A stretch of 64,000 nt of DNA from NCBI RefSeq assembly GCF_021531715.1, contig NZ_JAFBIT010000001.1:1178001-1242000 (forward strand). Reading direction: 5' to 3'. The translations under genes were made by a program, and so were the position numbers. Below, piece by piece: positions 1-64,000 of the stretch. This DNA comes from Anaeromassilibacillus senegalensis (lineage in GTDB: Bacteria; Bacillota; Clostridia; Oscillospirales; Acutalibacteraceae). The notes beneath the pieces were generated by a model that saw only the letters and a program-made list of their open reading frames with translations, made no database searches and had not been told where the DNA came from. Numbering within the stretch: the stretch's first letter is position 1; each line of letters begins with the position of its first letter.

Positions 1-1
1 G

Positions 2-451
2 TCCATCGAGAGCGAATACGAGGACTAATTCAGTCAGGTTGTTTACACTAACTATCTTAAGCTTAAGGATTTCACACGCGCCACCGACCACCGTGTCGAT
101 TCCGCCCGCGTGCAGGTGCAGGGCTTCGGGCACAGTCAGGCGAGCAAGGCGGTTTGGGCGAATACAAAGCAAGCAGCTATGCAGAATCTAATTGGAACAG
201 TATCAACTGCAGGGACTAAAATACAAGCTGTTTCACCGCATTTCTCATCACGCGCATTGTCCCGGGAGATTTCCGCAGAAGACATTCTGGATTGCTTGAC
301 AAATCCTCTGAAACTCGGTAGCATTAGAGAAGATCGAAGTCAACAAATGATTGGAGAATTTGCAACCGTTGTTCTGAATGTGGATAGTGGAAAACTGGTT
401 ACCGTTTGGAAAACAAAAGGCGCATTGGTAAAAAAGCTGAAAGGAGAATGA
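2..451 (+). pseudogene. MuF-type minor head protein C-terminus with nuclease-like toxin domain, interrupted by a stop
   Basis: One reading frame enters from the left edge and hits TAA at 26-28 (ending ESEYED), then continues open to the TGA at 449-451. The part after the stop reads like the end of MuF-family minor head proteins (DFTRATDHRVDS, VQVQGFGHSQASKAVW), so the TAA probably breaks one gene; a single change from a Tyr codon would explain it. From about position 225 the frame changes character (SPHFSSRALSREIS ... IGEFATVVLNVDSGKLVTVW). This resembles the BECR-fold nuclease domains (Barnase/EndoU/ColicinE5-D/RelE-like) fused to MuF proteins in temperate phages. The DNA from about 150 to 680 is clearly more AT-rich than the flanks, as expected for exchangeable toxin cargo. 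A GTG at 110 could in principle start a free-standing domain, but no good ribosome site precedes it. The domain name is family-level inference. Confidence 0.55.
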
Positions 452-457
452 GCGAAT

Positions 458-679
458 TTGAAAAATATTACTTCGTATTTCACGTCAAAAGCGGTAGAAG
501 CAATCCGAGATCAGATCGGAATCGAATTGGATGATTCGCACGACTATTCTCAAAACGAGCTTGCAGAGATCTATGAGCGTATCACAGATGAATTCCCATA
601 TCGGTATAAAACAAACGGCGATCCGGATTCCATGGGAGAGATTTTCGAACAGATTATAGATTCATTCCCGCTGGATTGA
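458..679 (+). CDS. Small acidic protein, probable immunity protein to the upstream MuF toxin domain
   Basis: 73 residues starting at TTG, six bases after the toxin frame stop and in the same frame; AAAGGAG at 441-447 is the likely ribosome site. The protein is small, soluble-looking and acidic (LDDSHDY, AEIYERITDEFPYRY, DPDSMGEIFEQIIDSFPLD), with no signal peptide or membrane segment. I do not recognise a named family. Position directly after a MuF-linked toxin domain, acidity, and shared low GC content point to a cognate immunity protein, which in such modules protects the lysogen and producing cell. An alternative ATG at 448 opens a different, short frame and is not favoured. Function is inferred from context only. 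Confidence 0.5.
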   Translation: MKNITSYFTSKAVEAIRDQIGIELDDSHDYSQNELAEIYERITDEFPYRYKTNGDPDSMGEIFEQIIDSFPLD

Positions 680-688
680 TTCCGCAAA

Positions 689-767
689 TTACCGGCAAGT
701 TAAAAAACGGCGGAGATCCGCCATAAAATCGCATAATGCACGAAAATGGCACGTTACCGGCAAGTTA
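689..767. repeat. 14-bp direct repeat flanking a small hairpin
   Basis: The 14-mer TTACCGGCAAGTTA occurs at 689-702 and again at 754-767. Between them lies the perfect inverted repeat GGCGGA-GAT-CCGCC near 709-722. The repeats bracket the stretch after the putative immunity gene and may be recombination or regulatory sequence of the toxin cargo. Function unknown. Confidence 0.5.
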
Positions 768-788
768 GGGTCGGCGGCGTGCTTTTTT
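749..788 (+). terminator. Possible intrinsic terminator after the toxin/immunity cargo
   Basis: GCACG at 749-753 can pair with CGTGC at 778-782 (inner CCG/CGG pairing also possible), followed directly by six T. The stem is short and the loop long, so it is moderate at best. Confidence 0.4.
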
Positions 789-838
789 GATGCGAAGATA
801 TTAAAATCGGCCCAAAAATAACAACTTCATCGTGATCT

Positions 839-872
839 AAGCAGTTTGTTGATAAAACAGGCTGCTTTTTTC
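839..872 (+). terminator. Intrinsic terminator upstream of scaffold gene
   Basis: AAGCAG at 839-844 pairs with CTGCTT at 862-867, with inner TGTT/AACA pairing, and runs into six T. Together with the hairpin at 749-788 it insulates the toxin/immunity cargo from the head genes. Confidence 0.55.
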
Positions 873-913
873 ATACCTAAATTTCGCGCCGGAAGCGCAA
901 GGAGGAAAGCCAG

Positions 914-1471
914 ATGCTTAAACCCGATATCCAGTTATTCGCAGAGCCTGCAGACGGTGTACCGGCAGAACCGGCAGAACCCACAACAGGCGGAAAAACC
1001 TATTCGCAGGATTACGTCAGCACGCTGAGAAACGAATCCAAGAACTATCGGCTCCGCGCCACGGCGTCAGAAAACGCGCTGCGCAGCCTGTTCGGTCTCC
1101 AGGAAGGCGAAGAGCTCGGCGATCTGAACGCCCGCATGACCGCATACCGGCAGGCCCAGGCGCAGGCGCAGAACGATGCGCTTGAGAAGGTCAACGGGCG
1201 GCTGATCTTTTCCGCGATCAACACCATGGACGGCTACGACACGAAGCTGCTCGCAAAGCTGATCGACCGCAGTAAGATCACCGTCGCAGACGACGGCACG
1301 GTGAGCGGTCTCAAAGAAGCCGCCGAAGCCGCAGCGGCGGAGTATCCGTCCGTAAAACTGTCCTCCGTGCCTAGATTCTCCCGCGGCACGCCGGGCGCCA
1401 CCGAAACGGGAGACAGGAAAGATCAGGCAAATAACGCCATCCGAAGCGTATTCGGAAGAAAGAAGGATTGA
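914..1471 (+). CDS. Phage capsid scaffold protein (GP20-like)
   Basis: 185 residues with a strong AAGGAGG site ten bases upstream. The N-terminus (LKPDIQLFAEPADG) matches the usual opening of scaffold proteins in Clostridia siphophages. The middle is a charged, alanine-rich helical segment (NARMTAYRQAQAQAQNDALEKVNG), and the C-terminus is basic (NNAIRSVFGRKKD), where scaffolds dock to the capsid protein. Scaffold proteins guide assembly of the procapsid shell and then leave. Its place directly before a capsid gene fits. The gene looks intact although its capsid partner is broken, so it is probably no longer useful for particle assembly. Confidence 0.8.
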   Translation: MLKPDIQLFAEPADGVPAEPAEPTTGGKTYSQDYVSTLRNESKNYRLRATASENALRSLFGLQEGEELGDLNARMTAYRQAQAQAQNDALEKVNGRLIFSAINTMDGYDTKLLAKLIDRSKITVADDGTVSGLKEAAEAAAAEYPSVKLSSVPRFSRGTPGATETGDRKDQANNAIRSVFGRKKD

Positions 1472-1476
1472 TTTAA

Positions 1477-2421
1477 ATGGCAAACATCATCGACCGCGCA
1501 CGTGCTGAAGCTCTGATTCAGGAGCAGGTTGTCAGCACCATTTTTCAGGACGCACCGAAGCAGTCCGTTTTCATGTCTCTGGCACGCAAGCTGCCGAACA
1601 TGACCTCCAAGCAGACCCGCATTCCGGTACTGGACATGCTCCCCGTCGCCTACTGGGTCAACGGCGACACGGGCTTTAAGCAGACCTCGCAGCAGGCGTG
1701 GGACAACGTCTACCTTACGGCGGCAGAGCTTGCCGTCATCGTGCCGATTCCGGAAGCGGTTCTCGACGATGCCGATTTCGACATTCTCGGCGAGGTCACG
1801 CCCCGCGTGAACGAAGCGATCGGCGCGCGCGTGGACGCCGCCGTCCTCTTCGGCACCAACCGTCCCTCCGAGTGGCAGAACGACATCATCACGATGGCGA
1901 GACAGGCGGGCAACAACGTTTCCGGAGATCCTACGGGCATATCTGGCAGGCTTGCCGTTCTGACGGACAAATTCGACGCGATGCTCAATCGTCTCGAATC
2001 CTTTGGCGACGGCCGCCTGATCTCGCTTTCCGATCTTCGGGAAGCACTCAAGGGTCTCCACGTCGAGATGGACGGGCGGGACGTCGGCGGGATCGAGGGC
2101 GGCGTCGAGGTCTCCTGCCCTTTGCCCGAAGCGCTCGCGGATTTTACACTGCACCACACCGCCTACAAGCTCGCGGAGGACGGCAGAACGCTCGTGCTGG
2201 ACGCGGATAAGCGCGATGCCGATGCGGATGCTGCCGCGCTCTCTGCGCTGCGTACGCGCCGTGAGAGGGAGTGCTTTACGTACATCAACCGTGGGCAGCT
2301 CTGGTACGCGCGGCTCTCGGCGGCGCAGCTTGCGGAGCTCAGCGCGTGGTATATCAAATGGCTGGACGTCACGCGGACGCGGCAAATACCGGATAAGCCC
2401 GCGTGGCTGGATGAACTGTGA
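1477..2421 (+). pseudogene. In-frame fusion: N-terminal half of major capsid protein joined to C-terminus of a tail-region protein
   Basis: An open frame of 314 residues made of two unrelated parts. Residues 1 to about 150 are the start of an HK97-type major capsid protein (ARKLPNMTSKQTRIPVLDML, YWVNGDTGFKQTS, VPIPEAVLDD, FGTNRPSEW). From about residue 151 (GDPTGISGRLAVL, near position 1927) the sequence becomes the end of a protein normally found at the tail or baseplate end of such phages (RERECFTYINRGQLWYARLS ... SAWYIKWLDVTRT). Capsid proteins of this type usually run near 300 residues with their own C-terminal shell domain, which is absent. The simplest reading is a large deletion removing the capsid end and the connector and tail genes, joined in frame. 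A chimeric assembly join is the alternative. The product should not form capsids. Confidence 0.75.
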
Positions 2422-2436
2422 CGGGAGGTGAAACAA

Positions 2437-2706
2437 ATGTACATCGACGCGCATACCATAATCACGGCGGGGTCTGTGCTCGCGGCGGCGACGGCGATCT
2501 TCGCGCTCGTCTTCAAGATTTACCGCTGGGTGCTGAAACAGGACAGGCAGGACGCGGAGATCAAGCGCATGAAGGAAGAAAACACGCTGATCTGCTTCAG
2601 CTTATCGGCGTGTCTGGACGGCCTCATGCAGCTCGGCGCAAACCATTCCGTCCCGGTCGCAAAGGAAAAGCTCGACAAATATCTCAATCAGACCGCGCAC
2701 AAATAA
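2437..2706 (+). CDS. Small phage membrane protein of the lysis module
   Basis: 89 residues. I chose the ATG at 2437 because GGGAGG lies eight bases before it; the GTG at 2428 overlaps the ribosome site. The first 30 residues form one membrane segment (TAGSVLAAATAIFALVFKIY), followed by a charged helix (QDRQDAEIKRMKEENTL) and a C-terminal stretch ending YLNQTAHK. Proteins of this layout sit just before the holin in many Clostridia prophages and are thought to be accessory lysis proteins. No enzymatic motif is seen. Confidence 0.65.
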   Translation: MYIDAHTIITAGSVLAAATAIFALVFKIYRWVLKQDRQDAEIKRMKEENTLICFSLSACLDGLMQLGANHSVPVAKEKLDKYLNQTAHK

Positions 2707-2724
2707 GCGCAGAAAGGAAACCTT

Positions 2725-2988
2725 ATGGAAGCTATCATGGAAACGATCACGCAGTTCAGCGTACCGGTTGTTGTCGGAATCTGCCTGTGCGTGGGCTACG
2801 TGCTCAAAAATATCGTGCCGACGGATAAGGTCAATCGGTTCATTCCGCTCATCATGGCAGCGCTCGGCCTTGCCTTGAACGTCTGGATTCACATGGGTAT
2901 CTCGCCGGAGATCATCCTCGGCGGCCTGTTCTCCGGTCTCTCAAGCACCGGCCTATATGAAGCTTTTCGGAATCTCATTAAGAAGTGA
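2725..2988 (+). CDS. Phage holin
   Basis: 87 residues with AAAGGAAA upstream of the ATG. It has two or three hydrophobic segments (VPVVVGICLCVGYVL, FIPLIMAALGLALNVWI, ILGGLFSGLSSTGLY), with the typical KNIVPTDKVNRFIPL linker of the small Firmicutes holins related to Hol44/Hol118, and a short basic tail (FRNLIKK). Holins form membrane lesions that let the lysin reach the wall. Its gene lies between a small membrane protein and, further on, the amidase lysin, and is followed by a good terminator. The gene looks intact. Confidence 0.75.
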   Translation: MEAIMETITQFSVPVVVGICLCVGYVLKNIVPTDKVNRFIPLIMAALGLALNVWIHMGISPEIILGGLFSGLSSTGLYEAFRNLIKK

Positions 2989-3071
2989 AAGATGTCCTGA
3001 AATGTCCGGTGATGTCTATTGAACAAATCGAACTGATGTGTTATTATGGCAATTACGGGGGATTGTCCCCA

Positions 3072-3103
3072 AGAGGTTGCCGCAAGAAGGCAGCCTCTTT
3101 TTT
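3072..3103 (+). terminator. Intrinsic terminator after the holin
   Basis: AGAGGTTGCC at 3072-3081 pairs (one G-T) with GGCAGCCTCT at 3089-3098, followed by TTTTTT. This also argues against the 61-residue open frame at 2985-3170 being a gene. Confidence 0.85.
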
Positions 3104-3159
3104 GCTTTTCTCCGCACGGAAAGGCAGAACGGTACTTTTGAAGGAGGACGAAAAGAAGA

Positions 3160-5205
3160 ATGAATCATGAAATCAACCTCACCGGCTACACGGCGTCGTG
3201 CAATGCGGCGGACAACATGCTGTGCCTCGGCACGGCGGGCAGCTATGGGTTAGAGAAGCTGCACGTCACGGCGGACGCGGCGTGGGATGGTCTGACGATT
3301 ACCGCGACGTTCACGAATTCCGGCAGCACAACTGTGGCTGTTACGGACGGCGCCGTGGATGTCCCGCCCGAAGCAACCCGCATGCCGACGCGCGACCGCG
3401 TACGCTACGGTCAGATTGCGTTCAAAGGCGCGGACGCAGACGGCAGTATCCGGCTTATTTCCACGCCGGTCTATTACAAAGTGCAGGCCAGCTCCGCGAC
3501 GGACGGCGAGAACACCATCGACCCCACGCCCGACCAGTACGCGCAGTTTGTGGCCGAGGTTACGGCAGAAGCCGACCGCGCCGAAGCCGCGGCGAACCGG
3601 GCCGAATCGGCCGGCGGCACCGTCACCCCGGAGCAGATTGCGGAGGCGGTCAATAGTTACCTCGATGAAAACCCCGTGCAGCCCACGGCCATTGACGCTA
3701 CGCTCACACAGAGCGGTCAGGCCGCAGACGCTGCGGCAGTTGGAGATCGGCTTAGTGCGCTTTCTGAGGAGAAAGTAACCATGCCCGTTGATGCTGGCGG
3801 TACTGCCCAAAATGGAATTAGCGGCCAAATTTTGCAGAGCAACGGAGACGGGACAACGCAGTGGGTGGATAAACCTACTGGTGGATCGTCAAGCGGCATT
3901 ACCGATATCAACATCAAAAAGTGGTTCGGAAAGAAAATCGTGGTTGACGGTTCTTCCATCACTGCTGGCGGCAGCGGTAATACACTGCCTACCTGGCACA
4001 GCTTTTTGAAGGACATGTTTGCGCTGGATACGGTGTACAATCACTCTCTCAGCGGAAGCGGCTGGTTCATCGGCGGCACGACCACAACCATGAACCGGGT
4101 TGCCGACTACGAGGATGATGCCGATGCTGTTATCCTGATGGGTGACTACAACGGCATATATAACTACACCCGTGGCCTGGGCACTATTGATGATGAACCC
4201 AGCCTGGACGGCATGTGCTACGCCCGCCTGAAATATCTGGCGGAAACACTCATCAACAAATACCCTCTGTGCCCAATCATCTGGGTTATTGAGCCGCCTC
4301 GGGCCGATGCAGGCGAAACCGCAGGGAGCATGGTGCCGATGAATCCCGGCTCGGATTACAATAAGTATTCTGCCGTCATCGAAGAAGTGGCAGAGTATTA
4401 CGGCTTTACCCATTGCAACCTGATGAAAAACACGATTTTTAGACCGTGGATTCAGGCGAACTTCGATGCTACCACTTCTGACGGTACCCATCCATGGAAC
4501 AACATCCAGCGAACCATGGCACAGGTCATTGCCGAAACCATGAAGCGTACCCCGCTGATCTACAACGAAAGCTATGTCGTGCCCCCGGATTACAGCGGCG
4601 GTGGTGATGATAGCGGCGGCGGAACTACCGATGTTACGCTTACCAAAATCACGGCATCTGCAAACAGCGAGTACACACTTTTTGAAAGTGATACTTCGGA
4701 TACCGTTAAAAGCTGTATCCGGGTGATAGCGACCTACAGCGATCTTTCCGAAAAGGCCGTGACGGACTACACCGTGACGGGTGAGATGGTTGCCGGAACG
4801 CAGACTTTCACCGTCACCTATGGCGGCCTGACAACTACTGTGTCGTTGACCGTGACCGCAGGCTATAGAACCGTAACTATCACTGGCACGGACTATATCG
4901 ACGAGGAACTGCTGGGTAAATATTTTGATGGCAATGGTCTGCCTAACAACACCCGGGACGGTATGTTTGTGTCCCAGTATATCGCCGTCACGCCCAGCAC
5001 CACCATTACGTTCAGCGGTATCAAACTGCATGGTCTCACAAACCATGATGTCGCGTTCTATGATGCCAGCTATGGGTTCATTAGTACGTTCAACATAACG
5101 AGTGTGGCGTCTGGCAAGACTACCACCGTGCCGGAGAACGCAGCTTATTTCCGCTTTGCTGATGACACATCCAGCACCAACACAATTACTTATGTTCCCG
5201 GATAA
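3160..5205 (+). CDS. Phage tail-tip/receptor-binding protein with SGNH hydrolase and Ig-like domains
   Basis: 681 residues with an AAGGAGG site before the ATG. Residues 1 to about 135 form a beta-rich domain like the N-termini of baseplate upper proteins (NLTGYTASCNAADNML ... YYKVQASSATDG). An Ala/Glu-rich helix follows (AEVTAEADRAEAAANRAESA). From about residue 250 to 470 there is an SGNH/GDSL-type hydrolase: block I is VVDGSSITAGG (Ser in a GSS context) and the C-terminal Asp-His pair is SDGTHPW. A Gly/Ser linker (YSGGGDDSGGGTTD) leads to a bacterial Ig-like domain and a C-terminal beta domain. Such enzymes on phage tails usually deacylate cell-wall or capsule sugars, so this may have modified the host surface during adsorption. 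The gene has codon use and GC like the lysin and is intact. Confidence 0.7.
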   Translation: MNHEINLTGYTASCNAADNMLCLGTAGSYGLEKLHVTADAAWDGLTITATFTNSGSTTVAVTDGAVDVPPEATRMPTRDRVRYGQIAFKGADADGSIRLISTPVYYKVQASSATDGENTIDPTPDQYAQFVAEVTAEADRAEAAANRAESAGGTVTPEQIAEAVNSYLDENPVQPTAIDATLTQSGQAADAAAVGDRLSALSEEKVTMPVDAGGTAQNGISGQILQSNGDGTTQWVDKPTGGSSSGITDINIKKWFGKKIVVDGSSITAGGSGNTLPTWHSFLKDMFALDTVYNHSLSGSGWFIGGTTTTMNRVADYEDDADAVILMGDYNGIYNYTRGLGTIDDEPSLDGMCYARLKYLAETLINKYPLCPIIWVIEPPRADAGETAGSMVPMNPGSDYNKYSAVIEEVAEYYGFTHCNLMKNTIFRPWIQANFDATTSDGTHPWNNIQRTMAQVIAETMKRTPLIYNESYVVPPDYSGGGDDSGGGTTDVTLTKITASANSEYTLFESDTSDTVKSCIRVIATYSDLSEKAVTDYTVTGEMVAGTQTFTVTYGGLTTTVSLTVTAGYRTVTITGTDYIDEELLGKYFDGNGLPNNTRDGMFVSQYIAVTPSTTITFSGIKLHGLTNHDVAFYDASYGFISTFNITSVASGKTTTVPENAAYFRFADDTSSTNTITYVPG

Positions 5206-5260
5206 GTAGTTAACATTCTGAGCCGAAAGTGAACAAACAATACAAAAGGAGGATGATCTT

Positions 5261-6301
5261 ATGGAACTCATGAAGTCTTACGTCACCAAAAACGAATGCT
5301 ATCAGGTGGCGCGGAAGATCACGCCGAAGGGCCTGATGCTGCACTCGGTCGGCGTGCCGCAGCCGAGCGCGAAGGTGTTTGCGACGTCGGTCTACAACCA
5401 GTACATGCCGAACGGCTATGAAGTCTGCGTCCACGCGTTCTTGCAGTCTGACGGCAAGGTGTACCAGACGCTCCCGTGGAACTACGAGGGCTGGCACGCG
5501 GGCGGCGGCGACAAAGGCAGCGCGAATAAGACGCATATCGGCGTCGAGATGTGCGAGCCGGACACGATCGAGTACACCGGCGGCGCGAGCTTTACCGTGT
5601 CGGACAAGGCCGCAGCGCAGGCTTATGTCAAGGGCTGCTACGAGACGGCGGTCGAGCTGTTCGCGTATCTCTGCGATCTCTATGATCTCGACCCGCTGAA
5701 AGACGGCGTGATTGTTTCCCACGCGGAGGGCTATAAGCGCGGCATTGCGAGCGGCCACGCCGACCCGGAGCATCTCTGGAAGGGCCTCGGCATGGGCTAC
5801 ACGATGGACGGCTTCCGACGGGCGGTTAAGGCCAAAATGGGCGGCACAGCTACGGAACCGGCCAAACCCGCCGCGCCGGCAGACACAAGCACCGCTGTGC
5901 AGTACACCGCGCAGGTCAACGCCCAGAGCGGCCTGAACGTCCGCAAGGGCCCCAGCACGTCCTATTCGGTGCTGCGCGCGCTCCCGAACGGCACGAAGGT
6001 CACTGTCACGAAAGAGCAGAACGGCTGGGGCTATATCGGCGACGGCTGGATTTCGCTCGAGTGGGTGAAGAAAATTGCGGACGTCGCGGTGCCTGCATTC
6101 GATCCTTATCTCTTCCGCATCACCTGCGACGTGCTGAACATCCGCTCCGGCCCTGGCACGAATTATCCCGTTATCGGCCAGATTAAGGACAAAAAGCGCT
6201 ATACGATCGTCGAGGAGCGCACCGGCCCCGGCTCCGCCAAAGGCTGGGGCCGCCTCAAGGCCGGCGGCTGGGTCGCGCGAGATTGGGTTGAGAAGGCGTA
6301 A
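5261..6301 (+). CDS. Phage lysin: N-acetylmuramoyl-L-alanine amidase with two SH3b domains
   Basis: 346 residues, AAGGAGG upstream of the ATG. Residues 20 to about 185 are an Amidase_2/PGRP domain: zinc ligands are seen in GLMLHSVG and HADPEHLW, and the fold signature in WHAGGGDKGSANKTHIGVE. A Pro/Ala linker near 198-212 leads to two SH3_3 domains (AQSGLNVRKGPSTSYSV at about 222 and CDVLNIRSGPGTNYPV at about 287), which bind the wall. It cuts the bond between muramic acid and the stem peptide. It lies after the tail-tip gene and is the last gene of the remnant, just before the likely attachment site. All key residues are present, so it may still be active. Confidence 0.88.
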   Translation: MELMKSYVTKNECYQVARKITPKGLMLHSVGVPQPSAKVFATSVYNQYMPNGYEVCVHAFLQSDGKVYQTLPWNYEGWHAGGGDKGSANKTHIGVEMCEPDTIEYTGGASFTVSDKAAAQAYVKGCYETAVELFAYLCDLYDLDPLKDGVIVSHAEGYKRGIASGHADPEHLWKGLGMGYTMDGFRRAVKAKMGGTATEPAKPAAPADTSTAVQYTAQVNAQSGLNVRKGPSTSYSVLRALPNGTKVTVTKEQNGWGYIGDGWISLEWVKKIADVAVPAFDPYLFRITCDVLNIRSGPGTNYPVIGQIKDKKRYTIVEERTGPGSAKGWGRLKAGGWVARDWVEKA

Positions 6302-6320
6302 TTGAACATATAGGTATGGG

Positions 6321-6368
6321 AATCCCCGAATCAGCGTCGTTTTAAACGGCTGGTTTGGGGATTTTTTT
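6321..6368 (+). terminator. Intrinsic terminator after the lysin
   Basis: AATCCCCGAATCAGC pairs with GCTGGTTTGGGGATT (two G-T pairs) and is followed by a run of seven T. Confidence 0.9.
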
Positions 6369-6479
6369 GTTTTGCGCTGATATTTTCATCAGAACAACAT
6401 GGGCTCAGGACAAAAACGGGGATGCTAGGGAAGAGGTCGGGACGGATTATCGGTTGATTTTGGCGGTATAAGTGAAAAT

Positions 6480-6515
6480 TATCAGATGTTTTTTGACTAC
6501 CTTTTTGACTACCTC
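6480..6515. repeat. Short tandem repeat next to the attachment region
   Basis: TTTTTGACTACC occurs twice in tandem between about 6489 and 6513, within an AT-rich stretch (6470-6590) very unlike the flanking DNA. It lies between the last phage gene and tRNA-Thr, where arm-type integrase sites or an integrase-gene end would be expected. The stretch 6369-6604 contains no convincing gene. Confidence 0.4.
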
Positions 6516-6604
6516 ACCAATCAAAAAAAGCAAAAAATTGCAAAAATCAAAAAAAGAAAAACCCATTGTAAAAGCTCAAAAGTGGCTTAAACACTGGGTT
6601 TTCT

Positions 6605-6645
6605 TGGAGCTGCTAACCAGATTCGAACTGGTGACCTCGTCCTTA
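6605..6645. other. Putative prophage attachment site at the 3' end of tRNA-Thr
   Basis: The phage lysis module ends about 300 bp from the 3' end of the tRNA-Thr gene, which faces the phage DNA. Tyrosine-integrase phages commonly use the 3' part of tRNA genes, with the lysin at the att-proximal end. No integrase and no second att copy are in the window, so this is inference from layout. Confidence 0.45.
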
Positions 6646-6680
6646 CCAAGGACGTGCTCTGCCTACTGAGCCATAGCAGC
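6605..6680 (-). tRNA. tRNA-Thr (GGT)
   Basis: Read on the minus strand: acceptor GCTGCTA/TAGCAGC, D-arm GCTC...GAGC, anticodon stem CGTCC/GGACG with loop TTGGTAA (anticodon GGT), T-arm ACCAG-TTCGAAT-CTGGT, discriminator T and an encoded CCA. Last of three tRNAs in a leftward cluster. Confidence 0.93.
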
Positions 6681-6716
6681 AAACCAAAAGGGCAAGTTGA
6701 TCAACTCACCCTCTTG

Positions 6717-6793
6717 TGGCGACCCGGAACGGGCTCGAACCGTCGACCTCTAGCGTGACAGGCTAGCGTTCTAACCAACTGAACTACCGGGCC
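6717..6793 (-). tRNA. tRNA-Asp (GTC)
   Basis: Minus strand: acceptor GGCCCGG/CCGGGTC, anticodon stem CTAGC/GCTAG with loop CTGTCAC (anticodon GTC), T-arm GACGG-TTCGAGC-CCGTT, discriminator G, encoded CCA. Middle gene of the cluster. Confidence 0.93.
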
Positions 6794-6796
6794 ACA

Positions 6797-6872
6797 TGGC
6801 AGGGGCAGTAAGATTCGAACTCACGGCACGCGGTTTTGGAGACCGCTGCTCTACCAACTGAGCTATGCCCCT
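6797..6872 (-). tRNA. tRNA-Trp (CCA)
   Basis: Minus strand: acceptor AGGGGCA/TGCCCCT, anticodon stem GCGGT/ACCGC with loop CTCCAAA (anticodon CCA), T-arm GTGAG-TTCGAAT-CTTAC, discriminator G, encoded CCA. First gene of the cluster, three bases from tRNA-Asp. Confidence 0.93.
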
Positions 6873-6900
6873 GTATCTCGCGATCATCGACCGCTCGATT

Positions 6901-6929
6901 ATTCTATCATTAACGGCGAAAAATGTCAA
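6901..6929 (-). promoter_or_regulatory. Promoter of the tRNA cluster
   Basis: On the minus strand TTGACA and TAGAAT are separated by 17 bp, about 30 bp before tRNA-Trp. Confidence 0.8.
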
Positions 6930-6992
6930 GATCTTTTGCAAAAATAATATGTGCAATTTATTTTGATCGGCCGGACTTGTGCACCATGAAGG

Positions 6993-7026
6993 AAAAAATG
7001 CCCGCCGGAGCACACCGGCAGGCATT
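6993..7026 (-). terminator. Intrinsic terminator of pfkA
   Basis: Minus strand: AATGCCTGCCGG pairs with CCGGCGGGCATT (one G-T) and runs into T residues, just after the pfkA stop. Confidence 0.88.
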
Positions 7027-7048
7027 TCTGATTTCATTTTTGGAAGCC

Positions 7049-8017
7049 TTAGCGGGAAAGATCCTGCGAGATCTTGTAGAGCTTCTCGTCAAAGGTACGC
7101 GGCATATTGAGCGCTTCCGTGATATCGAAATCGACGATGCGCTCGCCCTGCATGACGACGACGCGGTTGCTCTTGCCGTCACGGAGCAGTTCGACCGCGT
7201 GGTAACCCATACGGCTCGCAACAACACGGTCGCGAAGCGTCGGAGAACCGCCGCGCTGTACATGGCCGAGGATGGTCGCACGGCTCTCGATGCCGGTTTC
7301 CTCCTGAATACGCTTGCAGATTTCCTCCGAATGGCCGACGCCTTCCGCCACGACGACGATGAAGTGACGCTTACCGGTCTGCTGTGCATATTTGATGCGA
7401 TCTACAAGGTCCTTTTCAAAATCGAACGGAACCTCCGGGACGAGCGTTGCGATAGCGCCGACCGCGATGCCGGTGTTCAGCGCGATATCGCCGCAGCGTC
7501 TGCCCATAACCTCAACAACACTGCAGCGGTCATGAGACTCTGTGGTATCGCGAATGCGGTCGATCATCTCCATCGCGGTGTTCATCGCGGTGTCGTAGCC
7601 GATCGTATACTCCGAGCTGGAGATATCGTTGTCGATCGTGCCGGGAACGCCGATACACGGAATGCCCGCGCCTGTCAGATCGCGCGCGCCGCGGAAAGAG
7701 CCGTCGCCGCCGATGACAACTACACCGTCAATGCCGAGCTCACGACATTTGTCGGCAGCCTTCTGCACACCCTCCGGTGTGTTGAACTCCGGGCTGCGCG
7801 CTGTGAAGAGCGATGTGCCGCCGTGCTGGATGATGTTGGAAACACTGCGCAGATACATTTTATCCACTTCGCCGCGAAGAAGACCGTTGTAGCCGTGCTT
7901 AACGCCGTACACCTCCATACCAAAAGAGATCGCGGTTCGGACAACGGAACGCACCGCAGCGTTCATGCCCGGCGCATCGCCGCCACTCGTAAGTACTGCG
8001 ATTTTCTTTGCACACAT
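7049..8017 (-). CDS. pfkA: ATP-dependent 6-phosphofructokinase
   Basis: 322 residues, the usual length. I start at ATG 8017 (MCAKKIAVLTSGGDAPG) because GGGGG lies eight bases before it; longer in-frame starts lack a site. It phosphorylates fructose 6-phosphate to the 1,6-bisphosphate, the committed step of glycolysis. ATP site GGDAPG at the N-terminus and GGDGS near residue 105; the Gly there and in PGTIDND marks the ATP rather than the pyrophosphate type. The catalytic Asp is in TIDND, and sugar-binding residues are in MGRRCG and HVQRGG. It lies 120 bp downstream of dnaE with its own promoter and a strong terminator, so it can be expressed alone. Confidence 0.96.
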   Translation of the reverse strand: MCAKKIAVLTSGGDAPGMNAAVRSVVRTAISFGMEVYGVKHGYNGLLRGEVDKMYLRSVSNIIQHGGTSLFTARSPEFNTPEGVQKAADKCRELGIDGVVVIGGDGSFRGARDLTGAGIPCIGVPGTIDNDISSSEYTIGYDTAMNTAMEMIDRIRDTTESHDRCSVVEVMGRRCGDIALNTGIAVGAIATLVPEVPFDFEKDLVDRIKYAQQTGKRHFIVVVAEGVGHSEEICKRIQEETGIESRATILGHVQRGGSPTLRDRVVASRMGYHAVELLRDGKSNRVVVMQGERIVDFDITEALNMPRTFDEKLYKISQDLSR

Positions 8018-8075
8018 TTTGAATTCCCCCATTTTAAATATATAAATGCTAAAGCGAATTATCCATTCAGCTGAT

Positions 8076-8104
8076 ATTATAGTATATTTCCCCGCTGGAA
8101 TCAA
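8076..8104 (-). promoter_or_regulatory. Promoter of pfkA
   Basis: Minus strand TTGATT and TATAAT with a 17 bp spacer, about 60 bp before the chosen pfkA start. Confidence 0.8.
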
Positions 8105-8138
8105 GAGGAAAAACCACGTTTCGATCTGGAATTTCCCA

Positions 8139-11100
8139 TTATACTTCTTTTAGCGCAACATTTTCATCACCGAGAAGCCTTTTCAGCGCGGCTACCAACT
8201 CGTAATTCACCGCAACACGGTATTTCGCAGGCGCCCGCACAAGCTTTTTCACGTCCATGTAGTAGAGGTACAGGTCGGTAACGCCGTCAAAAATTTCCAC
8301 ATACTGCAGCGCCTTTCTGCAAAGCGGATGCGAGGACGACGGCACGCGCAGATACAACCCGCGGTACGCCGTGTTATAGCCCTTGATCTGCACCTGCGGC
8401 TTTCCACCCTGATGGTCTGCGGCAGGTCTGCCCTCCGCTGTCCGCGCGCCCTGCGCCAGCATGTCTTCGGGAGAGAACGGCGCGGCGAGATACTCACAGA
8501 CCAGCTTCGGATCCTTTTCCTCCGTGAAGCTGATACGCCCGTGCGCCTTAACAGCGCTGCCCGCTGAGAGCAGATCGCTGTATCGCTCGAGCACCTTCGG
8601 GAAAACGAGCGCCTCCATCGAGCCGTAAATATCTTCAAGCGTGACAAACGCCATATTGGAACCGGATTTTGTCGCTTTCTTTTTGACGTCCGCGACGATC
8701 GCGAGCACGTCGACATACTGCTCGTCCCTGTACTTGTCGGACTCCCCTGCGGCGCTCTGCGCAATTTCATCCATGCGCGCCACAAGGTCGCGCCGGTAAA
8801 CCTCGGCGTACGGCGCCATCGGATGGCCGGAAAGGTACATGCCGGTGACTTCTTTTTCCATTGTGAGCAGCTCCGCCTGCGGATATTCCTCCGCGTGCGG
8901 CATCTCATACGAATCCGTCTGCTCCTCTCCGCCGAAATCGAAAAAGCCGATCTGCCCTTCAACATTGCGGCGCTTGTCCGAATCGAGCTGGTCAAGGATC
9001 GGGCCGACCGCCATCAGCATCTCGCGGCGGTTGCTGCCGAGACCATCGAACGCGCCGCAGCGTATGAGACTTTCGACCGCGCGGCGGTTCAGATCACGCC
9101 CCTGCATCCGCTTGCAGAAATCGTACAAATTCTTGAATTTTCCGCCGCGCCGCTCCTGCAGCAGACGCAGGATCACGCCGCGCCCGAGATTCTTGATTGC
9201 GAGCAGACCAAAACGGATGCGGTCTTTTGACACGGAAAAGCCGAGCTCGCTCTCGTTGACGTGCGGCGGCAGCACCTCAATGCCGAGCCTCCCGCATTCT
9301 TCCATGTACGCCGCCACCTTGCTGGATGAGCCCAGCACGCTCGTGAGCAACGCCGCCATGTATTCCTTCGGATAATAATACTTGAGGTACGCCGTACGGT
9401 ATGCGACGACCGCGTATGCCGCCGCATGGGATTTGTTGAACGCGTACGACGCGAAGCTCTCCATTTCATCGTAGATGATCTCGGCAGTACGCTCGTCCAC
9501 GCCGCGCGCAACACAGCCCTCGATCTCCACGGTGCCGTCCGCGCGCCTCAGGCCATGGACAAAATACTTGCGCTCCTCCTCCATGACCTTGTGTTTTTTC
9601 TTACTCATCGCGCGGCGTACGATATCCGCGCGGCCGAGCGAGTATCCCGCAAGCTCGCGGAAGATCCGCATGACCTGCTCCTGATAAATGATGCAGCCGT
9701 AGGTGACGTCGAGAATCTTGGAAAGCCGCGGGTGGCGGTACGTGATCTTCTCGGGGTGCTTGCGGTTCTCGACATACGTCGGGATGAATTTCATCGGGCC
9801 GGGACGATACAACGAGATGACGGCGATCAGATCCTCGATGCTTTCCGGCTCGGACTGCATGATGACGCGCCGCATACCGGCCGATTCGAACTGGAACACG
9901 CCTTCGGTCGCGCCGCTCGTAATCATCGCGAAAACCGCCTGATCGTCGTCCGGCGCGTTTTCCACGCGGAAGCCCGGCACACGTTTCTGAATCATCTTCT
10001 CGGCGTTGTCAATGACCGAGAGATTGCGCAGGCCGAGGAAATCCATCTTGAGCAGACCGAGCTCCTCGATGGCCGTCATCGTGAACTGCGTGACGACCGA
10101 TTCGTCGTTCATGCTCAGCGGCACGTAGTCGACGACCGGGCGGTCGGTGATGACGACGCCCGCCGCATGTGTGGAGGTGTGGCGCGGCATGCCCTCGATC
10201 TTGCGCGCCATGTCGATCAACTCGTGCACCTGCTCGTCCGATTCGTATTTGTCGCGCAGCTCGGTCACGCTTTCCAAGGCATGGTCGAGCGTCATGTTCA
10301 GCTCCATCGGCACGAGCTTTGCAACCGTATCACAGACATTATACGGGATCGCCATCGCGCGGCCGACATCGCGGATCGCAAGGCGCGCCGCCATCGTGCC
10401 GAACGTGACGATCTGCGCCACGTGGTCGGCGCCGTATTTCCCCACGACGTATTCGATGATCTCCTGCCGGCGCTCGTCGCTGAAATCCACGTCAAAGTCC
10501 GGCATACTGACGCGTTCCGGATTCAGGAAACGCTCGAACAGCAAATCGTAGCGCAGCGGATCGACGCCGGTGATGCCGATGCAGTACGCCGCGAGACTGC
10601 CGACACCCGAGCCGCGCCCGGGGCCGACCGGGATGCCCATGCTTTTCGCCTGCCGGATGAAATCGTAGACAATCAGGTAGTAGTTGACATAACCCATTGT
10701 ATCAATCGTCGAGATCTCGTATTCGAGGCGGTCGACGATGCTTTTGTCCGGATGCTCGCCGTAGTGGCGGTGCAGTCCGTCGTAGCACATGCGGCGAAAG
10801 TATTCGCGGTTGTCGCTGCCGTCCGGGGTATCGAAGCGCGGCAGCTTCGTGTGGCCGAACTCAAACTCGAGGTTGCATCGGTCGGCGATGATCTGCGTGT
10901 TGTCCGCCGCCTCGGGGCAGTCCGGAAACAGCGCGCGCATTTCTTCCTCGCTCTTGAAGTAAAACTCGTCCGAGCCGAATTCCAGCGTGTCCTCATCCTC
11001 AATCGTGCGGTTCGTCTGGATGCAGATGAGGATGTGGTGCATCTTTGTGTCTTCCTTGTTGATGTAGTGACAGTCGTTTGTGACAACGAGTGGGATACCC

Positions 11101-11687
11101 GTCTCGCGCGACAGCCGGATGAGCTGCGGGTTGACATACGCCTGATCCTGCAGGCCGTGATCCTGCAGCTCGAGATAGAAATTCTCCGCGCCGAAAATCT
11201 CCCGGTAACGCAGCGCGGCCTCCTTTGCCGCATCGTACGCGCCGACGGACAGCGCGCGCGGGATCTCGCCCGCCAGGCAGGCGGAAAGCGCGATGAGCCC
11301 CTCGCTGTGGGCGCGCAGCAGATCGAAATCGGCGCGGGGCTTATTGTAGAAGCCCTCCGTCCACGCCTTCGAGACGATCGCCACAAGGTTGCGGTAGCCG
11401 GTCTCGTTTTTGCACAGCAGAACGAGGTGCCGGTTTTCGTTGTCGATGCCGTGCACCTTATCTTTCAAGCCGCGCTTTGCGACGTAGATCTCACAGCCGA
11501 TGATCGGCTTGATGCCACGTGCCTTGGCGGCCTTATAAAAATCGATCACGCCGTACATGACGCCGTGATCCGTAATGGCCACGCTCGTCTGCCCCATTTC
11601 CTTGGCCCGGTCCAAAAGCTGCTCAATCCGGCACGCGCCGTCGAGCAGGCTGTATTCCGTATGCAGATGCAGATGTGTAAAGGCCAT
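8139..11687 (-). CDS. dnaE: DNA polymerase III alpha subunit, DnaE type
   Basis: 1182 residues, starting FTHLHLHTEYSLLDG after a GGGGAGGGG site. It is a replicative DNA polymerase; in Firmicutes DnaE works with PolC, extending RNA primers on the lagging strand. The PHP domain covers about residues 1-280 (HLHTEYSLLDG, ITDHGVMYG). The polymerase core holds the catalytic Asp residues in MPDFDVDFSDERR (about 390-400) and the finger motifs GPGRGSGVGSL and FNKSHAAAYA. A helix-hairpin-helix region follows, then an OB fold near the C-terminus (MAFVTLEDIYGSMEALVF). It has no DnaQ-like exonuclease insert, so it is not PolC. The gene is the second-last of the whiA operon, 15 bp after the small membrane protein gene. 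Confidence 0.96.
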   Translation of the reverse strand: MAFTHLHLHTEYSLLDGACRIEQLLDRAKEMGQTSVAITDHGVMYGVIDFYKAAKARGIKPIIGCEIYVAKRGLKDKVHGIDNENRHLVLLCKNETGYRNLVAIVSKAWTEGFYNKPRADFDLLRAHSEGLIALSACLAGEIPRALSVGAYDAAKEAALRYREIFGAENFYLELQDHGLQDQAYVNPQLIRLSRETGIPLVVTNDCHYINKEDTKMHHILICIQTNRTIEDEDTLEFGSDEFYFKSEEEMRALFPDCPEAADNTQIIADRCNLEFEFGHTKLPRFDTPDGSDNREYFRRMCYDGLHRHYGEHPDKSIVDRLEYEISTIDTMGYVNYYLIVYDFIRQAKSMGIPVGPGRGSGVGSLAAYCIGITGVDPLRYDLLFERFLNPERVSMPDFDVDFSDERRQEIIEYVVGKYGADHVAQIVTFGTMAARLAIRDVGRAMAIPYNVCDTVAKLVPMELNMTLDHALESVTELRDKYESDEQVHELIDMARKIEGMPRHTSTHAAGVVITDRPVVDYVPLSMNDESVVTQFTMTAIEELGLLKMDFLGLRNLSVIDNAEKMIQKRVPGFRVENAPDDDQAVFAMITSGATEGVFQFESAGMRRVIMQSEPESIEDLIAVISLYRPGPMKFIPTYVENRKHPEKITYRHPRLSKILDVTYGCIIYQEQVMRIFRELAGYSLGRADIVRRAMSKKKHKVMEEERKYFVHGLRRADGTVEIEGCVARGVDERTAEIIYDEMESFASYAFNKSHAAAYAVVAYRTAYLKYYYPKEYMAALLTSVLGSSSKVAAYMEECGRLGIEVLPPHVNESELGFSVSKDRIRFGLLAIKNLGRGVILRLLQERRGGKFKNLYDFCKRMQGRDLNRRAVESLIRCGAFDGLGSNRREMLMAVGPILDQLDSDKRRNVEGQIGFFDFGGEEQTDSYEMPHAEEYPQAELLTMEKEVTGMYLSGHPMAPYAEVYRRDLVARMDEIAQSAAGESDKYRDEQYVDVLAIVADVKKKATKSGSNMAFVTLEDIYGSMEALVFPKVLERYSDLLSAGSAVKAHGRISFTEEKDPKLVCEYLAAPFSPEDMLAQGARTAEGRPAADHQGGKPQVQIKGYNTAYRGLYLRVPSSSHPLCRKALQYVEIFDGVTDLYLYYMDVKKLVRAPAKYRVAVNYELVAALKRLLGDENVALKEV

Positions 11688-11702
11688 CGGGCACCCCTCC
11701 CC

Positions 11703-12170
11703 TCAATCAATAATCAGTGTGAAGCCGTGCTGGGTGGTAAAGTGGTGATCCTTGCTGCCCCACGCCGTGTCGATCACAATATAGTATGTACCGCTTTCCT
11801 CCGGATAGCTGAAAAAGATACTGCGATAGTAAAGCTCCGAATAATCAGATCGATAGACTGTGTAATACATATCGCCCCACGGATCCTGTGTCGCTTCGAG
11901 CACAATGCCCTTATCCATGTGCAGAACCGGGAAATCCGCGGAATCCGTCTGAATATCGAACCGCTCGCAGTCCAAAAAACTACCGTCTTTCCGCTGCTCA
12001 GCGGTCACGCGCTGCAACGCCGTGATCTCCGTATCGCCCGACTGCACCGCGATATCGCCTGGCACGACCTCCGTTTTCAGCAGATCGGCAATGAAATAGG
12101 CGACACAGCCGAGTACAGCCACAAACAGAATGCCCAGTATAAAATCTTTAAAGCTCTTCGGTTTGCGCAT
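11703..12170 (-). CDS. Single-pass membrane protein of unknown function
   Basis: 155 residues. A basic N-terminus (MRKPKSFKDF) is followed by one membrane segment at about residues 10-30 (ILGILFVAVLGCVAYFIADLL); the remaining 120 residues would be extracellular and look beta-rich (YYTVYRSDYSELYYRSIFFSYPEESGTYYIVIDTAW). I recognise no family or catalytic motif. It sits six bases after whiA and 15 bases before dnaE, so it is surely co-transcribed with them. The orientation (N-in, C-out) is inferred from the charge distribution. Confidence 0.75.
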   Translation of the reverse strand: MRKPKSFKDFILGILFVAVLGCVAYFIADLLKTEVVPGDIAVQSGDTEITALQRVTAEQRKDGSFLDCERFDIQTDSADFPVLHMDKGIVLEATQDPWGDMYYTVYRSDYSELYYRSIFFSYPEESGTYYIVIDTAWGSKDHHFTTQHGFTLIID

Positions 12171-12176
12171 GGCGCG

Positions 12177-13130
12177 TCACTCCTTTCCTTTTTCGTGCTG
12201 CGCGGAGATTTCCTCCTCCGGTGAGCCGAGCGTTTCGGCGTATTCCAGAATGCGCCGCAGGCGATGGTTGACGCCCGACCGGCTGATGGACAGCCGCTCG
12301 CTCATCTCGCGTAAAGACATCTCTGGGTTGTGCAGACGCAGAAGCGCAGCCTCCCGCAAGTCCTCCGGCAGCTCGTCTAGCCCTACCTTGTCGCTGATCA
12401 GCGCGATCGCGGCAATCTGCCGGGAGGCGGCCGAAAAGGTCTTATCGAGGTTCGCCGTCTCGCAGTTTGAGACGCGGTTCAGGTTATTGTATGTTTCCTT
12501 GTACATTTTGATCTGCATCAGCTCCATCGCGCCGTTCACCGCGCCGATCAGCGTGAGGAAATCCTCGATCGCGCCGCTCTCCTTGAGATAGACGATGTAG
12601 CTGTTCTTGCGCCGCGCGACCGACGGCGAGAACTGCGCAGCCTTCACGCCCTGCAGGACGGCGACGAGATCCTCCGCGAGGTGCAGGTACGGCGTGACAA
12701 ATTCGAGGTGATACTCTTTCTGCGGATCCGTGACCGTGCCGCAGACCAGAAACACACCGCGCAGAAAGGCCGCCGTGCAGCAGTCCTTCAGCAGATTCTC
12801 CATGCGGATGCGCAGGCTGATTTCACGTCCGGTATGCCCGAATGACGTGACCATCTGTCGGCGCGCGTCCTCGCCCGGAATCGCAATGGCGTACGCGCCG
12901 GCGTTCTTCCGGTGAAGCTGCGCACGCATCTCGGCGTACACGCCCGCCGAAACTGCGGCGGCCTCCGTAATGCGCCGCGCGACCGCGCTGTTTTCGCAGA
13001 TCATCTGCGCATCGCGCAGGGAAAAGCATTTTGAAAAAAGCAGAAGGCCGTAGCATTCTGCTTTTAAACAACACGCCCGTTTATTTTCAATTTTGCAAAG
13101 CTCTTCTTTGCAGTCCGATGCAAACGACAT
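12177..13130 (-). CDS. whiA: DNA-binding regulator WhiA
   Basis: 317 residues, the expected length, beginning MSFASDCKEELCKIE as in other Firmicutes WhiA proteins. The N-terminal two thirds is a LAGLIDADG-homing-endonuclease-like fold without the acidic catalytic pair (AFLRGVFLVCGTVTDPQKEYHLEF). The C-terminus is a helix-turn-helix (MSLREMSERLSISRSGVNHRLRR, about 270-292). WhiA controls cell division and, in spore formers, sporulation-linked genes. Its gene follows rapZ after 25 bp. In many Firmicutes a yvcK/glmR gene lies between rapZ and whiA; here it does not. Confidence 0.94.
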   Translation of the reverse strand: MSFASDCKEELCKIENKRACCLKAECYGLLLFSKCFSLRDAQMICENSAVARRITEAAAVSAGVYAEMRAQLHRKNAGAYAIAIPGEDARRQMVTSFGHTGREISLRIRMENLLKDCCTAAFLRGVFLVCGTVTDPQKEYHLEFVTPYLHLAEDLVAVLQGVKAAQFSPSVARRKNSYIVYLKESGAIEDFLTLIGAVNGAMELMQIKMYKETYNNLNRVSNCETANLDKTFSAASRQIAAIALISDKVGLDELPEDLREAALLRLHNPEMSLREMSERLSISRSGVNHRLRRILEYAETLGSPEEEISAQHEKGKE

Positions 13131-13155
13131 GGCGTTCTTCCTTTCGCCGCCGAAT

Positions 13156-14016
13156 TTATTTCTTTGCGATGTCGCGGTGCGTCACGCTCACACGAATTCC
13201 CTTTTCGGCGAGATGGTCATGCATATACTGGGCAAGTGCGACCGAACGGTGATGCCCGCCGGTGCAGCCAACCGCGATCACGAGCTGGCTCTTGCCCTCC
13301 CGGACGTAGAGCGGCAGCATGTAATCGATCATATCCGTAAAGCGCGTCTTGAAGCCCTCGGTCTCTTCGCACTGCATGACATAATCGCGCACCGGCGCGT
13401 CCAGACCGGTTTTGTCGCGCAGCTCGTCGATATAGAACGGATTGGGCAGGCAGCGCACGTCGAAGACGAGATCGGCCTCGAGCGGCAGGCCATGCTTGAA
13501 GCCGAAGCTGATGCAGTGTACCGCAATGGCGTCGTTGTCGTTCTGAAGAAACAAGTCGGAAATGCGCGATTTCAAGCTCGCAACCGGAATGTTCGACGTA
13601 TCGATCACATAATCTGAAATCTCCTTGACGGGGCGCAGCATCTCGCGCTCCAGCCGAACCGCCTGCTCCAGAGAGCCCTGCATGGCCTCAGCGAGCGGAT
13701 GCTTGCGGCGCGTTTCCTGAAAGCGGTTGACTAGAATCGAATCCGCCGAATCAAGAAACAGAATCTTATACGGCTTGTCCTGCGCCTTGAGCGTCTCCAA
13801 GGCGCTGAAAAAGGACTTGAACAGCTCGCCGCCGCGCGTATCGGTCACAACGGCGATGCGGCGCTGGATACCCTCCGATTTATCGCACAGGTCGTAGAAA
13901 ACCGGAATCAGCGCGGGCGGCAGGTTATCGACGCAGTAAAAGCCGATATCCTCCATCGCGTGCATGGCGCGCGTCTTGCCCGCGCCGGACAATCCGGTCA
14001 GAATCACAAATTCCAT
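13156..14016 (-). CDS. rapZ: RNase adapter / nucleotide-binding protein RapZ (YvcJ)
   Basis: 286 residues. The Walker A motif GLSGAGKT is at residues 8-15, the conserved EDIGFYCVDNLPPALI follows, and the C-terminal domain carries GCTGGHHRSVALA, the signature of the RapZ family. In Enterobacteria RapZ binds glucosamine 6-phosphate and directs RNase E to a small RNA; in Firmicutes the homologue YvcJ binds and hydrolyses GTP and its RNA role is unclear. The gene lies between murB and whiA, as is usual. Sugar or wall-precursor sensing is plausible from this context but not shown by the sequence. Confidence 0.94.
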   Translation of the reverse strand: MEFVILTGLSGAGKTRAMHAMEDIGFYCVDNLPPALIPVFYDLCDKSEGIQRRIAVVTDTRGGELFKSFFSALETLKAQDKPYKILFLDSADSILVNRFQETRRKHPLAEAMQGSLEQAVRLEREMLRPVKEISDYVIDTSNIPVASLKSRISDLFLQNDNDAIAVHCISFGFKHGLPLEADLVFDVRCLPNPFYIDELRDKTGLDAPVRDYVMQCEETEGFKTRFTDMIDYMLPLYVREGKSQLVIAVGCTGGHHRSVALAQYMHDHLAEKGIRVSVTHRDIAKK

Positions 14017-14045
14017 TTTTCATACCTTCCTTCCCGTCTATGCCG

Positions 14046-14957
14046 TCAGATGCGAACCCGCCGAACCTCCGGCTCCAATTGAACGCCCGTCTCCTTAAAA
14101 ACGGTGTTCTGAATATGCTCGATCAGCTTTTCCACATCCGCACACGTTGCGCCGCCGCGGTTCACAATGAAGCCCGCGTGCTTTTCGCTGACGCATGCGC
14201 CGCCGACCGTACAGCCCTTAAGGCCGCACTGTTCGATCAGCGCGCCCGCAAAATGACCCTCCGGCCGCTTGAACACACTGCCCGCACTCGGCAGCTCGAC
14301 CGGCTGCTTGGATTTGCGGCGCTGCATGAGATCGTCCATCTTCGCGGCGATCTCCGTCTCCACGCCGTTCTGAAGCTGAAGCTCCGCCTGCGTGATGACG
14401 CGCTTCGTATCGGTGAAGGCGCTTGTGCGGTAACCAAACTGCAGCGCTTCGCCCGAAAGCACACCGGGCGCGCCGTTTTCTTCGACATAATACACGCGGG
14501 ACACGACCTGCTTCATCTCGCCGCCGTACGCGCCGGCATTCATATAGAGCGCGCCACCGAGCGAGCCGGGGATACCCCACGCGAATTCCAGCCCGGAAAG
14601 CGCGTTGCCGCGTGCAAAGGCGCATACCGAGGCCAAAGAAGCGCCGCTGCCGCAGAGCAGACGGCCGTCCGAAAGCAGGCGAAGCTGCTTGAATTCACCG
14701 GTGAGCACCAGCACGGCGCCGCGCAGGCCCTCGTCCGGCACCAGAAGATTTGAGCCGTTGCCGAGCACAAAATACGGGATTTCCGCATGACTGAGCGCGC
14801 CGAGTACAGTCTGCAACGCCGCAGAAGTGGAAATCTCAATATAGCGATCCGCCGCGCCGCCGATCTTGAACGTGGTATGCAGGCGCATCGGTTCTTCTGT
14901 TTTAAAAGGGATCGATGCCGCAGAAAGCGCGGCGTCGAGAGCAGTATAATCAGGCAT
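14046..14957 (-). CDS. murB: UDP-N-acetylmuramate dehydrogenase MurB
   Basis: 303 residues. MurB reduces UDP-GlcNAc-enolpyruvate with NADPH and FAD, the second committed step of peptidoglycan synthesis. FAD-binding features are seen in HTTFKIGGAAD, LGNGSNLLVPD and SGLEFAWGIPGSLGGA; the catalytic Ser is in SAGSVFKRP and the terminal acidic residue in LEPEVRR. The start at 14957 overlaps the end of the PHP gene by eight bases, suggesting coupled translation. A gap of 29 bp separates it from rapZ. Confidence 0.95.
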   Translation of the reverse strand: MPDYTALDAALSAASIPFKTEEPMRLHTTFKIGGAADRYIEISTSAALQTVLGALSHAEIPYFVLGNGSNLLVPDEGLRGAVLVLTGEFKQLRLLSDGRLLCGSGASLASVCAFARGNALSGLEFAWGIPGSLGGALYMNAGAYGGEMKQVVSRVYYVEENGAPGVLSGEALQFGYRTSAFTDTKRVITQAELQLQNGVETEIAAKMDDLMQRRKSKQPVELPSAGSVFKRPEGHFAGALIEQCGLKGCTVGGACVSEKHAGFIVNRGGATCADVEKLIEHIQNTVFKETGVQLEPEVRRVRI

Positions 14958-15726
14958 TCCGTAAGCTCCTTAAAATTTCTTCAGCATTTTTTCGGTTGCG
15001 CAGCACACGGGTATGCGCGCAGAGATAGTCGATCAGCCGGTTGAGGTCGGCATTCACAATCAGCTCTTCGGGGAAATCGATCTCCTCCAGCATTCGCAGC
15101 GCAGACGCGTGATCCTTGATGCCCGTCTCAAAATGCGCGTCGGAGCTGACAAGAATCGGCACGCCGTGCTTTTTGCAGCACAGCGCAATCTCGCGGCAGT
15201 TCGGGATATTGGCCGCGCGGACATCAAACGAATGGGAATTGATCTCCACCAGCTTGTGGCAGCGGCCGAATTCCGGGATGACCGTCTCATAGTCGTATTT
15301 GAACTCCGGACTGCCGCTGTGCCCGATGACATTGACGCCCGGGTCATGCGCAATATTCAGCCAGAGCTGTGTGCACTTCTCCACAGTGGGATTTTTGAGT
15401 CCCTCCAGCCCGAGGTTGTGGATCGACGCCACCACCCAGTCGAGCTTATTCAGCTCGTCGTCGTTGATGTCGAGCGTACCGTTCAGATCCAGCACGTTCG
15501 TCTCCATGCCCGCAAGCAGCAGAACGCCGCGGTACAAAAGCGGGATCTCGCGCAGCGAGGTAAAAAACCACGGGCCGGGCGAGCCGGGCATCGCACGCGC
15601 ATGGTCGGTGACAGCCAGCGCCGCAAGCCCCTTCTCCCGGGCGGAATTGACCATTTCCTGCACGGTGCTGTACGCGTGTGTGGAGGCTAACGTATGTGTA
15701 TGCAGATCAGCAATGATATTGTACAT
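14950..15726 (-). CDS. PHP-domain phosphoesterase, YcdX-like
   Basis: 258 residues forming one PHP domain. Metal ligands are visible in ADLHTHTLAS (residues 7-15), AVTDHA (about 40), AGMETNV, ASIHNL, VIGHSGSP and SSDAHFE. This set is typical of the YcdX group of trinuclear-metal phosphatases; the substrate is unknown, with small phosphorylated metabolites likely. PHP genes of this kind lie between hprK and murB in many Clostridia. It overlaps murB by eight bases and starts 18 bases after hprK. Confidence 0.88.
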   Translation of the reverse strand: MYNIIADLHTHTLASTHAYSTVQEMVNSAREKGLAALAVTDHARAMPGSPGPWFFTSLREIPLLYRGVLLLAGMETNVLDLNGTLDINDDELNKLDWVVASIHNLGLEGLKNPTVEKCTQLWLNIAHDPGVNVIGHSGSPEFKYDYETVIPEFGRCHKLVEINSHSFDVRAANIPNCREIALCCKKHGVPILVSSDAHFETGIKDHASALRMLEEIDFPEELIVNADLNRLIDYLCAHTRVLRNRKNAEEILRSLRNA

Positions 15727-15744
15727 AAAATGACCTTCCTAGAA

Positions 15745-16710
15745 TCAGATATCGAGATCGCGCTTGATCTCCTCGTGCGGCATCATAGATGCATCCATGC
15801 CGAGCGCAGAGAGCAGCTCGTGGGCCGCGTTATAACCCATCTTCTTCTGACGGTTATTCATCGCGGCAACCTCGATGATAACGGCGAGATTTCGGCCGGG
15901 CTTGACCGGGATCGTCATGACCGGCACCTTGATGCCGAGGATTTCGGTATATTCGCTGTCCATGCCCATGCGGTCATAGACCTTCGTCGCGTCCCAGATC
16001 TCGAGGTTGATGCACATATCGATCTTTTCCTGGAGCTTGACGGCGCCCATACCGAAGATGCGGCGGGCGTTGATGATGCCGATGCCGCGCAGCTCGATGA
16101 AGTGGCGAATATTTTCAGGCGACTGGCCGACGAGCGATTTGCTCGAAACGCGGCGGATCTCCACCGCGTCGTCTGCGATCAGGCGGTGGCCGCGCTTGAT
16201 GAGCTCGATGGCCGTCTCGCTCTTGCCGACGCCGCTGTCGCCGACGAGCAGGATGCCTTCGCCGTAGACCTCTACAAGCACGCCGTGGCGCGTGATGCGC
16301 GGCGCAAGCTCGACGTTCAGGTAGGCGACGAGCGAGGCGACAATGTTCGAGGTGGATTCCGACGTGCGCAGCAGCGGCACGGCGTAGCGCTTTGCAAATT
16401 TCAAGAACTCCTCGCCCGGCTCAATACCGCGGGCGATGATCAATGCGGGAGGTTTCAGGGAAAAATAGCTGTCCAGCGCCATATTCCGGCGTTCAGGCTG
16501 GAGACTTTCAAGCATATACATCTCCGCGCGGCCCATGACCGCGATGCGCTTCGGGTCGAAATACTCATGGTAGCCGTTGAGCTCCATGCCGGGACGCACG
16601 ACGTCGCGCGACTGGATCAAAATATCGTCCGCGCTCTTGGGCAGATATGCCGCCTCAAGCTGCAGCTCGTGAATGATCTTGGAAAGCTGGATTGTATAAA
16701 TTTCTGGCAT
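15745..16710 (-). CDS. hprK: HPr(Ser) kinase/phosphorylase
   Basis: 321 residues when started at ATG 16710 (MPEIYTIQLSKI), which has AAGGATGG eight bases upstream; longer starts lie in the promoter. HprK phosphorylates Ser46 of HPr in response to glycolytic intermediates and removes the phosphate when phosphate is high, controlling carbon catabolite repression. The P-loop GDSGVGKS is at about residue 155, followed by the acidic HRLIADDAVEI, the family signature FIELRGIGIINARRIFG, and a C-terminal MNNRQKKMGYNAA segment. It is the first gene of the leftward operon ending with dnaE and has a clear promoter. Confidence 0.95.
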   Translation of the reverse strand: MPEIYTIQLSKIIHELQLEAAYLPKSADDILIQSRDVVRPGMELNGYHEYFDPKRIAVMGRAEMYMLESLQPERRNMALDSYFSLKPPALIIARGIEPGEEFLKFAKRYAVPLLRTSESTSNIVASLVAYLNVELAPRITRHGVLVEVYGEGILLVGDSGVGKSETAIELIKRGHRLIADDAVEIRRVSSKSLVGQSPENIRHFIELRGIGIINARRIFGMGAVKLQEKIDMCINLEIWDATKVYDRMGMDSEYTEILGIKVPVMTIPVKPGRNLAVIIEVAAMNNRQKKMGYNAAHELLSALGMDASMMPHEEIKRDLDI

Positions 16711-16765
16711 AGCAATAACCATCCTTTCAGGCGGAACCAAACCGGAATTTTTCTTATCTGGTTTC

Positions 16766-16794
16766 ATTATAGCCGATTGAAAAGTAAAAATCAA
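16766..16794 (-). promoter_or_regulatory. Promoter of the hprK-whiA-dnaE operon
   Basis: Minus strand TTGATT and TATAAT, spacer 17 bp, about 55 bp before the hprK ATG. Confidence 0.8.
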
Positions 16795-16981
16795 CAAAAA
16801 GGGACACCCGGCAGAGCGATCTGAGCAAAAAACATGCTTGTGCCCGCGCGCAAGATGCGCTATACTGAAACAGACAAAATCTCCCGAAAAAGGACGGTGA
16901 GGGACATGATTCTGATGGGATACCGTGCGTTCTGCTTCAGGATCCGGTTCGATGTGCTCCGTGCAAGCCCGATGGACGCAG

Positions 16982-17068
16982 AATTTCCCGCCGTGTTTTT
17001 CCGGCTTTGCGCATCGCGATGATTTCCGGCTCCAATGCCTTTATATTTGTCCATTTTCTCTTGCTCAT
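16982..17068 (-). pseudogene. Remnant of an IS transposase (start of a small helix-turn-helix OrfA)
   Basis: On the minus strand an ATG at 17068 opens a 29-codon stretch MSKRKWTNIKALEPEII plus AMRKAGKTRREI, which is the usual opening of an IS3-type OrfA helix-turn-helix protein in Clostridia. After that the similarity stops and the frame ends at a TGA about 45 bases on. The rest of the element is gone. The neighbouring hairpin at 17072-17117 is likely its upstream end. The remaining DNA from 16795 to 16981 shows no convincing gene. Confidence 0.6.
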
Positions 17069-17071
17069 AGC

Positions 17072-17117
17072 AACACCCCCTGATGTAGTTCTATTTTCCT
17101 ACATCAGGGGGGTGTTT
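17072..17117. repeat. Strong inverted repeat, probable IS end or terminator
   Basis: AACACCCCCTGATGTA pairs with TACATCAGGGGGGTGTT (one bulged G) around a nine-base loop; the plus strand continues with a few T. It lies directly before the transposase start remnant, so it is probably the regulatory hairpin or end of that element; it may also terminate the leftward MATE transcript. Confidence 0.7.
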
Positions 17118-17176
17118 TGTCTATGTCCGTTTTTACCGGACCTGTTCAGCTTCGGCGCTTCCGAGGGTTATTTGTA

Positions 17177-18520
17177 TTACGCTCTGGTCTTTTTCCGACC
17201 CGCATCCCACACGCCGCAGAAATAGAAGACGGCGGAGAGGGCGCTCGAAATTACCCAGCCGATCGGCCACGAAAGCCAAATGCCGGTGAGTCCAAACGGC
17301 ACAACAAGAATAAACGCGAGCACAACGCGCAGCACGAGGTCGAGGAACGTCGTGATCATAAAGAAGACCATTGCGCCTGAGCCGCGCAGGACGGCATCCG
17401 CCGTGAGCTTGATTGCAATCGCAAGATAAAACGGCGGGATGATCCGCAGGAACTGTATGCCGATGCCGAGCGCCTCCGCGGAGCTTTCATCCATGAACAG
17501 CTGCAGCATCGTACCGCCGAAAAAGACATATGGAATCAGGAACACGGCCGCGACGGCAAGCGACATCAGGCAGCCCGCACGAAAGCCGCCGCGCACACGG
17601 TCGGTTTTCCGCGCGCCAATATTCTGCGCGGTAAAGCTGGAGGTGGAGTTGCTCAGCGCCGTAAGCGAAGTGATCGCAAAGGTATTCAGCTTGACGGCGG
17701 CAGAATAGCCAGCAACCGCGGAAGAACCGAAACCGTTGATGAGTCCCTGGATGCACAGATTGCCGACGGAGACAAAGCTCTGCTGCAGAATGCTCGGCAC
17801 AGCAACGGTTGCGATGCGCCGAAGCATCGGAGCGGAAAACAGCGCAGGCTTTTCAGGCGTTTCGATTGCGCGCAGGCGGCGCAGCACCGCAAGAAACGCG
17901 CAGACTGACGCCACGCCCTGTGCAAGGAACGTAGCCCATGCCACACCTGCGACACCCCAGCGGAGCACGATGACGAACACCGCGTCGAGCACGATATTGC
18001 CGAGAGAGGACGCGATCAGGAAATAAAGCGGCGTTTTGCTGTCTCCCAGTGAAGTGAAAACGCCCGAAGAAATATTGTAGAAAAAGAGGAACAGAAGTCC
18101 CCAGATATAAATGGCGAGATACAGCGTCGTATCCGGCATGATATTATCCGGCGTGTCCAGAAGATGCAGGATCGGCTCGCAGAACACGATGCCGCATACG
18201 GTCAGCAGCACGCTGATGACTGCCACAGCGATGAAACCGGTATAAGCCGCCGTTTTCATCTGTTTGTAATCCTTCGCACCGAAAAGCTGCGAGATGATAA
18301 CGGAAATGCCGATGTTCATGCCGAACGCGACCGCCATAAAAATCATCGTGACGGGGTAGGACGCACCGACTGCCGCAAGCGCGTCCTCACCCGCGAACTT
18401 GCCGGCGATCACGCTGTCCGAAATATTGTAAAGCTGCTGGAATACGACGCTCAGAAGCATCGGCAGTGTAAACCGAAGCAGCACGCCCGCAGGCTTTCCG
18501 GTTGTCAGATCTGTATTCAT
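17177..18520 (-). CDS. MATE family efflux transporter
   Basis: 447 residues starting at ATG 18520, with AAGGGAAG upstream (a GTG nine bases earlier is too close to the site). About twelve membrane segments are visible, and the N-terminus NTDLTTGKPAGVLLRFTLPMLLSVVFQQLYNISDSVIAG is the standard MATE opening read in pieces (GKP, PMLLSVVFQQLYN, DSVIAGKF). MATE proteins export drugs and cationic toxins against Na+ or H+. The C-terminus is short and basic (WDAGRKKTRA). The gene stands alone with its own promoter, next to an IS remnant on its downstream side. Substrate cannot be predicted. Confidence 0.92.
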   Translation of the reverse strand: MNTDLTTGKPAGVLLRFTLPMLLSVVFQQLYNISDSVIAGKFAGEDALAAVGASYPVTMIFMAVAFGMNIGISVIISQLFGAKDYKQMKTAAYTGFIAVAVISVLLTVCGIVFCEPILHLLDTPDNIMPDTTLYLAIYIWGLLFLFFYNISSGVFTSLGDSKTPLYFLIASSLGNIVLDAVFVIVLRWGVAGVAWATFLAQGVASVCAFLAVLRRLRAIETPEKPALFSAPMLRRIATVAVPSILQQSFVSVGNLCIQGLINGFGSSAVAGYSAAVKLNTFAITSLTALSNSTSSFTAQNIGARKTDRVRGGFRAGCLMSLAVAAVFLIPYVFFGGTMLQLFMDESSAEALGIGIQFLRIIPPFYLAIAIKLTADAVLRGSGAMVFFMITTFLDLVLRVVLAFILVVPFGLTGIWLSWPIGWVISSALSAVFYFCGVWDAGRKKTRA

Positions 18521-18580
18521 GGTATCCACTTCCCTTTCCGCGCGGCGAATCGATTGCGCCGAAACACCAAGCTGTTATTT

Positions 18581-18609
18581 ATTATAGCCGACCGCTCTGT
18601 GCACGGCAA
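18581..18609 (-). promoter_or_regulatory. Promoter of the MATE gene
   Basis: Minus strand TTGCCG and TATAAT, spacer 17 bp, about 60 bp before the MATE ATG. Confidence 0.75.
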
Positions 18610-18676
18610 TGTCCAGTTTCGACAAGCTTTTTCGTCAACAGCAAAAAAGAAAACGGAATTTTTCTGAAAAAAGTCC

Positions 18677-18705
18677 TTGACAGCGTAACAATGTTGCGTT
18701 ATAGT
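18677..18705 (+). promoter_or_regulatory. Promoter of the yhbD-bactofilin pair
   Basis: TTGACA at 18677-18682 and TATAGT at 18700-18705 with a 17 bp spacer. The spacer contains GTAACA-AT-GTTGC, half-sites like those of the palindrome just downstream. Confidence 0.85.
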
Positions 18706-18729
18706 ATAGCTGTAACAAAACATTGTTAC
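18684..18729. promoter_or_regulatory. Palindromic operator candidates over the yhbD promoter
   Basis: GTAACAA-AACA-TTGTTAC at 18712-18729 is a perfect seven-base inverted repeat just after the -10 box; a related imperfect copy (GTAACA, GTTGC) lies at 18684-18696 inside the promoter spacer. Two copies of a GTAACA half-site pattern suggest autoregulation by the MerR-like protein encoded next. The protein-site link is inference. Confidence 0.6.
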
Positions 18730-18837
18730 GAAATATTTCTTGGTGTAAACTCGGTTCTGCATCAAGGGCACACAGAGTAAGATGGATTTGAAAAAGGAGA
18801 TTTTGAAAACACGCTTTGCGCAGAAAGGAAAGGTTTC

Positions 18838-19470
18838 ATGGATCTGATTTCAAAAAAGGAGCTTTTGGAGCTAACGGGCATTTCTTACGGGCAGCTTTAC
18901 CGCTGGAAGCGCGAGCGGCTGATCCCCGAGGAGTGGTTCATCAAGCGGGCGTCGTTCACCGGGCAGGAGACGTTTTTCCCGCGCAGCCAGATTCTCCCGC
19001 GCGTGCAGGCAATCCTGAACAACAAGGACAAATACTCGCTGACCGAGCTGAGTAAAATGCTGTCTCCGGACACCGCACCCGCGCTGATTGACAGCACGGC
19101 GCTTGCGCAGATTGAAGAAATCGCGCCCGATCTGCTCCCTGCCATTCTGTACTGCTTTCAGAAGGAAAGCTACGAGTTGTTCGACCTCGCGCTGTTCGCC
19201 GCGATCAGCCAGGCTGAGGCCGCGCTCGGTATACAGGGTGACGAACGAAGAGATGTCGTCGAGCTGTGCATTTCCACCGCAAAGCTGCGGCAGTTCGATT
19301 CCGTTCTGACGGTATTTCTTGTCGGCGGCACATACCACGCGCTCATGACAAAAGCGGATTCCCCGCTCGTATTCGACAGCACCATTCAAACGGGCGCCTG
19401 CACGGTTTCCATTTCCGAAGCAGCCGCCGCGATCAAGGTAAAATACAGGGCTTTATTTCCCACGCTTTAG
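18838..19470 (+). CDS. YhbD family MerR-like DNA-binding protein
   Basis: 210 residues, preceded by GAAAGGAAAGG. The N-terminus ([25 protein letters not shown]) is a MerR-type helix-turn-helix, followed by the conserved wing ([23 protein letters not shown]) of the YhbD/DUF4004 family and a helical C-terminal half that may bind a ligand or partner. B. subtilis has yhbD beside the bactofilin genes yhbE and yhbF; the same pairing here, with a bactofilin starting 20 bp downstream, supports orthology and a regulatory role for that gene. Palindromes in its promoter suggest it controls itself. The signal sensed is unknown. Confidence 0.82.
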
Positions 19471-19490
19471 GTATTGAAGGAGGAAGTTTT

Positions 19491-20321
19491 ATGCAGAACA
19501 TCAACATCAACGGCCACGGCAAATTCTCCGGCGGTGAATACGGCGAGATCATCGTCAACGGCTCGGCGAACTGCGCAGAAAACGTTGTGTGCCTCAACAT
19601 GGCTGTCAACGGCCATCTCTCCGCGGGCAGCGTCACCGCCGATTCCGTCGGCGTCAACGGCCACCTTTCCGTAAGCGGCAGCCTGAACGCCAAGGACACC
19701 GATATCGACGGCGCCGTTTCCGTCAGCGAAAACCTCTCCACCGATCGGCTCGACGTGGATGGGCATCTCAGCGTCACGGGCAGCCTGAACGCAGGCGACA
19801 CCAGCGTTGACGGACATCTGAGCTGCAGCGGCAGCGCGAACACAGGAAATTTCGACTGCGACGGCATCGCCTCGCTCTCGGACGGCCTGCGCGCGAAGTC
19901 CGTCGAGGTAGACGGCATGCTGAACGTGACGGGTAACGTCGAAGCCGAACGCGTACACGCAGACGGTAAAATCTCCGCAACCGGACAGATCTGCGCCGAC
20001 CAGATTCACATTTTCGGCATCGTCCGCGCGGATGAGATCGTCGGCGACGACATCGAGATCGACTTCAAGGATCCGATCAGCATCATGGCGGGCTTTGTGA
20101 ATTCCGTGTTCGGCAGCCGCCTGCAGAACGACGTGAAGTGCGCCAATCTGATCGAGGCGACCACAATCAAGCTCCGGGGCGTCTGTGCGGGCGTCGTCAG
20201 CGGCGAGCACGTGGCGATCGGCGAAAACTGCCGCATCGATCAGCTCGACTGCACGGGCGACTTCACCATCGACCCCACAAGCACCATCCGCATGCTGAAC
20301 GGTCAGCCGTACAACGGATAA
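19491..20321 (+). CDS. Bactofilin-like polymer-forming protein (YhbE/YhbF type)
   Basis: 276 residues starting at ATG 19491, with AAGGAGGAAG nine bases upstream. Residues from about 35 to 175 are eight clear repeats of 17-18 residues, each starting V/D-[ND]-G-H-L-S or a variant (VNGHLSVSGSLNA, DGAVSVSENLS, DGHLSVTGSLNA, DGMLNVTGNVEA, DGKISATGQICA), which is the right-handed beta-helix of bactofilins. A second, less regular beta region follows (TTIKLRGVCAGVVSGEHVAIG). Bactofilins polymerise into cytoskeletal filaments; in B. subtilis BacE and BacF act in flagellar assembly. No membrane anchor is seen. It shares a transcript with yhbD and ends before a strong terminator. Confidence 0.82.
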   Translation: MQNININGHGKFSGGEYGEIIVNGSANCAENVVCLNMAVNGHLSAGSVTADSVGVNGHLSVSGSLNAKDTDIDGAVSVSENLSTDRLDVDGHLSVTGSLNAGDTSVDGHLSCSGSANTGNFDCDGIASLSDGLRAKSVEVDGMLNVTGNVEAERVHADGKISATGQICADQIHIFGIVRADEIVGDDIEIDFKDPISIMAGFVNSVFGSRLQNDVKCANLIEATTIKLRGVCAGVVSGEHVAIGENCRIDQLDCTGDFTIDPTSTIRMLNGQPYNG

Positions 20322-20330
20322 ACCGCATAA

Positions 20331-20364
20331 AAAACGCCGGGGATTCACGCGTCCCCGGCGTTTT
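20331..20364 (+). terminator. Intrinsic terminator after the bactofilin gene
   Basis: AAAACGCCGGGG pairs perfectly with CCCCGGCGTTTT around a ten-base loop. It can act in both directions, also ending leftward transcripts from the GH29 operon. Confidence 0.9.
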
Positions 20365-20653
20365 GCCGTCTTTGATTCAAAATGCGTTCCGATACAGCGC
20401 GGATCTCCGGCAAAAGCGCGCACAGCTCCTCCCTGCGCGCTCAAATATCCGCGTCTGTCCGCACGCCGAGCGACGCGGCAAAATCCGAAAGCGCCGTCGC
20501 CTCGCGCGCCCAAAACGCCCGGTCGTCCATCCAGAGCACCGTCAGGCAGCGCGAAAATGTCGCGAGCATCCAGAAAACGGCGTCCTCGGGATGGTCGGAC
20601 AGCACGATGCGCCGCGTATCGTCGATCGCCGCATGGCACGCCTCACATCGTAA
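20345..20653 (-). pseudogene. Degenerate small gene with an internal TGA
   Basis: On the minus strand one frame reads coherently across an in-frame TGA (20441-20443). Before it the product would contain RCEACHAAIDDTRRIVL and WMLATFSRCLTVLWMDDRAF; after it ARREELCALLPEIRAVSERI, ending at a TGA at 20345-20347. Both halves look like real, mostly helical protein with no break in codon character. No ATG, GTG or TTG precedes the first half, and the frame begins inside the end of the upstream 88-residue gene. I do not recognise the family. The simplest reading is a decayed gene carrying a nonsense change and a lost start; TGA readthrough is a less likely alternative. Confidence 0.45.
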
Positions 20654-20909
20654 TCATAACGTTCACCTTCGGGTTCTTCTCCCCGACGATGACGATCATC
20701 TCGATCATTTTGTTGACATAATCCAGAAATGGACCGGTGATCTTTCCGTAATCGGTAAACTCGATCTCCGCCTCGCAGCGCGGGTTCTCAAGCGCTTCCT
20801 GCAGCGCGTCGAGCGTGGGCGCCACGCGGCGCAGGCGCAGCTCGGCATTGAGGTAATCGTGCAGGTCACGGATATTCCGCACCGTTGTGAGCCTTATTTC
20901 TGCACGCAT
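20643..20909 (-). CDS. Small protein, weakly barstar-like
   Basis: 88 residues. The ATG lies inside the last 16 bases of the fucosidase gene, so translation is probably coupled. No membrane or signal segment. The pattern TVRNIRDLHDYLNAEL followed by PTLDALQEALENP recalls barstar-type ribonuclease inhibitors (helix, then a LDAL..AL motif, then a beta strand), and the end is hydrophobic strand (EMIVIVGEK, VNVMITM). Barstar similarity is my reading of a short pattern and may be chance; no barnase-like gene is nearby. Otherwise this is an uncharacterised conserved-looking small protein. Confidence 0.55.
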   Translation of the reverse strand: MRAEIRLTTVRNIRDLHDYLNAELRLRRVAPTLDALQEALENPRCEAEIEFTDYGKITGPFLDYVNKMIEMIVIVGEKNPKVNVMITM

Positions 20910-22291
20910 ACAGACGCTCCTTCCGTCATATAGATTTCTTTCATGTACACCTCGTCGCGCGCGGCGGTGATCTGTACGCGCACGCCCGAGAGCTTCTTCT
21001 GCGTATACCCGGTCAACGGATTCTGCACCGCAAACGGATCCTCCAGCACGCAGATATGCTTATTGCCGATGCACGTCCCTTCGTACAGCGCGTACGACGC
21101 CTGATGGCTTTCGTCGAGCCCGAGCACGCGGAAGCCCTCGACGCGCTGGCCTTTTGCAAGATCCTCGCGCAGAACGACGCAGCCGATCTCCACCGACTCC
21201 GCCGCTTTGACTTCATAGACAGGCTGTGTAGCCGTACCACCGATCTTTTCAACCGTGCACGGGATGCGGCGCTCCGTCGTGCGCCGGATCAGGTCGCCGA
21301 GCTCTTTCAGGCGGCGGACGTCCCGTTCATCGAGCAGGCCGTCGCGGTTCGGCGGCACATTGAGGTTCAGGCAGGCGTTTGCGCCGCAGGAGCGCAGATA
21401 AGTGTTATACAGCCGTTCAAGCGAATGCGGCTCCTCGTTTTCATGCCAGAACCAGCCGGGGCGGATCGACATATCGATCTCCGCCGGGGTAAAGACCAGC
21501 CCCTTGGAATACAGAATGTTCGGCATCGTGCCGATCTCCCGGTTTGTGTTGTACATATAGCTGAGCGAGCCCTCGTCCGCCATCGGGCCGGGACCGGTCT
21601 GCACGTCGCTGTAAAAGCACAGCTCGCCCGGCACGACCGCCCACTCCGAATGGCGCGCGACGCCCGCTTCGTTGCCGCACCAGCGCGTATCGGGGCCGAA
21701 ATCGTTGAAAATAACGGCGTTCGGCTGGTATTTGCGGATCAGCTCAAAGTAGCGCGGGAAGTCGTAGACCTGCTTTTTGCCGTTCTCGCCCTCGCCGCAT
21801 GCGTTGTCGAACCACACGCAGAAAATGTCGCCGTAACCGGTCAGCAGCTCTGTGAGCTGATTGCAGAAATAATCGTTGTACGCCGGTGTGCCGTAAAGCT
21901 TCGAATTGCGGTCCCACGGCGACAGGTAAAAGCCGAATTTGATGCCGCCGCGCCGGCAGGCTTCGGCCGCCTCGCGCACGACATTCCCCTGAAACGGACT
22001 GTTTTTCACACTGTGCTCCGTATATTTGCTCGGCCACAGGCAAAAGCCGTCGTGGTGCTTTGCCGTGAGGATCATGCCCCGAAGTCCGGCCGCTTTGATC
22101 GCCGCCACCCACTGGTCGCAGTCGAGCTTTGTCGGGTTGAAGATGGCTTCATCCTCCGTGCCGTCTCCCCATTCGCGGTCTGTAAAGGTGTTCACGCCGA
22201 AATGAATAAACGCATAGCGCTCCGTTTCAAACCAGTCGAGCTGCCGCTGAGACGGCACGACGGCGGCCGCCTGCTTCAGAAAATCGATCAT
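20894..22291 (-). CDS. GH29 alpha-L-fucosidase
   Basis: 465 residues. The (beta/alpha)8 catalytic domain covers about residues 10-340: RYAFIHFGVNTF, the substrate His pair in AKHHDGFCLWPSKYT, and the nucleophile Asp in FCVWFDNACG. A C-terminal beta domain (about 350-465) resembles the usual accessory domain. GH29 enzymes hydrolyse alpha-linked fucose from mucin, milk or blood-group glycans. The WFDN motif and lack of a conserved acid by simple inspection favour the more linkage-specific B subfamily, but this is a guess. There is no signal peptide, so it probably acts on imported oligosaccharides in the cytoplasm. It leads a short leftward transcript with the overlapping 88-residue gene. Confidence 0.9.
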   Translation of the reverse strand: MIDFLKQAAAVVPSQRQLDWFETERYAFIHFGVNTFTDREWGDGTEDEAIFNPTKLDCDQWVAAIKAAGLRGMILTAKHHDGFCLWPSKYTEHSVKNSPFQGNVVREAAEACRRGGIKFGFYLSPWDRNSKLYGTPAYNDYFCNQLTELLTGYGDIFCVWFDNACGEGENGKKQVYDFPRYFELIRKYQPNAVIFNDFGPDTRWCGNEAGVARHSEWAVVPGELCFYSDVQTGPGPMADEGSLSYMYNTNREIGTMPNILYSKGLVFTPAEIDMSIRPGWFWHENEEPHSLERLYNTYLRSCGANACLNLNVPPNRDGLLDERDVRRLKELGDLIRRTTERRIPCTVEKIGGTATQPVYEVKAAESVEIGCVVLREDLAKGQRVEGFRVLGLDESHQASYALYEGTCIGNKHICVLEDPFAVQNPLTGYTQKKLSGVRVQITAARDEVYMKEIYMTEGASVCVQK

Positions 22292-22326
22292 ATGCTCCGT
22301 CCCCTTTGCAAAAGTACATTGGCCTT

Positions 22327-22355
22327 ATTATAGCAAGCACATACGGAAAAGTCCA
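22327..22355 (-). promoter_or_regulatory. Promoter of the fucosidase gene
   Basis: Minus strand TGGACT and TATAAT, spacer 17 bp, about 35 bp before the start. Confidence 0.7.
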
Positions 22356-22359
22356 CATA

Positions 22360-22396
22360 AAAAGGCAGACGGCACGGCAAAACGCCGCGCCGCCCA
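22360..22396 (-). terminator. Terminator of the pst-pho operon
   Basis: Minus strand GC-rich stem (GGCGGCGCGGC with GCCGTGCCGTCTGCC, imperfect) followed by TTTTT, about 40 bases after phoR. Confidence 0.65.
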
Positions 22397-22434
22397 ATGG
22401 AAGTATTGAGAAACAAGCAAGTGTTGTGTAGTAC

Positions 22435-24108
22435 TCAGAATGTGATGCGCACCGTGGTGCCGCGCCCGACCTCGCTCTGCAGCGTGACATGCGCGTTGTG
22501 GAACGCCGCGCCGTGCTTGACGATGGAAAGGCCCAGCCCTGTACCGCCGATCTGCTTCGAGCGGCTCTTGTCGACGCGATAGAAGCGCTCAAAGACACGC
22601 TCGCGGTCGCCCTCCGAGATGCCGATGCCGTTATCCGCCACCTCGATAAACGCGTGGCCATCCTGCACGCCGGCAGTCATCTGTACCGAGCCGCCGGGCT
22701 TGTTGTACTTGACCGCGTTATCGGCGAGGTTGAAAATCATCTCGTCGAGGATATTCGGCACGCCCATCACCTTGGCGGGCTCGCCGGAGACGCGGATTGT
22801 GATCTGCCCCTGGTCTGCCGGAACCTTCAGACGCTCCGCCACATCGCGCGCTATGGCCAGCAGATCCGTCTCGGCACGCTCGAGCTCAACCGCGCGCTCA
22901 TCGAGCCGCGAGAGCTTGATGATATCCTCCACCAGCGTGATCAGGTGCTGCGTCTCGGTATAGATATTGCCCGCAAAGCGCGGGATATCCTCGCTTTTGA
23001 CGAGGCCGTTGCGGATGATCTCCGCATAGCCGGAGATCGAGGTAAGCGGCGTTTTCAGTTCGTGCGAGACGTTCGCCGTGAACTCGCGGCGCATCTGCTC
23101 GCTCTCTTCACGCTCGGTAACGTCAAGCAAGACGATGACCGCGCCGCGCACGCCGTTCGCGCCCATAACCGGGTTTGCGATCAGGTTATAGCTGCGTGCG
23201 CCGATGCGCGTCACGCGCTCGCTGGCCTGGCCCAGAAGTGCGGAATCGACGGCGCTGCGGAAATCAAGGCTGCGGTTGAAGGTCAGCACGCTCGCGTGGT
23301 GGCGTCCGACGCTCTCGTGCACGCCGAGCAGGCGCACGGCGCTTGTGTTGTAGGAGAGCACGTCGCCCTTGGAATCGACGATGATGAAACCCTCCTGCAT
23401 ATTTTCGGTGATGGCGGTAAACTCGTTCTGCTTGCGGTTGAGCTCCTCCATCTTCTCCTGAATCGTCTCGTTCTGGTGCTCAAGGCGTAGGAAAAGTGGT
23501 GCCAGCTCGTCGTATGTGTCGTTTTCCATCGGATGATCGAGGTCGATGCTGTTAATCGGCGCAACGATCTGCTTCGTGCGGTAGGTGGACAAAATCACTG
23601 CGAAAAGCAGCACCGCAGCCGCACACAGGATCATCCACGGCACCATGCGCTCGATGGAGCCGAAAACCGTCTTCATGCCGACTGAAAGGCGCAGCACACG
23701 TCCGTCCTCCAGCAGAACGGCGTAATTGTACGACTGCACGTTCAGCGTGTCGGACAGGCGGATCGATTCGCCTACGCCATGCGCCCACGCCGCCTGCACC
23801 TCGGGACGGTCGCTGTGGTTTTCCATCTCCGAAACGTCCGCGACGCTGTCAAACTCCACCGTACCGTCGCTCCCGATCAATGTGACGCGCACGGACTGCA
23901 TGCTCGTGCCGTACCCGGCAGAACGGATGCGGGAAAGGTAATCGCCGCCGTCCAGCAGGCCGTTTTGAATGTATTCACTCTGTACCGCAGTCGATCTCTT
24001 GATGATCTCCAGCGAATCGTAATACGATACAACGCCGGACAGCACCATGGAAAACACAATGGAGATCAGCGCGATGAGCGACATGCTCCGGATAATTTTT
24101 TTCTTCAT
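22435..24108 (-). CDS. phoR: Phosphate-regulon sensor histidine kinase
   Basis: 557 residues. A first membrane segment (about 8-28) and a second (about 155-178, MILCAAAVLLFAVILST) enclose an extracellular sensor domain. Then come a linker, a PAS domain (about 225-320, FTAITENMQEGFIIVDSKGD), the HisKA dimerisation domain with the phospho-accepting His in ANVSHELKTPLTS, and the ATPase domain with N box LADNAVKYN, G1 VADNGIGI and G2 GGTGLGLSIVKHG. It autophosphorylates and passes phosphate to the response regulator when external phosphate is low. The start overlaps the regulator stop by four bases (ATGA), and it is the last gene of the pst operon. Confidence 0.93.
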   Translation of the reverse strand: MKKKIIRSMSLIALISIVFSMVLSGVVSYYDSLEIIKRSTAVQSEYIQNGLLDGGDYLSRIRSAGYGTSMQSVRVTLIGSDGTVEFDSVADVSEMENHSDRPEVQAAWAHGVGESIRLSDTLNVQSYNYAVLLEDGRVLRLSVGMKTVFGSIERMVPWMILCAAAVLLFAVILSTYRTKQIVAPINSIDLDHPMENDTYDELAPLFLRLEHQNETIQEKMEELNRKQNEFTAITENMQEGFIIVDSKGDVLSYNTSAVRLLGVHESVGRHHASVLTFNRSLDFRSAVDSALLGQASERVTRIGARSYNLIANPVMGANGVRGAVIVLLDVTEREESEQMRREFTANVSHELKTPLTSISGYAEIIRNGLVKSEDIPRFAGNIYTETQHLITLVEDIIKLSRLDERAVELERAETDLLAIARDVAERLKVPADQGQITIRVSGEPAKVMGVPNILDEMIFNLADNAVKYNKPGGSVQMTAGVQDGHAFIEVADNGIGISEGDRERVFERFYRVDKSRSKQIGGTGLGLSIVKHGAAFHNAHVTLQSEVGRGTTVRITF

Positions 24109-24791
24109 GTGTCTTGCTCCTTCGATCCGGCGATCCGATAACCGACGCCGCGCACCGTCTCGATCAGGCTGCCGCTCTCGCCGAGCTTCTGGCGCAGCGT
24201 GCGGATGTGCACGTCAACCGTGCGCGTTTCGCCGCTGTAATTGTAGTCCCAGATCTTGGAAAGAATCTGGTCGCGTGTCAGCACAACGCCGCGGTTTTCG
24301 AGCAGATAGCACAGCAGCTCGAATTCCTTATAGGTCAGCGCAACCTCGCGCCCACCGGCCGTCACGTTGTGACGCTTGACGTCGACGCGCAGTGTGTCCG
24401 CCTCCAGAAGCTTCTCGTCGCTCTGCTTTGCCGCACGGCGCAGAAGCGCCTTGACGCGGGAAACAAGCTCCATCATGCCGAAGGGTTTCGGGATATAATC
24501 GTCCGCACCGCTGTCCAGCCCGATGACCTTATCATATTCCGTGCTCTTTGCCGTCAGCATGATGACCGGCAGATCGGCCGTCTCTGTGCTGTCGCGCAGA
24601 CGCTTCAAAATATGCAGGCCGTCTTCGTCGGGCAGCATGATATCGAGCAGCACAAGCTCCGGAAGCTCCTCTGTGACCGCCGACCAGAACTCTGCGGCAT
24701 TCGGAAAGCCCTTGGCATCAAATCCGGTGGTGCGCAGCGTGTAGATCACAAGCTCGCGGATACTGTCGTCGTCTTCAACAAGATAAATCAT
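24105..24791 (-). CDS. phoB: Phosphate-regulon response regulator, OmpR/PhoB family
   Basis: 228 residues. The receiver domain (1-120) has the acidic pair EDDDS, phospho-acceptor Asp in LLDIMLPDEDG, Thr in MLTAKS and Lys in PKPFG. The C-terminal winged helix has KEFELLCYLLENRGVVLTRDQIL and the wing RTVDVHIRTLRQKLG. It binds PHO boxes, as found before pstS. Firmicutes literature often names this gene phoP; the position directly after phoU and before the PhoR-type kinase fixes its role. The ATG at 24791 is 42 bp after phoU. Confidence 0.92.
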   Translation of the reverse strand: MIYLVEDDDSIRELVIYTLRTTGFDAKGFPNAAEFWSAVTEELPELVLLDIMLPDEDGLHILKRLRDSTETADLPVIMLTAKSTEYDKVIGLDSGADDYIPKPFGMMELVSRVKALLRRAAKQSDEKLLEADTLRVDVKRHNVTAGGREVALTYKEFELLCYLLENRGVVLTRDQILSKIWDYNYSGETRTVDVHIRTLRQKLGESGSLIETVRGVGYRIAGSKEQDT

Positions 24792-24833
24792 AAATCGGAT
24801 AATTCCTTTCTTCGGGCAGGCCCGCCGCTTCCG

Positions 24834-25472
24834 TCAGACATGCTGACCGGTTGCAGAGAACTCCACCCATTCGGAAATATTGACTGCATGGTCGCCGATA
24901 CGCTCGAAATACTTGGCCACCATCAGCAGATCGATGCACGTCTCGCCCTCCTCAGGCTTTTCCGCAATCAGCGAGATAATCTCGCTCTTTACGCGGTTGA
25001 ACAGCGCGTCCACAACGTCGTCGTACTGCTCCACCGCATGCGCGAGGTCGAGGTCGCGGCGAACGAAGGAATCGACGCTGTCCGTCACCATTTTGACGGT
25101 TGCACGCGCCATCTCGGCAATGTGCAGACGGCTGCTGACGCCGCTTTGACGGATGTGCACCGTCATCTCCGCGATATCGGATGCCTGATCGCCGATGCGC
25201 TCCATATCGGAGATCATCTTGAGCGCGGAGGAAATCAGGCGCAGGTCGCTCGCAACCGGCTGCTGCTGCAGAAGCAGCCGCATGCAGAGCGATTCGATGT
25301 CCCGCTCCTTACGGTCAATTTCGCGCTCCGTTTCGTAGACGATGCGGCGCAGCTCATCGGTGGGAGTCTCAAGGGTTTTGGCGGCCTGCGAGATCGCGTC
25401 CTCGCACAGTGCGCCCATGCGGATCAGCTCGACATTCAGGCGCTCGAGCTGTTCTTCAAATCGGTTTCTCAT
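24834..25472 (-). CDS. phoU: Phosphate transport and signalling regulator PhoU
   Basis: 212 residues, fully helical, made of two three-helix repeats. Each repeat carries the acidic metal-binding pattern: ETEREIDRKERDIE in the first and AVEQYDDVVDALFN in the second. PhoU couples the activity of the Pst transporter to the PhoR kinase and keeps the regulon off when phosphate is plentiful. It lies 32 bp after pstB and before the two-component genes, the classic order. AAGGATCC precedes the start. Confidence 0.93.
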   Translation of the reverse strand: MRNRFEEQLERLNVELIRMGALCEDAISQAAKTLETPTDELRRIVYETEREIDRKERDIESLCMRLLLQQQPVASDLRLISSALKMISDMERIGDQASDIAEMTVHIRQSGVSSRLHIAEMARATVKMVTDSVDSFVRRDLDLAHAVEQYDDVVDALFNRVKSEIISLIAEKPEEGETCIDLLMVAKYFERIGDHAVNISEWVEFSATGQHV

Positions 25473-25504
25473 AATAGGATCCTTCCTTTCATGCAGTTTC
25501 GGGA

Positions 25505-26254
25505 TCAGCCGAACCGGCCTGTGATATAGTCTTCCGTGCGCTTATCCTTCGGCATTGAAAAAAGCATTTCGGTTTTACCAAATTCGATCATATCGCCCAG
25601 AAGGAAGAACGCCGTATTGTCCGAAATACGGGCGGCCTGCTGCATGTTATGCGTCACCATGATAATAGTATAATCCTTTTTGAGCTCTGCCGCAAGATCC
25701 TCAATCTTACTTGTGGAAATCGGATCCAGCGCGGACGTGGATTCATCCATCAGCAGCACCTCCGGCTCAACCGCCAGCGCGCGGGCGATGCACAAGCGCT
25801 GCTGCTGACCGCCGGACATGCCCAGCGCGTTCTTCTTGAGACGATCCTTGACCTCGTCCCAGATCGCCGCCTGCCGCAGAGAGCGCTCGACGATCATATC
25901 GAGCTTCGCCTTGTTGCGGATGCCGTGGATACGCGGGCCGTAGGCCACGTTGTCGTAAATGCTCATCGGGAAGGGGTTGGCCTTCTGGAACACCATGCCG
26001 ACGCGTTTTCTGAGCTGGTTGACATCCATGCCTTTGTAAATATCCTCGCCCTCGAGCCGAACCTCACCCTCGACGCGGCAACCCTCCACAAGATCGTTCA
26101 TGCGGTTGAGCGTTTTCAGGTAGGTTGATTTTCCGCAGCCGGACGGGCCGATCAGCGCCGTGATTTCATGCGCAGGGATGTCCAACGTGATTCCCTTGAG
26201 CGCCTCAAAATTCCCGTACCAAAGGTGCAGATCCTTTGTTTCGATAATTCCCAT
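25505..26254 (-). CDS. pstB: Phosphate ABC transporter ATP-binding protein
   Basis: 249 residues starting at ATG 26254 ([14 protein letters not shown]), which has AGGAGG at the right distance; a longer in-frame opening is out of register with any site. Walker [11 protein letters not shown] loop in [23 protein letters not shown] signature [15 protein letters not shown] and Walker [14 protein letters not shown] are all present. It is the ATPase of the high-affinity phosphate importer, docking on PstC and PstA in the inner leaflet of the membrane. Confidence 0.95.
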
Positions 26255-26273
26255 ATTGAATCCTCCTAAATGC

Positions 26274-27125
26274 TCAGTTTTTCCGCAGCTTCTTGCCGGC
26301 GATCTTCGCGGCAAGATTGATGAGGAAGGTCAGAATCAGCAGAATTGTGGCAATTGCAAACGCGGAATCGAATTCCGCACGCTCGCTGGCATACATATAC
26401 AAAGCCACGGTCAGCGTGGAGCCGGGCGTGTTGGGCATCACAGCCTGCGCCAGACTCAGGATGTTGTGCGCAACGCCCGCAGTGTACAGCAGCGCTGCAG
26501 ATTCGCCCACAATACGGCCGACTGCGAGAATACAGCCTGTCACAATGCCGTCTACTGACGAGGGCAGCACAACGGTGCGGATCATATGCCATTTGCCTGA
26601 GCCAAGCCCCAAAGAGCCTTCCCGGTAGCTCTGCGGCACCGTCTTAAGGCTCTCCTGCGTGGTGCGCACCACGGTGGGCAGCGTCAGGATGACAAGCGTC
26701 AGCGCACCGGCGATCAGGCTGCTCTGCAGGCTGAACAGCTCGACGAAAACCAGCATACCGACCAGACCGAAGATGATGGACGGAATGCCGGACAGCGTCT
26801 CCGTCGCGAATTCTATGATGCGCACCAGCTTCTTATTGGTCGCATACTCCGTCAGATAAATCGCCGCGCCAACGCCCAGCGGCAAAACAATGACCAGCGT
26901 CATCAGGATAACATACAGCGTGTTCAGAAGATCCGGCAGAATGCCGATCGTGCCGGAACGCGGACTGGGCTTGGTGGAAAGGAACGCCCACGAGATATTC
27001 GGGATGCCCCGGACAAAAATGTAGCCAATCACACCGATGAGGAGCAGGCAGACGATTGCGATCGCGATATACATCAGCACATTGCGCAGCCCGTCCATGA
27101 AGCGGCGGTAAGAAGATCGTTTCAT
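26274..27125 (-). CDS. pstA: Phosphate ABC transporter permease PstA
   Basis: 283 residues from ATG 27125, chosen because GAGGTGAAGG sits just before it; a GTG nine bases upstream is possible. Six membrane segments, the first at about 20-45 ([22 protein letters not shown]). The cytoplasmic EAA loop is in [25 protein letters not shown] read in pieces ([18 protein letters not shown]). It pairs with PstC to form the membrane channel. The gene follows pstC with almost no gap. Confidence 0.94.
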
Positions 27126-27135
27126 TTCCTTCACC

Positions 27136-28005
27136 TCACGTATCCTTCTTTTTGAGGAAGAAATTCAGAACCATATTGATGATCATGATAAAGCAGTACA
27201 GGATCAGCGCCACAGAGAACAGCGCCTGCCGGTGCAGGCCGCTCGAATAGCTCATCTCGCCCGCGATGGCAGTCGTCAGGAAACGAACGCTCGTGAACAG
27301 CGAGGGCATATTGGCCACGTTGCCGCAGACCATCATGATTGCCATCGCCTCGCCCACCGCTCTGCCGATGCCCAGCACGACTGCGGCCGCGATACCGCTC
27401 TTCGCCGCAGGGAAGGTCACCTTGAACACCGTTTCATTCCAAGTGGCGCCGAGCGCAAGGCTCGCCTCCTCGTACTCGTGCGGAACCGCCTTCAGAGCGG
27501 TTTCCGACACGCTGATGATCGAGGGCAGAACCATGACCGTCAGAACGATGATCGAGGAGAAAAGGCCCACGCCGTCCGCAACATGAAAAACCTTGCGGAC
27601 AAACGGGACAAGCACCATCATGCCCACCAGACCGTAGACGACCGAGGGGATTCCCGCCAGCAGGTCAACGGTCGGGCGAATAACCTGATAGATCGATTTC
27701 GGCGCCATTTTTCCGAGATAAATCGCAAACAAAAGCCCTAAAGGCACGCCGATCAGGATGGCGCCGAGGGTGCCGAGAACCGAGGTCAGGATAACCGGCA
27801 GAATGCCGAACTGGTCCTGACTCGGCTTCCAGACCGTACCGGTTAAAAACGGAATCAGACCGACCTCTCGGATCGCCGGTATGCCGGACACCACCAGATA
27901 ACCGGTGATGACAATCACGAAGCCAACGGCAGCCAAACCACATCCTGTAAGCAGCAGCCGCATGGCGGTTTCGGTTGCTTTCAGCACCGGATTTGTTTTC
28001 TTCAT
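27136..28005 (-). CDS. pstC: Phosphate ABC transporter permease PstC
   Basis: 289 residues with six membrane segments; the first (about 15-38, LLLTGCGLAAVGFVIVITGY) and the long loop PFLTGTVWKPSQDQFGILP are typical of PstC. The EAA loop reads ETALKAVPHEYEEASLALGA. A basic end (FFLKKKDT) faces the cytoplasm. It lies 100 bp after pstS, with a hairpin between them, and abuts pstA. Confidence 0.94.
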   Translation of the reverse strand: MKKTNPVLKATETAMRLLLTGCGLAAVGFVIVITGYLVVSGIPAIREVGLIPFLTGTVWKPSQDQFGILPVILTSVLGTLGAILIGVPLGLLFAIYLGKMAPKSIYQVIRPTVDLLAGIPSVVYGLVGMMVLVPFVRKVFHVADGVGLFSSIIVLTVMVLPSIISVSETALKAVPHEYEEASLALGATWNETVFKVTFPAAKSGIAAAVVLGIGRAVGEAMAIMMVCGNVANMPSLFTSVRFLTTAIAGEMSYSSGLHRQALFSVALILYCFIMIINMVLNFFLKKKDT

Positions 28006-28036
28006 ACCATTACTCCCTTATCCTTTCATGAAGAGA

Positions 28037-28064
28037 ATGCGGGATGAGCAGCCCCATCCCGCAT
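28037..28064 (-). terminator. Intercistronic hairpin between pstS and pstC
   Basis: ATGCGGGAT and ATCCCGCAT form a perfect nine-base stem with a ten-base loop. On the minus strand only a weak T run follows, so this is probably a partial terminator or RNA-stabilising stem allowing more PstS than permease. Confidence 0.7.
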
Positions 28065-28104
28065 CACGGTTTTCATATCTTTACGAAATCCGGCCACATG
28101 GGTC

Positions 28105-29019
28105 TCAATGCTTGACCGGGACACAGCCCGCTTCGCGCACATACTCATCCGCGTCTGCGGAGAGCGCCCAATCCACAAATGCCTGCGCTTCGGGGCTCAG
28201 CTCCGTGTTGTCGTTCGTGACCATCACGAAGTTGCGCTGTACCGCGTAATCGCCGGACTGGATCGTTTCCTCCGAGCATTCAACGCCGTTGACCGTCAGG
28301 GCCTTAACCGTGTCGTCCACAGCAGAGAGAGAAGCGTAGCCGATTGCATTCGGGTTGCTGGCAACCGCTGCAATCACGGCGCCTGTGGAGGTCAGCTCCT
28401 GGTTGTACTTGCAGGTATCCGCCGCGCCGACAACGCTTTCGAAGCCGTCGCGTGTGCCGGAGCCGGACTCACGGCCGATGACAACAACCTCGCCGGCGTC
28501 GCCGCCAACCTCGCTCCAGTCGGTGATCTCACCGGTATAGAGCTGCTTGATCTGCTCAACGGTCAAATCGGCAACTTTGCTTTCCGGATTGACAACGATC
28601 GCAATGCCGTCGATCGCAACGATGTGGCCGGTCAGACCTGCCGCCGCTTCCTCATCCTTCAGGTTGCGGGAAGCAAGGCCGATATCGCAGCGGCCTTCCG
28701 TCACAGCGGTGATGCCGGAACCGGAACCGGTCGGGTTATAGTTGATCGTGGTGCCGGAGAGCTCGGTATAAACTTCCTGATAAATGCCCATCAGCTTTTC
28801 CATCGAGGTGGAGCCGTCTGTCGAAACGGAACCGCCGAGCTGGGAAACAGTCTCAGAGGATTCCTCAGAGGACTCAGAAGCCGGGGATTCCGATACAGAA
28901 GACTCGGATGCGGAGGACTCGGAGGACGTACTCGCGGTCTCGCTGTTTCCGCAGGCCGTGAACGCCGTCATCGTGAGCAGCGCCGCAGCCGCAATCGCAA
29001 GAATTTTCTTTGCTTTCAT
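28105..29019 (-). CDS. pstS: Phosphate-binding lipoprotein PstS
   Basis: 304 residues from ATG 29019 (MKAKKILAIAAAALL), which is better spaced from AAAGGAAAG than the ATG six bases upstream. The signal peptide ends in a lipobox (TAFTACGN), so the mature protein is anchored to the outside of the membrane. Residues about 28-60 are a Ser/Glu-rich linker. The phosphate-binding domain follows: GSTSMEKLM, NPTGSGSGITAV, and GRESGSGTRDGFE, where the last carries the Arg/Ser/Asp ligands. First gene of the operon, downstream of candidate PHO boxes. Confidence 0.95.
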   Translation of the reverse strand: MKAKKILAIAAAALLTMTAFTACGNSETASTSSESSASESSVSESPASESSEESSETVSQLGGSVSTDGSTSMEKLMGIYQEVYTELSGTTINYNPTGSGSGITAVTEGRCDIGLASRNLKDEEAAAGLTGHIVAIDGIAIVVNPESKVADLTVEQIKQLYTGEITDWSEVGGDAGEVVVIGRESGSGTRDGFESVVGAADTCKYNQELTSTGAVIAAVASNPNAIGYASLSAVDDTVKALTVNGVECSEETIQSGDYAVQRNFVMVTNDNTELSPEAQAFVDWALSADADEYVREAGCVPVKH

Positions 29020-29069
29020 AACCATCTTTCCTTTCAGGTCTTTGTTTTTGTTTCCTGTTTACGAGCGTA

Positions 29070-29142
29070 AGTATAGATTTCGATTGTAAAGTTCAAAAGG
29101 CACCGTGTGTTAAATCCATGTAAAACCCCTTTCTCTTGTAAA
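29070..29142 (-). promoter_or_regulatory. PHO-box promoter region of the pst-pho operon
   Basis: Minus strand: TTTACA at 29137-29142, TTTACA at 29119-29124, TTAACA at 29108-29113 (five bases from the previous) and TTTACA at 29085-29090, followed by a TATACT -10 at 29070-29075 without a good -35. Repeats of TT(A/T)ACA with short spacing are how Firmicutes PhoP/PhoB sites look. Spacing is not perfect. Confidence 0.65.
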
Positions 29143-29147
29143 ACGAA

Positions 29148-29176
29148 TTGAAATTTTCCCGGAAATACGGTAAAAT
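29148..29176 (+). promoter_or_regulatory. Promoter of the nucleotidyltransferase-ymdB pair
   Basis: TTGAAA and TAAAAT with a 17 bp spacer, 30 bp before the start; divergent from, and six bases from, the outermost candidate PHO repeat. Confidence 0.75.
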
Positions 29177-29206
29177 AACTTCATACTATCTTTTGGAGGC
29201 ATCATC

Positions 29207-30091
29207 ATGCGCAGCGAACAGGAAATGTATGATCTCATTCTCGGCTATGCGCGCCGCCGCGACGACATCCGCGCCGTCATTCTGAACGGCTCCCGCGCGA
29301 ACCCGAACCGAAAGCCCGATCCGTTCAACGATTTCGATATCGTCTACCTCGTGCGCGACCTTGCGCCGTATAAGGAAAAGCCCGTGTATCAGGACTTCGG
29401 CGAAATCCTCGTCTACGAGCGCACCGACAGGAATGAGCTGTTTCAGGAGAACTTTCCCGATTTCGTCTGCTATCTGATGCAGTTTGCGGACGGCAACCGC
29501 ATCGACCTGACGATTGCCGACACCGATCACTACCACGGCTACTGCTTCGACGATCGGCTTTCCGTCGTTCTGCTCGACAAGGACGGGTTCCTCCCGCCGC
29601 TGCCTGAGCCGGACGAAAGCAGCCATTATATTCAGAAGCCGACGCAGCAGCTTTTCTTCGAGTGCCGCACGGAATTCTGGTGGGTTGCGCCATATGTCTC
29701 GAAGGGGCTCTGGCGCGGACAGCTCCTTTTCGCGCAAATACACATGGAAAACTGCATCCGCAAGATGCTTTTGCAAATGCTTAAATGGTACGCCGGCGCA
29801 CAGCACGGCTTCGAGCTCTCCGCCGGAAAATGCGGCGATAAGCTGCAGGAGCTGCTGCCCGAGGATCTCTGGAGCGGCTACCTTGAGACGTTCGCCGCCT
29901 GCTGTGAGGACGATATCTGGCGCGCGCTCTTCGCCGCGTGCGATCTCTTTACGCGCGTTTCCGCCCTGACGGCTGAAGCGCTCGACTTCACAATCGGCGA
30001 CGCCTACGACCGGCACGTGTCCGCCTTCCTGCGCTACACGCACGATCTCCCGCGCGACGCCAAAACGTTTGACTTCACCATTGACGGATAA
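29207..30091 (+). CDS. Aminoglycoside 6-adenylyltransferase (AadK/ANT(6)) family protein
   Basis: 294 residues, TTGGAGG upstream. The nucleotidyltransferase core is clear: AVILNGSRANPNRKPDPFNDFDIVYLVRD read in pieces gives the GSR motif at about residue 28 and the metal-binding Asp pair FNDFDIV at about 41. A helical substrate domain follows (ECRTEFWWVAPYVSKGLW, HMENCIRKMLLQMLKWYAG). ANT(6) enzymes adenylate streptomycin at the 6 position. Chromosomal members in Clostridia are diverse, so resistance is possible but unproven. It is not flanked by mobile elements and has normal base composition, which suggests a resident gene. A short gap leads to ymdB. Confidence 0.85.
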   Translation: MRSEQEMYDLILGYARRRDDIRAVILNGSRANPNRKPDPFNDFDIVYLVRDLAPYKEKPVYQDFGEILVYERTDRNELFQENFPDFVCYLMQFADGNRIDLTIADTDHYHGYCFDDRLSVVLLDKDGFLPPLPEPDESSHYIQKPTQQLFFECRTEFWWVAPYVSKGLWRGQLLFAQIHMENCIRKMLLQMLKWYAGAQHGFELSAGKCGDKLQELLPEDLWSGYLETFAACCEDDIWRALFAACDLFTRVSALTAEALDFTIGDAYDRHVSAFLRYTHDLPRDAKTFDFTIDG

Positions 30092-30106
30092 GAAAGGGGC
30101 TTTTTC

Positions 30107-30880
30107 ATGCAAATTCTCTGCATCGGCGATGTTGTCGGCAGCCACGGCTGCGACTTTCTCCGCCGCCGCCTGCCCGCCCTCCGGCGTATGAAGGGCATCG
30201 ACGTCGTAATCGCGAACGGCGAAAACTCCTCGGACGGCAACGGCATTACGCCCGCCTCTGCGGGTCATCTCTTTGACAGCGGCGTGGACGTCATCACGAC
30301 CGGCAACCACACGTACCGCCGTCGTGAAATCTACGACTACCTCGACGAGACACAGCCGATCGTGCGCCCGGCCAACTTCCCGCCGGACGCGCCCGGGCAC
30401 GGGCTGACGGTGCTCGATCTCGGGCGCACGCGCATCGCGGTGATCAATCTGATGGGTACGGTATACCTTGAGGAGCACCTCGCCTGCCCCTTCCGCACGC
30501 TCGACGCGCTGCTCAAGACGCCCGATCTGCCGAAAATCTGCATCGTTGATTTCCACGCGGAGGCGACCGGCGAGAAACGCGCACTCGGCTATTACGCGGA
30601 TGGGCGCGTCTCGGCGCTCTTCGGCACGCACACGCATGTACAGACCGCCGACGAGACGGTTCTCCCCCACGGCACCGGTTATATCACGGATGCCGGCATG
30701 ACCGGTCCGGTCGAATCGGTGCTCGGCGTGAAGGCGGAGCTTGTCATCAAAAAGCAGATGAGCAAGCTGCCCGTGCGCTTTGACTTCGCCGACGGTGACT
30801 GCAAAATGGACTGCGTTTTGTTCGATATTGACGAAAAAACCGGCCTTACACGCACCGTGGAACGCCTTTCGATCCGATAA
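30107..30880 (+). CDS. ymdB: YmdB family metallophosphoesterase
   Basis: 257 residues. Metal ligands and active-site residues fit the TIGR00282 family: GDVVG at residues 6-10, ANGENSS near 37, TTGNHT near 65, VDFHAEAT near 145 and GTHTHVQT near 170. YmdB homologues hydrolyse cyclic mononucleotides such as 2',3'-cAMP and control biofilm and motility choices in B. subtilis, usually beside rny; here rny is not adjacent. It lies 15 bp after the nucleotidyltransferase with AAAGGGG upstream of the ATG, so the two are probably co-transcribed. Confidence 0.92.
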   Translation: MQILCIGDVVGSHGCDFLRRRLPALRRMKGIDVVIANGENSSDGNGITPASAGHLFDSGVDVITTGNHTYRRREIYDYLDETQPIVRPANFPPDAPGHGLTVLDLGRTRIAVINLMGTVYLEEHLACPFRTLDALLKTPDLPKICIVDFHAEATGEKRALGYYADGRVSALFGTHTHVQTADETVLPHGTGYITDAGMTGPVESVLGVKAELVIKKQMSKLPVRFDFADGDCKMDCVLFDIDEKTGLTRTVERLSIR

Positions 30881-30925
30881 ACTGCAGTTTTTTTCTGAAA
30901 TTTCGCGTACGGCGCAGGTCTTTAC

Positions 30926-30954
30926 TTGTAATTTTGGAAGCCTTGTGTTATACT
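30926..30954 (+). promoter_or_regulatory. Promoter of fakA
   Basis: TTGTAA and TATACT, spacer 17 bp, about 70 bp before the fakA start. Confidence 0.7.
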
Positions 30955-31023
30955 TTCATTAAGAATACTCGTTTGGGGATGCGTTCTTCATCTCCTGAAT
31001 TTAACAGACAGGATGTGTATGCT

Positions 31024-32721
31024 GTGATTACTGGAAAGCAGCTTCGCGACGCCGTGATCTCGGGCGCGAACAGTATATTGAAAAACAGGAAATACGTGGA
31101 TGATCTGAACATCTTCCCCGTTCCGGACGGTGACACGGGCACGAACATGTCCATGACCATCGGCGCCGGCAGCGACGCGATGGGCGCGCTCGGCGATGAA
31201 GAAACGACGGCGAAGGTCGCGAAGACGGCAGCTTCCGCGATGCTGCGCGGCGCAAGAGGCAACTCCGGTGTCATCCTTTCCCTGCTGTTCCGCGGCTTCT
31301 CGAAGGGTCTTGAGGATACGGAAGAAGCGGACGGCGCACAGCTCGCGCAGGCGCTTGCGCTCGGCGTGGACGCGGCATACAAGGCGGTCATGAAGCCGAC
31401 CGAGGGCACGATTCTGACCGTGGCGCGCGTCGCGGCGGAAAAGGGCGCGGCGGCGGCCGAAATCGACAACGATCCGGTATACGTCTGGGATGCGATCTGC
31501 CTTGGCGCGGCGGAGGCACTCTCCACAACGCCTGACCTGCTGCCGGTGCTCAAGAAGGCCGGTGTCGTGGATGCGGGCGGACAGGGCCTTTGCATGATCT
31601 TCGACGGCATGATGCGCGTCTTCAAATACGGTGAGATCGTCCAGACCGAGATGTCCGCAGAGGAAAAGGCGGCGGAGACCGCGGAGTTCTTCGCGAGCGT
31701 CGCGGCGGAGTTTGACAGTGAGATCAACTTCACCTACTGCACGGAGTTTATTGTGGGGCGCAATCCGGAGATCACGACCGAGCCCAACGAGCTGCGGCTC
31801 TTCCTCGAGACGATCGGCGACTGCGTGGTCGTTGTGGACGACGAGGAAATCATCAAGGTACATGTTCACACGGAGCAGCCCGGCGACGCGCTTACGAAGG
31901 CGCTCGAATTCGGCGCGCTGCTGACCGTGAAGGTTGAAAATATGAAGGAGCAGCACCGGAAGGCTGCCGAGCAGAACGAGGCGAACCGCGCGGCGTTTGA
32001 GGAAAACCGTGCCGGAGCGAAGGAGGCGGCATCCGCGCCTGAGATCGCAGAGCCGACAGAAGACATCGGCTTTGTTTCCGTCGCGGCGGGCGACGGCCTC
32101 AAGGCGCTCTTCAGCGATCTCGGCTGCGCGCAGGTCGTCAGCGGCGGTCAGACGATGAACCCCAGCACGGCGGACATCGTGGCGGCGGTGCTTGCCACAC
32201 CCGCGAAGCACGTCTTTGTGCTCCCGAACAACAAGAATATCATTATGGCGGCGGAGCAGGCGATCCCGCTCGTCACCGACCGCGAAATCACGGTCATCCC
32301 GACGAGAACGATCCCGCAGGGTCTTTCCGCGATGCTCGCTTTCGACCCGGACAATGACACCGCTGCAAACGCGGACGCGATGATGATGGCGGCGGAGGGC
32401 GTCTCCACCGGCACCGTCACGTTCGCGGCGCGCGATTCCGAGTTCGGCGGCTTCAAGATCAAAGAGGGCGACACGATGGGCCTGACAAACGGCAAGCTTG
32501 AGTTTGTCGGCGATACGCCGGTTCGCGCAGCTTACAAGGTTGCGAAAGCCCTGATGAGCAAGCACACCTCGTTCATTACGCTGATCTACGGCGAGGGCGT
32601 TTCCGAGGAGGACGCGAACGAAGCGCTTCGCCTGATCCGCAACAAGGCGGACGACGATGTGGAGATCAGCCTTGTAAACGGCGGCCAGCCTGTTTATTAC
32701 TTCATTCTTTCCGTCGAATAA
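31024..32721 (+). CDS. fakA: Fatty acid kinase FakA / DAK2-domain protein (YloV)
   Basis: 565 residues from the GTG at 31024, with AGGATG eight bases upstream; longer frames overlap the promoter. The N-terminal DAK2 (DhaL) domain carries the nucleotide and metal motifs FPVPDGDTGTNM and RGARGNSGVILS. The middle contains FTYCTEFIV and the His of VHVHTEQPG, and the C-terminal domain (from about residue 370) is the DUF1949/DegV-binding part. FakA phosphorylates fatty acids bound to FakB (DegV) proteins for phospholipid synthesis. No fakB and no asp23-type gene lies beside it here. A Glu/Ala-rich linker (about 320-350) separates the halves. Confidence 0.92.
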   Translation: MITGKQLRDAVISGANSILKNRKYVDDLNIFPVPDGDTGTNMSMTIGAGSDAMGALGDEETTAKVAKTAASAMLRGARGNSGVILSLLFRGFSKGLEDTEEADGAQLAQALALGVDAAYKAVMKPTEGTILTVARVAAEKGAAAAEIDNDPVYVWDAICLGAAEALSTTPDLLPVLKKAGVVDAGGQGLCMIFDGMMRVFKYGEIVQTEMSAEEKAAETAEFFASVAAEFDSEINFTYCTEFIVGRNPEITTEPNELRLFLETIGDCVVVVDDEEIIKVHVHTEQPGDALTKALEFGALLTVKVENMKEQHRKAAEQNEANRAAFEENRAGAKEAASAPEIAEPTEDIGFVSVAAGDGLKALFSDLGCAQVVSGGQTMNPSTADIVAAVLATPAKHVFVLPNNKNIIMAAEQAIPLVTDREITVIPTRTIPQGLSAMLAFDPDNDTAANADAMMMAAEGVSTGTVTFAARDSEFGGFKIKEGDTMGLTNGKLEFVGDTPVRAAYKVAKALMSKHTSFITLIYGEGVSEEDANEALRLIRNKADDDVEISLVNGGQPVYYFILSVE

Positions 32722-32734
32722 TCCTAACATTTCG

Positions 32735-32762
32735 GGGCGGGGCGCAAAGCCCTGCCCTTTTT
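32735..32762 (+). terminator. Intrinsic terminator after fakA
   Basis: GGGCGGGGC pairs with GCCCTGCCC (one G-T) around GCAAA, followed by TTTTT. Confidence 0.85.
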
Positions 32763-32784
32763 CTTTCAGAACAGGAGATCCCCT

Positions 32785-34824
32785 ATGCCTTCTCTGTTTG
32801 AAACGGATATCGCCGCGCTCAAGGGTGTCGGTCCAAAGCGCGCCGAGCTCTTCCGAAAGCTGGGTGCGCCGACCGTCGGCGACCTCTTGCGGCTTTATCC
32901 GCGCGCCTACGAGGATTGGCGCGACGCGGTGCCGATCCGCAACACGCTTTTGAACGAAGTGAATATTGTAAAGGGCACAGTTCTGCGCCGCCCGGTTGAG
33001 CAGCGCATCCGCGGCGGCATGACGCTCTACAAAACGACGATCACCGACGGCGCGGACGACATGCAGCTCACCTTTTTCAACAACCGCTTTGTCGTGAATC
33101 TGCTCGAGGAGGGCGCAGTTTACGCATTCCGCGGCAAGGTCACCGGCACGTTCACGCGTCGGGAAATGGCTTCACCGGAATTCGTCCCCGAAAGCCGCAT
33201 GCAGGACATGGTGCCCGTCTATCCGCAGACCGAGGGGCTGACCTCGCGCATCATCGCCAACGCGGTGAAAGAGGCGCTCAAGCTGCTGCCCGAGACGGTC
33301 AACGACCCGCTGCCGGACAGCCTGCGCATGGAATACGCGCTGTGCCGTCTCGAATACGCGCTCAAAACGATTCATTTTCCGAATTCGCCCGAAGCGCTCT
33401 CCACAGCGCGGCGCAGACTCGTCTTTGAAGAGCTGCTTGTTTTGCAGCTCGGCATGCTGGAGATCCGCCGGGCGGGCGCACGGCAGAATCCGTATCCAAT
33501 CGCGCAGGACTGCACGGCCGATTTCTGCGCCCTGCTGCCGTTCACGATGACCGGCGCACAACAGCGCGCGGTAGCGGACGCCGTCCGCGATATGCAGGGT
33601 GCACACCCGATGAACCGGCTGATTCAGGGCGATGTCGGCAGCGGCAAGACGGCGGTCGCGGCAGCGCTCTGCTACACCGTGATGCGAAACGGCCTGCAGG
33701 CGGCGCTGATGGCGCCAACCGAAATTCTCGCAACACAGCACTTTGAATCGCTCTCCGCATTGCTCGCCCCCTGCGGCATCCGGCTCGCGCTGATTACCGG
33801 CAGCATGCGCCAAAAGGCGCGCCGGGAAGCGCTCGAGGGGCTGAAGAGCGGCGAGATTCAGCTTGCGGTCGGCACGCATGCGCTCCTCAGCGAAGGCGTG
33901 GAATTTGACCGTCTCGCGCTCGTCATCACGGACGAGCAGCACCGCTTCGGCGTCGGGCAGCGCACGGCGCTCGCGAAAAAAGGCGGCTTTCCCCACACGC
34001 TCGTCATGAGCGCCACGCCAATCCCGCGCACGCTCGCGCTGATGATTTACGGCGATCTCGACGTCTCCGTGCTCGACGAACTCCCGCCCGGGCGGCAGCC
34101 GATTGAAACGTATCTGATCGACCCCGCAAAGCGCTGCCGCGCGTTTGGGTACATCCAAAAGCACATTGACGAGGGGCGACAGGCATACATTGTCTGCCCG
34201 CTGATCGAAGAAGGCGCGAGCGACATGGCGAGCGTCACGGCGTACGCGGACATTGTACGCGACTATTTCGGCAACCTACCCATCGGCGTCCTGCACGGCA
34301 GAATGAAGCCGAAGGAAAAGGACGCAGTGATGGCGGACTTTTCGGCGGGGCACACCAAGCTGCTGATCTCCACCACCGTCGTCGAGGTCGGTGTTGACGT
34401 GCCGAACGCGGTCATCATGATGATCGAAAACGCGGAGCGGTACGGGCTTTCGCAGCTCCACCAGCTCCGGGGCCGCGTGGGGCGCGGCCAATACAAATCG
34501 ACCTGCATTCTCGTCACGGAGGCACAAAACGAAGAAGCCGTCCAGCGACTGCGGATGTTCTGCAGCACGACGGACGGCTTCAAGGTTGCGGATGAGGACC
34601 TGCGCCTGCGCGGCCCGGGCGATTTCTTCGGCGAGCGCCAGCACGGTCTGCCAAAGCTCAAAATCGCCGATATGATGAACGACATGCAGGTCTTGCAGGA
34701 GGCGCAGCAATGCGCGCGCGCGCTTCTGGAGCGTGACCCCCAGCTTGCAGGCCCGGCCCTGCGCGGCTTAAAAGCTGAAATGCACCGCCTCTTCGCTGCA
34801 AGCGGCGGCACGGTGACACTATAA
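32785..34824 (+). CDS. recG: ATP-dependent DNA helicase RecG
   Basis: 679 residues. The N-terminal wedge/OB domain (about 1-230) contains LKGVGPKRAELF and the fork-binding LRLYPRAYEDW. Superfamily 2 helicase motifs follow: I GDVGSGKTAVA at about 285, Ia APTEILATQH, II ITDEQHRFGVGQ, III SATPIPRT, and in the second lobe TTVVEVGVDVPNA and QLHQLRGRVGRG, then the TRG-like wedge region RLRGPGDFFGERQHG. RecG rewinds stalled replication forks and processes Holliday junctions. ACAGGAGAT precedes the ATG. The fakA-recG order is common in Firmicutes. Confidence 0.96.
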   Translation: MPSLFETDIAALKGVGPKRAELFRKLGAPTVGDLLRLYPRAYEDWRDAVPIRNTLLNEVNIVKGTVLRRPVEQRIRGGMTLYKTTITDGADDMQLTFFNNRFVVNLLEEGAVYAFRGKVTGTFTRREMASPEFVPESRMQDMVPVYPQTEGLTSRIIANAVKEALKLLPETVNDPLPDSLRMEYALCRLEYALKTIHFPNSPEALSTARRRLVFEELLVLQLGMLEIRRAGARQNPYPIAQDCTADFCALLPFTMTGAQQRAVADAVRDMQGAHPMNRLIQGDVGSGKTAVAAALCYTVMRNGLQAALMAPTEILATQHFESLSALLAPCGIRLALITGSMRQKARREALEGLKSGEIQLAVGTHALLSEGVEFDRLALVITDEQHRFGVGQRTALAKKGGFPHTLVMSATPIPRTLALMIYGDLDVSVLDELPPGRQPIETYLIDPAKRCRAFGYIQKHIDEGRQAYIVCPLIEEGASDMASVTAYADIVRDYFGNLPIGVLHGRMKPKEKDAVMADFSAGHTKLLISTTVVEVGVDVPNAVIMMIENAERYGLSQLHQLRGRVGRGQYKSTCILVTEAQNEEAVQRLRMFCSTTDGFKVADEDLRLRGPGDFFGERQHGLPKLKIADMMNDMQVLQEAQQCARALLERDPQLAGPALRGLKAEMHRLFAASGGTVTL

Positions 34825-34832
34825 ACAAGATA

Positions 34833-34877
34833 AAATGTCCGCTGATCGGGATCGTTTTTCCCCCTCAGCGGACATTT
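34833..34877. terminator. Bidirectional terminator between recG and the GH172 gene
   Basis: AAATGTCCGCTGA and TCAGCGGACATTT form a perfect 13-base stem; the genes on both sides converge on it. Confidence 0.85.
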
Positions 34878-34878
34878 G

Positions 34879-35904
34879 TCATTTCATAATCATTTCCTTG
34901 TCATCCGGCAGCTCGACCGGCAGAGCGGCGGGTTCGGTCAGGTACCAGTAGGCAACTGAGGTGTAGTCGTCGTAGCGCGGTCCGGTCCAGCCGAGGTTGT
35001 CGAGCTTCATGCGGAAATCCTCGTTGAAATAGATCGGGTCTTTTACGTGCCAGCGGTACAGCATGAAGCGCTTCTGGTGGTTGTACATCTCGCCCGTGTC
35101 GCCGAGAATCGCATACAGCCCGGCATACAGCCCGCTGAACGTCTGATACCGGTTCAGAATAATGTCATTGCCGAAGCCGTACGAGCCGCAGAAATAATCC
35201 TCCGTGCCCGTATAGTTCATCGTCGGGTACGTATCGCCATCGATATACATCTTGGCTTCGCCCTCCACCCAGCAGGTGTTGTGCCCGTTCATGCCGGAGG
35301 CGAGTGTCATGCCTACAAAGCATCCCTTGCCGCGAATGCCGTCGATTACAGTATAGGCGTGCCCCTTCTGCACAGGGTGTTCCTGCCGATAAGCGGCGTG
35401 GAAATAGCCGCTGTCTGCGGGAAGCTCGCCGTACCAGCCGGAAATCATATAATAGAGCGTCTGCGCCTTATCGCCGCGGTTTTCCATCGTGATGCGGCAA
35501 TGCTTCCGGAAAGGCATTTCCCAGTAGCAGTTGAAGCCGCGCCCGGGCGCGACCAGTACCATCGCCGAGTTCAAAACCGGATAGCTGCCGTCTCGATCCG
35601 CGAAATTCTCGTCGTATGCGCAACCGAAGAAAGCAGAAATCGGCGCTTCCACCGAGGGCTTCTCCATGCCGTCCCAATACATGCGCAGCACGAAGGAATG
35701 TCCGATGTAACCGGTGAACCAGATGTGCGTAATCATGCCCGGACCGTCCGTGTCGCACAGCGTGACCGTCTCGCCCGGCTGAATTTGGATGTACGGGCGC
35801 AGCTTCTCGCAATCCTTACCGCGCGTGCCGCCGCCCTTGGTGCCGGTTGGATTCTCCGCCGAAAAGCCAAAACTCGTTCTGTTCTGCATTCTGTAAAGCT
35901 CCAT
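34879..35904 (-). CDS. GH172 family glycoside hydrolase (DUF2961)
   Basis: 341 residues without a signal peptide. It has the double jelly-roll family pattern: ESENPTGTKGGG-type N-terminus (FSAENPTGTKGGGTRG), GPGMITHIWFTGY, RMYWDGMEKPSVEAP, FNCYWEMPF, and YPTMNYTGTEDYFCG carrying the acidic catalytic residues. GH172 enzymes act on alpha-fructofuranosides (difructose dianhydride I) or alpha-D-arabinofuranosides; which applies cannot be read here. Its ATG follows the patatin gene by 12 bases, so the two are co-transcribed, an unusual pairing. Confidence 0.85.
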   Translation of the reverse strand: MELYRMQNRTSFGFSAENPTGTKGGGTRGKDCEKLRPYIQIQPGETVTLCDTDGPGMITHIWFTGYIGHSFVLRMYWDGMEKPSVEAPISAFFGCAYDENFADRDGSYPVLNSAMVLVAPGRGFNCYWEMPFRKHCRITMENRGDKAQTLYYMISGWYGELPADSGYFHAAYRQEHPVQKGHAYTVIDGIRGKGCFVGMTLASGMNGHNTCWVEGEAKMYIDGDTYPTMNYTGTEDYFCGSYGFGNDIILNRYQTFSGLYAGLYAILGDTGEMYNHQKRFMLYRWHVKDPIYFNEDFRMKLDNLGWTGPRYDDYTSVAYWYLTEPAALPVELPDDKEMIMK

Positions 35905-35916
35905 GATGTTCGCTCC

Positions 35917-36828
35917 TTAATCTGTATTCTGTATTGCGTCGAGGATGCGCGGCAGCGCCGCCCGTCCCTCTGAAAGTCCTTCGTCGTGCAAAGCGAGCAG
36001 CGTGGGAATGTTCGCGCTGGTGCGCCCGACATGCAGCGGCTCGAGCGGGCGGATGATGACCGCTTTCCCCTCCTTTTCGAGCCGCTCGCACAACTCGAGT
36101 TGGCGGTTGTAAATGGCATGACGGCGCAGCATCGCATCCGCGACTGCCGGGTATTGGCGAAACGCCGCGCGCAAAAACGCTTCGTGCCCGAACGGCGCCT
36201 TGCGGTAGTCCGCGTTGCGCGTCAGGACAACGACGTGAAAGCGGTTGCCGTCTGCGATCGACTTTTCGATCGGGATTGGATCGGTGATGCCGCCGTCGAG
36301 CAGGTCATAGCCCGCAAAGTGCTGCACTTTGGTCAGAAGCGGCACGGAGCAGGAGGCGCGCGTCGCCGTAAACGGCGGGGTGATCGCCTGCTTTTCAAAC
36401 CACACGGTTTTGCCGTCCGCGCAGTTCATCGCGCCGGTTAAGAAACGCGTTTCCTGCGCGTTGTACGCATCCCAGTCATACCAGATATGCCGCTCCGGCA
36501 CTGTGCCGAAAATAAAATCAAAATCAAACATCGAGCGTTTGAAAACCAGATTTCGTTTGCTGACATAGTGCGGATCGCCGACGTAATGCTCGATGATCTG
36601 CCGGCTGCGTCCCGCCTGACCCGATATATAAGAAAGTGCGTTCGCCGCGCCCGCCGAAACACCGATGATATACGGAAACAAGAGATCCTTTTCGAGAAAC
36701 GCTTCCATCACGCCCGAGCTGTAATAGCCGCGCAGGCCGCCGCCCTCCAGAACGAGCGCCGTCCCCGCCAGAAGCACCGTCTCCAAGCGTTTGCCGGGAA
36801 TCGGCGCCAGTGTATACTGCTGCACCAT
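35917..36828 (-). CDS. Patatin-like phospholipase (RssA/YlbK-type)
   Basis: 303 residues started at ATG 36828 because longer frames run into the promoter. The oxyanion motif is EGGGLRGYYSSG, the nucleophile elbow GVSAGAAN and the catalytic Asp DLLDGGITDPIP, a complete Ser-Asp dyad in the expected order. No signal peptide or membrane anchor is seen. Bacterial proteins of this group are cytoplasmic acyl hydrolases of uncertain lipid substrate. The C-terminal part (RLEKEGKAVIIRPLEPLHVGRT) is typical of the DUF6363-type patatins of Clostridia. It heads the operon with GH172. Confidence 0.88.
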   Translation of the reverse strand: MVQQYTLAPIPGKRLETVLLAGTALVLEGGGLRGYYSSGVMEAFLEKDLLFPYIIGVSAGAANALSYISGQAGRSRQIIEHYVGDPHYVSKRNLVFKRSMFDFDFIFGTVPERHIWYDWDAYNAQETRFLTGAMNCADGKTVWFEKQAITPPFTATRASCSVPLLTKVQHFAGYDLLDGGITDPIPIEKSIADGNRFHVVVLTRNADYRKAPFGHEAFLRAAFRQYPAVADAMLRRHAIYNRQLELCERLEKEGKAVIIRPLEPLHVGRTSANIPTLLALHDEGLSEGRAALPRILDAIQNTD

Positions 36829-36856
36829 GCATGCCCCATTTTCCAAAACTGTGTTA

Positions 36857-36885
36857 AGCATATCACACAATCCCGGCAAAGTCAA
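36857..36885 (-). promoter_or_regulatory. Promoter of the patatin-GH172 operon
   Basis: Minus strand TTGACT and TATGCT, spacer 17 bp, about 30 bp before the chosen start. Confidence 0.75.
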
Positions 36886-36898
36886 GAAACGCAGGGAC

Positions 36899-37600
36899 TC
36901 AGTCTAAAAGCGTGCCGTCGGTCGAAATCACCTTGACCTGCCACGGCAGGAATTTCCCGCTTGCCTTGAGCGCGTTCACGGCGGCGCGCTCAAGCCCGCC
37001 GCAGCACGGCACCTGCATCCGCACGATCGTCACGCCCTGAATATCGTTCTGCCGGAGAATCTCCGTCAGCTTTTCGGTGTAGTCTCCCTCGTCGAGCTTT
37101 GGGCAGCCGATCAGTGTGATTTTCCCCCGGATAAAATCGCGGTGGAAGTTACCGTAGGCGTACGCCGTGCAGTCGGCAGCGATCAGCAGGTGTGCGCCGT
37201 CAAAATACGGCGCGCGAACCGGCGCGAGCTTGATCTGCACCGGCCACTGGCGCAGCTCGGAAGTGACCGCCGTTTCAGACACAGTCTGCGGCACAGCGGC
37301 ACGATGCAGAACGTGCGACCGGCTGCCGGGGCATCCGCCCATGGGCGGTGCGCTCTGTGCTTTCTTCTTCTGATTGGCCTCCACCGCCGCTACATCGAAT
37401 GCGGCAGCTTCGCGCTCCACAAAGGTGATCGCTCCGGTCGGGCAGGCGGGCAGGCAATTGCCGAGGCCGTCGCAGTAATCGTCGCGCAGGAGCTTCGCCT
37501 TGCCGTTCACCATGCCGATCGCGCCCTCCTGACAGGCTTCGGCGCAAAGGCCGCAGCCGCTGCACTTTTCTTCGTTGATCTCAATAATTCTTCTGATCAT
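36899..37600 (-). CDS. 4Fe-4S ferredoxin-type protein
   Basis: 233 residues. Two 4Fe-4S motifs occupy residues 11-60: CSGCGLCAEACQEG and CDGLGNCLPACPTG. The rest is an unusual domain (about 90-233) with conserved-looking cysteines (DCTAYAYGNFH, LIGCPKLDEGDY, VPCCGGLERAAV) that may bind metal or act in redox transfer. Proteins of this build are common in Clostridia next to Crp/Fnr regulators and hybrid-cluster proteins. Here it is divergent from such a regulator, which suggests it is the target. AAAGGATG precedes the start. Confidence 0.82.
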   Translation of the reverse strand: MIRRIIEINEEKCSGCGLCAEACQEGAIGMVNGKAKLLRDDYCDGLGNCLPACPTGAITFVEREAAAFDVAAVEANQKKKAQSAPPMGGCPGSRSHVLHRAAVPQTVSETAVTSELRQWPVQIKLAPVRAPYFDGAHLLIAADCTAYAYGNFHRDFIRGKITLIGCPKLDEGDYTEKLTEILRQNDIQGVTIVRMQVPCCGGLERAAVNALKASGKFLPWQVKVISTDGTLLD

Positions 37601-37625
37601 ATTAAAAACATCCTTTCTATGAAAA

Positions 37626-37670
37626 AAACATATTTTGTTTATTGACTTTACGCACAGAGTATACTACGAT
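37626..37670 (+). promoter_or_regulatory. Intergenic promoter and possible operator of the Crp/Fnr gene
   Basis: TTGACT at 37642-37647 and TACGAT at 37665-37670, spacer 17 bp. Just upstream AAACA-TATTT-TGTTT (37626-37640) is an imperfect palindrome between the two divergent genes and a candidate regulator site. Assignment of the site is inference. Confidence 0.5.
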
Positions 37671-37745
37671 TATGGTAGAAAGTCTGTTGCCAAAACAACG
37701 GATTTCTATGCCGGGAGAAATTTTCTGAAAGGATGCGACATTCCG

Positions 37746-38405
37746 GTGGATTGTGCTTTTCTGTCGTGCACACCGCTGTTTCGCGGCATAAAGGCCGAAG
37801 AGATCGAACAGCTTCTGCACTGTCTTCACGCCGTACAGCGCGGCTACAAAAAAGGTGAGGCGATTTACAAGATGGGCGGCACCGCGTCGGCAATCGGGCT
37901 TGTGCTCAGCGGCAGCGTCACGATCGAAAACGACGACGTCTGGGGCAACCGCAGTGTGCTCGACAGCGTCGGGCCGGGACAGGTTTTCGCTGAGACGTAC
38001 GCCTGCCTGCCGGATGAACCGCTGATGGTCAGCGTCGTGGCGGCGGAACACACGGAGGTGCTGTTTCTGCGCGCCGCACAGCTTTTATCTCCCTGCGCCA
38101 CCGCTTGCGGCCGTCACGTGCAGCTCATCCGCAACCTGCTTTCGGTCAGCGCGCAGAAGAATCTGACGCTCTCCCGCCGTATCTTTCACACTTCGGCAAA
38201 GACCATCCGCGAGCGTCTGCTCTCCTATCTGTCCTTTCAGGCAATTCGCCAAAGAAGCGACCGCTTCTCGATCCCTTTCAACCGCCAGCAGCTTGCGGAC
38301 TACCTCGGCGTAGACCGCAGCGCGCTCTCAAAGGAAATGAGCAAAATGCGCGCTGAGGGCCTTATCGATTTTCAAAAGAACCGTTTCGAGCTGAAACGCC
38401 CGTAA
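37746..38405 (+). CDS. Crp/Fnr family transcriptional regulator
   Basis: 219 residues from GTG 37746 (VDCAFLSCTPLF); longer frames lack a ribosome site and would add a non-conserved tail. The cyclic-nucleotide-like sensor domain (about 5-125) contains YKKGEAIYKMGGTASAIGLVLSGSV in pieces (KKGEAIYKMG, GLVLSGSV) and GQVFAETYACL. The C-terminal winged helix (about 145-215) has NRQQLADYLGVDRSALSKEM as recognition helix. Cys residues at the start (DCAFLSC) are too few for an Fnr Fe-S cluster by inspection. It is divergent from the ferredoxin gene and probably regulates it. DUF308 follows 33 bp on. Confidence 0.88.
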   Translation: MDCAFLSCTPLFRGIKAEEIEQLLHCLHAVQRGYKKGEAIYKMGGTASAIGLVLSGSVTIENDDVWGNRSVLDSVGPGQVFAETYACLPDEPLMVSVVAAEHTEVLFLRAAQLLSPCATACGRHVQLIRNLLSVSAQKNLTLSRRIFHTSAKTIRERLLSYLSFQAIRQRSDRFSIPFNRQQLADYLGVDRSALSKEMSKMRAEGLIDFQKNRFELKRP

Positions 38406-38438
38406 AAATATTTTTATACAGAAAGGAATGCGATTGTT

Positions 38439-38996
38439 ATGTTCAAACACTTCTGGTCCCGCAGCGCTTCGATCAGTATGGCGCTCCTGTACGTGTTGCT
38501 CGGTCTTGTTCTGATCCTCTTTCCCGGCCTGACCGGCACAGTCTTCTGCTGGGTACTCGCCATCGCCGCGCTCGCCTATGCCGTGAGCCGTTTCTGGTTC
38601 TTCTATCAGGCGAGAAAGGACGGCTTCACCGCAGCGGGCACGCTGACGCTCGGCCTGCTGCTCGCCGCGTTCGGCATCTTCTGCATCGCGCGCCCGGACG
38701 TTATCCTCTCTTTCCTGCCGCTCACACTAGGCATTCTCATGCTGGTGGATGGTATCGGGAAGCTGCCGCTCGCGATCAACGGGCTTTCCCTGCACAGCCC
38801 GTACCGTTTCCCGCTTTTGCTTTCCGCTCTCCTGCCGCTCGCGCTCGGCATTGTTTTGATTGCCAATCCGTTTGGTGCGGCCAAGGCGGTCATCGTCTTT
38901 TTCGGCGTCAGCCTGCTGCTCGACGGCATCCTGGATCTCGTCACCGCGATTCAGACCCGGCGCGCCGAGAAATCGGAATACAAGGACATCCGGTAA
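38439..38996 (+). CDS. DUF308 (HdeD-like) membrane protein
   Basis: 185 residues with six hydrophobic segments, the usual layout of the HdeD/DUF308 family: [86 protein letters not shown] and [18 protein letters not shown], with a charged tail ([12 protein letters not shown]). HdeD in E. coli is linked to acid resistance; the role in Clostridia is unknown. It may be part of the Crp/Fnr transcript. Confidence 0.85.
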
Positions 38997-39030
38997 CATA
39001 TGCCGAACATACGCCGGGCGCGTCTTTTGC

Positions 39031-39060
39031 TTGACGGCTGTCCCGGCTGCATGCTATACT
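39031..39060 (+). promoter_or_regulatory. Promoter of the GH130 gene
   Basis: TTGACG and TATACT, spacer 18 bp, 30 bp before the start. Confidence 0.8.
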
Positions 39061-39090
39061 GAAAACAACAAAATCACGGAGGTAATTCCC

Positions 39091-40263
39091 ATGAATCCGA
39101 ACATTGAAAAGGCTTTCAGCGATTATGAAGCGCTGATTGCGAAGGAGAACAAGCCGTCCAAGTTCTACAACGGTATCTATACGCGTTATGAGAATCCCGT
39201 TTTGACGCGCGATCACGTCCCGCCGTTCTGGAAATTCGACCTTGATGAGGAGACAAACCCACTCGGCCTTGAGCGTCTGGGTGTGAACGCCGTGATGAAT
39301 TCCGGCGCGATCAAGCTCGACGGCAAATACTGCCTCGTCGCCCGCGTGGAGGGCAACGACCGCAAGTCGTTCTTCGCGGTCGCGCGCAGCGAAAACCCGG
39401 TGCAGGGCTTCCGCTTCGACGATTACCCGGTTGTTCTGCCGGACACCGACCCCGAAGAAACGAACGTCTACGACATGCGCCTGACGCAGCACGAGGACGG
39501 CTACATTTACGGCGTTTTCTGCAGCGAGAGCAAGGACAAAACCGTGAACGATCTCTCCGCGGCGTTTGCTTCCGCCGGCATCGTCCGCACAAAGGACCTT
39601 GTCAACTGGGAGCGCCTGCCCAACCTGAAGACGAAATCCCCGCAGCAGCGCAACTGCGTGCTGCATCCGGAGTTTGTAAACGGCAAATACGCATTCTACA
39701 CCCGTCCGCAGGACAGCTTCATTGAGGCCGGCGGTCAGGGCGGCGTCAGCTTCGGCCTGTGCGACGACATCACAAACGCTGTGATCGACGAGGAGAAGGT
39801 TGTCAGCCCGAGACGCTACCACACGATCACCGAGTCGAAAAACGGCGCGGGCGCGGTGCCGATCAAGACCGAAAAGGGCTGGCTGCACATCGCGCACGGT
39901 GTGCGCAACACGGCGGCTGGTCTGCGCTATGTCCTCTATGTTTTCGTGACGGACCTGCAGGATCCCGCAAAGCTGATCGCGGAGCCCGGCGGCTTCTTCA
40001 TCGCTCCGCTCGGCGCAGAGCGCGTCGGCGACGTCTCGAACGTCGTGTTCACAAACGGCGCCATCGCGGACGACGACGGCAAGGTCTACATCTACTATGC
40101 ATCCTCCGACACGCGCATGCACGTCGCTGTTTCCAGCATCGAGCAGCTTCTCGACTACGCTTTCGGTACACCGTCCGATCCGCTCCGCTCGCCGGACTGC
40201 GTCCGCCAGCGCTGCGAGCTCATCAAAAAGAACCTCGAATACATGCAGAAGCACGGCAAATAA
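39091..40263 (+). CDS. GH130 4-O-beta-D-mannosyl-D-glucose phosphorylase
   Basis: 390 residues from ATG 39091, with ACGGAGG upstream; this is the length of GH130 subfamily 1 enzymes. The five-bladed propeller shows [27 protein letters not shown]-type opening in pieces ([13 protein letters not shown]), the catalytic acid Asp in [13 protein letters not shown], phosphate contacts in [13 protein letters not shown] and [14 protein letters not shown], and [17 protein letters not shown] near the end. It converts mannosyl-glucose plus phosphate to mannose 1-phosphate and glucose in the cytoplasm, the last step of beta-mannan use. The assignment to mannosylglucose rather than mannobiose rests on overall resemblance. 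It has its own promoter and terminator. Confidence 0.88.
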
Positions 40264-40284
40264 GCCGCTTTGCGCATAAAGAAA

Positions 40285-40316
40285 TCGCTGCGTATCTCTT
40301 TCGGTACGCAGCGACT
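40285..40316. terminator. Hairpin between the GH130 and larC genes
   Basis: TCGCTGCGTA and TACGCAGCGA form a perfect ten-base stem between convergent genes; T runs on both sides are weak. Confidence 0.65.
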
Positions 40317-40321
40317 TTAAT

Positions 40322-41581
40322 TTATTCTTCTGCTGTAACTGCGGAAAGCGGAACGTTGTTGTCGCGTGCGAGACGCGCCGCGTCCTCGTATTCGAGCTTT
40401 CTCTTTTCGACGCCGTAACCGGAGGCCGTTTTACACCGCGCTTCGCCGTAGGGCGTCTGCACCGTCTCAACGGCGCGATCCAGCACATAGCGCTCGCAGA
40501 CCTTTTTCCGTACGCCGAGCGTCGTCGTGTGGCGGAAGATCAGCGCAGCCATTTCGTCCGCCTGCTCCGCCGTGCAGATGCAGGAAAACAGGTACCCCGG
40601 GCGGCCCTTTTTCATGAAGATCGGCGTGGTGAACACGTCGCGCGCACCGGCGCGAAACAGCTCCTCCGCGGCAAAGGCGAGCGCCTCGCCGGTCATGTCG
40701 TCCAAGTTGCAGTCAAGCTCCACGATTGTATCCGTTTTCGGGCGTTCGACTGTTTCGCCCCAGAACGCGCGCACACAGTTCGCGCGCGGAAAATCCTTTT
40801 TGCCCATACCGTAGCCGATCTTTTCCACCGCCATCTCCGGCATCGGGGAAAACTCCGCCGCAAAATACTTGAGCAGTGCCGCGCCGGTCGGCGTGCAGAG
40901 CTCGCCCTGGATCTCACCGCCGTACGTCGGTACACCGCGCAGGATATACGCCGTGGCTGGCGCCGGGACAGGCAGCACACCGTGTGCACAATGCACGTGG
41001 CCGCTGCCGACGTGCACCGGCGACGCGACGATGCGCTCGGGCTTCAGCATATCGAGCAGCAGGCAGACGCCGACGATGTCCGCAACCGCGTCCAGCGTAC
41101 CGACCTCATGGAAGTGGATCTGCTCCACCGGTACGCCATGCGCATGGGATTCCGCTTCGGCAATCTGCGCATAGACGGCGCGCGCGTTTTCTTTTACGTT
41201 CTGCGGCAACTCGAGCGCTGCAAGCCGCGCCGTGATATCCGCCATACTGCTGTGGCTGTGATGGTGATGATGGTGCTCATGGTGGTGGTCGTGATCATGC
41301 TCGTGGTGGTCGTGCTCGTGATGATGGTCGTGGTCATGATGATAGTCGTGATGATCATGAGCATCATGGCTCTCTTCTTCCTCGCCGTTCACCGTGACGC
41401 GCATATGTGTGCCTCCGATGCCGCATTTGGTCATCGGTTCACGCGCCACCGTCACGCCCGGCAGACCGAGGCTGTTCATTTTCTCCAGAAACCGCTCCGG
41501 CTCCGGCAGAAGCTCAAGCAGCGCCGCCATGAGCATATCGCCCGCAGCGCCCATGGTGCATTCGAGATAAAGTGTTTCCAT
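40322..41581 (-). CDS. larC: Nickel-pincer cofactor biosynthesis protein LarC
   Basis: 419 residues from ATG 41581, with GGAAAGGAAG upstream. LarC is the nickel insertase that completes the cofactor of lactate racemase LarA. N-terminal signature ECTMGAAGDMLMAAL, then a histidine run at about residues 75-115 (dozens of His/Asp/Glu, a nickel store or delivery segment), FHEVGTLDAVADIVG, GVLPVPAPATAYIL, ELCTPTGAALLKY, and the LarC2 part from about residue 270 (ELDCNLDDMTGEALAFA, RPGYLFSCIC). In Lactobacillus larC is split by a programmed frameshift; here it is one uninterrupted frame. No larA, larB or larE is in the window. Confidence 0.93.
   Translation of the reverse strand: METLYLECTMGAAGDMLMAALLELLPEPERFLEKMNSLGLPGVTVAREPMTKCGIGGTHMRVTVNGEEEESHDAHDHHDYHHDHDHHHEHDHHEHDHDHHHEHHHHHHSHSSMADITARLAALELPQNVKENARAVYAQIAEAESHAHGVPVEQIHFHEVGTLDAVADIVGVCLLLDMLKPERIVASPVHVGSGHVHCAHGVLPVPAPATAYILRGVPTYGGEIQGELCTPTGAALLKYFAAEFSPMPEMAVEKIGYGMGKKDFPRANCVRAFWGETVERPKTDTIVELDCNLDDMTGEALAFAAEELFRAGARDVFTTPIFMKKGRPGYLFSCICTAEQADEMAALIFRHTTTLGVRKKVCERYVLDRAVETVQTPYGEARCKTASGYGVEKRKLEYEDAARLARDNNVPLSAVTAEE
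41255..41370. repeat. Low-complexity His-codon tract inside larC
   Basis: The minus-strand codons are almost all CAC/CAT/GAC/GAG, giving a near-repetitive DNA tract. Such tracts can vary in length between strains. Confidence 0.8.
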
Positions 41582-41679
41582 TGTGTTTGCTTCCTTTCCG
41601 AATTTTCGGCTTCTGCCGCTTCCCACGCCTTCATGGCGCCTTTTAAAATCAACTCTAGCACAAACGGCGCGAAAAGTCA

Positions 41680-41720
41680 AAAAAACTTGCATGAGACCCG
41701 TGCCCCATGCAAGTTTTTTA
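41680..41720 (-). terminator. Terminator of the Gfo/Idh/MocA gene
   Basis: AAAAACTTGCATG and CATGCAAGTTTTT form a perfect stem; T runs exist on both strands. Confidence 0.85.
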
Positions 41721-41728
41721 TTTTGCGC

Positions 41729-42832
41729 TTATTCCATCGGCAGGCCGTTTTCGTCGAAGAACACCGGTTTGCCGGTCTTGCCGGAACGGTAGATCGCATC
41801 CAGAATACGGGTGACGACGATTGCCTGCTCCGGCTTTACAACAACCTCTTTGTCGTTTGCGACGGCGTCGAGCCACAGGCGCGCTTCCGTATCGGACGCC
41901 TTTTCGGGCGTCGCGCCGCGGTACGGGATATTCGCGGAGTTGATGTCGACCTCCTCGGTCGTCCACTTATTGTACTTGACGCGGTTGATGCGCAGACCGT
42001 CGCGCATGTCCGCGCCCGCCTTGGTGCCGCAGAGCGTCGTTTTCGCCTCGATGACGTCGAGCGTGTTGAGTGCCCACGCCGATTCCAGCGAAATCGTCGC
42101 GCCGTTCTGCATCACGATGAAGCCGAAAGCGGAATCCTCCACGGTGATCTTTTCCGCGTCCCAGTCGCCCCACGTGTTGCCGCACTCCTTCTGTCCGCCG
42201 AGCTTCTTAAACACACTGCCGACAACGAGCTTCGGCTGGTAGTTGTTCATCATCCAGAGCGTGAGATCGAGCGCATGCGTGCCGATGTCGATCAGTGGGC
42301 CGCCGCCCTGCTCGTACTCGTCGATGAAGACGCCCCAGGTCGGAACGCCGCGGCGGCGCACCGCGTGTGCCTTTGCGTAGTAGATTTCGCCCAGCTCGTC
42401 CGCTTCGCAGGCGCGCTTTAAGTACCACGAATCCGGACGATAGCGGTTCTGGTAGCCGATCGTCAGCTTCTTACCGGTACGGCGTGCGGCGTCCAGCATC
42501 TTCTGGGCTTCCTCGCCGTTGATCGCCATCGGCTTTTCGCACATGACGTGCTTGCCGGCCTCCAGCGCGTCGACCGTAATAAAGCTGTGTTCCCGGTTCG
42601 GCGTGCACACGTGCACGATATCGATCGTCTTGTCCTTCAAAAGCTCTTTATAATCGGTATAGCACTTCGCACCTTCTGCACCGAACTCCTGAAGCGCTTT
42701 CTGCGCACGCTCCTCGATGATGTCGCAGAACGCGACCATCTCCGCGTTGGGCTGCTTTTTGAGCGAGGGCATATGCTTGCTGTTCGCGATGCCGCCGCAT
42801 CCGATGATTCCGATTCTGAATTTTTTCTCCAT
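41729..42832 (-). CDS. Gfo/Idh/MocA family oxidoreductase
   Basis: 367 residues from ATG 42832, with AAGGAG eight bases upstream. The Rossmann motif GIIGCGGIAN is at residues 8-17, the cofactor loop HVCTPNREHS, and the catalytic Lys lies in the family motif VMCEKPMAIN at about 98. The C-terminal half has DIGTHALDLTLWMM with the conserved Asp-His, and QNRYRPDSW. These NAD(P)-dependent enzymes oxidise or reduce sugars, inositols or related alcohols. No sugar operon surrounds it, so the substrate is open. It has its own promoter and terminator. Confidence 0.88.
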   Translation of the reverse strand: MEKKFRIGIIGCGGIANSKHMPSLKKQPNAEMVAFCDIIEERAQKALQEFGAEGAKCYTDYKELLKDKTIDIVHVCTPNREHSFITVDALEAGKHVMCEKPMAINGEEAQKMLDAARRTGKKLTIGYQNRYRPDSWYLKRACEADELGEIYYAKAHAVRRRGVPTWGVFIDEYEQGGGPLIDIGTHALDLTLWMMNNYQPKLVVGSVFKKLGGQKECGNTWGDWDAEKITVEDSAFGFIVMQNGATISLESAWALNTLDVIEAKTTLCGTKAGADMRDGLRINRVKYNKWTTEEVDINSANIPYRGATPEKASDTEARLWLDAVANDKEVVVKPEQAIVVTRILDAIYRSGKTGKPVFFDENGLPME

Positions 42833-42880
42833 TTGGAATGCTCCTTCCTGACATTTGCGGATTACTCCACGCTTTCTCCT

Positions 42881-42910
42881 ATTGTAATGCAGGAAAAACA
42901 GGCTTGTCAA
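42881..42910 (-). promoter_or_regulatory. Promoter of the Gfo/Idh/MocA gene
   Basis: Minus strand TTGACA and TACAAT, spacer 18 bp. Confidence 0.8.
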
Positions 42911-42917
42911 TATCCAC

Positions 42918-42946
42918 TTGATTCTTTCTCCGCGGTGTACTATGAT
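42918..42946 (+). promoter_or_regulatory. Promoter of the shortened URO-D-like gene
   Basis: TTGATT and TATGAT, spacer 17 bp; divergent from, and a few bases from, the oxidoreductase promoter. Confidence 0.7.
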
Positions 42947-43031
42947 AACGCAGGCCGCAAAAACCGTCTTTTTGACGGCGCAGGCGACAAGTGTTATCTG
43001 CGCAAGAGCAAGAGAATCAGAGGATTTTTGT

Positions 43032-43529
43032 ATGAAAAACAGACCGCTTACACGGGAGGAGCTCCGGCGCGTCATCAATGGCAGGGGCAACGCCTATCGG
43101 CTTCCCATGACCTTTGACTTCTGGCGGGGCGCCATGGAGATCGACACTGGGAAATATCCCGGTGATATCCACGGTGTGTTCGTCAATGCGCCTGTGCCAA
43201 TCACCGGCCATGAGCTTGACCCGGACTTTAAATGGGTCAATATCGACCGCATTCAAAGCAGTGGAAACGCCGCGCTTGACGCCCAGTGCTTCTTTGAAAT
43301 GGAGGACATCAACGAGGTGCTCGCGCATTTTCCCTCGCCGCTCTCCCCTTGCGAGCGTGAGATCAAATACCTCATCGATACATACGCACGAAAGGATGGC
43401 CGGCTCATCCTGACCTTTGGCAACAGCCTGACACCGGATACGCCGCCCGAGAGCCTGGAAGCTGTCCTGAAAACCGCGCTCGAATATGGCGAGCAGAAGG
43501 TGCAGTCCTTCTACAAAACGGATTTGTAA
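43032..43529 (+). pseudogene. Internally deleted uroporphyrinogen-decarboxylase-like protein
   Basis: An open frame of 165 residues after an AGAGGA site. The opening (RPLTREELRRVINGRGNAYRLPMTFDFW) and the ending (TYARKDGRLILTFGNSLTPDTPPESL, VLKTALEYGEQK) resemble the first and last parts of URO-D-superfamily proteins, whose members are 330-400 residues; the central barrel, including the usual glycine-rich and catalytic segments, is missing. The likely cause is an in-frame internal deletion, perhaps near the join around residue 105-115. Promoter and ribosome site persist. Alternatively it is a naturally short protein of a family I do not know. Confidence 0.5.
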
Positions 43530-43620
43530 AGAACAGCATTGCCGTGCGGGCATATCCACGGCTCCTGCGGGAACGCTATATCCGAGGCGAACACGCCTCA
43601 CGGAAAGGATGAAGCGCAAT

Positions 43621-43881
43621 ATGGCAAAGCAGGGTATGAAACGCATAGACCGCACGCACACGCAGCCGCGCAACGACGCGCCGCCTGTTCCCGAGATTCA
43701 GGGCAAGGCCAAGCACGGCAAGGCGCACGCGCGGCCTGTCATCGCCGGCACAGAGCCGCCGGCGCAGAAGGTCTGGCACAGCGAACGGCCCATTTCCGAC
43801 GTTTATCCCGAGATCGACACTGATCTTGCGCGGGACAACCTCGAAAACGACATCACCGCCGCCGATCTGCAGGATCTGTAA
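43621..43881 (+). CDS. Small conserved-looking protein of unknown function
   Basis: 86 residues from ATG 43621, with GGAAAGG about a dozen bases upstream. The N-terminal half is basic and proline-rich (KRIDRTHTQPRNDAPPVPEIQGKAKHGKAHARP) and the C-terminal half acidic (SDVYPEIDTDLARDNLENDITAADLQDL), so it is probably disordered or binds a partner. No membrane segment. Proteins with the PVPEIQGKAK pattern seem familiar from Clostridia genomes, but I know no function. It lies about 90 bp after the URO-D-like frame and before two hairpins. Confidence 0.6.
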   Translation: MAKQGMKRIDRTHTQPRNDAPPVPEIQGKAKHGKAHARPVIAGTEPPAQKVWHSERPISDVYPEIDTDLARDNLENDITAADLQDL

Positions 43882-43931
43882 ACGGAAAATTTCCCGGTTG
43901 AAAGCTTCGGCCGAAGCGCGGGATTATGGAA

Positions 43932-43955
43932 AAAGCCCAGCAAAATCTGGGCTTT
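43932..43955. terminator. Hairpin downstream of the small gene
   Basis: AAAGCCCAG and CTGGGCTTT form a perfect nine-base stem with a six-base loop; a weak T run follows. A GCTTCGG-CCGAAGC palindrome lies 20 bases upstream. Confidence 0.6.
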
Positions 43956-43966
43956 CAGCCCGTCGA

Positions 43967-44004
43967 ACAAGCCTGTTTTGGTATCACAGCCAAAGCAGGC
44001 TTGT
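43967..44004. repeat. Second inverted repeat
   Basis: ACAAGCCTGTTTTGG and CCAAAGCAGGCTTGT pair with one mismatch around an eight-base loop. The following stretch to 44190 holds no gene that I can see and is AT-richer than the rest. Confidence 0.6.
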
Positions 44005-44192
44005 GTTTGATTCACGGCATCAAACTTGAGCTTCCCTCAATTGGTAATCTGGACTAAACCTCTATACTGCGTATGACGAATGCGATATTTCTCCTTGACA
44101 TCCGCAAGACAAGCTCATTTTTCTCTTTCCGCGGAAGATCGGCCTAAAATCTTAATTTTCCCTTTCACTTTGCAAAGAAAATGCAAAAAAGC

Positions 44193-44221
44193 TTGTTTTC
44201 CACATGAAGATGCGCTAAAAT
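44193..44221 (+). promoter_or_regulatory. Promoter of the O-antigen-ligase-like gene
   Basis: TTGTTT and TAAAAT, spacer 17 bp, about 90 bp before the start. Confidence 0.65.
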
Positions 44222-44311
44222 AGGGAACTACATAGAGCCCGTGCAGATTTACAGCGATTTCACATAGCGTTCATTTTTGCGGTATACAATGCACTATACT
44301 TTTCTCTGGAG

Positions 44312-45562
44312 GTGATTGATCTGCAGACACTCAGAGATCTCAGGCGGAACCTTGCTGCATTGACGTCCAATGAAAAGGTTTTGCTGGCTCTTACCGCCTC
44401 GATTTTCCTCACCGTTTACGTGGAGGTCGCGGCGTTGGTTCTGCTTCCGATCTACATTCTGGTTACAAAACAGAGCTTTATTTTTCTCCGGCGCAAGCAG
44501 GATCTGTTTTTCCTCTCTGTCTTCTGGCTTCTTTCCATGACCGTCACGATTTATTCAGGCGGCAAGCCTGTTGATCTTCTGCTCGGCGTGTTCATGATCT
44601 TTGCTTTTACCGCAATGATTTTCATTACCTATACCATGACGCAGCGTATGTTCCGACTGATCCTGTCGTTTGTCTGCCTGATGAGCCCGTATTGCTTTGC
44701 TGTGGCGCTGATTCAGCGTGCGCTCGGCATGGAGTGGTCCTACGGCGCACGGTATTCCTCGGTTTTTCTGAACCCGAACTACTACGCTTTCTATATCTCG
44801 CTCGTGATCCTGTTCTGCATCTACAACATCATCAAGAGCGAAGGCGACCGGCTGCGCCACGTGTACATTGCCCTGATTCCAGTCAATCTGCTGGCGCTGT
44901 ATCTGACGGAATGCCGCACAACGTATATCGTCCTGCTCATCGTCTGTCCCATTATGCTCGCATACAGCGGCCGGAAAAAATGGCTGGCGGGATACCTTGT
45001 CTCCATCTTCATCCTGATGGTGCTCCTGCTGCTGTTCGGCGATTCCGTCTCCTTCCTGCCGCGCATGGAGCCCATCGTGGAAGACATGTGTAAGCGGCTC
45101 GATATCTGGTCCGGTGCGATCGGCAGCATTCTGGATGCGCCGGTTTTCGGGCGCGGGTACAATACATACGCGCGGATCCACGACCTTTACGGCTCCTACA
45201 GCATCGCAAAGCACGCGCACAACCTCCTTCTGGAGCTTCTGATGGATTTCGGTTTCGTCGGCACCGGCGTGCTGCTCGGCTATTTTTCGATCAACGTGAG
45301 CAAAATTATCCGGCTGCACAAGCAGAACAAGTGCCACCAGCGTTATGCGCTGACCATCACCGTGATCGTCAGCGTGCTGCTGCACGGTCTGCTGGATATC
45401 ACAATGCTCTGGCCGCAAACGAGCCTTTTGCTCATGTACGTCGTCGGCTTCAGCACCGAGTACGACAAAGAGCACATCTTCAGCACCAGCCGCCGCCACG
45501 AAATTCTCACGGTACACGCCAAATCCGCGCGGACAAAAGAAACCGCGGAACCAATTTTGTAA
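44312..45562 (+). CDS. O-antigen ligase/polymerase family membrane protein (Wzy_C type)
   Basis: 416 residues, about ten membrane segments. A large extracellular loop after the middle contains DIWSGAIGSILDAPVFGRGYNTY and the conserved His of KHAHNLLLELLMDFGFVG, the Wzy_C signature seen in polysaccharide polymerases and ligases such as WaaL. It likely builds or transfers a surface glycan on the outer face of the membrane. No glycosyltransferases or flippase surround it. Start choice is uncertain: the GTG at 44312 overlaps the GGAGG site itself, whereas a CTG at 44321 has ideal spacing, so the true start may be non-standard. Confidence 0.82.
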   Translation: MIDLQTLRDLRRNLAALTSNEKVLLALTASIFLTVYVEVAALVLLPIYILVTKQSFIFLRRKQDLFFLSVFWLLSMTVTIYSGGKPVDLLLGVFMIFAFTAMIFITYTMTQRMFRLILSFVCLMSPYCFAVALIQRALGMEWSYGARYSSVFLNPNYYAFYISLVILFCIYNIIKSEGDRLRHVYIALIPVNLLALYLTECRTTYIVLLIVCPIMLAYSGRKKWLAGYLVSIFILMVLLLLFGDSVSFLPRMEPIVEDMCKRLDIWSGAIGSILDAPVFGRGYNTYARIHDLYGSYSIAKHAHNLLLELLMDFGFVGTGVLLGYFSINVSKIIRLHKQNKCHQRYALTITVIVSVLLHGLLDITMLWPQTSLLLMYVVGFSTEYDKEHIFSTSRRHEILTVHAKSARTKETAEPIL

Positions 45563-45574
45563 TCCTTAAACAAA

Positions 45575-45605
45575 GGCTGTCGGGATTCCCGGCAGTCTTT
45601 TCTCT
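45575..45605 (+). terminator. Intrinsic terminator after the ligase-like gene
   Basis: GGCTGTCGGG pairs with CCCGGCAGTC (G-T pairs included), followed by TTTTCT. Confidence 0.75.
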
Positions 45606-45635
45606 TTGTTTGCTCTTTTCGCAGACGACACTTTT

Positions 45636-45644
45636 TGATATAAT
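45636..45644 (+). promoter_or_regulatory. Extended -10 promoter of the PurF-like gene
   Basis: TG-A-TATAAT at 45636-45644 without a good -35, about 55 bp before the start. Confidence 0.55.
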
Positions 45645-45698
45645 AATATCGTTGTTTTCATTTTTACTTAATTCTCAGCAAAGGAAGATCAAGATACT

Positions 45699-47105
45699 AT
45701 GGGCGGATTTTTTGGCGCGACATCGAAGGACGATTGCGTTTTTGACCTGTTTTTCGGCATCGATTATCACTCCCACCTCGGCACACGCCGTGCGGGCATG
45801 GCGGTTTACAGCGAGGAAACCGGCTTTGACCGGGCCATTCACAACATTGAGAACGCTCCGTTCCGGACGAAATTCACATCGGAATCCCAGACGATGCACG
45901 GCACCATGGGTATTGGCTGCATTTCCGATTATGAGGCGCAGCCGATCCTGATGCGCTCTCACCACGGCACCTTCGCTATCACCACGATCGGCAAAATCAA
46001 CAACGCCGATGAAATCGTGGAAAACATCATTCAGAAGGGCACGCATTTCTTTGAAATGCAGAACGGAGAGATCAACCCCACGGAGCTGGTCGCCGCCATC
46101 ATCAACCAGAAGGAAAACTTTATTGAAGGCATCCGCTACGCGCAGGAGATCATCGAGGGCTCGCTGAGCATGCTGATTCTCACGCCGCGCGGCATTTACG
46201 CAGCGCGCGACAAGCTGGGCCGCACGCCGATTGTTATCGGCAAAAAGGCGGACGGCTACTGCCTGAGCTTTGAGAGCTTCGCCTATCTGAATCTCGGCTA
46301 TCAGGATTACCGCGAGCTCGGCCCGGGCGAGGTCGTTGTCGTCGATACCGACAGCGTGCGCACGCTCGCTGAGCCGGGCAAAAAGATGAAGATCTGCACC
46401 TTCCTGTGGATCTACTACGGATATCCGTCCTCGAGCTATGAGGGCGTCTGTGTCGAGAACATGCGCTACAACTGCGGGCGCGCGCTCGCCCGCCGCGATA
46501 CCGTGAAGCCGGACATCGTCGCCGGCGTGCCGGATTCCGGCATCGCCCACGCCATCGGCTACGCAAATGAATCGGGTATTCCGTTCTCGCGCCCGTTCGT
46601 CAAGTACACCCCGACATGGCCGCGCTCCTTCATGCCGACGCACCAGAGCAAGCGCGACCTGATTGCCAAGATGAAGCTGATCCCGGTGCATGACCTGATC
46701 GACGGCAAGAGCCTGCTTTTGATCGACGACTCCATCGTGCGCGGCACGCAGCTGCGCGAGACGACGGAATTCCTCTACGCAAGCGGTGCGAAAGAAGTGC
46801 ACATCCGCCCTGCCTGCCCGCCGCTGCTCTTCGGCTGCAAATATCTGAACTTCTCCCGCTCCACCTCGGAGATGGAACTGATCACGCGCCGCGTGATCCG
46901 CGAGCTGGAGGGCTGCGATCCGGACTACGAGACGCTCTGTGAATACGCCGATCCGGACGGCGAGAAGTATCAAAAGATGGTAGATAAGATCTGCGAGGAG
47001 CTGCACTTCACCTCCCTGCGCTACCACCGTCTCGACGACATGATCGAATCCGTCGGCATCGATGCGGACAAGCTCTGCACCTACTGCTGGAACGGTAAGG
47101 AATAA
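45699..47105 (+). CDS. Amidophosphoribosyltransferase paralogue lacking the N-terminal catalytic cysteine
   Basis: 468 residues. The overall build is that of PurF: an Ntn-type glutaminase domain (about 1-235, GIDYHSHLGTRRAGMAVY, GCISDYEAQPILMRSHHG) and a phosphoribosyltransferase domain with the PRPP loop LLIDDSIVRGTQL. True PurF begins Met-Cys-Gly, and the Cys becomes the nucleophile after Met removal; here the start is Met-Gly-Gly-Phe-Phe-Gly, so the nucleophile is absent. Cysteines in the positions of the Bacillus-type Fe-S cluster appear kept (ICTFLWIYYG, and CTYCWNGKE at the end). It may use free ammonia, or have a regulatory role beside a normal PurF elsewhere. AAGGAAG-type site upstream. 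The start cannot be moved to give a Cys. Confidence 0.85.
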   Translation: MGGFFGATSKDDCVFDLFFGIDYHSHLGTRRAGMAVYSEETGFDRAIHNIENAPFRTKFTSESQTMHGTMGIGCISDYEAQPILMRSHHGTFAITTIGKINNADEIVENIIQKGTHFFEMQNGEINPTELVAAIINQKENFIEGIRYAQEIIEGSLSMLILTPRGIYAARDKLGRTPIVIGKKADGYCLSFESFAYLNLGYQDYRELGPGEVVVVDTDSVRTLAEPGKKMKICTFLWIYYGYPSSSYEGVCVENMRYNCGRALARRDTVKPDIVAGVPDSGIAHAIGYANESGIPFSRPFVKYTPTWPRSFMPTHQSKRDLIAKMKLIPVHDLIDGKSLLLIDDSIVRGTQLRETTEFLYASGAKEVHIRPACPPLLFGCKYLNFSRSTSEMELITRRVIRELEGCDPDYETLCEYADPDGEKYQKMVDKICEELHFTSLRYHRLDDMIESVGIDADKLCTYCWNGKE

Positions 47106-47121
47106 GCCGGAAAGGAACGAA

Positions 47122-47607
47122 ATGGCAGAAATCATTCTGATCTGCGGCAAAATCTGCAGCGGAAAAGGCTGGTATACCCGGCAGCTCCAGCGCGAAAGGA
47201 ACGCCGTCGTGCTCTCCTGCGACGAAGTGGAGAACGACCTGTTCCACCACGAGCTCGGCGACCGCCATGACATAGTTGCGGCGGACATCCGACAGTATCT
47301 TTTGAAAAAAGCCGTCGAGATCGTGCGCGCGGGCTGCACCGTCATCCTCGACTGGGGCTTTTGGAGCCGCACCGACCGCGAAAGCGTCTCCGCTTGCTGC
47401 AAAGCCGCTGAAGTCTCTTATGAATGGCACTATGTCGAAATTTCAGACGAGGACTGGAAGCGCAATATCGAATCGCGCAACCGCGCCGTCGCCGCCGGTG
47501 AGACGACCGACTACGCCGTCGACAGCGGTCTGCTCGAAAAGCTCCAAGCGCTCTTTGAGCCGCCGACGCGCGACGAGATCGACGTGTGGTTTGTAAATCA
47601 AAGATAA
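47122..47607 (+). CDS. P-loop kinase of the AAA_33/zeta-like family
   Basis: 161 residues from ATG 47122, with GGAAAGGAA upstream and 16 bp after the PurF-like gene. Walker A is GKICSGKGWYT at residues 9-19, followed by VVLSCDEVENDLF (an acidic residue where phosphotransferases place the base), TVILDWGFWSRTD as a Walker-B-like strand, and the lid RNIESRNRAVAAGETTDYAVD in pieces (NIESRNRAV). Such proteins phosphorylate small molecules, including antibiotics or nucleotide sugars, or act as polynucleotide kinases. No antitoxin-like gene is adjacent, so a zeta toxin is unlikely. Confidence 0.82.
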   Translation: MAEIILICGKICSGKGWYTRQLQRERNAVVLSCDEVENDLFHHELGDRHDIVAADIRQYLLKKAVEIVRAGCTVILDWGFWSRTDRESVSACCKAAEVSYEWHYVEISDEDWKRNIESRNRAVAAGETTDYAVDSGLLEKLQALFEPPTRDEIDVWFVNQR

Positions 47608-47611
47608 ATAC

Positions 47612-47651
47612 AAAAATCGGAACCGGGCAAATCGCCTTGGTTCCGATTTTT
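47612..47651. terminator. Bidirectional terminator between the kinase and metH
   Basis: AAAAATCGGAACC and GGTTCCGATTTTT form a perfect 13-base stem with T runs on both strands; the two genes converge on it. Confidence 0.9.
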
Positions 47652-47658
47652 GCTGTCT

Positions 47659-50079
47659 TTATTCGTTTTCCGCGAACAGCCGCTCGGCGTAGCGCACGCT
47701 GCCCATCGCGTCCTTCGAGTAGAAGTCCGCACCGATGGCTTCGGCGTATTCGGGGTTCAGCACCGCGCCGCCAACCATCACCTTGCAGTCATGTGCGCGT
47801 CGAAGCTGGCGGATCGTCTCCTCCATGCTAGGCACCGTCGTTGTCATCAGTGCTGATAGCCCGACGAGCCGAATATCATGCTCAATGGCCGTCTGCACGA
47901 TCGTCTCCGGCGGCACATCTTTACCGAGATCGATCACGTCAAAGCCGTAATTCTCAAGCAGCACCTTGACGATGTTCTTACCGATATCGTGGATGTCGCC
48001 CTTGACCGTCGCGAGGATGATACTGCCTTTTTTCTTTTCCTGAATACCCTTATCGGCGAGATTGGCCTTGATGCGGTTGAAAGCCTCCTTTGCCGCGTCT
48101 GCGCTCATCAGAAGCTGCGGCAGAAACACCGTGCCGCGCTCAAAACCCTGCCCCACCTCATCGAGCGCCGGAATCAGCATGCCGTTGATGATATCGAGCG
48201 GCGGGATATCTTTCAGCGCCGCATCGGTCAGCGTACCCGCCTGCTCGCAGAGACCTTTGACGATCGCGCGGTGGAGCGTCATGTCCTGCACGGGAGCCGC
48301 CTGCTGTACGGCGCCTGTTCGGACATCCGGCGCGGCGGCCGTGTTCGCATACGCCTCAATATACGCCTTACAACCGCTGTCGAGACCCGCCAGCGCACAG
48401 AACGCGCGGTATGATTTCATCAGCTCGTCGCTGAGCGGATTCACGATGCCGGCGCTCAGACCGCGCTGCATCGCCATCGTGAAGAACGTGCTCGTCAGGA
48501 TCTCGCGGCGCGGCAGACCGAAGGAAATATTCGAGACGCCGAGCACCGTGTGCACACCGAGCTTATGGCGGATCGTATCGAGCGCATCGAGTGTGATTTC
48601 CGCATTCTGCGCGCCGGTGCTCACGGTCATCGTGAGCGTATCAACGAGAATATCGCGGCGGTCGATGCCGTAGCTTTCCGCCGTGCGGATGATCTTCTCC
48701 GCAATCTTCACGCGCGCCTCGGCGGTATCGGGAATGCCGTTTTCATCGAGCGTCAGAGCAACGACCGCCGCGCCGTACTTCTTTACAAGCGGCAGAACCG
48801 TATGCAGGGACTCCTCCTTGCCGTTCACCGAATTGACGAGCGGCTTGCCGTTATAGAGTCGGAGCGCGCGCTCCATGGCCTCAAGGTTCGAGGTGTCGAT
48901 CTGCAGCGGCGCAGTCGTGACGCTCTGCAGCAGTGTAACCGCTTCTTCCATCACGGCTGGTTCGTCAATGTCCGGAAGGCCGACGTTTACATCAAGAATA
49001 TCCGCGCCATGTTCCGTTTGGTTAAGCGCCTCGTCGCAGAGATAATCGAAATCGCCGCTGCGCAGGGCCTGCTTGAGCCGCGGCTTGCCGGTGGGGTTGA
49101 TGCGCTCGCCGATCAAAATTGGGCGGTCGCCGAACGTGACAGTACACCTGTAAGAAGAAACAACAGTTTTCGCAGGAACATCCCGCTTCGGTACCGGCTT
49201 ACCGCGGATTGCCTCGCTCAGCAAGCGAATATGCGCCGGGGTCGTGCCGCAGCAGCCGCCGAGCAGCGCCGCGCCGCTTTCCGCAAAGCGCACCGCGTAA
49301 TCGCAGAATTCCTCCGGCGCGACCGGATATGACGTTTTGCCGTCTACCGTAACTGGCAGACCGGCATTCGGATTGATGCAGACGGGCAGCGCCGTGCTCT
49401 GCAGCAGGCGCGGCACGAACTGTTCCATCTGCTCCGGACCGAGGCTGCAGTTCATGCCGACAGCCGCCGCACCGAGGCTCTCCGCGAGCGTCACCGCCGC
49501 CTCGATGTCGCCGCCCATCAAAAGGCGGCCGCTTTCATCAAATGTATACGTCACGACAATGGGCAGGTCGCAGTTTTCCTTCGCCGCCAGCATGGCTGCC
49601 TTCACCTCATACGTGTCGCTCATCGTCTCGATGAGGATGAGGTCGGCGTTGTCGCGCCCGGCGAGGATCATCTCGCGGAACAGATCATAGGCGTCCTCGA
49701 AGGAAAGGTCTCCATACGGCTCGAGCAGCTTGCCGGAAGGACCGATGTCGAGCGCGACGGCCGTTCTGCCCGCACTTGCCTTGCGCGCGATGCTGAGCGC
49801 GGCGGAAATGACCTCCTCCACCGTGTGTCCCGTCTTTTTCAGCTTCAAGCGGTTCGCGCCGAAGGTGTTGGATTTCAGAATATCGCAGCCCGCGTCCGCA
49901 TAGGCCGTTTGGATTTCAAGAATCGCCTCGGGATGGCTGAGATTCCACAGCTCGGGCAGCTCGCCACCCCTCAGACCGCGAGCCTGCAGAAGCGTGCCCA
50001 TACCGCCGTCAAAGATCACGGCGGATTTTCCGAATTTTTCGATAACAGGATGCAAATTCAGGACTTCCTTTCTTTTCAT
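47659..50079 (-). CDS. metH: Cobalamin-dependent methionine synthase lacking the reactivation domain
   Basis: 806 residues from ATG 50079, which overlaps the stop of the reactivation gene (ATGA). Modules: homocysteine-binding barrel (about 1-300, FDGGMGTLLQARGL, zinc Cys pair GGCCGTTP), pterin-binding barrel (about 320-580, LIGERINPTGKP), cobalamin cap (about 600-680) and the B12 domain with the axial His in VKGDIHDIGKNIV. The C-terminal AdoMet-dependent reactivation domain of E. coli MetH is missing; the previous gene supplies it. It methylates homocysteine using methyl-tetrahydrofolate made by MetF, the first gene of the operon. Confidence 0.95.
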   Translation of the reverse strand: MKRKEVLNLHPVIEKFGKSAVIFDGGMGTLLQARGLRGGELPELWNLSHPEAILEIQTAYADAGCDILKSNTFGANRLKLKKTGHTVEEVISAALSIARKASAGRTAVALDIGPSGKLLEPYGDLSFEDAYDLFREMILAGRDNADLILIETMSDTYEVKAAMLAAKENCDLPIVVTYTFDESGRLLMGGDIEAAVTLAESLGAAAVGMNCSLGPEQMEQFVPRLLQSTALPVCINPNAGLPVTVDGKTSYPVAPEEFCDYAVRFAESGAALLGGCCGTTPAHIRLLSEAIRGKPVPKRDVPAKTVVSSYRCTVTFGDRPILIGERINPTGKPRLKQALRSGDFDYLCDEALNQTEHGADILDVNVGLPDIDEPAVMEEAVTLLQSVTTAPLQIDTSNLEAMERALRLYNGKPLVNSVNGKEESLHTVLPLVKKYGAAVVALTLDENGIPDTAEARVKIAEKIIRTAESYGIDRRDILVDTLTMTVSTGAQNAEITLDALDTIRHKLGVHTVLGVSNISFGLPRREILTSTFFTMAMQRGLSAGIVNPLSDELMKSYRAFCALAGLDSGCKAYIEAYANTAAAPDVRTGAVQQAAPVQDMTLHRAIVKGLCEQAGTLTDAALKDIPPLDIINGMLIPALDEVGQGFERGTVFLPQLLMSADAAKEAFNRIKANLADKGIQEKKKGSIILATVKGDIHDIGKNIVKVLLENYGFDVIDLGKDVPPETIVQTAIEHDIRLVGLSALMTTTVPSMEETIRQLRRAHDCKVMVGGAVLNPEYAEAIGADFYSKDAMGSVRYAERLFAENE

Positions 50080-50723
50080 GCTCCGCCGCCCTCGCGGAAG
50101 GCGCAGTCCGTTTTTGTACAGTTCTGGCATCTGCGGTATGTGCAGTCCGCCGTATCCGCCACGCCGATGACCGCCGACACCGATTTGACCGGCGTCATCA
50201 GGAGCGTGTCTGTCAGCGCAACACCGATGCGCTTCTCGCATTCGAGCCGCGCGAAAATTTCCCGCTGGCTCTCAAGCGCAAAATCGCCGTAGCCGGGCGA
50301 AAAGCGCGGGCGCAGATACAGGCCTTCCCGAAGCTCGCGCTCGGCAAGCTCGGCCTGCATTTCGTCGCAGTAGCTCTCAATCAGCGCGCTGCACACCGCG
50401 TTTGCGACCGTGCCGCGCGACATGCTGCGCGCGGCGATCTGCCGTATGCGCCGATCCGCCTGCACGCCGAGCGTCGCCGCAAAAAGATATGCCGCTTTGC
50501 AGCCGCGCAGATGATGCGCGAGCTTCTCACTTTCAATGCGCCAGCCGTCGAGCGTGACCGTATGATCGGTAACCTCAACCGCATAGCGCTTATAGACGCA
50601 CTTTGGTGTCAGAATATGCAGAAAATCTTCGGCAATTTCCTCCGCCGTGCGCACCGTCTCCGCGTCGGCGGGTCTGCCGCGAAAGCCGAGGTACCGGAGC
50701 ACTTCTTTCAGCTTCAATTTCAT
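50076..50723 (-). CDS. Stand-alone methionine synthase reactivation protein
   Basis: 215 residues. It matches the vitamin-B12-dependent methionine synthase activation family: FSPGYGDFALESQREIF corresponds to the AdoMet-binding RxxPGYxxxP-like region (YLRPRFSPGYGDF), and the C-terminus has a four-cysteine cluster (CTYRRCQNCTKTDCAF) that could hold a metal or Fe-S centre. The mid part (GCKAAYLFAATLGVQADRRIRQ) is typical of this clade. It presumably re-methylates oxidised cob(II)alamin of the short MetH encoded next, with which it is translationally coupled. One base separates it from metF. Confidence 0.9.
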   Translation of the reverse strand: MKLKLKEVLRYLGFRGRPADAETVRTAEEIAEDFLHILTPKCVYKRYAVEVTDHTVTLDGWRIESEKLAHHLRGCKAAYLFAATLGVQADRRIRQIAARSMSRGTVANAVCSALIESYCDEMQAELAERELREGLYLRPRFSPGYGDFALESQREIFARLECEKRIGVALTDTLLMTPVKSVSAVIGVADTADCTYRRCQNCTKTDCAFREGGGA

Positions 50724-50724
50724 A

Positions 50725-51591
50725 TCAATCGATGATCTTCGAGAGGTTCGTCATGATGCTGCCCGCGATGTCCGGGCGATTCATCGTGTAAATGTGGATA
50801 TGCGTGACATCGTTTGCAATCAGGTCGATAATCTGCTCGGTTGCATAGGCAATGCCCGCCTGCTTCATCGCCTCGGGGTGATCGGCAAAGCGGTCGACAA
50901 TCGCCCGGAAACGCGGCGGCAGTGCCGTTCCGGAAAGACCGCCGATGCGCTTGATCTGCTTCGCATTCGTGACCGGCATGATGCCCGCGATGACCGGCAC
51001 ATCGACGCCGTGCTTCAAAAGCTTGAACATATAGCTGTACAGGATGTTGTTGTCGAAAAACATCTGCGTCGTCAGAAATTCACAGCCGCTCTTCACTTTC
51101 CGGCAGACGCCCTCGATATCCGCCTCGCTGTTGTACGATTCCGGATGTCCCTCCGGATAGCATGCGCCGCCGATGCAGAAATCTCCCTCGCGGCGGATCG
51201 CCTCGATCAGGTCGCTCGCGTGCGGGAAGATTTCCGGCGCGGTCTGCCCTGCAGGAATATCGCCGCGCAGGGCAAGGATATTCTCGATGCCGCTCGCCTT
51301 GAAATCCGCAATCGAGCGGCGCAGCTTTTCTTCATCCTGTCCCACACAGGTCAGATGCGCCAGCGCCGTGACGCCGCTTGTGAGCACTTCCTCCGCAACA
51401 CGGAGCGTATTGTGTGAATTGCTGCCGCCCGCACCGTAGGTAACACTCATGAACGACGGCTTATAGGCCGCGATTTCGCGGACGATCTGCTGCGTATTCG
51501 CCAGCTCGCTGCCGACCTTCGGCGGGAACAGCTCGCAGGAAACGGTAACCGTTTTCGATTTCAGAATCTCGGATATTTTCATATCAATCAT
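50725..51591 (-). CDS. metF: Methylenetetrahydrofolate reductase
   Basis: 288 residues started at ATG 51591, five bases after AAGGA; a second ATG nine bases later is less well spaced. The flavin-dependent barrel shows VSCELFPPKVG (catalytic Glu), SVTYGAGGSN, AHLTCVGQDEEKL, ILALRGDIPAG and the folate contacts in FLTTQMFFDN. It reduces methylene- to methyl-tetrahydrofolate, supplying MetH. First gene of the met operon, with a clear promoter and no riboswitch visible in its 50-base leader. Confidence 0.95.
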   Translation of the reverse strand: MIDMKISEILKSKTVTVSCELFPPKVGSELANTQQIVREIAAYKPSFMSVTYGAGGSNSHNTLRVAEEVLTSGVTALAHLTCVGQDEEKLRRSIADFKASGIENILALRGDIPAGQTAPEIFPHASDLIEAIRREGDFCIGGACYPEGHPESYNSEADIEGVCRKVKSGCEFLTTQMFFDNNILYSYMFKLLKHGVDVPVIAGIMPVTNAKQIKRIGGLSGTALPPRFRAIVDRFADHPEAMKQAGIAYATEQIIDLIANDVTHIHIYTMNRPDIAGSIMTNLSKIID

Positions 51592-51639
51592 CGCTTTCCT
51601 TTCTTCAAGCGCTTTTTCCAGTTAGAAACAGTATATTCT

Positions 51640-51668
51640 ATTGTAGCACATCAAAGCGGAATTGGCAA
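51640..51668 (-). promoter_or_regulatory. Promoter of the metF-metH operon
   Basis: Minus strand TTGCCA and TACAAT, spacer 17 bp, about 50 bp before metF. Confidence 0.8.
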
Positions 51669-51746
51669 TTCGGAATTTTGAAAAATTTATAAATTCCATC
51701 GGAATTATAGGCTTTTTGTTTTTCCGTCTCCTGAACCGCGCAGGGG

Positions 51747-51775
51747 TTGTTTTAGCCCCGGTTCTGTGCTACAAT
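51747..51775 (+). promoter_or_regulatory. Promoter of the PIG-L-kinase-tsaD transcript
   Basis: TTGTTT and TACAAT, spacer 17 bp, 50 bp before the start. Confidence 0.7.
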
Positions 51776-51824
51776 ACGGGTAAATCCGCTATATTCCGAA
51801 ATAATCGAAAGGCAGGCGTTTTAC

Positions 51825-52643
51825 ATGTTGAACCGTCCCCTGCGCGCCATGATGATCGGCGCGCATCCCGATGACTGCGATATTTCCACCTATTCGATCA
51901 CGACGCGTCTCGTCAAGGCGGGCTGTATCGTGCGCTTTGTCTCCATGACGACCGGCAACGCCGGTCACCAGACGATGCGCGGCGAGGAGCTCGTCAACAC
52001 CCGCGCGAAGGAAGCGCAGGCAAGCGCCGCATACCTCGGCATCACTTATGAGATTCTCCCCTTTGACGACGGCCGCCTCACGCCGTCCATTGAGGCGCGC
52101 GAAACGCTGATGCGCACAATTCGCCGCTTTGCGCCCGATGTGATCTTCACAAACCGCGCCTGCGACTATCACCCCGACCACCGCGCGACCGGTCAGCTCG
52201 TGCAGGACTGCTCATACCTTCTGGGCGTCCCGGCGATCTGCCCCGACACGCCGGTTATGCGCACGACGCCGGTCATTCTCTACTGGCACGATCCGTTTAC
52301 CGATCCAAAGCCCTTCCGTCCCGATTTTGCACGCCCGGCGGACAACGACCGCGAGGTGCTGTTCAACGTGGAGTGCTGCCATGCCTCCCAGTTCCTCGAC
52401 TGGCTCCCGTGGGCGGACGACAAGGTGGACCTCGCGGGCAAAACGCACGAGGAGCGCGTCGCGTTCCTGCGCGGTCAGTTCGACGAAAACCCCGGCGATG
52501 TGGATGAGGATGTGCACGTCTGCCTGACCAGACAGTACGGCAAGGACTTCGCCGACACGGTGCGCTTTGCGGAAAGCTGGCAGGTCAGCGAATACGGCGC
52601 CGACGTCACAGACGAGCTGCGGGATCTGCTGATCGGCCTGTAA
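51825..52643 (+). CDS. PIG-L family deacetylase (LmbE-like)
   Basis: 272 residues. Zinc-binding motif GAHPDDCDIS at residues 13-22 and the second site ACDYHPDHRATG at about 107; TTGNAGHQTMRGEEL lies between, as in the family. These metalloenzymes remove acetyl groups from N-acetyl-glucosamine compounds such as glycan or thiol precursors (PIG-L, MshB, BshB). A C-terminal region (from about 165) is longer than in BshB. There is no signal peptide, so it acts in the cytoplasm. It starts a rightward set with the P-loop kinase and tsaD. Confidence 0.88.
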   Translation: MLNRPLRAMMIGAHPDDCDISTYSITTRLVKAGCIVRFVSMTTGNAGHQTMRGEELVNTRAKEAQASAAYLGITYEILPFDDGRLTPSIEARETLMRTIRRFAPDVIFTNRACDYHPDHRATGQLVQDCSYLLGVPAICPDTPVMRTTPVILYWHDPFTDPKPFRPDFARPADNDREVLFNVECCHASQFLDWLPWADDKVDLAGKTHEERVAFLRGQFDENPGDVDEDVHVCLTRQYGKDFADTVRFAESWQVSEYGADVTDELRDLLIGL

Positions 52644-52675
52644 ACCTGCATCATCAATCGGAGGTGTGTTCCGCC

Positions 52676-53191
52676 ATGCGGATCGCAATTATTGGATACA
52701 GCGGCAGCGGAAAATCGACGCTTGCCGCACAACTCGGGCAAAAGCTTCAGGTGCCGGTGCTGCATCTGGACAGCGTCCACTGGCTGCCCGGCTGGGTGGA
52801 ACGCCCGCGCGAGGAAGAAAAACAGATCGTGCGCGCCTTCCTCGACGAGCATGACGCCTGGGTCATCGACGGCAACTATTCGGCGCTTTGGCATGACGAG
52901 CGCATGGAAAAGGCCGATCAGATCCTCTTTCTGAACTTCAACCGCTTCATCTGCCTGCACCGCGCCGCAAAGCGCGCCCGGGTTTTCAGAGGCAAAACGC
53001 GGCCCGATATGGGCAAAGGCTGTCCGGAAAAGATCGATCTGGAATTTGCGTGGTGGATCCTGCACGACGGGCGCACCGCCAAAATCCGGAACCGTTACCG
53101 AAAGCTGAGGGAACTATATCCCGGGAAATTTACGGAAATCAAGAATCAGAAAGCGCTCTCCGCCTTCACGGCGCGTGCGCTGAACACATAA
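52676..53191 (+). CDS. FlaR-like P-loop kinase (DNA topology modulation family)
   Basis: 171 residues from ATG 52676 (MRIAIIGYSGSGKSTLA), with GGAGGTG upstream; a GTG twelve bases before is poorly placed. Walker A is GYSGSGKST at residues 7-15. DSVHWLPGW follows and is characteristic of the adenylate-kinase-related FlaR group, as is WVIDGNYSALWHDERMEKADQILFLNF in pieces (VIDGNYS, RMEKAD). The C-terminus is basic (KIRNRYRKLRELYPGKF). The real substrate of this group is not known despite the 'topology modulation' name. It lies between the deacetylase and tsaD. Confidence 0.85.
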   Translation: MRIAIIGYSGSGKSTLAAQLGQKLQVPVLHLDSVHWLPGWVERPREEEKQIVRAFLDEHDAWVIDGNYSALWHDERMEKADQILFLNFNRFICLHRAAKRARVFRGKTRPDMGKGCPEKIDLEFAWWILHDGRTAKIRNRYRKLRELYPGKFTEIKNQKALSAFTARALNT

Positions 53192-53204
53192 GGGAAGCAA
53201 AACT

Positions 53205-54215
53205 ATGAAGATTTTAGCCATTGAAAGCTCCTGCGACGAAACGGCTGCCGCCGTTGTGGAAAACGGGCGGCGCGTGCTCTCAAGCGTCGTTGCCACGCAG
53301 GTGGAGGAACACAAATTATACGGCGGCGTCGTGCCGGAAATCGCCTCGCGGCGGCACAGTGAATCGATTGTTGGCGTGGTGCGCGAAGCGCTCGAGCGGG
53401 CATCGCTCTCACTCTCCGACCTCGACGCCGTGGCGGTCACATACGCGCCCGGTCTGATCGGCGCTCTGCTTGTCGGCGTCAACTTCGCGAAGGGGCTTTC
53501 CCTCTCCGCCAACCTGCCGCTGATCCCGGTGCACCACCTGCGCAGCCATATCGCTTCAAATTACATCACAAACCCAGAGCTGGAGCCGCCGTTTCTCTGC
53601 CTCGTCGTTTCCGGCGGGCACACGCACATCATCGAAGCCACGGATTACACGACGCTCCGTATCCTCGGCAAAACGCGCGATGACGCAGCGGGCGAGGCGT
53701 TTGACAAGGCCGCGCGCGCGATGGGTATGCCCTATCCCGGCGGCATCCACATGGACAAGCTCGCTGAATCCGGCAACGACAGAGCCTTCACGCTGCCCCG
53801 TCCCACGGTGGACGGCGCACCGCTCGATTTCAGCTTTTCCGGCCTGAAAACGGCAGTCATCAACATCCTGCACAACGCGAAGCAGAAGGGCGTGGAAATC
53901 AACACCGCCGACCTCGCGGCCTCGTACCGCAAAGCGGTTGTTGACTGCCTCGTGCGCAATTTCCTGCGCGCGGCAGACGAAACCGGACACAAAAAGCTCG
54001 TGATCGCGGGCGGCGTTTCGGCGAATGCTTTGCTGCGCCGCCGTCTGCAGGCAGAATGCGCACGCACAGGACGCACGCTGTACATGCCCGATCTCTCCCT
54101 CACCGGCGACAACGCCGCGATGGTCGGCGCACAGGCGTACTATGAATACCTCGCCGGACACACCGCCGGCATGGAACTGAACGCCTGCGCCCAGCGCGGT
54201 ATTGATCTCGGATAA
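53205..54215 (+). CDS. tsaD: tRNA N6-adenosine threonylcarbamoyltransferase TsaD
   Basis: 336 residues. It transfers threonylcarbamoyl from its AMP ester to A37 of tRNAs reading ANN codons, with TsaB and TsaE. The ASKHA fold shows ILAIESSCDETAAAV at the start, iron-binding VHHLRSHIASN (two His), CLVVSGGHTHI, TRDDAAGEAFDKAAR, IAGGVSANALLR and the terminal LTGDNAAMVG with the third metal ligand. AGGGAAGC precedes the ATG. A strong terminator follows; mnmA, another tRNA-modification gene, converges on it from the right. Confidence 0.96.
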   Translation: MKILAIESSCDETAAAVVENGRRVLSSVVATQVEEHKLYGGVVPEIASRRHSESIVGVVREALERASLSLSDLDAVAVTYAPGLIGALLVGVNFAKGLSLSANLPLIPVHHLRSHIASNYITNPELEPPFLCLVVSGGHTHIIEATDYTTLRILGKTRDDAAGEAFDKAARAMGMPYPGGIHMDKLAESGNDRAFTLPRPTVDGAPLDFSFSGLKTAVINILHNAKQKGVEINTADLAASYRKAVVDCLVRNFLRAADETGHKKLVIAGGVSANALLRRRLQAECARTGRTLYMPDLSLTGDNAAMVGAQAYYEYLAGHTAGMELNACAQRGIDLG

Positions 54216-54228
54216 CCTGCCGAATGCT

Positions 54229-54268
54229 AAAAGCAGCACACCTGAAGCAAATCGGGTGTGCTGCTTTT
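54229..54268. terminator. Bidirectional terminator between tsaD and mnmA
   Basis: AAAAGCAGCACACC pairs with GGTGTGCTGCTTTT; convergent genes on each side. Confidence 0.9.
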
Positions 54269-55351
54269 CTATTGCGTATCGGCAATGATACCGCCGCCGA
54301 GGACGAGATCGCCGTCATAGAGGACGACGGACTGTCCGCGCGTTACGGCGCGCTGCGGCTCGTCGAAAACGACGGTGAACGCATCCGCACCGGTTTGGGT
54401 AACGGTAGCCCACTGCTCCGGCTGGCGGTAGCGCACCTTTGCCTTGACGCGCACGGCGCCGGAAAGCGTGGGTACAGCGATCAGGTTGATCCCAGTTGCC
54501 ACAAGGCTCCGGGTATACAGTTCCTGTTCCGTGCCGAGCGTGATGGTGTTTGTCTCCGGGTCGACCGATTTGACATACATCGGCTCGGACAGCGCGAGAC
54601 CGAGTCCCTTGCGCTGACCAATCGTATAGCGGATGATCCCGCGGTGCTGCCCAAGTATGCGCCCGCGCGTATCGACAAAATCACCGGGCGGATAGGTCTT
54701 TCCGGTGTATTGCTCGATAAAATCAGCATATGAGCCGTTTTGCACGAAGCAGATATCCTGGCTGTCGTGCTTTTTGGCGTTAATGAAACCGTGTGCTTCG
54801 GCAAGCGCGCGCACCTCGCTTTTCACCATATTGCCGAGCGGAAACTGCACATGGGCAAGCTGCTCCTGCGTCAGCGACCACAGCACATAGCTCTGATCCT
54901 TGTTCGCATCCGCTGCCTTTTTCAGTTCATACCGTCCGGACGCGGGATTGTATTCGATCCGCGCGTAATGGCCGGTCACAACATCGTCGTATTCCAGTTC
55001 CTGCATGCGCTGAAAGAGCTTGTCAAATTTCAGATAACGGTTGCAGTCGATGCATGGGTTCGGCGTGACGCCGTGCTCATACGCCGATACAAAGCGGTCG
55101 ATCACGTCGGTTTTGAATCGGTCTGAAAAATTGAAGACGTAGTACGGCATATCCAGCGCATACGCCACACTGCGCGCATCCTCGACGTCCTCGAGCGAGC
55201 AGCACGTGTGCTCGCGGCAGAGACCGACGTCCTCATTGTGAAAGAGTTTCATCGTAGCGCCGATGCACGTATATCCGCGTTCGCGCATCAAAAGCGCCGC
55301 CACGCTGGAATCCACGCCGCCGCTCATCGCGATGATGACCTTCCGGCTCAT
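54269..55351 (-). CDS. mnmA: tRNA-specific 2-thiouridylase MnmA
   Basis: 360 residues. PP-loop IIAMSGGVDSSVAALL at the start; the two catalytic cysteines lie in VTPNPCIDCNRYLKF (about residue 100) and SQDICFVQN (about 198). It uses sulfur from a cysteine desulfurase to make 2-thiouridine at the wobble position of Lys, Glu and Gln tRNAs. The ATG overlaps the hydE stop by four bases, so translation is coupled, an uncommon pairing. It is the last gene of the HD-hydE-mnmA operon. Confidence 0.96.
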   Translation of the reverse strand: MSRKVIIAMSGGVDSSVAALLMRERGYTCIGATMKLFHNEDVGLCREHTCCSLEDVEDARSVAYALDMPYYVFNFSDRFKTDVIDRFVSAYEHGVTPNPCIDCNRYLKFDKLFQRMQELEYDDVVTGHYARIEYNPASGRYELKKAADANKDQSYVLWSLTQEQLAHVQFPLGNMVKSEVRALAEAHGFINAKKHDSQDICFVQNGSYADFIEQYTGKTYPPGDFVDTRGRILGQHRGIIRYTIGQRKGLGLALSEPMYVKSVDPETNTITLGTEQELYTRSLVATGINLIAVPTLSGAVRVKAKVRYRQPEQWATVTQTGADAFTVVFDEPQRAVTRGQSVVLYDGDLVLGGGIIADTQ

Positions 55352-56403
55352 GCGTCCTCCCGGCGGACATCGCCGCGCGCCGTCACAATCTCATAGCCGG
55401 CAGACCTGACGCGCTGCTCAAGGCAGCCGCGGCACTGCGCAGCCTCCTCGCCGGTGCAGATCTTGTTCTCATACAGCTCATAGAGCTTGCGCACGCGAAC
55501 CGGTGAAAGGTTCGGCATGACGACGTTTGCGCCCGCCTTGAGGCCAAGCTCGCGGCCCTCGGGGTGAATCGTGCCGAGCGCCGTCGTCGCCGGGAGCAGC
55601 GCGTACGGGAACATCAGCCGCAGCACCGCCACAAGGCGAAGCGTCAGCTCAAGCGTGCCGCTCTTCTGGTCCGCAAACGGCGTTTCGGCGTGCGTGATAT
55701 ACGGCCCGATGCCGATCATATCCGGCTGCAGCTTCTGCAGGAAACGCAGATCGGCGATGAGGTTGTCGGTCGTCTGATACGGCGAACCCACCATGAAGCC
55801 GGAACCGACCTGATAGCCGATTTCTTTCAGATTAAAAAGGCATTCCTTTCGTTTCTGCGCACTGAGCTCCACAGGGTGCAGCTTGGCATAGTGCGCATCG
55901 TCTGCGGTTTCATGGCGCAGCAGGTAGCGGTTTGCGCCCGCATCAAAATATGCCTGATAGCTCTCGCGCGGCTTCTCGCCGATCGAAAGCGTGATGGCAC
56001 AATCCGGATGATTTTTCCGGATGGCCGAGACGATCTCGCAGACGCGCTTATCCGTAAAATACGGATCCTCGCCGCCTTGCAGGACGAAGGTGCGGAAGCC
56101 AAGCGCATAGCCCTCCGCACAGCATTCGAGGATTTCATCCTTTGTCAGCCGATAGCGCGTCGCGTGGCGGTTGTCGCGCCGGATCCCGCAGTAATAGCAA
56201 TTGTTTTTGCAGTAATTCGTAAATTCGATCAGCCCGCGGATGTAGACCTCCGTGCCGTAATGTGCGCGGCGCACCTGATCCGCTTCGGCGAAAAGCGCCT
56301 CATCATAGGCGTCGGTCTCAAGCAGCGTCCTGAGCTGCTCGTCGCTGAGATCGCGCTGCGTGCGGAGCAGCTCAACCAGATTTTCGTTCGTGTTTTCTCT
56401 CAT
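55348..56403 (-). CDS. hydE: [FeFe]-hydrogenase H-cluster maturase HydE
   Basis: 351 residues from ATG 56403, with AAAGGA six bases upstream. The radical-SAM motif is CKNNCYYCG at about residue 62. Other family features are EFTNYCKNNC, RTFVLQGGEDPYFTD, SIGEKPRESYQAYFDAGA in pieces (LSIGEKP), and GSGFMVGSPYQT. Cysteines near the C-terminus (QCRGCLEQR) may bind a second cluster. HydE builds part of the H cluster with HydF and HydG, neither of which is nearby. Its presence indicates an [FeFe] hydrogenase and anaerobic hydrogen metabolism. A related role (PylB/BioB-like) is excluded by the overall sequence. Confidence 0.9.
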   Translation of the reverse strand: MRENTNENLVELLRTQRDLSDEQLRTLLETDAYDEALFAEADQVRRAHYGTEVYIRGLIEFTNYCKNNCYYCGIRRDNRHATRYRLTKDEILECCAEGYALGFRTFVLQGGEDPYFTDKRVCEIVSAIRKNHPDCAITLSIGEKPRESYQAYFDAGANRYLLRHETADDAHYAKLHPVELSAQKRKECLFNLKEIGYQVGSGFMVGSPYQTTDNLIADLRFLQKLQPDMIGIGPYITHAETPFADQKSGTLELTLRLVAVLRLMFPYALLPATTALGTIHPEGRELGLKAGANVVMPNLSPVRVRKLYELYENKICTGEEAAQCRGCLEQRVRSAGYEIVTARGDVRREDA

Positions 56404-56418
56404 ATTTTTCCTTTCCAT

Positions 56419-56988
56419 TCACTGTGCCTGCGGCTGCTCCAGTGTGCGCATTGCGAGGATCGTCTCGGAGATCAGCTCATCGAGCGTCCAGCCGAGCATT
56501 TCCGCGCCGCGCTGGATCACCGGGCGCGAGCAGCCAGCAGCAAAGTTCAGCGTTTTGAATTTCTTTTTCACCGATTTCAGTTCGAGGTCAAGCACACTTT
56601 TGGAAGGCCGCATCAGCGCTACCGCGCCGATCAAGCCGGTCAGCTCATCCACGGCATAGAGCACCTTTTCCATCTCGTGCTCCGGCCGGATATCCACGGT
56701 CAGTTCATAGCCGTGGCTCGCGGTCGCGTGGATCAGCCGCTCGTCGAGCCCGCGCTCGCGCATGATCTCCTGCTCCTTGATGCAGTGCTGCTCCGGAAAC
56801 TGCTCGAAATCGAGATCATGCAGAAGTCCGACAACGCCCCAGAACCCGATCTCCTCGCCGTACCCGAGCTTTTCGGCGAAATAGCGCATCACACCTTCCA
56901 CGGTCTCCGCGTGCTTCAGATGAAACGGTTCTTTATTGTATTCAGTCAGCAGCGCCCACGCCGCCTCCCTTGTCAGGGTATTGCTCAT
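56419..56988 (-). CDS. HD-domain phosphohydrolase
   Basis: 189 residues. The metal site is FHLKHAETVEGVMRYF (His), then the HD doublet in VGLLHDLDFEQFPEQH and a later Asp in YAVDELTGLIG, the standard HD order. C-terminal part helical (SVLDLELKSVKKKFK). These proteins hydrolyse nucleotides or other phosphate esters; the substrate is unknown. It is commonly seen in Clostridia as a short HDIG-type hydrolase. It starts the operon with hydE and mnmA, 15 bp before hydE. AAGGGAC precedes the ATG. Confidence 0.87.
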   Translation of the reverse strand: MSNTLTREAAWALLTEYNKEPFHLKHAETVEGVMRYFAEKLGYGEEIGFWGVVGLLHDLDFEQFPEQHCIKEQEIMRERGLDERLIHATASHGYELTVDIRPEHEMEKVLYAVDELTGLIGAVALMRPSKSVLDLELKSVKKKFKTLNFAAGCSRPVIQRGAEMLGWTLDELISETILAMRTLEQPQAQ

Positions 56989-57044
56989 TTTGTGTCCCTT
57001 CTTTTTGGAATATTCTAAAAGCCTATCGCTTTTATATGTTTTAA

Positions 57045-57073
57045 ATCATACACGCCGGCCAAAGGTTTGTCAA
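57045..57073 (-). promoter_or_regulatory. Promoter of the HD-hydE-mnmA operon
   Basis: Minus strand TTGACA and TATGAT, spacer 17 bp, about 60 bp before the HD gene and just after the DUF2752 stop. Confidence 0.8.
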
Positions 57074-57079
57074 GCGCAT

Positions 57080-57451
57080 TTACGGCAGATTGCGCAAAAC
57101 CGCAAAGACAAGCCCCAAGCACAGCACGGCGATCCAGACCGGCGGCGCCCAGCGCTTAAAGAGAAGCGGTGCACGCCCCTGAATGTATCGCACGGCTTCC
57201 AGAAGCAGCCAGACTCCGGCGGCGGGCAGCACAAAGAACATATACGGGTTCAGCCGAAACGCCTCCGGAAAATCGAGCCGGAACGTTGCCTCGAGCATGC
57301 GCGTGGTACCGCAGGCAGGGCACAAAATTCCGGACACACGGCGGATCAGACACGGCGGATGCAGTAGGAACAGCGCTGCCGCCACAGACAATAAGGAAAA
57401 AAATACGATTATCACAGTCAAAATTCTCTGCTTTTTCGATTTCACGCGCAC
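57080..57451 (-). CDS. DUF2752 small membrane protein
   Basis: 123 residues with three hydrophobic segments (IVFFSLLSVAAALFLL, MFFVLPAAGVWLLLEAV, VWIAVLCLGLVFAVL). Between the first two lies CPACGTTRM, the Cys-Pro-x-Cys-Gly-x-Thr-Arg motif of DUF2752. The two cysteines could be redox-active or bind metal; function is unknown. It lies between the HD operon promoter and the divergent aldo/keto reductase promoter and is probably transcribed alone. Confidence 0.85.
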   Translation of the reverse strand: MRVKSKKQRILTVIIVFFSLLSVAAALFLLHPPCLIRRVSGILCPACGTTRMLEATFRLDFPEAFRLNPYMFFVLPAAGVWLLLEAVRYIQGRAPLLFKRWAPPVWIAVLCLGLVFAVLRNLP

Positions 57452-57466
57452 TTCCTCACTTTTCTC

Positions 57467-57495
57467 TTGCCAATTCCCTGTTTGCCGTTTATAAT
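57467..57495 (+). promoter_or_regulatory. Promoter of the aldo/keto reductase gene
   Basis: TTGCCA and TATAAT, spacer 17 bp, about 70 bp before the start. Confidence 0.85.
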
Positions 57496-57567
57496 TATAC
57501 TTGTATATTCTGGTTCAGTCAACTGCCGCATGGAGCGGCCAAATTATTATTCTTTGGAGGAATTGAA

Positions 57568-58710
57568 ATGAACAGTGGTTATCTGGGCGACAAAACGCCG
57601 AAGCTGGGCTTTGGCCTGATGCGTCTGCCGATGATCGGCGACGAAATCGACATGGAGCAGACGAAGTCCATGGTCGACAAGTTTATGGCAAAGGGCTTTA
57701 CGTATTTTGACACCGCTTACGTCTACATCAACGGCAAAAGCGAGGTCGCGGCGCGCGAGGCAATCGTCAAGCGCTATCCGCGTGACAGCTTCACGCTCGC
57801 CACGAAGCTCCCACTCTGGGACAAGGTGGAGACCGAGGAAGACATGCAGAAAATTTTCGACGAGTCCATGGAGCGCGCAGGCGTCGAATATTTCGACTAC
57901 TATCTGCTGCACGCGATGGATAAGGAAAAGTTTGAAAAGGCCGACCGCATCGGCGCATGGGATTTCATCTTCAAGATGAAGGCTGAGGGCAAGATCAAGC
58001 ACTGCGGCTTCTCCTTCCACGACAGTGCTGAGGTGCTCGACGAGGCGCTCACAAAGCACCCGGAGGCCGAGTTTGTACAGCTTCAGATCAACTATGCGGA
58101 CTGGGAAAACGAGAACGTGCAGTCCCGCAAGTGCTATGAGGTCGCCGTCAAGCACAATAAGCCGATCATCGTCATGGAGCCGGTCAAGGGCGGTTCTCTC
58201 GCGGCCATGGTGCCCGAGGCTCAGGAGCTTCTGAAGGCCGAGAACCCGGATCTTTCCATTCCGTCTTGGGCCGTTCGCTTCTGCGCAGGTCTCGACAACA
58301 TTCTCACCGTGCTCTCCGGCATGTCCACACAGGCGCAGCTCGATGACAACGTCTCCTACATGGAGCACTTTGAGCCGCTGAGTGAAAAAGAGCACGCGGT
58401 ACTCAACAAGGCCGTGGATATTCTCAAGTCTATCCCGACCGTCCCCTGCACCGGCTGCCGCTACTGCGTGGACGACTGCCCGCAGCACATCAACATCCCG
58501 GAAATCTTCAAGGCTCTGAACGGCTACAAGCAGTTCGGCTCGCTCGAAGGCTCCGATAAGCCGTACAACATGGGCCAGTACGAGCATGCGACGAAGGACG
58601 GCGGCAAGGCCAGCGAGTGCCTGCACTGCGGCTCCTGCGAAGCGCACTGCCCGCAGCACATCCATATCATCGAAGAGCTCGAGGGCGCGGCAAAGGCGTA
58701 CGAGGGCTAA
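57568..58710 (+). CDS. Aldo/keto reductase with C-terminal 4Fe-4S ferredoxin domain
   Basis: 380 residues from ATG 57568, with TTGGAGG upstream. Residues 1 to about 280 are an AKR barrel: GFGLMRLPM, FDTAYVYINGKSE (catalytic Asp-Tyr), ATKLPLW (Lys) and DYYLLHAMDKE (His). The C-terminus has two ferredoxin motifs, CTGCRYCVDDCPQHINIP and CLHCGSCEAHCPQHIHI. Such fusions are typical of anaerobes and probably pass electrons between ferredoxin and NAD(P)H-linked carbonyl reduction. Substrate unknown. It stands alone between a good promoter and a good terminator. Confidence 0.92.
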   Translation: MNSGYLGDKTPKLGFGLMRLPMIGDEIDMEQTKSMVDKFMAKGFTYFDTAYVYINGKSEVAAREAIVKRYPRDSFTLATKLPLWDKVETEEDMQKIFDESMERAGVEYFDYYLLHAMDKEKFEKADRIGAWDFIFKMKAEGKIKHCGFSFHDSAEVLDEALTKHPEAEFVQLQINYADWENENVQSRKCYEVAVKHNKPIIVMEPVKGGSLAAMVPEAQELLKAENPDLSIPSWAVRFCAGLDNILTVLSGMSTQAQLDDNVSYMEHFEPLSEKEHAVLNKAVDILKSIPTVPCTGCRYCVDDCPQHINIPEIFKALNGYKQFGSLEGSDKPYNMGQYEHATKDGGKASECLHCGSCEAHCPQHIHIIEELEGAAKAYEG

Positions 58711-58728
58711 ACCATCCTGAAACAAATG

Positions 58729-58758
58729 AGGACGCAGCCAAAAAGCTGCGTCCTTTTT
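58729..58758 (+). terminator. Intrinsic terminator after the aldo/keto reductase
   Basis: AGGACGCAGC pairs perfectly with GCTGCGTCCT around a six-base loop, followed by TTTTT. It may also end the leftward esterase-GH125 operon. Confidence 0.9.
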
Positions 58759-58762
58759 CCGT

Positions 58763-59302
58763 TTAGTTGCGGTATTTTCGGTAGTAAAAATAGCTGTCGC
58801 TGACCATGTTAGGCTGGCGGTGGTCGATCGGCGTGCGCTTTTCAAAGCAGGTAAAACCTGCTTTCTCCGCCACGCGGCAGGAAGCCGTGTTTGCACAGTC
58901 GATCGTCAGGATCAGATACGGCAGATCGCAAACTGACATACACCAGTCAAACAGCGCGCAGAGCGCTTCGCCCGCGTAGCCGTTCCCGCGGTACGCTTCA
59001 TCGATGAAGTAGGCCATCTCGACCTCCTGCACCGTATCCTCAAAGCCCATGCCGACGACGCCGATCAGCTCGTCGGTATCTTTCCGTGCGACGGCATAGC
59101 GCTTCGCCTCATAGACATCCGTCGAGTCCTTCTGTGTCTGATGCCATGCGACGTAGCCGTCGAACGATTCGGGCGTGGGTGAATGCTCCGACCAGTCCGC
59201 CATATAGCGCACCACATCCGGCTGCCAGACAATCTCGAACAGCCGCTGTTGATCCTTCGGCTCCAGATCACGAATGAGAAGCCGCTTAGTTTCTATGTGC
59301 AT
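58763..59302 (-). CDS. GNAT family N-acetyltransferase (RimJ-like)
   Basis: 179 residues. It opens IETKRLLIRDLEPKD, the usual beginning of the RimJ/Acetyltransf_3 group, and the acetyl-CoA loop is in DEAYRGNGYAGEAL, followed by TIDCANTASCRVAEKAGF. These enzymes acetylate protein N-termini or small amines; the target is unknown. It is the last gene of the leftward sugar operon, nine bases after the PfkB kinase, so an acetylated sugar or amine is possible but unproven. Confidence 0.85.
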   Translation of the reverse strand: MHIETKRLLIRDLEPKDQQRLFEIVWQPDVVRYMADWSEHSPTPESFDGYVAWHQTQKDSTDVYEAKRYAVARKDTDELIGVVGMGFEDTVQEVEMAYFIDEAYRGNGYAGEALCALFDWCMSVCDLPYLILTIDCANTASCRVAEKAGFTCFEKRTPIDHRQPNMVSDSYFYYRKYRN

Positions 59303-59311
59303 AATCTAACC

Positions 59312-60283
59312 TCACAGCACAAGCAGCGGAACGGTTTCGCGGCAGGCTTCGATCGCGTCGCGGTCGGGAAGCGCGGGGATCGCGCCCTTTTTCGTCGCGC
59401 AGACGGAACCGGAGGCGTTTGCAAAGTCCGCCGCCTCGCGCAGCTCCTCGAGCGCAATCGCGGCGACCGGCTTGCCGGTTTCCATCAGCTTTGTGAGGAA
59501 CGCGCCGAAGAAGCTGTCGCCCGAGCCGGTCGTGTCCACAACCTTGGTATCATAGGTGGAAAGCGAAAGCGTGCCTTCCTTTGTGCAGACGACGCAGCCC
59601 GCGGCGCCGCGCGTGATGACCGCCACCTGCACGCCGAGCGCGAACAGCGCCTTTGCGCCGTCCTCGATCTCTGTGCAGCCGGTCAGCATCGCAAGCTCCT
59701 CGTCGGACGCCTTCACGACGTCGGCGAGCGGGAGCAGGCTTTTCATCGCCGCTATACCTGTCTCCGTATCCGGCCAGAGCGGCTGCCGCCAGTTCGGGTC
59801 GTACGCCGTGATGACGCCCTTTTCGCGCGCATAGGCGACAATCTGCGGTACCGCCGTGCACGCTGGCTCGGCGGTCAGGAGAAGCGAGCCGAAGCAGAGC
59901 ACCTTCGCCGAGTCGATCTGCGTCTTGTCGATCTCCGCAAAGCGGATCTGGGTGTCAGCGCCGGGATTTCGGTAAAAACTGAAATCGCGGTCGCCGCTCT
60001 CGGAAAGCTGCACGAAGGCGAGCGAAGTTGCGGTGTCGTCAGAAAGCAGCATATTCGTCGTGTCCACGTTCTGCGCCTCAAGCGTCTGCTTTAAAAACGT
60101 GCCGAACATATCGCGGCCCACCTTGCCGATGAAACCCGCCGAAACACCGAGGCGCGCCGCCTGCACGGCGACGTTCGCCGGTGCGCCGCCCGGGTTCTGC
60201 TCAAAAATCGGAATGCCGGCATCCGTTTTGCCCGCGGGCGTGAAATCAATCAGCATTTCGCCGAGCGATAAAAAGTCAGCCAT
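59312..60283 (-). CDS. PfkB family sugar kinase, probably fructokinase
   Basis: 323 residues. Family signatures: the N-terminal LSLGEMLIDFTP, GGAPANVAVQAARLG (sugar-binding Gly-Gly and Asn), and the C-terminal DTTGSGDSFFGAFL with the catalytic Asp. YDPNWRQPLWPD is typical of fructokinases. It phosphorylates a free hexose, most likely fructose; with GH125 upstream, mannose-derived sugars are an alternative. Eighteen bases separate it from GH125. AAGGAAC precedes the ATG. Confidence 0.9.
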   Translation of the reverse strand: MADFLSLGEMLIDFTPAGKTDAGIPIFEQNPGGAPANVAVQAARLGVSAGFIGKVGRDMFGTFLKQTLEAQNVDTTNMLLSDDTATSLAFVQLSESGDRDFSFYRNPGADTQIRFAEIDKTQIDSAKVLCFGSLLLTAEPACTAVPQIVAYAREKGVITAYDPNWRQPLWPDTETGIAAMKSLLPLADVVKASDEELAMLTGCTEIEDGAKALFALGVQVAVITRGAAGCVVCTKEGTLSLSTYDTKVVDTTGSGDSFFGAFLTKLMETGKPVAAIALEELREAADFANASGSVCATKKGAIPALPDRDAIEACRETVPLLVL

Positions 60284-60301
60284 ATAGCTCGTTCCTTTCC
60301 G

Positions 60302-61621
60302 TTACAGGATATTTTCGTCGATGCACTTGAGTACGAACTCGCTGAACAGCGAGTTCGACCATGCGAACCACGGGCGCGTGAACTTCGCCGGGTCGTCCTT
60401 GTGGAAGCCCTCGTGCATAAAGCCCTTGCCCGCGTCGGTCGTCGTGAGCATATGAAGCAGCTCGCGGCACTCCTCGGGATCCTGACTCGTGAGGCCCTGC
60501 ATCGAAAGCGCAATGTGCCAGATGTACTCAGGCGGCGTGTGCGGACTACCGACGCCTCTGGCCGCCGTACCCTCATAATAGAACGGGTTCTCACAGCTCA
60601 GCACATATGCGCGGGTGTTTTTGTAGATTTCATCGTCCGCGCTGCAGTAACCGAGGTACGGGATGGAGAGCAGGCTCGGCACGTTTGCATCGTCCATCAG
60701 CGTATAATGTCCCATGCCGTCCGTCTCATAGGCGTATATTTTGCCGAACTTCGGATGCTCGATGACGCCGTACTGCTCGATGCCCGCGCGGATCTGCGCG
60801 GCAAGGCGCTCGGCGCGCGCCGCGATTTCTTCATCATGGTAGATTTCGCGCATGATCTCCGCCGTGTAGCCCAGTGTGACAACCGCAAACATGTTGGACG
60901 GTACAAGATAGCCGTACACGCAGGCGTCGTCGCTCGGGCGGAAGCCCGACCACGTCATGCCGGTAACCGCGACCGGCTCGCCGTGTCCCTCGCGGGTGAG
61001 CGTATCAGTCGGCGGGCAGTTGATACGCTTGAAGTAATACGATGATTTGCTGTGATCCTGTTCCGTTTCAAAGACGTTCAGGATGCGCTTCGTGCTTTCC
61101 TTATACTGTTCGTTGAACTGACCCGTGCGGCCAGTTTCCTTCCAGAGCAGATACGCGAGCTGCACAGGATAGCAGAGCGAATCGATCTCATACTTGCGTT
61201 CCCAAACCCACGGGCTTTCAAAATCGGTATCGTCGATCTCCGCTTCGCCGGTATTCGCCTGTCCAAAGTATACGGCGGCGTACTTCGGCCAGCACATGCC
61301 GTTCGCCTCCTGGTTGAACGCATTGGCGTATGGGTCGATCGCGATGCACCGGAACTGGCGGTTCACAAGGCCCTCGATGCAGTCCGCAACCTCCTCGTCG
61401 TGCTTTGCGACCGGCAGATAGTGGCGCACCTGCGCGGTGGAATCGCGCAGCCACATCGCCGGGATATCACCGGTGATGACGAACGTGTCCTTCTCACCCA
61501 GCGTCTTGACCGTGGTGTCCATCGTGTTGGGGTAGCAGTTTGCAAAGAGCTGCTGCAGCTTTTCATGGCCTGCGAGCTTTTCCTCGCAGATGCGCTTGAC
61601 TTCCAGATCGATTGCTTTCAT
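60302..61621 (-). CDS. GH125 exo-alpha-1,6-mannosidase
   Basis: 439 residues without a signal peptide. Inverting (alpha/alpha)6 enzyme; family features are [17 protein letters not shown] with the acidic residue, [41 protein letters not shown] and [18 protein letters not shown]125 removes alpha-1,6-linked mannose from N-glycan cores or fungal mannan. It acts in the cytoplasm after import. It follows the esterase by six bases and precedes a sugar kinase, forming a small utilisation operon. No transporter for the operon is in the window. Confidence 0.92.
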
Positions 61622-61627
61622 ACGGCT

Positions 61628-62452
61628 TCAGCCTTCCTTTCTGTTTGAAATGCTCCAAATGAACTCCACCGCGAGGTCAAACCACTTCGCAACGTGCGGC
61701 ATGAGCTGCTCCGGATTGTTGGAGGTGACAGGATTGCACAGCGAAAGGCCGTGTCCGCCCTCGGGGAACAGGTGGAATTCGGTTTTTACGCCCGCCTTCT
61801 GCAAAGCAGACACGAACAGAAGTGAATTTTCGACCGGCACACAGTCGTCCGTCTGCGTGTGCCAGATGAACGTCGGCGGGGTGTCCTTCGTCACGTAATT
61901 CTCAAGCGACTGGTTCTCCTTTTCCGTCTCATACCGCTCGCCGAGCAGATTTTTGATGGAATCGTGGTGCGCGAACGGGCCGGAGGAAATGACCGGATAC
62001 GAGAGAATCTGCCCGTTCGGGCGCAGCGTTTCGGATGCGCACCCGAGCGCTTCGGCGACAAACGGACGGCTCCAGAAATTGCCGTAGCTTGCCGCAAGGT
62101 GACCGCCTGCGGAGAAGCCGATAACAAAGACCCGCTCCGGATCGCAGCCGTATGCCTCTCCCTTTTCGCGGACGTATTGCACCGCAGTCGCAACTTCGAG
62201 CAGCGCAGTCGGGAAGCGCGCGGGCGCGACGGAATAACGCACGACGACGGCGTTGATGCCCGCCGCGTTCAGCCCCAGCGCGATCGGCTCCGCCTCGCGG
62301 TCGCTCGTAAAGGCGTACGCGCCGCCCGGGCAGACGACGACCGTGGGACGCTTCTTAACCGGAATTTCCGGAGACAGATCGAGAAAATACGTGTACATGG
62401 CCGCGTAATCCGCTGAACCGGACACAGACAGCTTAATTTTTTCATGAACCAT
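61628..62452 (-). CDS. Alpha/beta hydrolase, probable acetylated-sugar esterase
   Basis: 274 residues. The oxyanion motif CPGGAYAFTSDRE, nucleophile elbow VIGFSAGGHLAAS (about residue 115), Asp in TDDCVPVENSL and His in FPEGGHGLSL make a full catalytic triad. It resembles intracellular carbohydrate acetyl esterases of the BD-FAE/Axe type in gut Clostridia, which deacetylate mannan or xylan oligosaccharides. Position with GH125 and a sugar kinase supports a glycan role. AAAGGAGT precedes the ATG, after a clear promoter. Confidence 0.85.
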   Translation of the reverse strand: MVHEKIKLSVSGSADYAAMYTYFLDLSPEIPVKKRPTVVVCPGGAYAFTSDREAEPIALGLNAAGINAVVVRYSVAPARFPTALLEVATAVQYVREKGEAYGCDPERVFVIGFSAGGHLAASYGNFWSRPFVAEALGCASETLRPNGQILSYPVISSGPFAHHDSIKNLLGERYETEKENQSLENYVTKDTPPTFIWHTQTDDCVPVENSLLFVSALQKAGVKTEFHLFPEGGHGLSLCNPVTSNNPEQLMPHVAKWFDLAVEFIWSISNRKEG

Positions 62453-62487
62453 AGCGAAGGACTCCTTTTTGTCATTCTGTTACATTT

Positions 62488-62516
62488 AGTATATCAGCAC
62501 TTCGCATAAGGTGCAA
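62488..62516 (-). promoter_or_regulatory. Promoter of the esterase-GH125-kinase operon
   Basis: Minus strand TTGCAC and TATACT, spacer 17 bp, about 35 bp before the esterase ATG. Confidence 0.8.
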
Positions 62517-62534
62517 CCGCTTTTTTCAGAGCGC

Positions 62535-62570
62535 AAAAAAACGCCCGTCCGGAGCGCATCCGGACAGGCG
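62535..62570 (-). terminator. Terminator of the SDR gene pair
   Basis: Minus strand CGCCTGTCCGG pairs with CCGGACGGGCG (one G-T), followed by seven T; it separates the SDR genes from the esterase operon. Confidence 0.88.
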
Positions 62571-62580
62571 CATGACATTT

Positions 62581-63246
62581 TCACCATGAAATCTCGCGCA
62601 GATAGGCGTCCCGCATCGTCAGGCGATTTTCGTCGGAGTGGATATACGGCTCTTTCTCGTCGTAGCAGAGGCCGGACGTGATATAGTCGCCCGCGCACAT
62701 GCCGCCCGGGACGCCGTCGTCGCAGTACCAACGGAAGGTAAAGCCCTCGGGGCGCAGGTGATTGAAGAGGATCTTGCCCATCATATTCAGGCCAGCCAGC
62801 GAGGTATGGTAAGCGAGATCGTCCCGCCCCGTACTCCAGCTGTTGCTGGATTCGATCTCCGTGATCGCCGCAATGCGCTTCATGCCGCGCCGCAGCAAAG
62901 GCAAAAACGCTTCTATGACGATGCGGCTGCCGTATACGTTACGCATCAGCGTGTCGAGCATCTCGGCATCGTCGTGTCCCGTACCGATTTCGCCGTCCTT
63001 GGGATGGCTCGGCACGCCCGTGACGAAAATATCGAGCCTGCCCGATTCCGCCTCAACCGTTTTGACAGCCTCTTCCAGACTTTCCGCACAGAGCGGATCA
63101 AAGACGAGACCTTGGACGCCGTTCGGAATTTGTTCGGGCATCGTGCGCGCGCCGAGATAAACGCGGTCGCCGTGCGCCGCAAACCATGATGCCGCCTCCA
63201 GCGTCGCCGCGCGTCCGGTTTCCATCAGCAAAACAATTCTGTTCAT
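62581..63246 (-). CDS. Divergent short-chain dehydrogenase/reductase-like protein
   Basis: 221 residues. Overall a Rossmann/SDR protein (MNRIVLLMETGRAATLEAASWFAAHGDRVYLGAR read in parts; DIFVTGVPS; YHTSLAGLNMMGK in the active-site region). The glycine-rich cofactor motif TGxxxGxG is replaced by ETGRAATL, and the catalytic Tyr-x-x-x-Lys appears as YHTSL without the Lys, so normal dehydrogenase activity is doubtful. It follows another SDR gene by 13 bp and looks like its diverged paralogue, perhaps a partner subunit. Confidence 0.75.
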   Translation of the reverse strand: MNRIVLLMETGRAATLEAASWFAAHGDRVYLGARTMPEQIPNGVQGLVFDPLCAESLEEAVKTVEAESGRLDIFVTGVPSHPKDGEIGTGHDDAEMLDTLMRNVYGSRIVIEAFLPLLRRGMKRIAAITEIESSNSWSTGRDDLAYHTSLAGLNMMGKILFNHLRPEGFTFRWYCDDGVPGGMCAGDYITSGLCYDEKEPYIHSDENRLTMRDAYLREISW

Positions 63247-63259
63247 CCCTGTTTCCTCC

Positions 63260-63946
63260 TCAGTACGGCCACAGCTCGTCGCTGACGTCGGTCATGACGA
63301 GCACATCCTCGGCTTCACGGTCGGTCGTGAACTGGCGGTACGCCGTCTCGGCGGCCTCCTCCGGCTCGAAATTGCCGATCGTAGACTTTTGCCCGCTCAT
63401 ATACGAGCGCACCCAGCCCGGATGGTACAGGCGGAACGTGTAGCCCTGCGGCTGCAGCGTGCGAAACATGCGGCGCACCAGCATGTTGAGCGCCGTCTTA
63501 GAGGTCGTATAGGCGAAGCCGCCGTCGCGATGCGCAACAGAAACGCTGCCCGCCTCGCTCGAGACAAACGCAAGCCGCTTTAAGCCGGTCTGCATCAGCG
63601 GCAGGAAATGCTCCACCATGCGCACCGCACCGAGCACGTTGACATTATAAATTGCACGCGTCTTTTCATATGTATCGCCGCCCGCAATGCCCGCGCAGCT
63701 GACGAGCAGATCCACGTGGTCGCAGAGCTTCGCCGTCTGCGCCGCCGCACTTTCGACGGACGCCGTGCTGCCGACGTCGAGCGGGAGCACGTCGAGTTGC
63801 TTCGGATGCTTTTCCTTCAGCGCCGCAAGCTGCGGCCAATCCGGCATAAACTGCCCGGCAATCACATGCCAGCCGCCTTCGAGGAAGCGCTCGCACAGCG
63901 CGTAGCCGACGCCGCGATCCGCCCCGGTGATCACTACCGTTTTCAT
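63260..63946 (-). CDS. Short-chain dehydrogenase/reductase
   Basis: 228 residues from ATG 63946, with AAGGAGCGG upstream. The cofactor motif TGADRGVGYAL is intact at residues 7-17, NAG-equivalent SCAGIAGG follows, and the catalytic Ser and Tyr-Lys are in FVSSEAGSVS and FAYTTSKTALNML. It is a normal SDR of unknown substrate. The start lies three bases after the stop of an upstream gene, so both belong to one transcript with the divergent SDR. Confidence 0.88.
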   Translation of the reverse strand: MKTVVITGADRGVGYALCERFLEGGWHVIAGQFMPDWPQLAALKEKHPKQLDVLPLDVGSTASVESAAAQTAKLCDHVDLLVSCAGIAGGDTYEKTRAIYNVNVLGAVRMVEHFLPLMQTGLKRLAFVSSEAGSVSVAHRDGGFAYTTSKTALNMLVRRMFRTLQPQGYTFRLYHPGWVRSYMSGQKSTIGNFEPEEAAETAYRQFTTDREAEDVLVMTDVSDELWPY

Positions 63947-63948
63947 AC

Positions 63949-64000
63949 TCACCGCTCCTTCATGCACCACTCGGCGGCGTTTGTGAACAGGCGCTGGAAC
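63949..64000 (-). CDS. C-terminal end of an upstream gene (partial)
   Basis: The minus strand reads FQRLFTNAAEWCMKER and stops at 63949-63951, two bases before the SDR start. The rest lies outside the window. The ending LFTNAAEWC recalls ThuA-like sugar-utilisation or amidotransferase-fold proteins, but 16 residues are too few to assign. Confidence 0.5.
   Translation of the reverse strand, partial: FQRLFTNAAEWCMKER

Follow-up and report, generated by a model that had tools for sequence, protein, structure and literature searches.

A PurF-type protein family that has lost its glutamine site and probably uses free ammonia

Genes and features at the locus

We analyzed a 64,000-nucleotide stretch of the Anaeromassilibacillus senegalensis genome (the window), in which an open reading frame (ORF) for a PurF-type protein is followed, 16 bp past its stop codon, by an ORF for a small P-loop kinase (Table 1). 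An earlier note on this DNA had pointed out that the PurF-like protein begins with Met-Gly-Gly where Met-Cys-Gly is expected. It had proposed that the glutaminase half cannot work by the normal route, that the PRPP loop and the Fe-S cysteines are kept, that the kinase is linked to the protein, and that the function might be ammonia-dependent, regulatory or an alternative phosphoribosyl function. It had also suggested looking for an upstream start that gives a Cys, for a canonical purF elsewhere in the genome, and for the phylogenetic position of Met-Gly-Gly homologues.

Table 1. Features of the locus, with positions in the window
Feature	Position	Strand	Evidence
Glutaminase-dead PurF-type protein ("MGG-PurF"), 468 aa	45699..47105	+	ORF; TIGR01134 199.8 bits; 1ao0 nearest solved structure
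Met-Gly-Gly start where the Met-Cys-Gly nucleophile is expected	45699..45707	+	Cys at position 2 in 0/133 family members
PRPP-binding loop DDSIVRGT, residues 343-350	46725..46748	+	D366, D367, R371, G372 and T373 (mature E. coli numbering) kept in 133/133
Cys233, first Fe-S-aligned cysteine	46395..46397	+	Cys in 1.00 of canonical and of family rows
Cys380, second Fe-S-aligned cysteine	46836..46838	+	Cys fraction 0.98 (canonical rows), 1.00 (family rows)
Cys460 and Cys463, third and fourth Fe-S-aligned cysteines	47076..47087	+	Cys in 0.98/0.98 of canonical and 1.00/0.99 of family rows
Small P-loop kinase, AAA_33, 161 aa	47122..47607	+	PF13671 61.3 bits; not a conserved partner
Terminator-like stem 5' of both genes	45572..45600	+	13 pairs, T-rich tail; weak
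Terminator-like stem 3' of the kinase gene	47611..47652	+	17 pairs, T-rich tail; weak

The terminator-like stems are weakly supported, as 3 such sites were found against a mean of 2.7 in shuffled sequence. At the Rfam gathering score there is no riboswitch at the window gene, and neither the PurF-like protein nor the kinase matched a defence family. On the minus strand, positions 47659-51591 hold an apparent split methionine synthase with three consecutive ORFs, one MetH-like (860 aa), a separate one possibly for the activation domain (215 aa) and one MetF-like (names assigned by eye). Also on the minus strand, a LarC-like ORF at positions 40322-41692 (again named by eye) contains a long stretch rich in His and Asp that is likely metal-binding.

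The window protein begins MGGFFG. Between the upstream stop codon and the ATG there are nine sense codons (FSAKEDQDT), none of which encodes Cys, so an upstream start cannot expose one, and we ruled out a cryptic Cys of this kind. With the NCBIfam purF profile TIGR01134, whose cut-off is 350 bits, the protein scores too low to be called an equivalog of PurF, and Pfam reports GATase_7 together with a sub-threshold match to Pribosyltran. The solved structure nearest in sequence is PurF of Bacillus subtilis (1ao0, E 4.1e-49), with other PurFs also near. A predicted structure of middling quality (pLDDT 76, pTM 0.65), which served for the fold only, was compared with known structures using Foldseek; the top 17 matches were all PurF, with TM scores of approximately 0.55-0.60 (for 1ao0, E 1.5e-34, TM 0.58, rmsd 8.1). 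The predicted fold is thus that of PurF.

The genome from which the window comes (2.45 Mb, 99.94% complete) has one further PurF, which is canonical (486 bits, EECAVFG start). Its gene adjoins carA, carB and nitrogen-metabolism genes, as far as names read from translations tell, and purD, purM and purL are present elsewhere in the genome. The window gene is therefore a second PurF-type gene, located apart from the rest of the purine genes.

Loss of the glutamine site in a separate clade

Relatives of the window protein are commonplace, not a rarity. In a scan of contigs, at least 585 stretches encode one, and the best 80 of these 585 are mostly titled Clostridia. Plasmid-labelled records, some of which carry chromosomal genes, contain relatives with 49-60% identity in Peptoclostridium acidaminophilum, Bacteroides finegoldii, Parabacteroides distasonis and Phocaeicola massiliensis. 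The TIGR01134 scores of four relatives in named records are 177.8-184.3 bits, all below the cut-off of 350. In three of the named records, the protein is currently called amidophosphoribosyltransferase (twice) or hypothetical protein (once).

For the alignment, we used 154 places in the fetched loci and a family start pattern that permitted any residue at position 2. The pattern was found in 152 of them, and the other two read MGGFFG by eye. After removal of duplicates and of sequences no longer than 440 residues, 133 distinct members remained, including that of the window. Position 2 is Gly in 122 of these and Ser in 11, and it is never Cys; chance or a sequencing error behind the missing Cys is therefore rejected. 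All 41 of the 41 canonical rows have Cys, but this reflects how they were chosen, as a C[GA]-type start motif was required of them.

The loss extends well beyond the nucleophile. In the numbering of mature E. coli PurF, all 133 members have Leu in place of R26, a gap at R73 and Y74, and Val, Ile or Thr in place of N101, and D127 is never Asp; we take these five residues to form the glutamine site. The 11 members with Ser at position 2 share all of these losses. The protein does not belong among glutamine-dependent PurFs, since the Cys, R73, N101 and D127 and a TIGR01134 score above the cut-off are all lacking, and the proposal that the glutaminase half is unable to work normally gains support.

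The catalytic half presents a different picture. Beyond the PRPP-loop residues listed in Table 1, R332, Y258 and L415 are kept in 133 of 133 members, and the protein has a phosphoribosyltransferase domain of the PurF superfamily with its two acidic PRPP-loop residues. All four cysteines that presumably act as Fe-S ligands in proteins of the B. subtilis type are present in the window protein and in the family (0.99-1.00 of family rows and 0.98-1.00 of canonical rows), and these putative ligands, like the PRPP loop, are thus confirmed as kept by both the ORF and the alignment. At the same time, some positions in this half have changed throughout the clade, namely T374 to Gln and Trp at 330 (both 133/133) and Y329 to Thr (132/133). 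R332 corresponds to Arg333 in full-length numbering, which is an ammonia gate in simulations of E. coli PurF, according to an excerpt of PMC12017579.

Mean pairwise identity in the family (600 random pairs) is 0.651 for the N-terminal domain and 0.692 for the catalytic domain; the values for canonical PurF are 0.509 and 0.545, respectively. We therefore rejected a decaying pseudo-enzyme, because both domains are about equally constrained and the listed family matches contain no internal stop. That the N-terminal domain is not decaying hints at a further role for it. This domain contains Cys13, Cys74 and Cys188 in 0.94-0.95 of family rows; the first two are absent from canonical PurF and the third is rare there. 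Members without Cys13, Cys74 or Cys188 include some from genomes in which the family protein is the only PurF-like one, so these cysteines are not all essential.

To place the Met-Gly-Gly homologues, we made a quick tree from rows thinned by identity, which left 62 from the family and 34 canonical PurFs, among them that of E. coli. A single branch with an SH-aLRT of 100 divides the two groups, and the clade is thus separate from canonical PurF.

Genomes in which the family replaces purF

We searched 297 genomes of the same order with at least 90% completeness. Tallied from matches better than 1e-100, 166 carriers are listed, including the window's genome; at least two PurF-like matches occur in 104, and the family match stands alone in 62. 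These 62 sole-copy genomes are spread over 11 families. None has a purF over the cut-off, 60 have a purM over the cut-off, and 60 have purD (59 over the cut-off and one partial and under it). Exceptions are G345, without purM, and G398, without purD; G290 (98% complete; locus L187) keeps a family gene, with Ser at position 2, without purM or purD.

Genomes without any PurF-like protein are very different in this respect: among the 18 examined, purM is present in one and purD in five. Fisher tests of the sole-copy genomes against these give p values of 3e-14 for purM and 2e-9 for purD, which are a guide only, as the genomes are related. The 18 come from a set of 21, of which G388, G319 and G330 were left out; two of the 21 had matches at E near 1e-6 to 1e-7 only. 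In G291, purM and purD are present and no PurF-like protein was found, so a purine route without PurF may exist.

Ten of the 62 sole-copy genomes are listed as 99-100% complete, and assembly gaps are therefore unlikely as a general cause. On a tree built from 27 sole-copy members and 14 of the 15 named two-copy rows, 9 changes are needed to account for the sole-copy label, and branches with good support force at least 8 of these. Three of the sole-copy members on this tree (L091, L096 and L145) are from genomes 69-85% complete. The label is weakly clustered, since shuffling the labels 500 times gave equal clustering in 24 cases, and part of the scatter may reflect assembly gaps.

A sample of 249 genomes from the phylum contains 16 carriers apart from the window's genome, and every one of them has a purF over the cut-off as well. 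Fourteen of them are from outside the order, so it is inside this order that we observe sole-copy use. For Bacteroides ihuae, a named control, no TIGR01134 match was found at E 1e-36; Bacteroidota may own a divergent long PurF, and we take this result to show nothing. Replacement of purF where the pathway is kept is thus found in relatives of the window's genome, and not in that genome itself, which has both genes.

Gene neighbourhoods

In 48 of the 62 sole-copy genomes, the family gene lies on the same strand as purM and less than 1 kb upstream of it, although some of these gaps are overestimated, as gene ends were taken from partial profile matches. Of 24 genomes with a purF over the cut-off, 11 have this canonical gene in the corresponding position. 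The family gene is not beside purM in 12 of the 60 sole-copy genomes that have purM, and the same is true of the window gene. In G010, which has no purF over the cut-off, the genes are in the order purE, purC (under its own cut-off), the family gene, purM, purN, an unassigned ORF, AICAR formyltransferase and purD. Two genomes, G009 and G264, have canonical and family genes side by side, next to purM. A ZMP/ZTP riboswitch was found in 8 of 25 loci scanned; in six of them it precedes the family gene by 1.3-2.9 kb on the gene's own strand, and in two it is downstream.

Other neighbours recur more locally. In a set of neighbour loci where some genomes appear twice, the carB gene is directly upstream of the family gene in six loci from four genomes (L115, L116, L117, L118, L156 and L157), at a median distance of 53 bp; in one of these it is at L157:4963-8394, and one carB copy was identified by Pfam. 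In three records, two from Bacteroidota and one from Peptoclostridium acidaminophilum (L202:10001-12800, L203:8001-10787 and L204:6001-8684), the gene immediately after the family gene is pepT. This neighbourhood spans two phyla, and in both Bacteroidota gcvT then follows pepT.

The kinase is a local neighbour of the window gene, not a conserved partner. Pairing was counted in the 142 of 154 loci that have at least 600 bp downstream, and a kinase homologue adjoins the family gene in three of them. Two of these are the same place, which leaves two genomes from one genus. Of the link that had been proposed, the close adjacency stands, while the conserved pair does not, and we rejected the idea that family proteins generally work with such a kinase.

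A probable ammonia-dependent PRA synthase

The family gene is the only PurF-like gene in many genomes that keep purM and purD, and there it is mostly directly upstream of purM. These observations favor the ammonia-dependent function among the options of the earlier note. Salmonella that lacks PurF is reported to require purines, although apparently not under every growth condition (PMC3485032, in excerpt), so the family protein most likely has to supply PurF function in sole-copy genomes. When the Cys of E. coli PurF is replaced, use of glutamine is abolished and use of ammonia is left (excerpt of PMC3261824). An excerpt of PMC12017579 adds that PRPP amidotransferase uses ambient NH3 and that this activity has been implicated in purine synthesis in vivo.

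We therefore consider it probable that the family consists of PurF-type phosphoribosylamine (PRA) synthases that have permanently lost the use of glutamine and take ammonia from solution. From the genomes we infer that PRA is most likely made from PRPP without glutamine, and that free ammonia is probably the donor. The C-terminal half would bind PRPP-Mg and join ammonia to it, giving PRA, which PurD would then use, and pyrophosphate. The protein would draw on dissolved ammonia instead of releasing it from glutamine itself, and the former glutaminase domain may be retained for a role in structure, gating or sensing. In many Clostridia of the order, the family protein would perform this step as the sole PurF-like protein, mostly encoded beside purM. 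In the window's genome it would do so as a second copy beside a normal PurF, plausibly when ammonia is plentiful, and our guess is that two-copy genomes divide the labour by ammonia supply.

An extension of this reading is more speculative, and we hold it tentatively, as something that could be true but rather doubtful. The dead domain, with its near-fixed Cys13, Cys74 and Cys188 and its conserved core, might be a new module that admits or senses ammonia. In many Clostridia, and perhaps in the Bacteroidota too, free ammonia would then both drive and control purine synthesis at its committed step.

The dead domain is about as conserved as the catalytic one, as if it were an interface, and this would also be expected if a separate glutaminase or another ammonia-releasing enzyme docked on it, so that the PRA synthase would still be fed by glutamine in the cell. 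The presence of carB directly upstream in four genomes (six loci) is consistent with such a partner. However, an NCBIfam scan of 20 neighbouring ORFs at five loci found no stand-alone glutaminase (three ORFs had no family match), and the PurL among the neighbours carries its own glutaminase part. We regard a docked partner as unlikely.

The clade-wide changes near PRPP (Gln for T374, Thr for Y329 and Trp at 330) could mean that the catalytic half has another acceptor. In that case, the protein would transfer the phosphoribosyl group to some other nitrogen nucleophile, either outside purine synthesis or alongside it. Such a role would suit the genes located away from purM (in 12 of 60 sole-copy genomes and in the window), the pepT neighbour in the two Bacteroidota and Peptoclostridium, and the family gene that G290 keeps without purM or purD. 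However, purD, whose product requires PRA, is present in 60 of the 62 sole-copy genomes, and both gene position and the replacement of purF point to PRA. The alternative phosphoribosyl function suggested earlier is weakened by these data, and we think it quite improbable.

We give the lowest probability, a very small one, to a non-catalytic regulator or PRPP sensor of purine synthesis, in which case sole-copy genomes would make PRA by another route, such as from ribose 5-phosphate and ammonia. The lost glutamine site, the adjacent gene types in G009 and G264, the pathway genes of G291 and the PurF-independent growth of Salmonella hinted at in an excerpt of PMC3485032 leave some place for it, but the tested PRPP-loop residues are all invariant and the four cysteines nearly so, the family gene occupies the place beside purM, and 17 of the 18 examined genomes without a PurF-like protein also lack purM.

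Comparison with known systems

Canonical PurF (glutamine PRPP amidotransferase, EC 2.4.2.14; B. subtilis 1ao0, E. coli 1ecf) resembles the family in its two-domain order, its fold, the PRPP loop, Arg332 and the four aligned cysteines, and in the place beside purM that relatives of the window gene occupy. The family differs in having neither the catalytic Cys nor the glutamine-binding residues, in its shorter glutamine loop, in scoring far under the TIGR01134 cut-off, and in forming a separate clade. Carbamoyl-phosphate synthetase I follows the same logic, as it has lost the glutaminase Cys, depends on ammonia and keeps the dead domain. This likeness is drawn by description, and that enzyme differs in having a class I glutaminase and an unrelated synthase.

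The engineered E. coli PurF with Cys changed to Ala or Ser has likewise lost glutamine use, and it keeps ammonia use (PMC3261824, in excerpt). However, it results from one residue change made in the laboratory, whereas the family has lost the whole site in nature and throughout the clade, and its use of ammonia is deduced. A natural PurF paralogue with Ser for Cys, Mlab_0150 of Methanocorpusculum labreanum, is described in an excerpt of the same source, and its authors suspected that it is not a PurF amidotransferase. By that description it is set apart from the family as a recent duplicate in one archaeon, located beside a normal purF. The titles and abstract beginnings listed for work on PurF paralogues, ammonia-dependent PurF and dead glutaminase domains did not mention the clade, which is no proof that it is unpublished.

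Implications

The name amidophosphoribosyltransferase, which is given to copies of the family, implies that glutamine is the nitrogen donor. The family is common in gut bacteria, and our results suggest that purines there are begun directly from free ammonia. If this is true, many anaerobic bacteria would start purine synthesis from free ammonia, inhibitors that are glutamine analogues would miss the first purine step, and metabolic models would carry the wrong nitrogen source. Carbamoyl-phosphate synthetase I, which also gave up glutamine, would then have a natural and repeated counterpart in the family.
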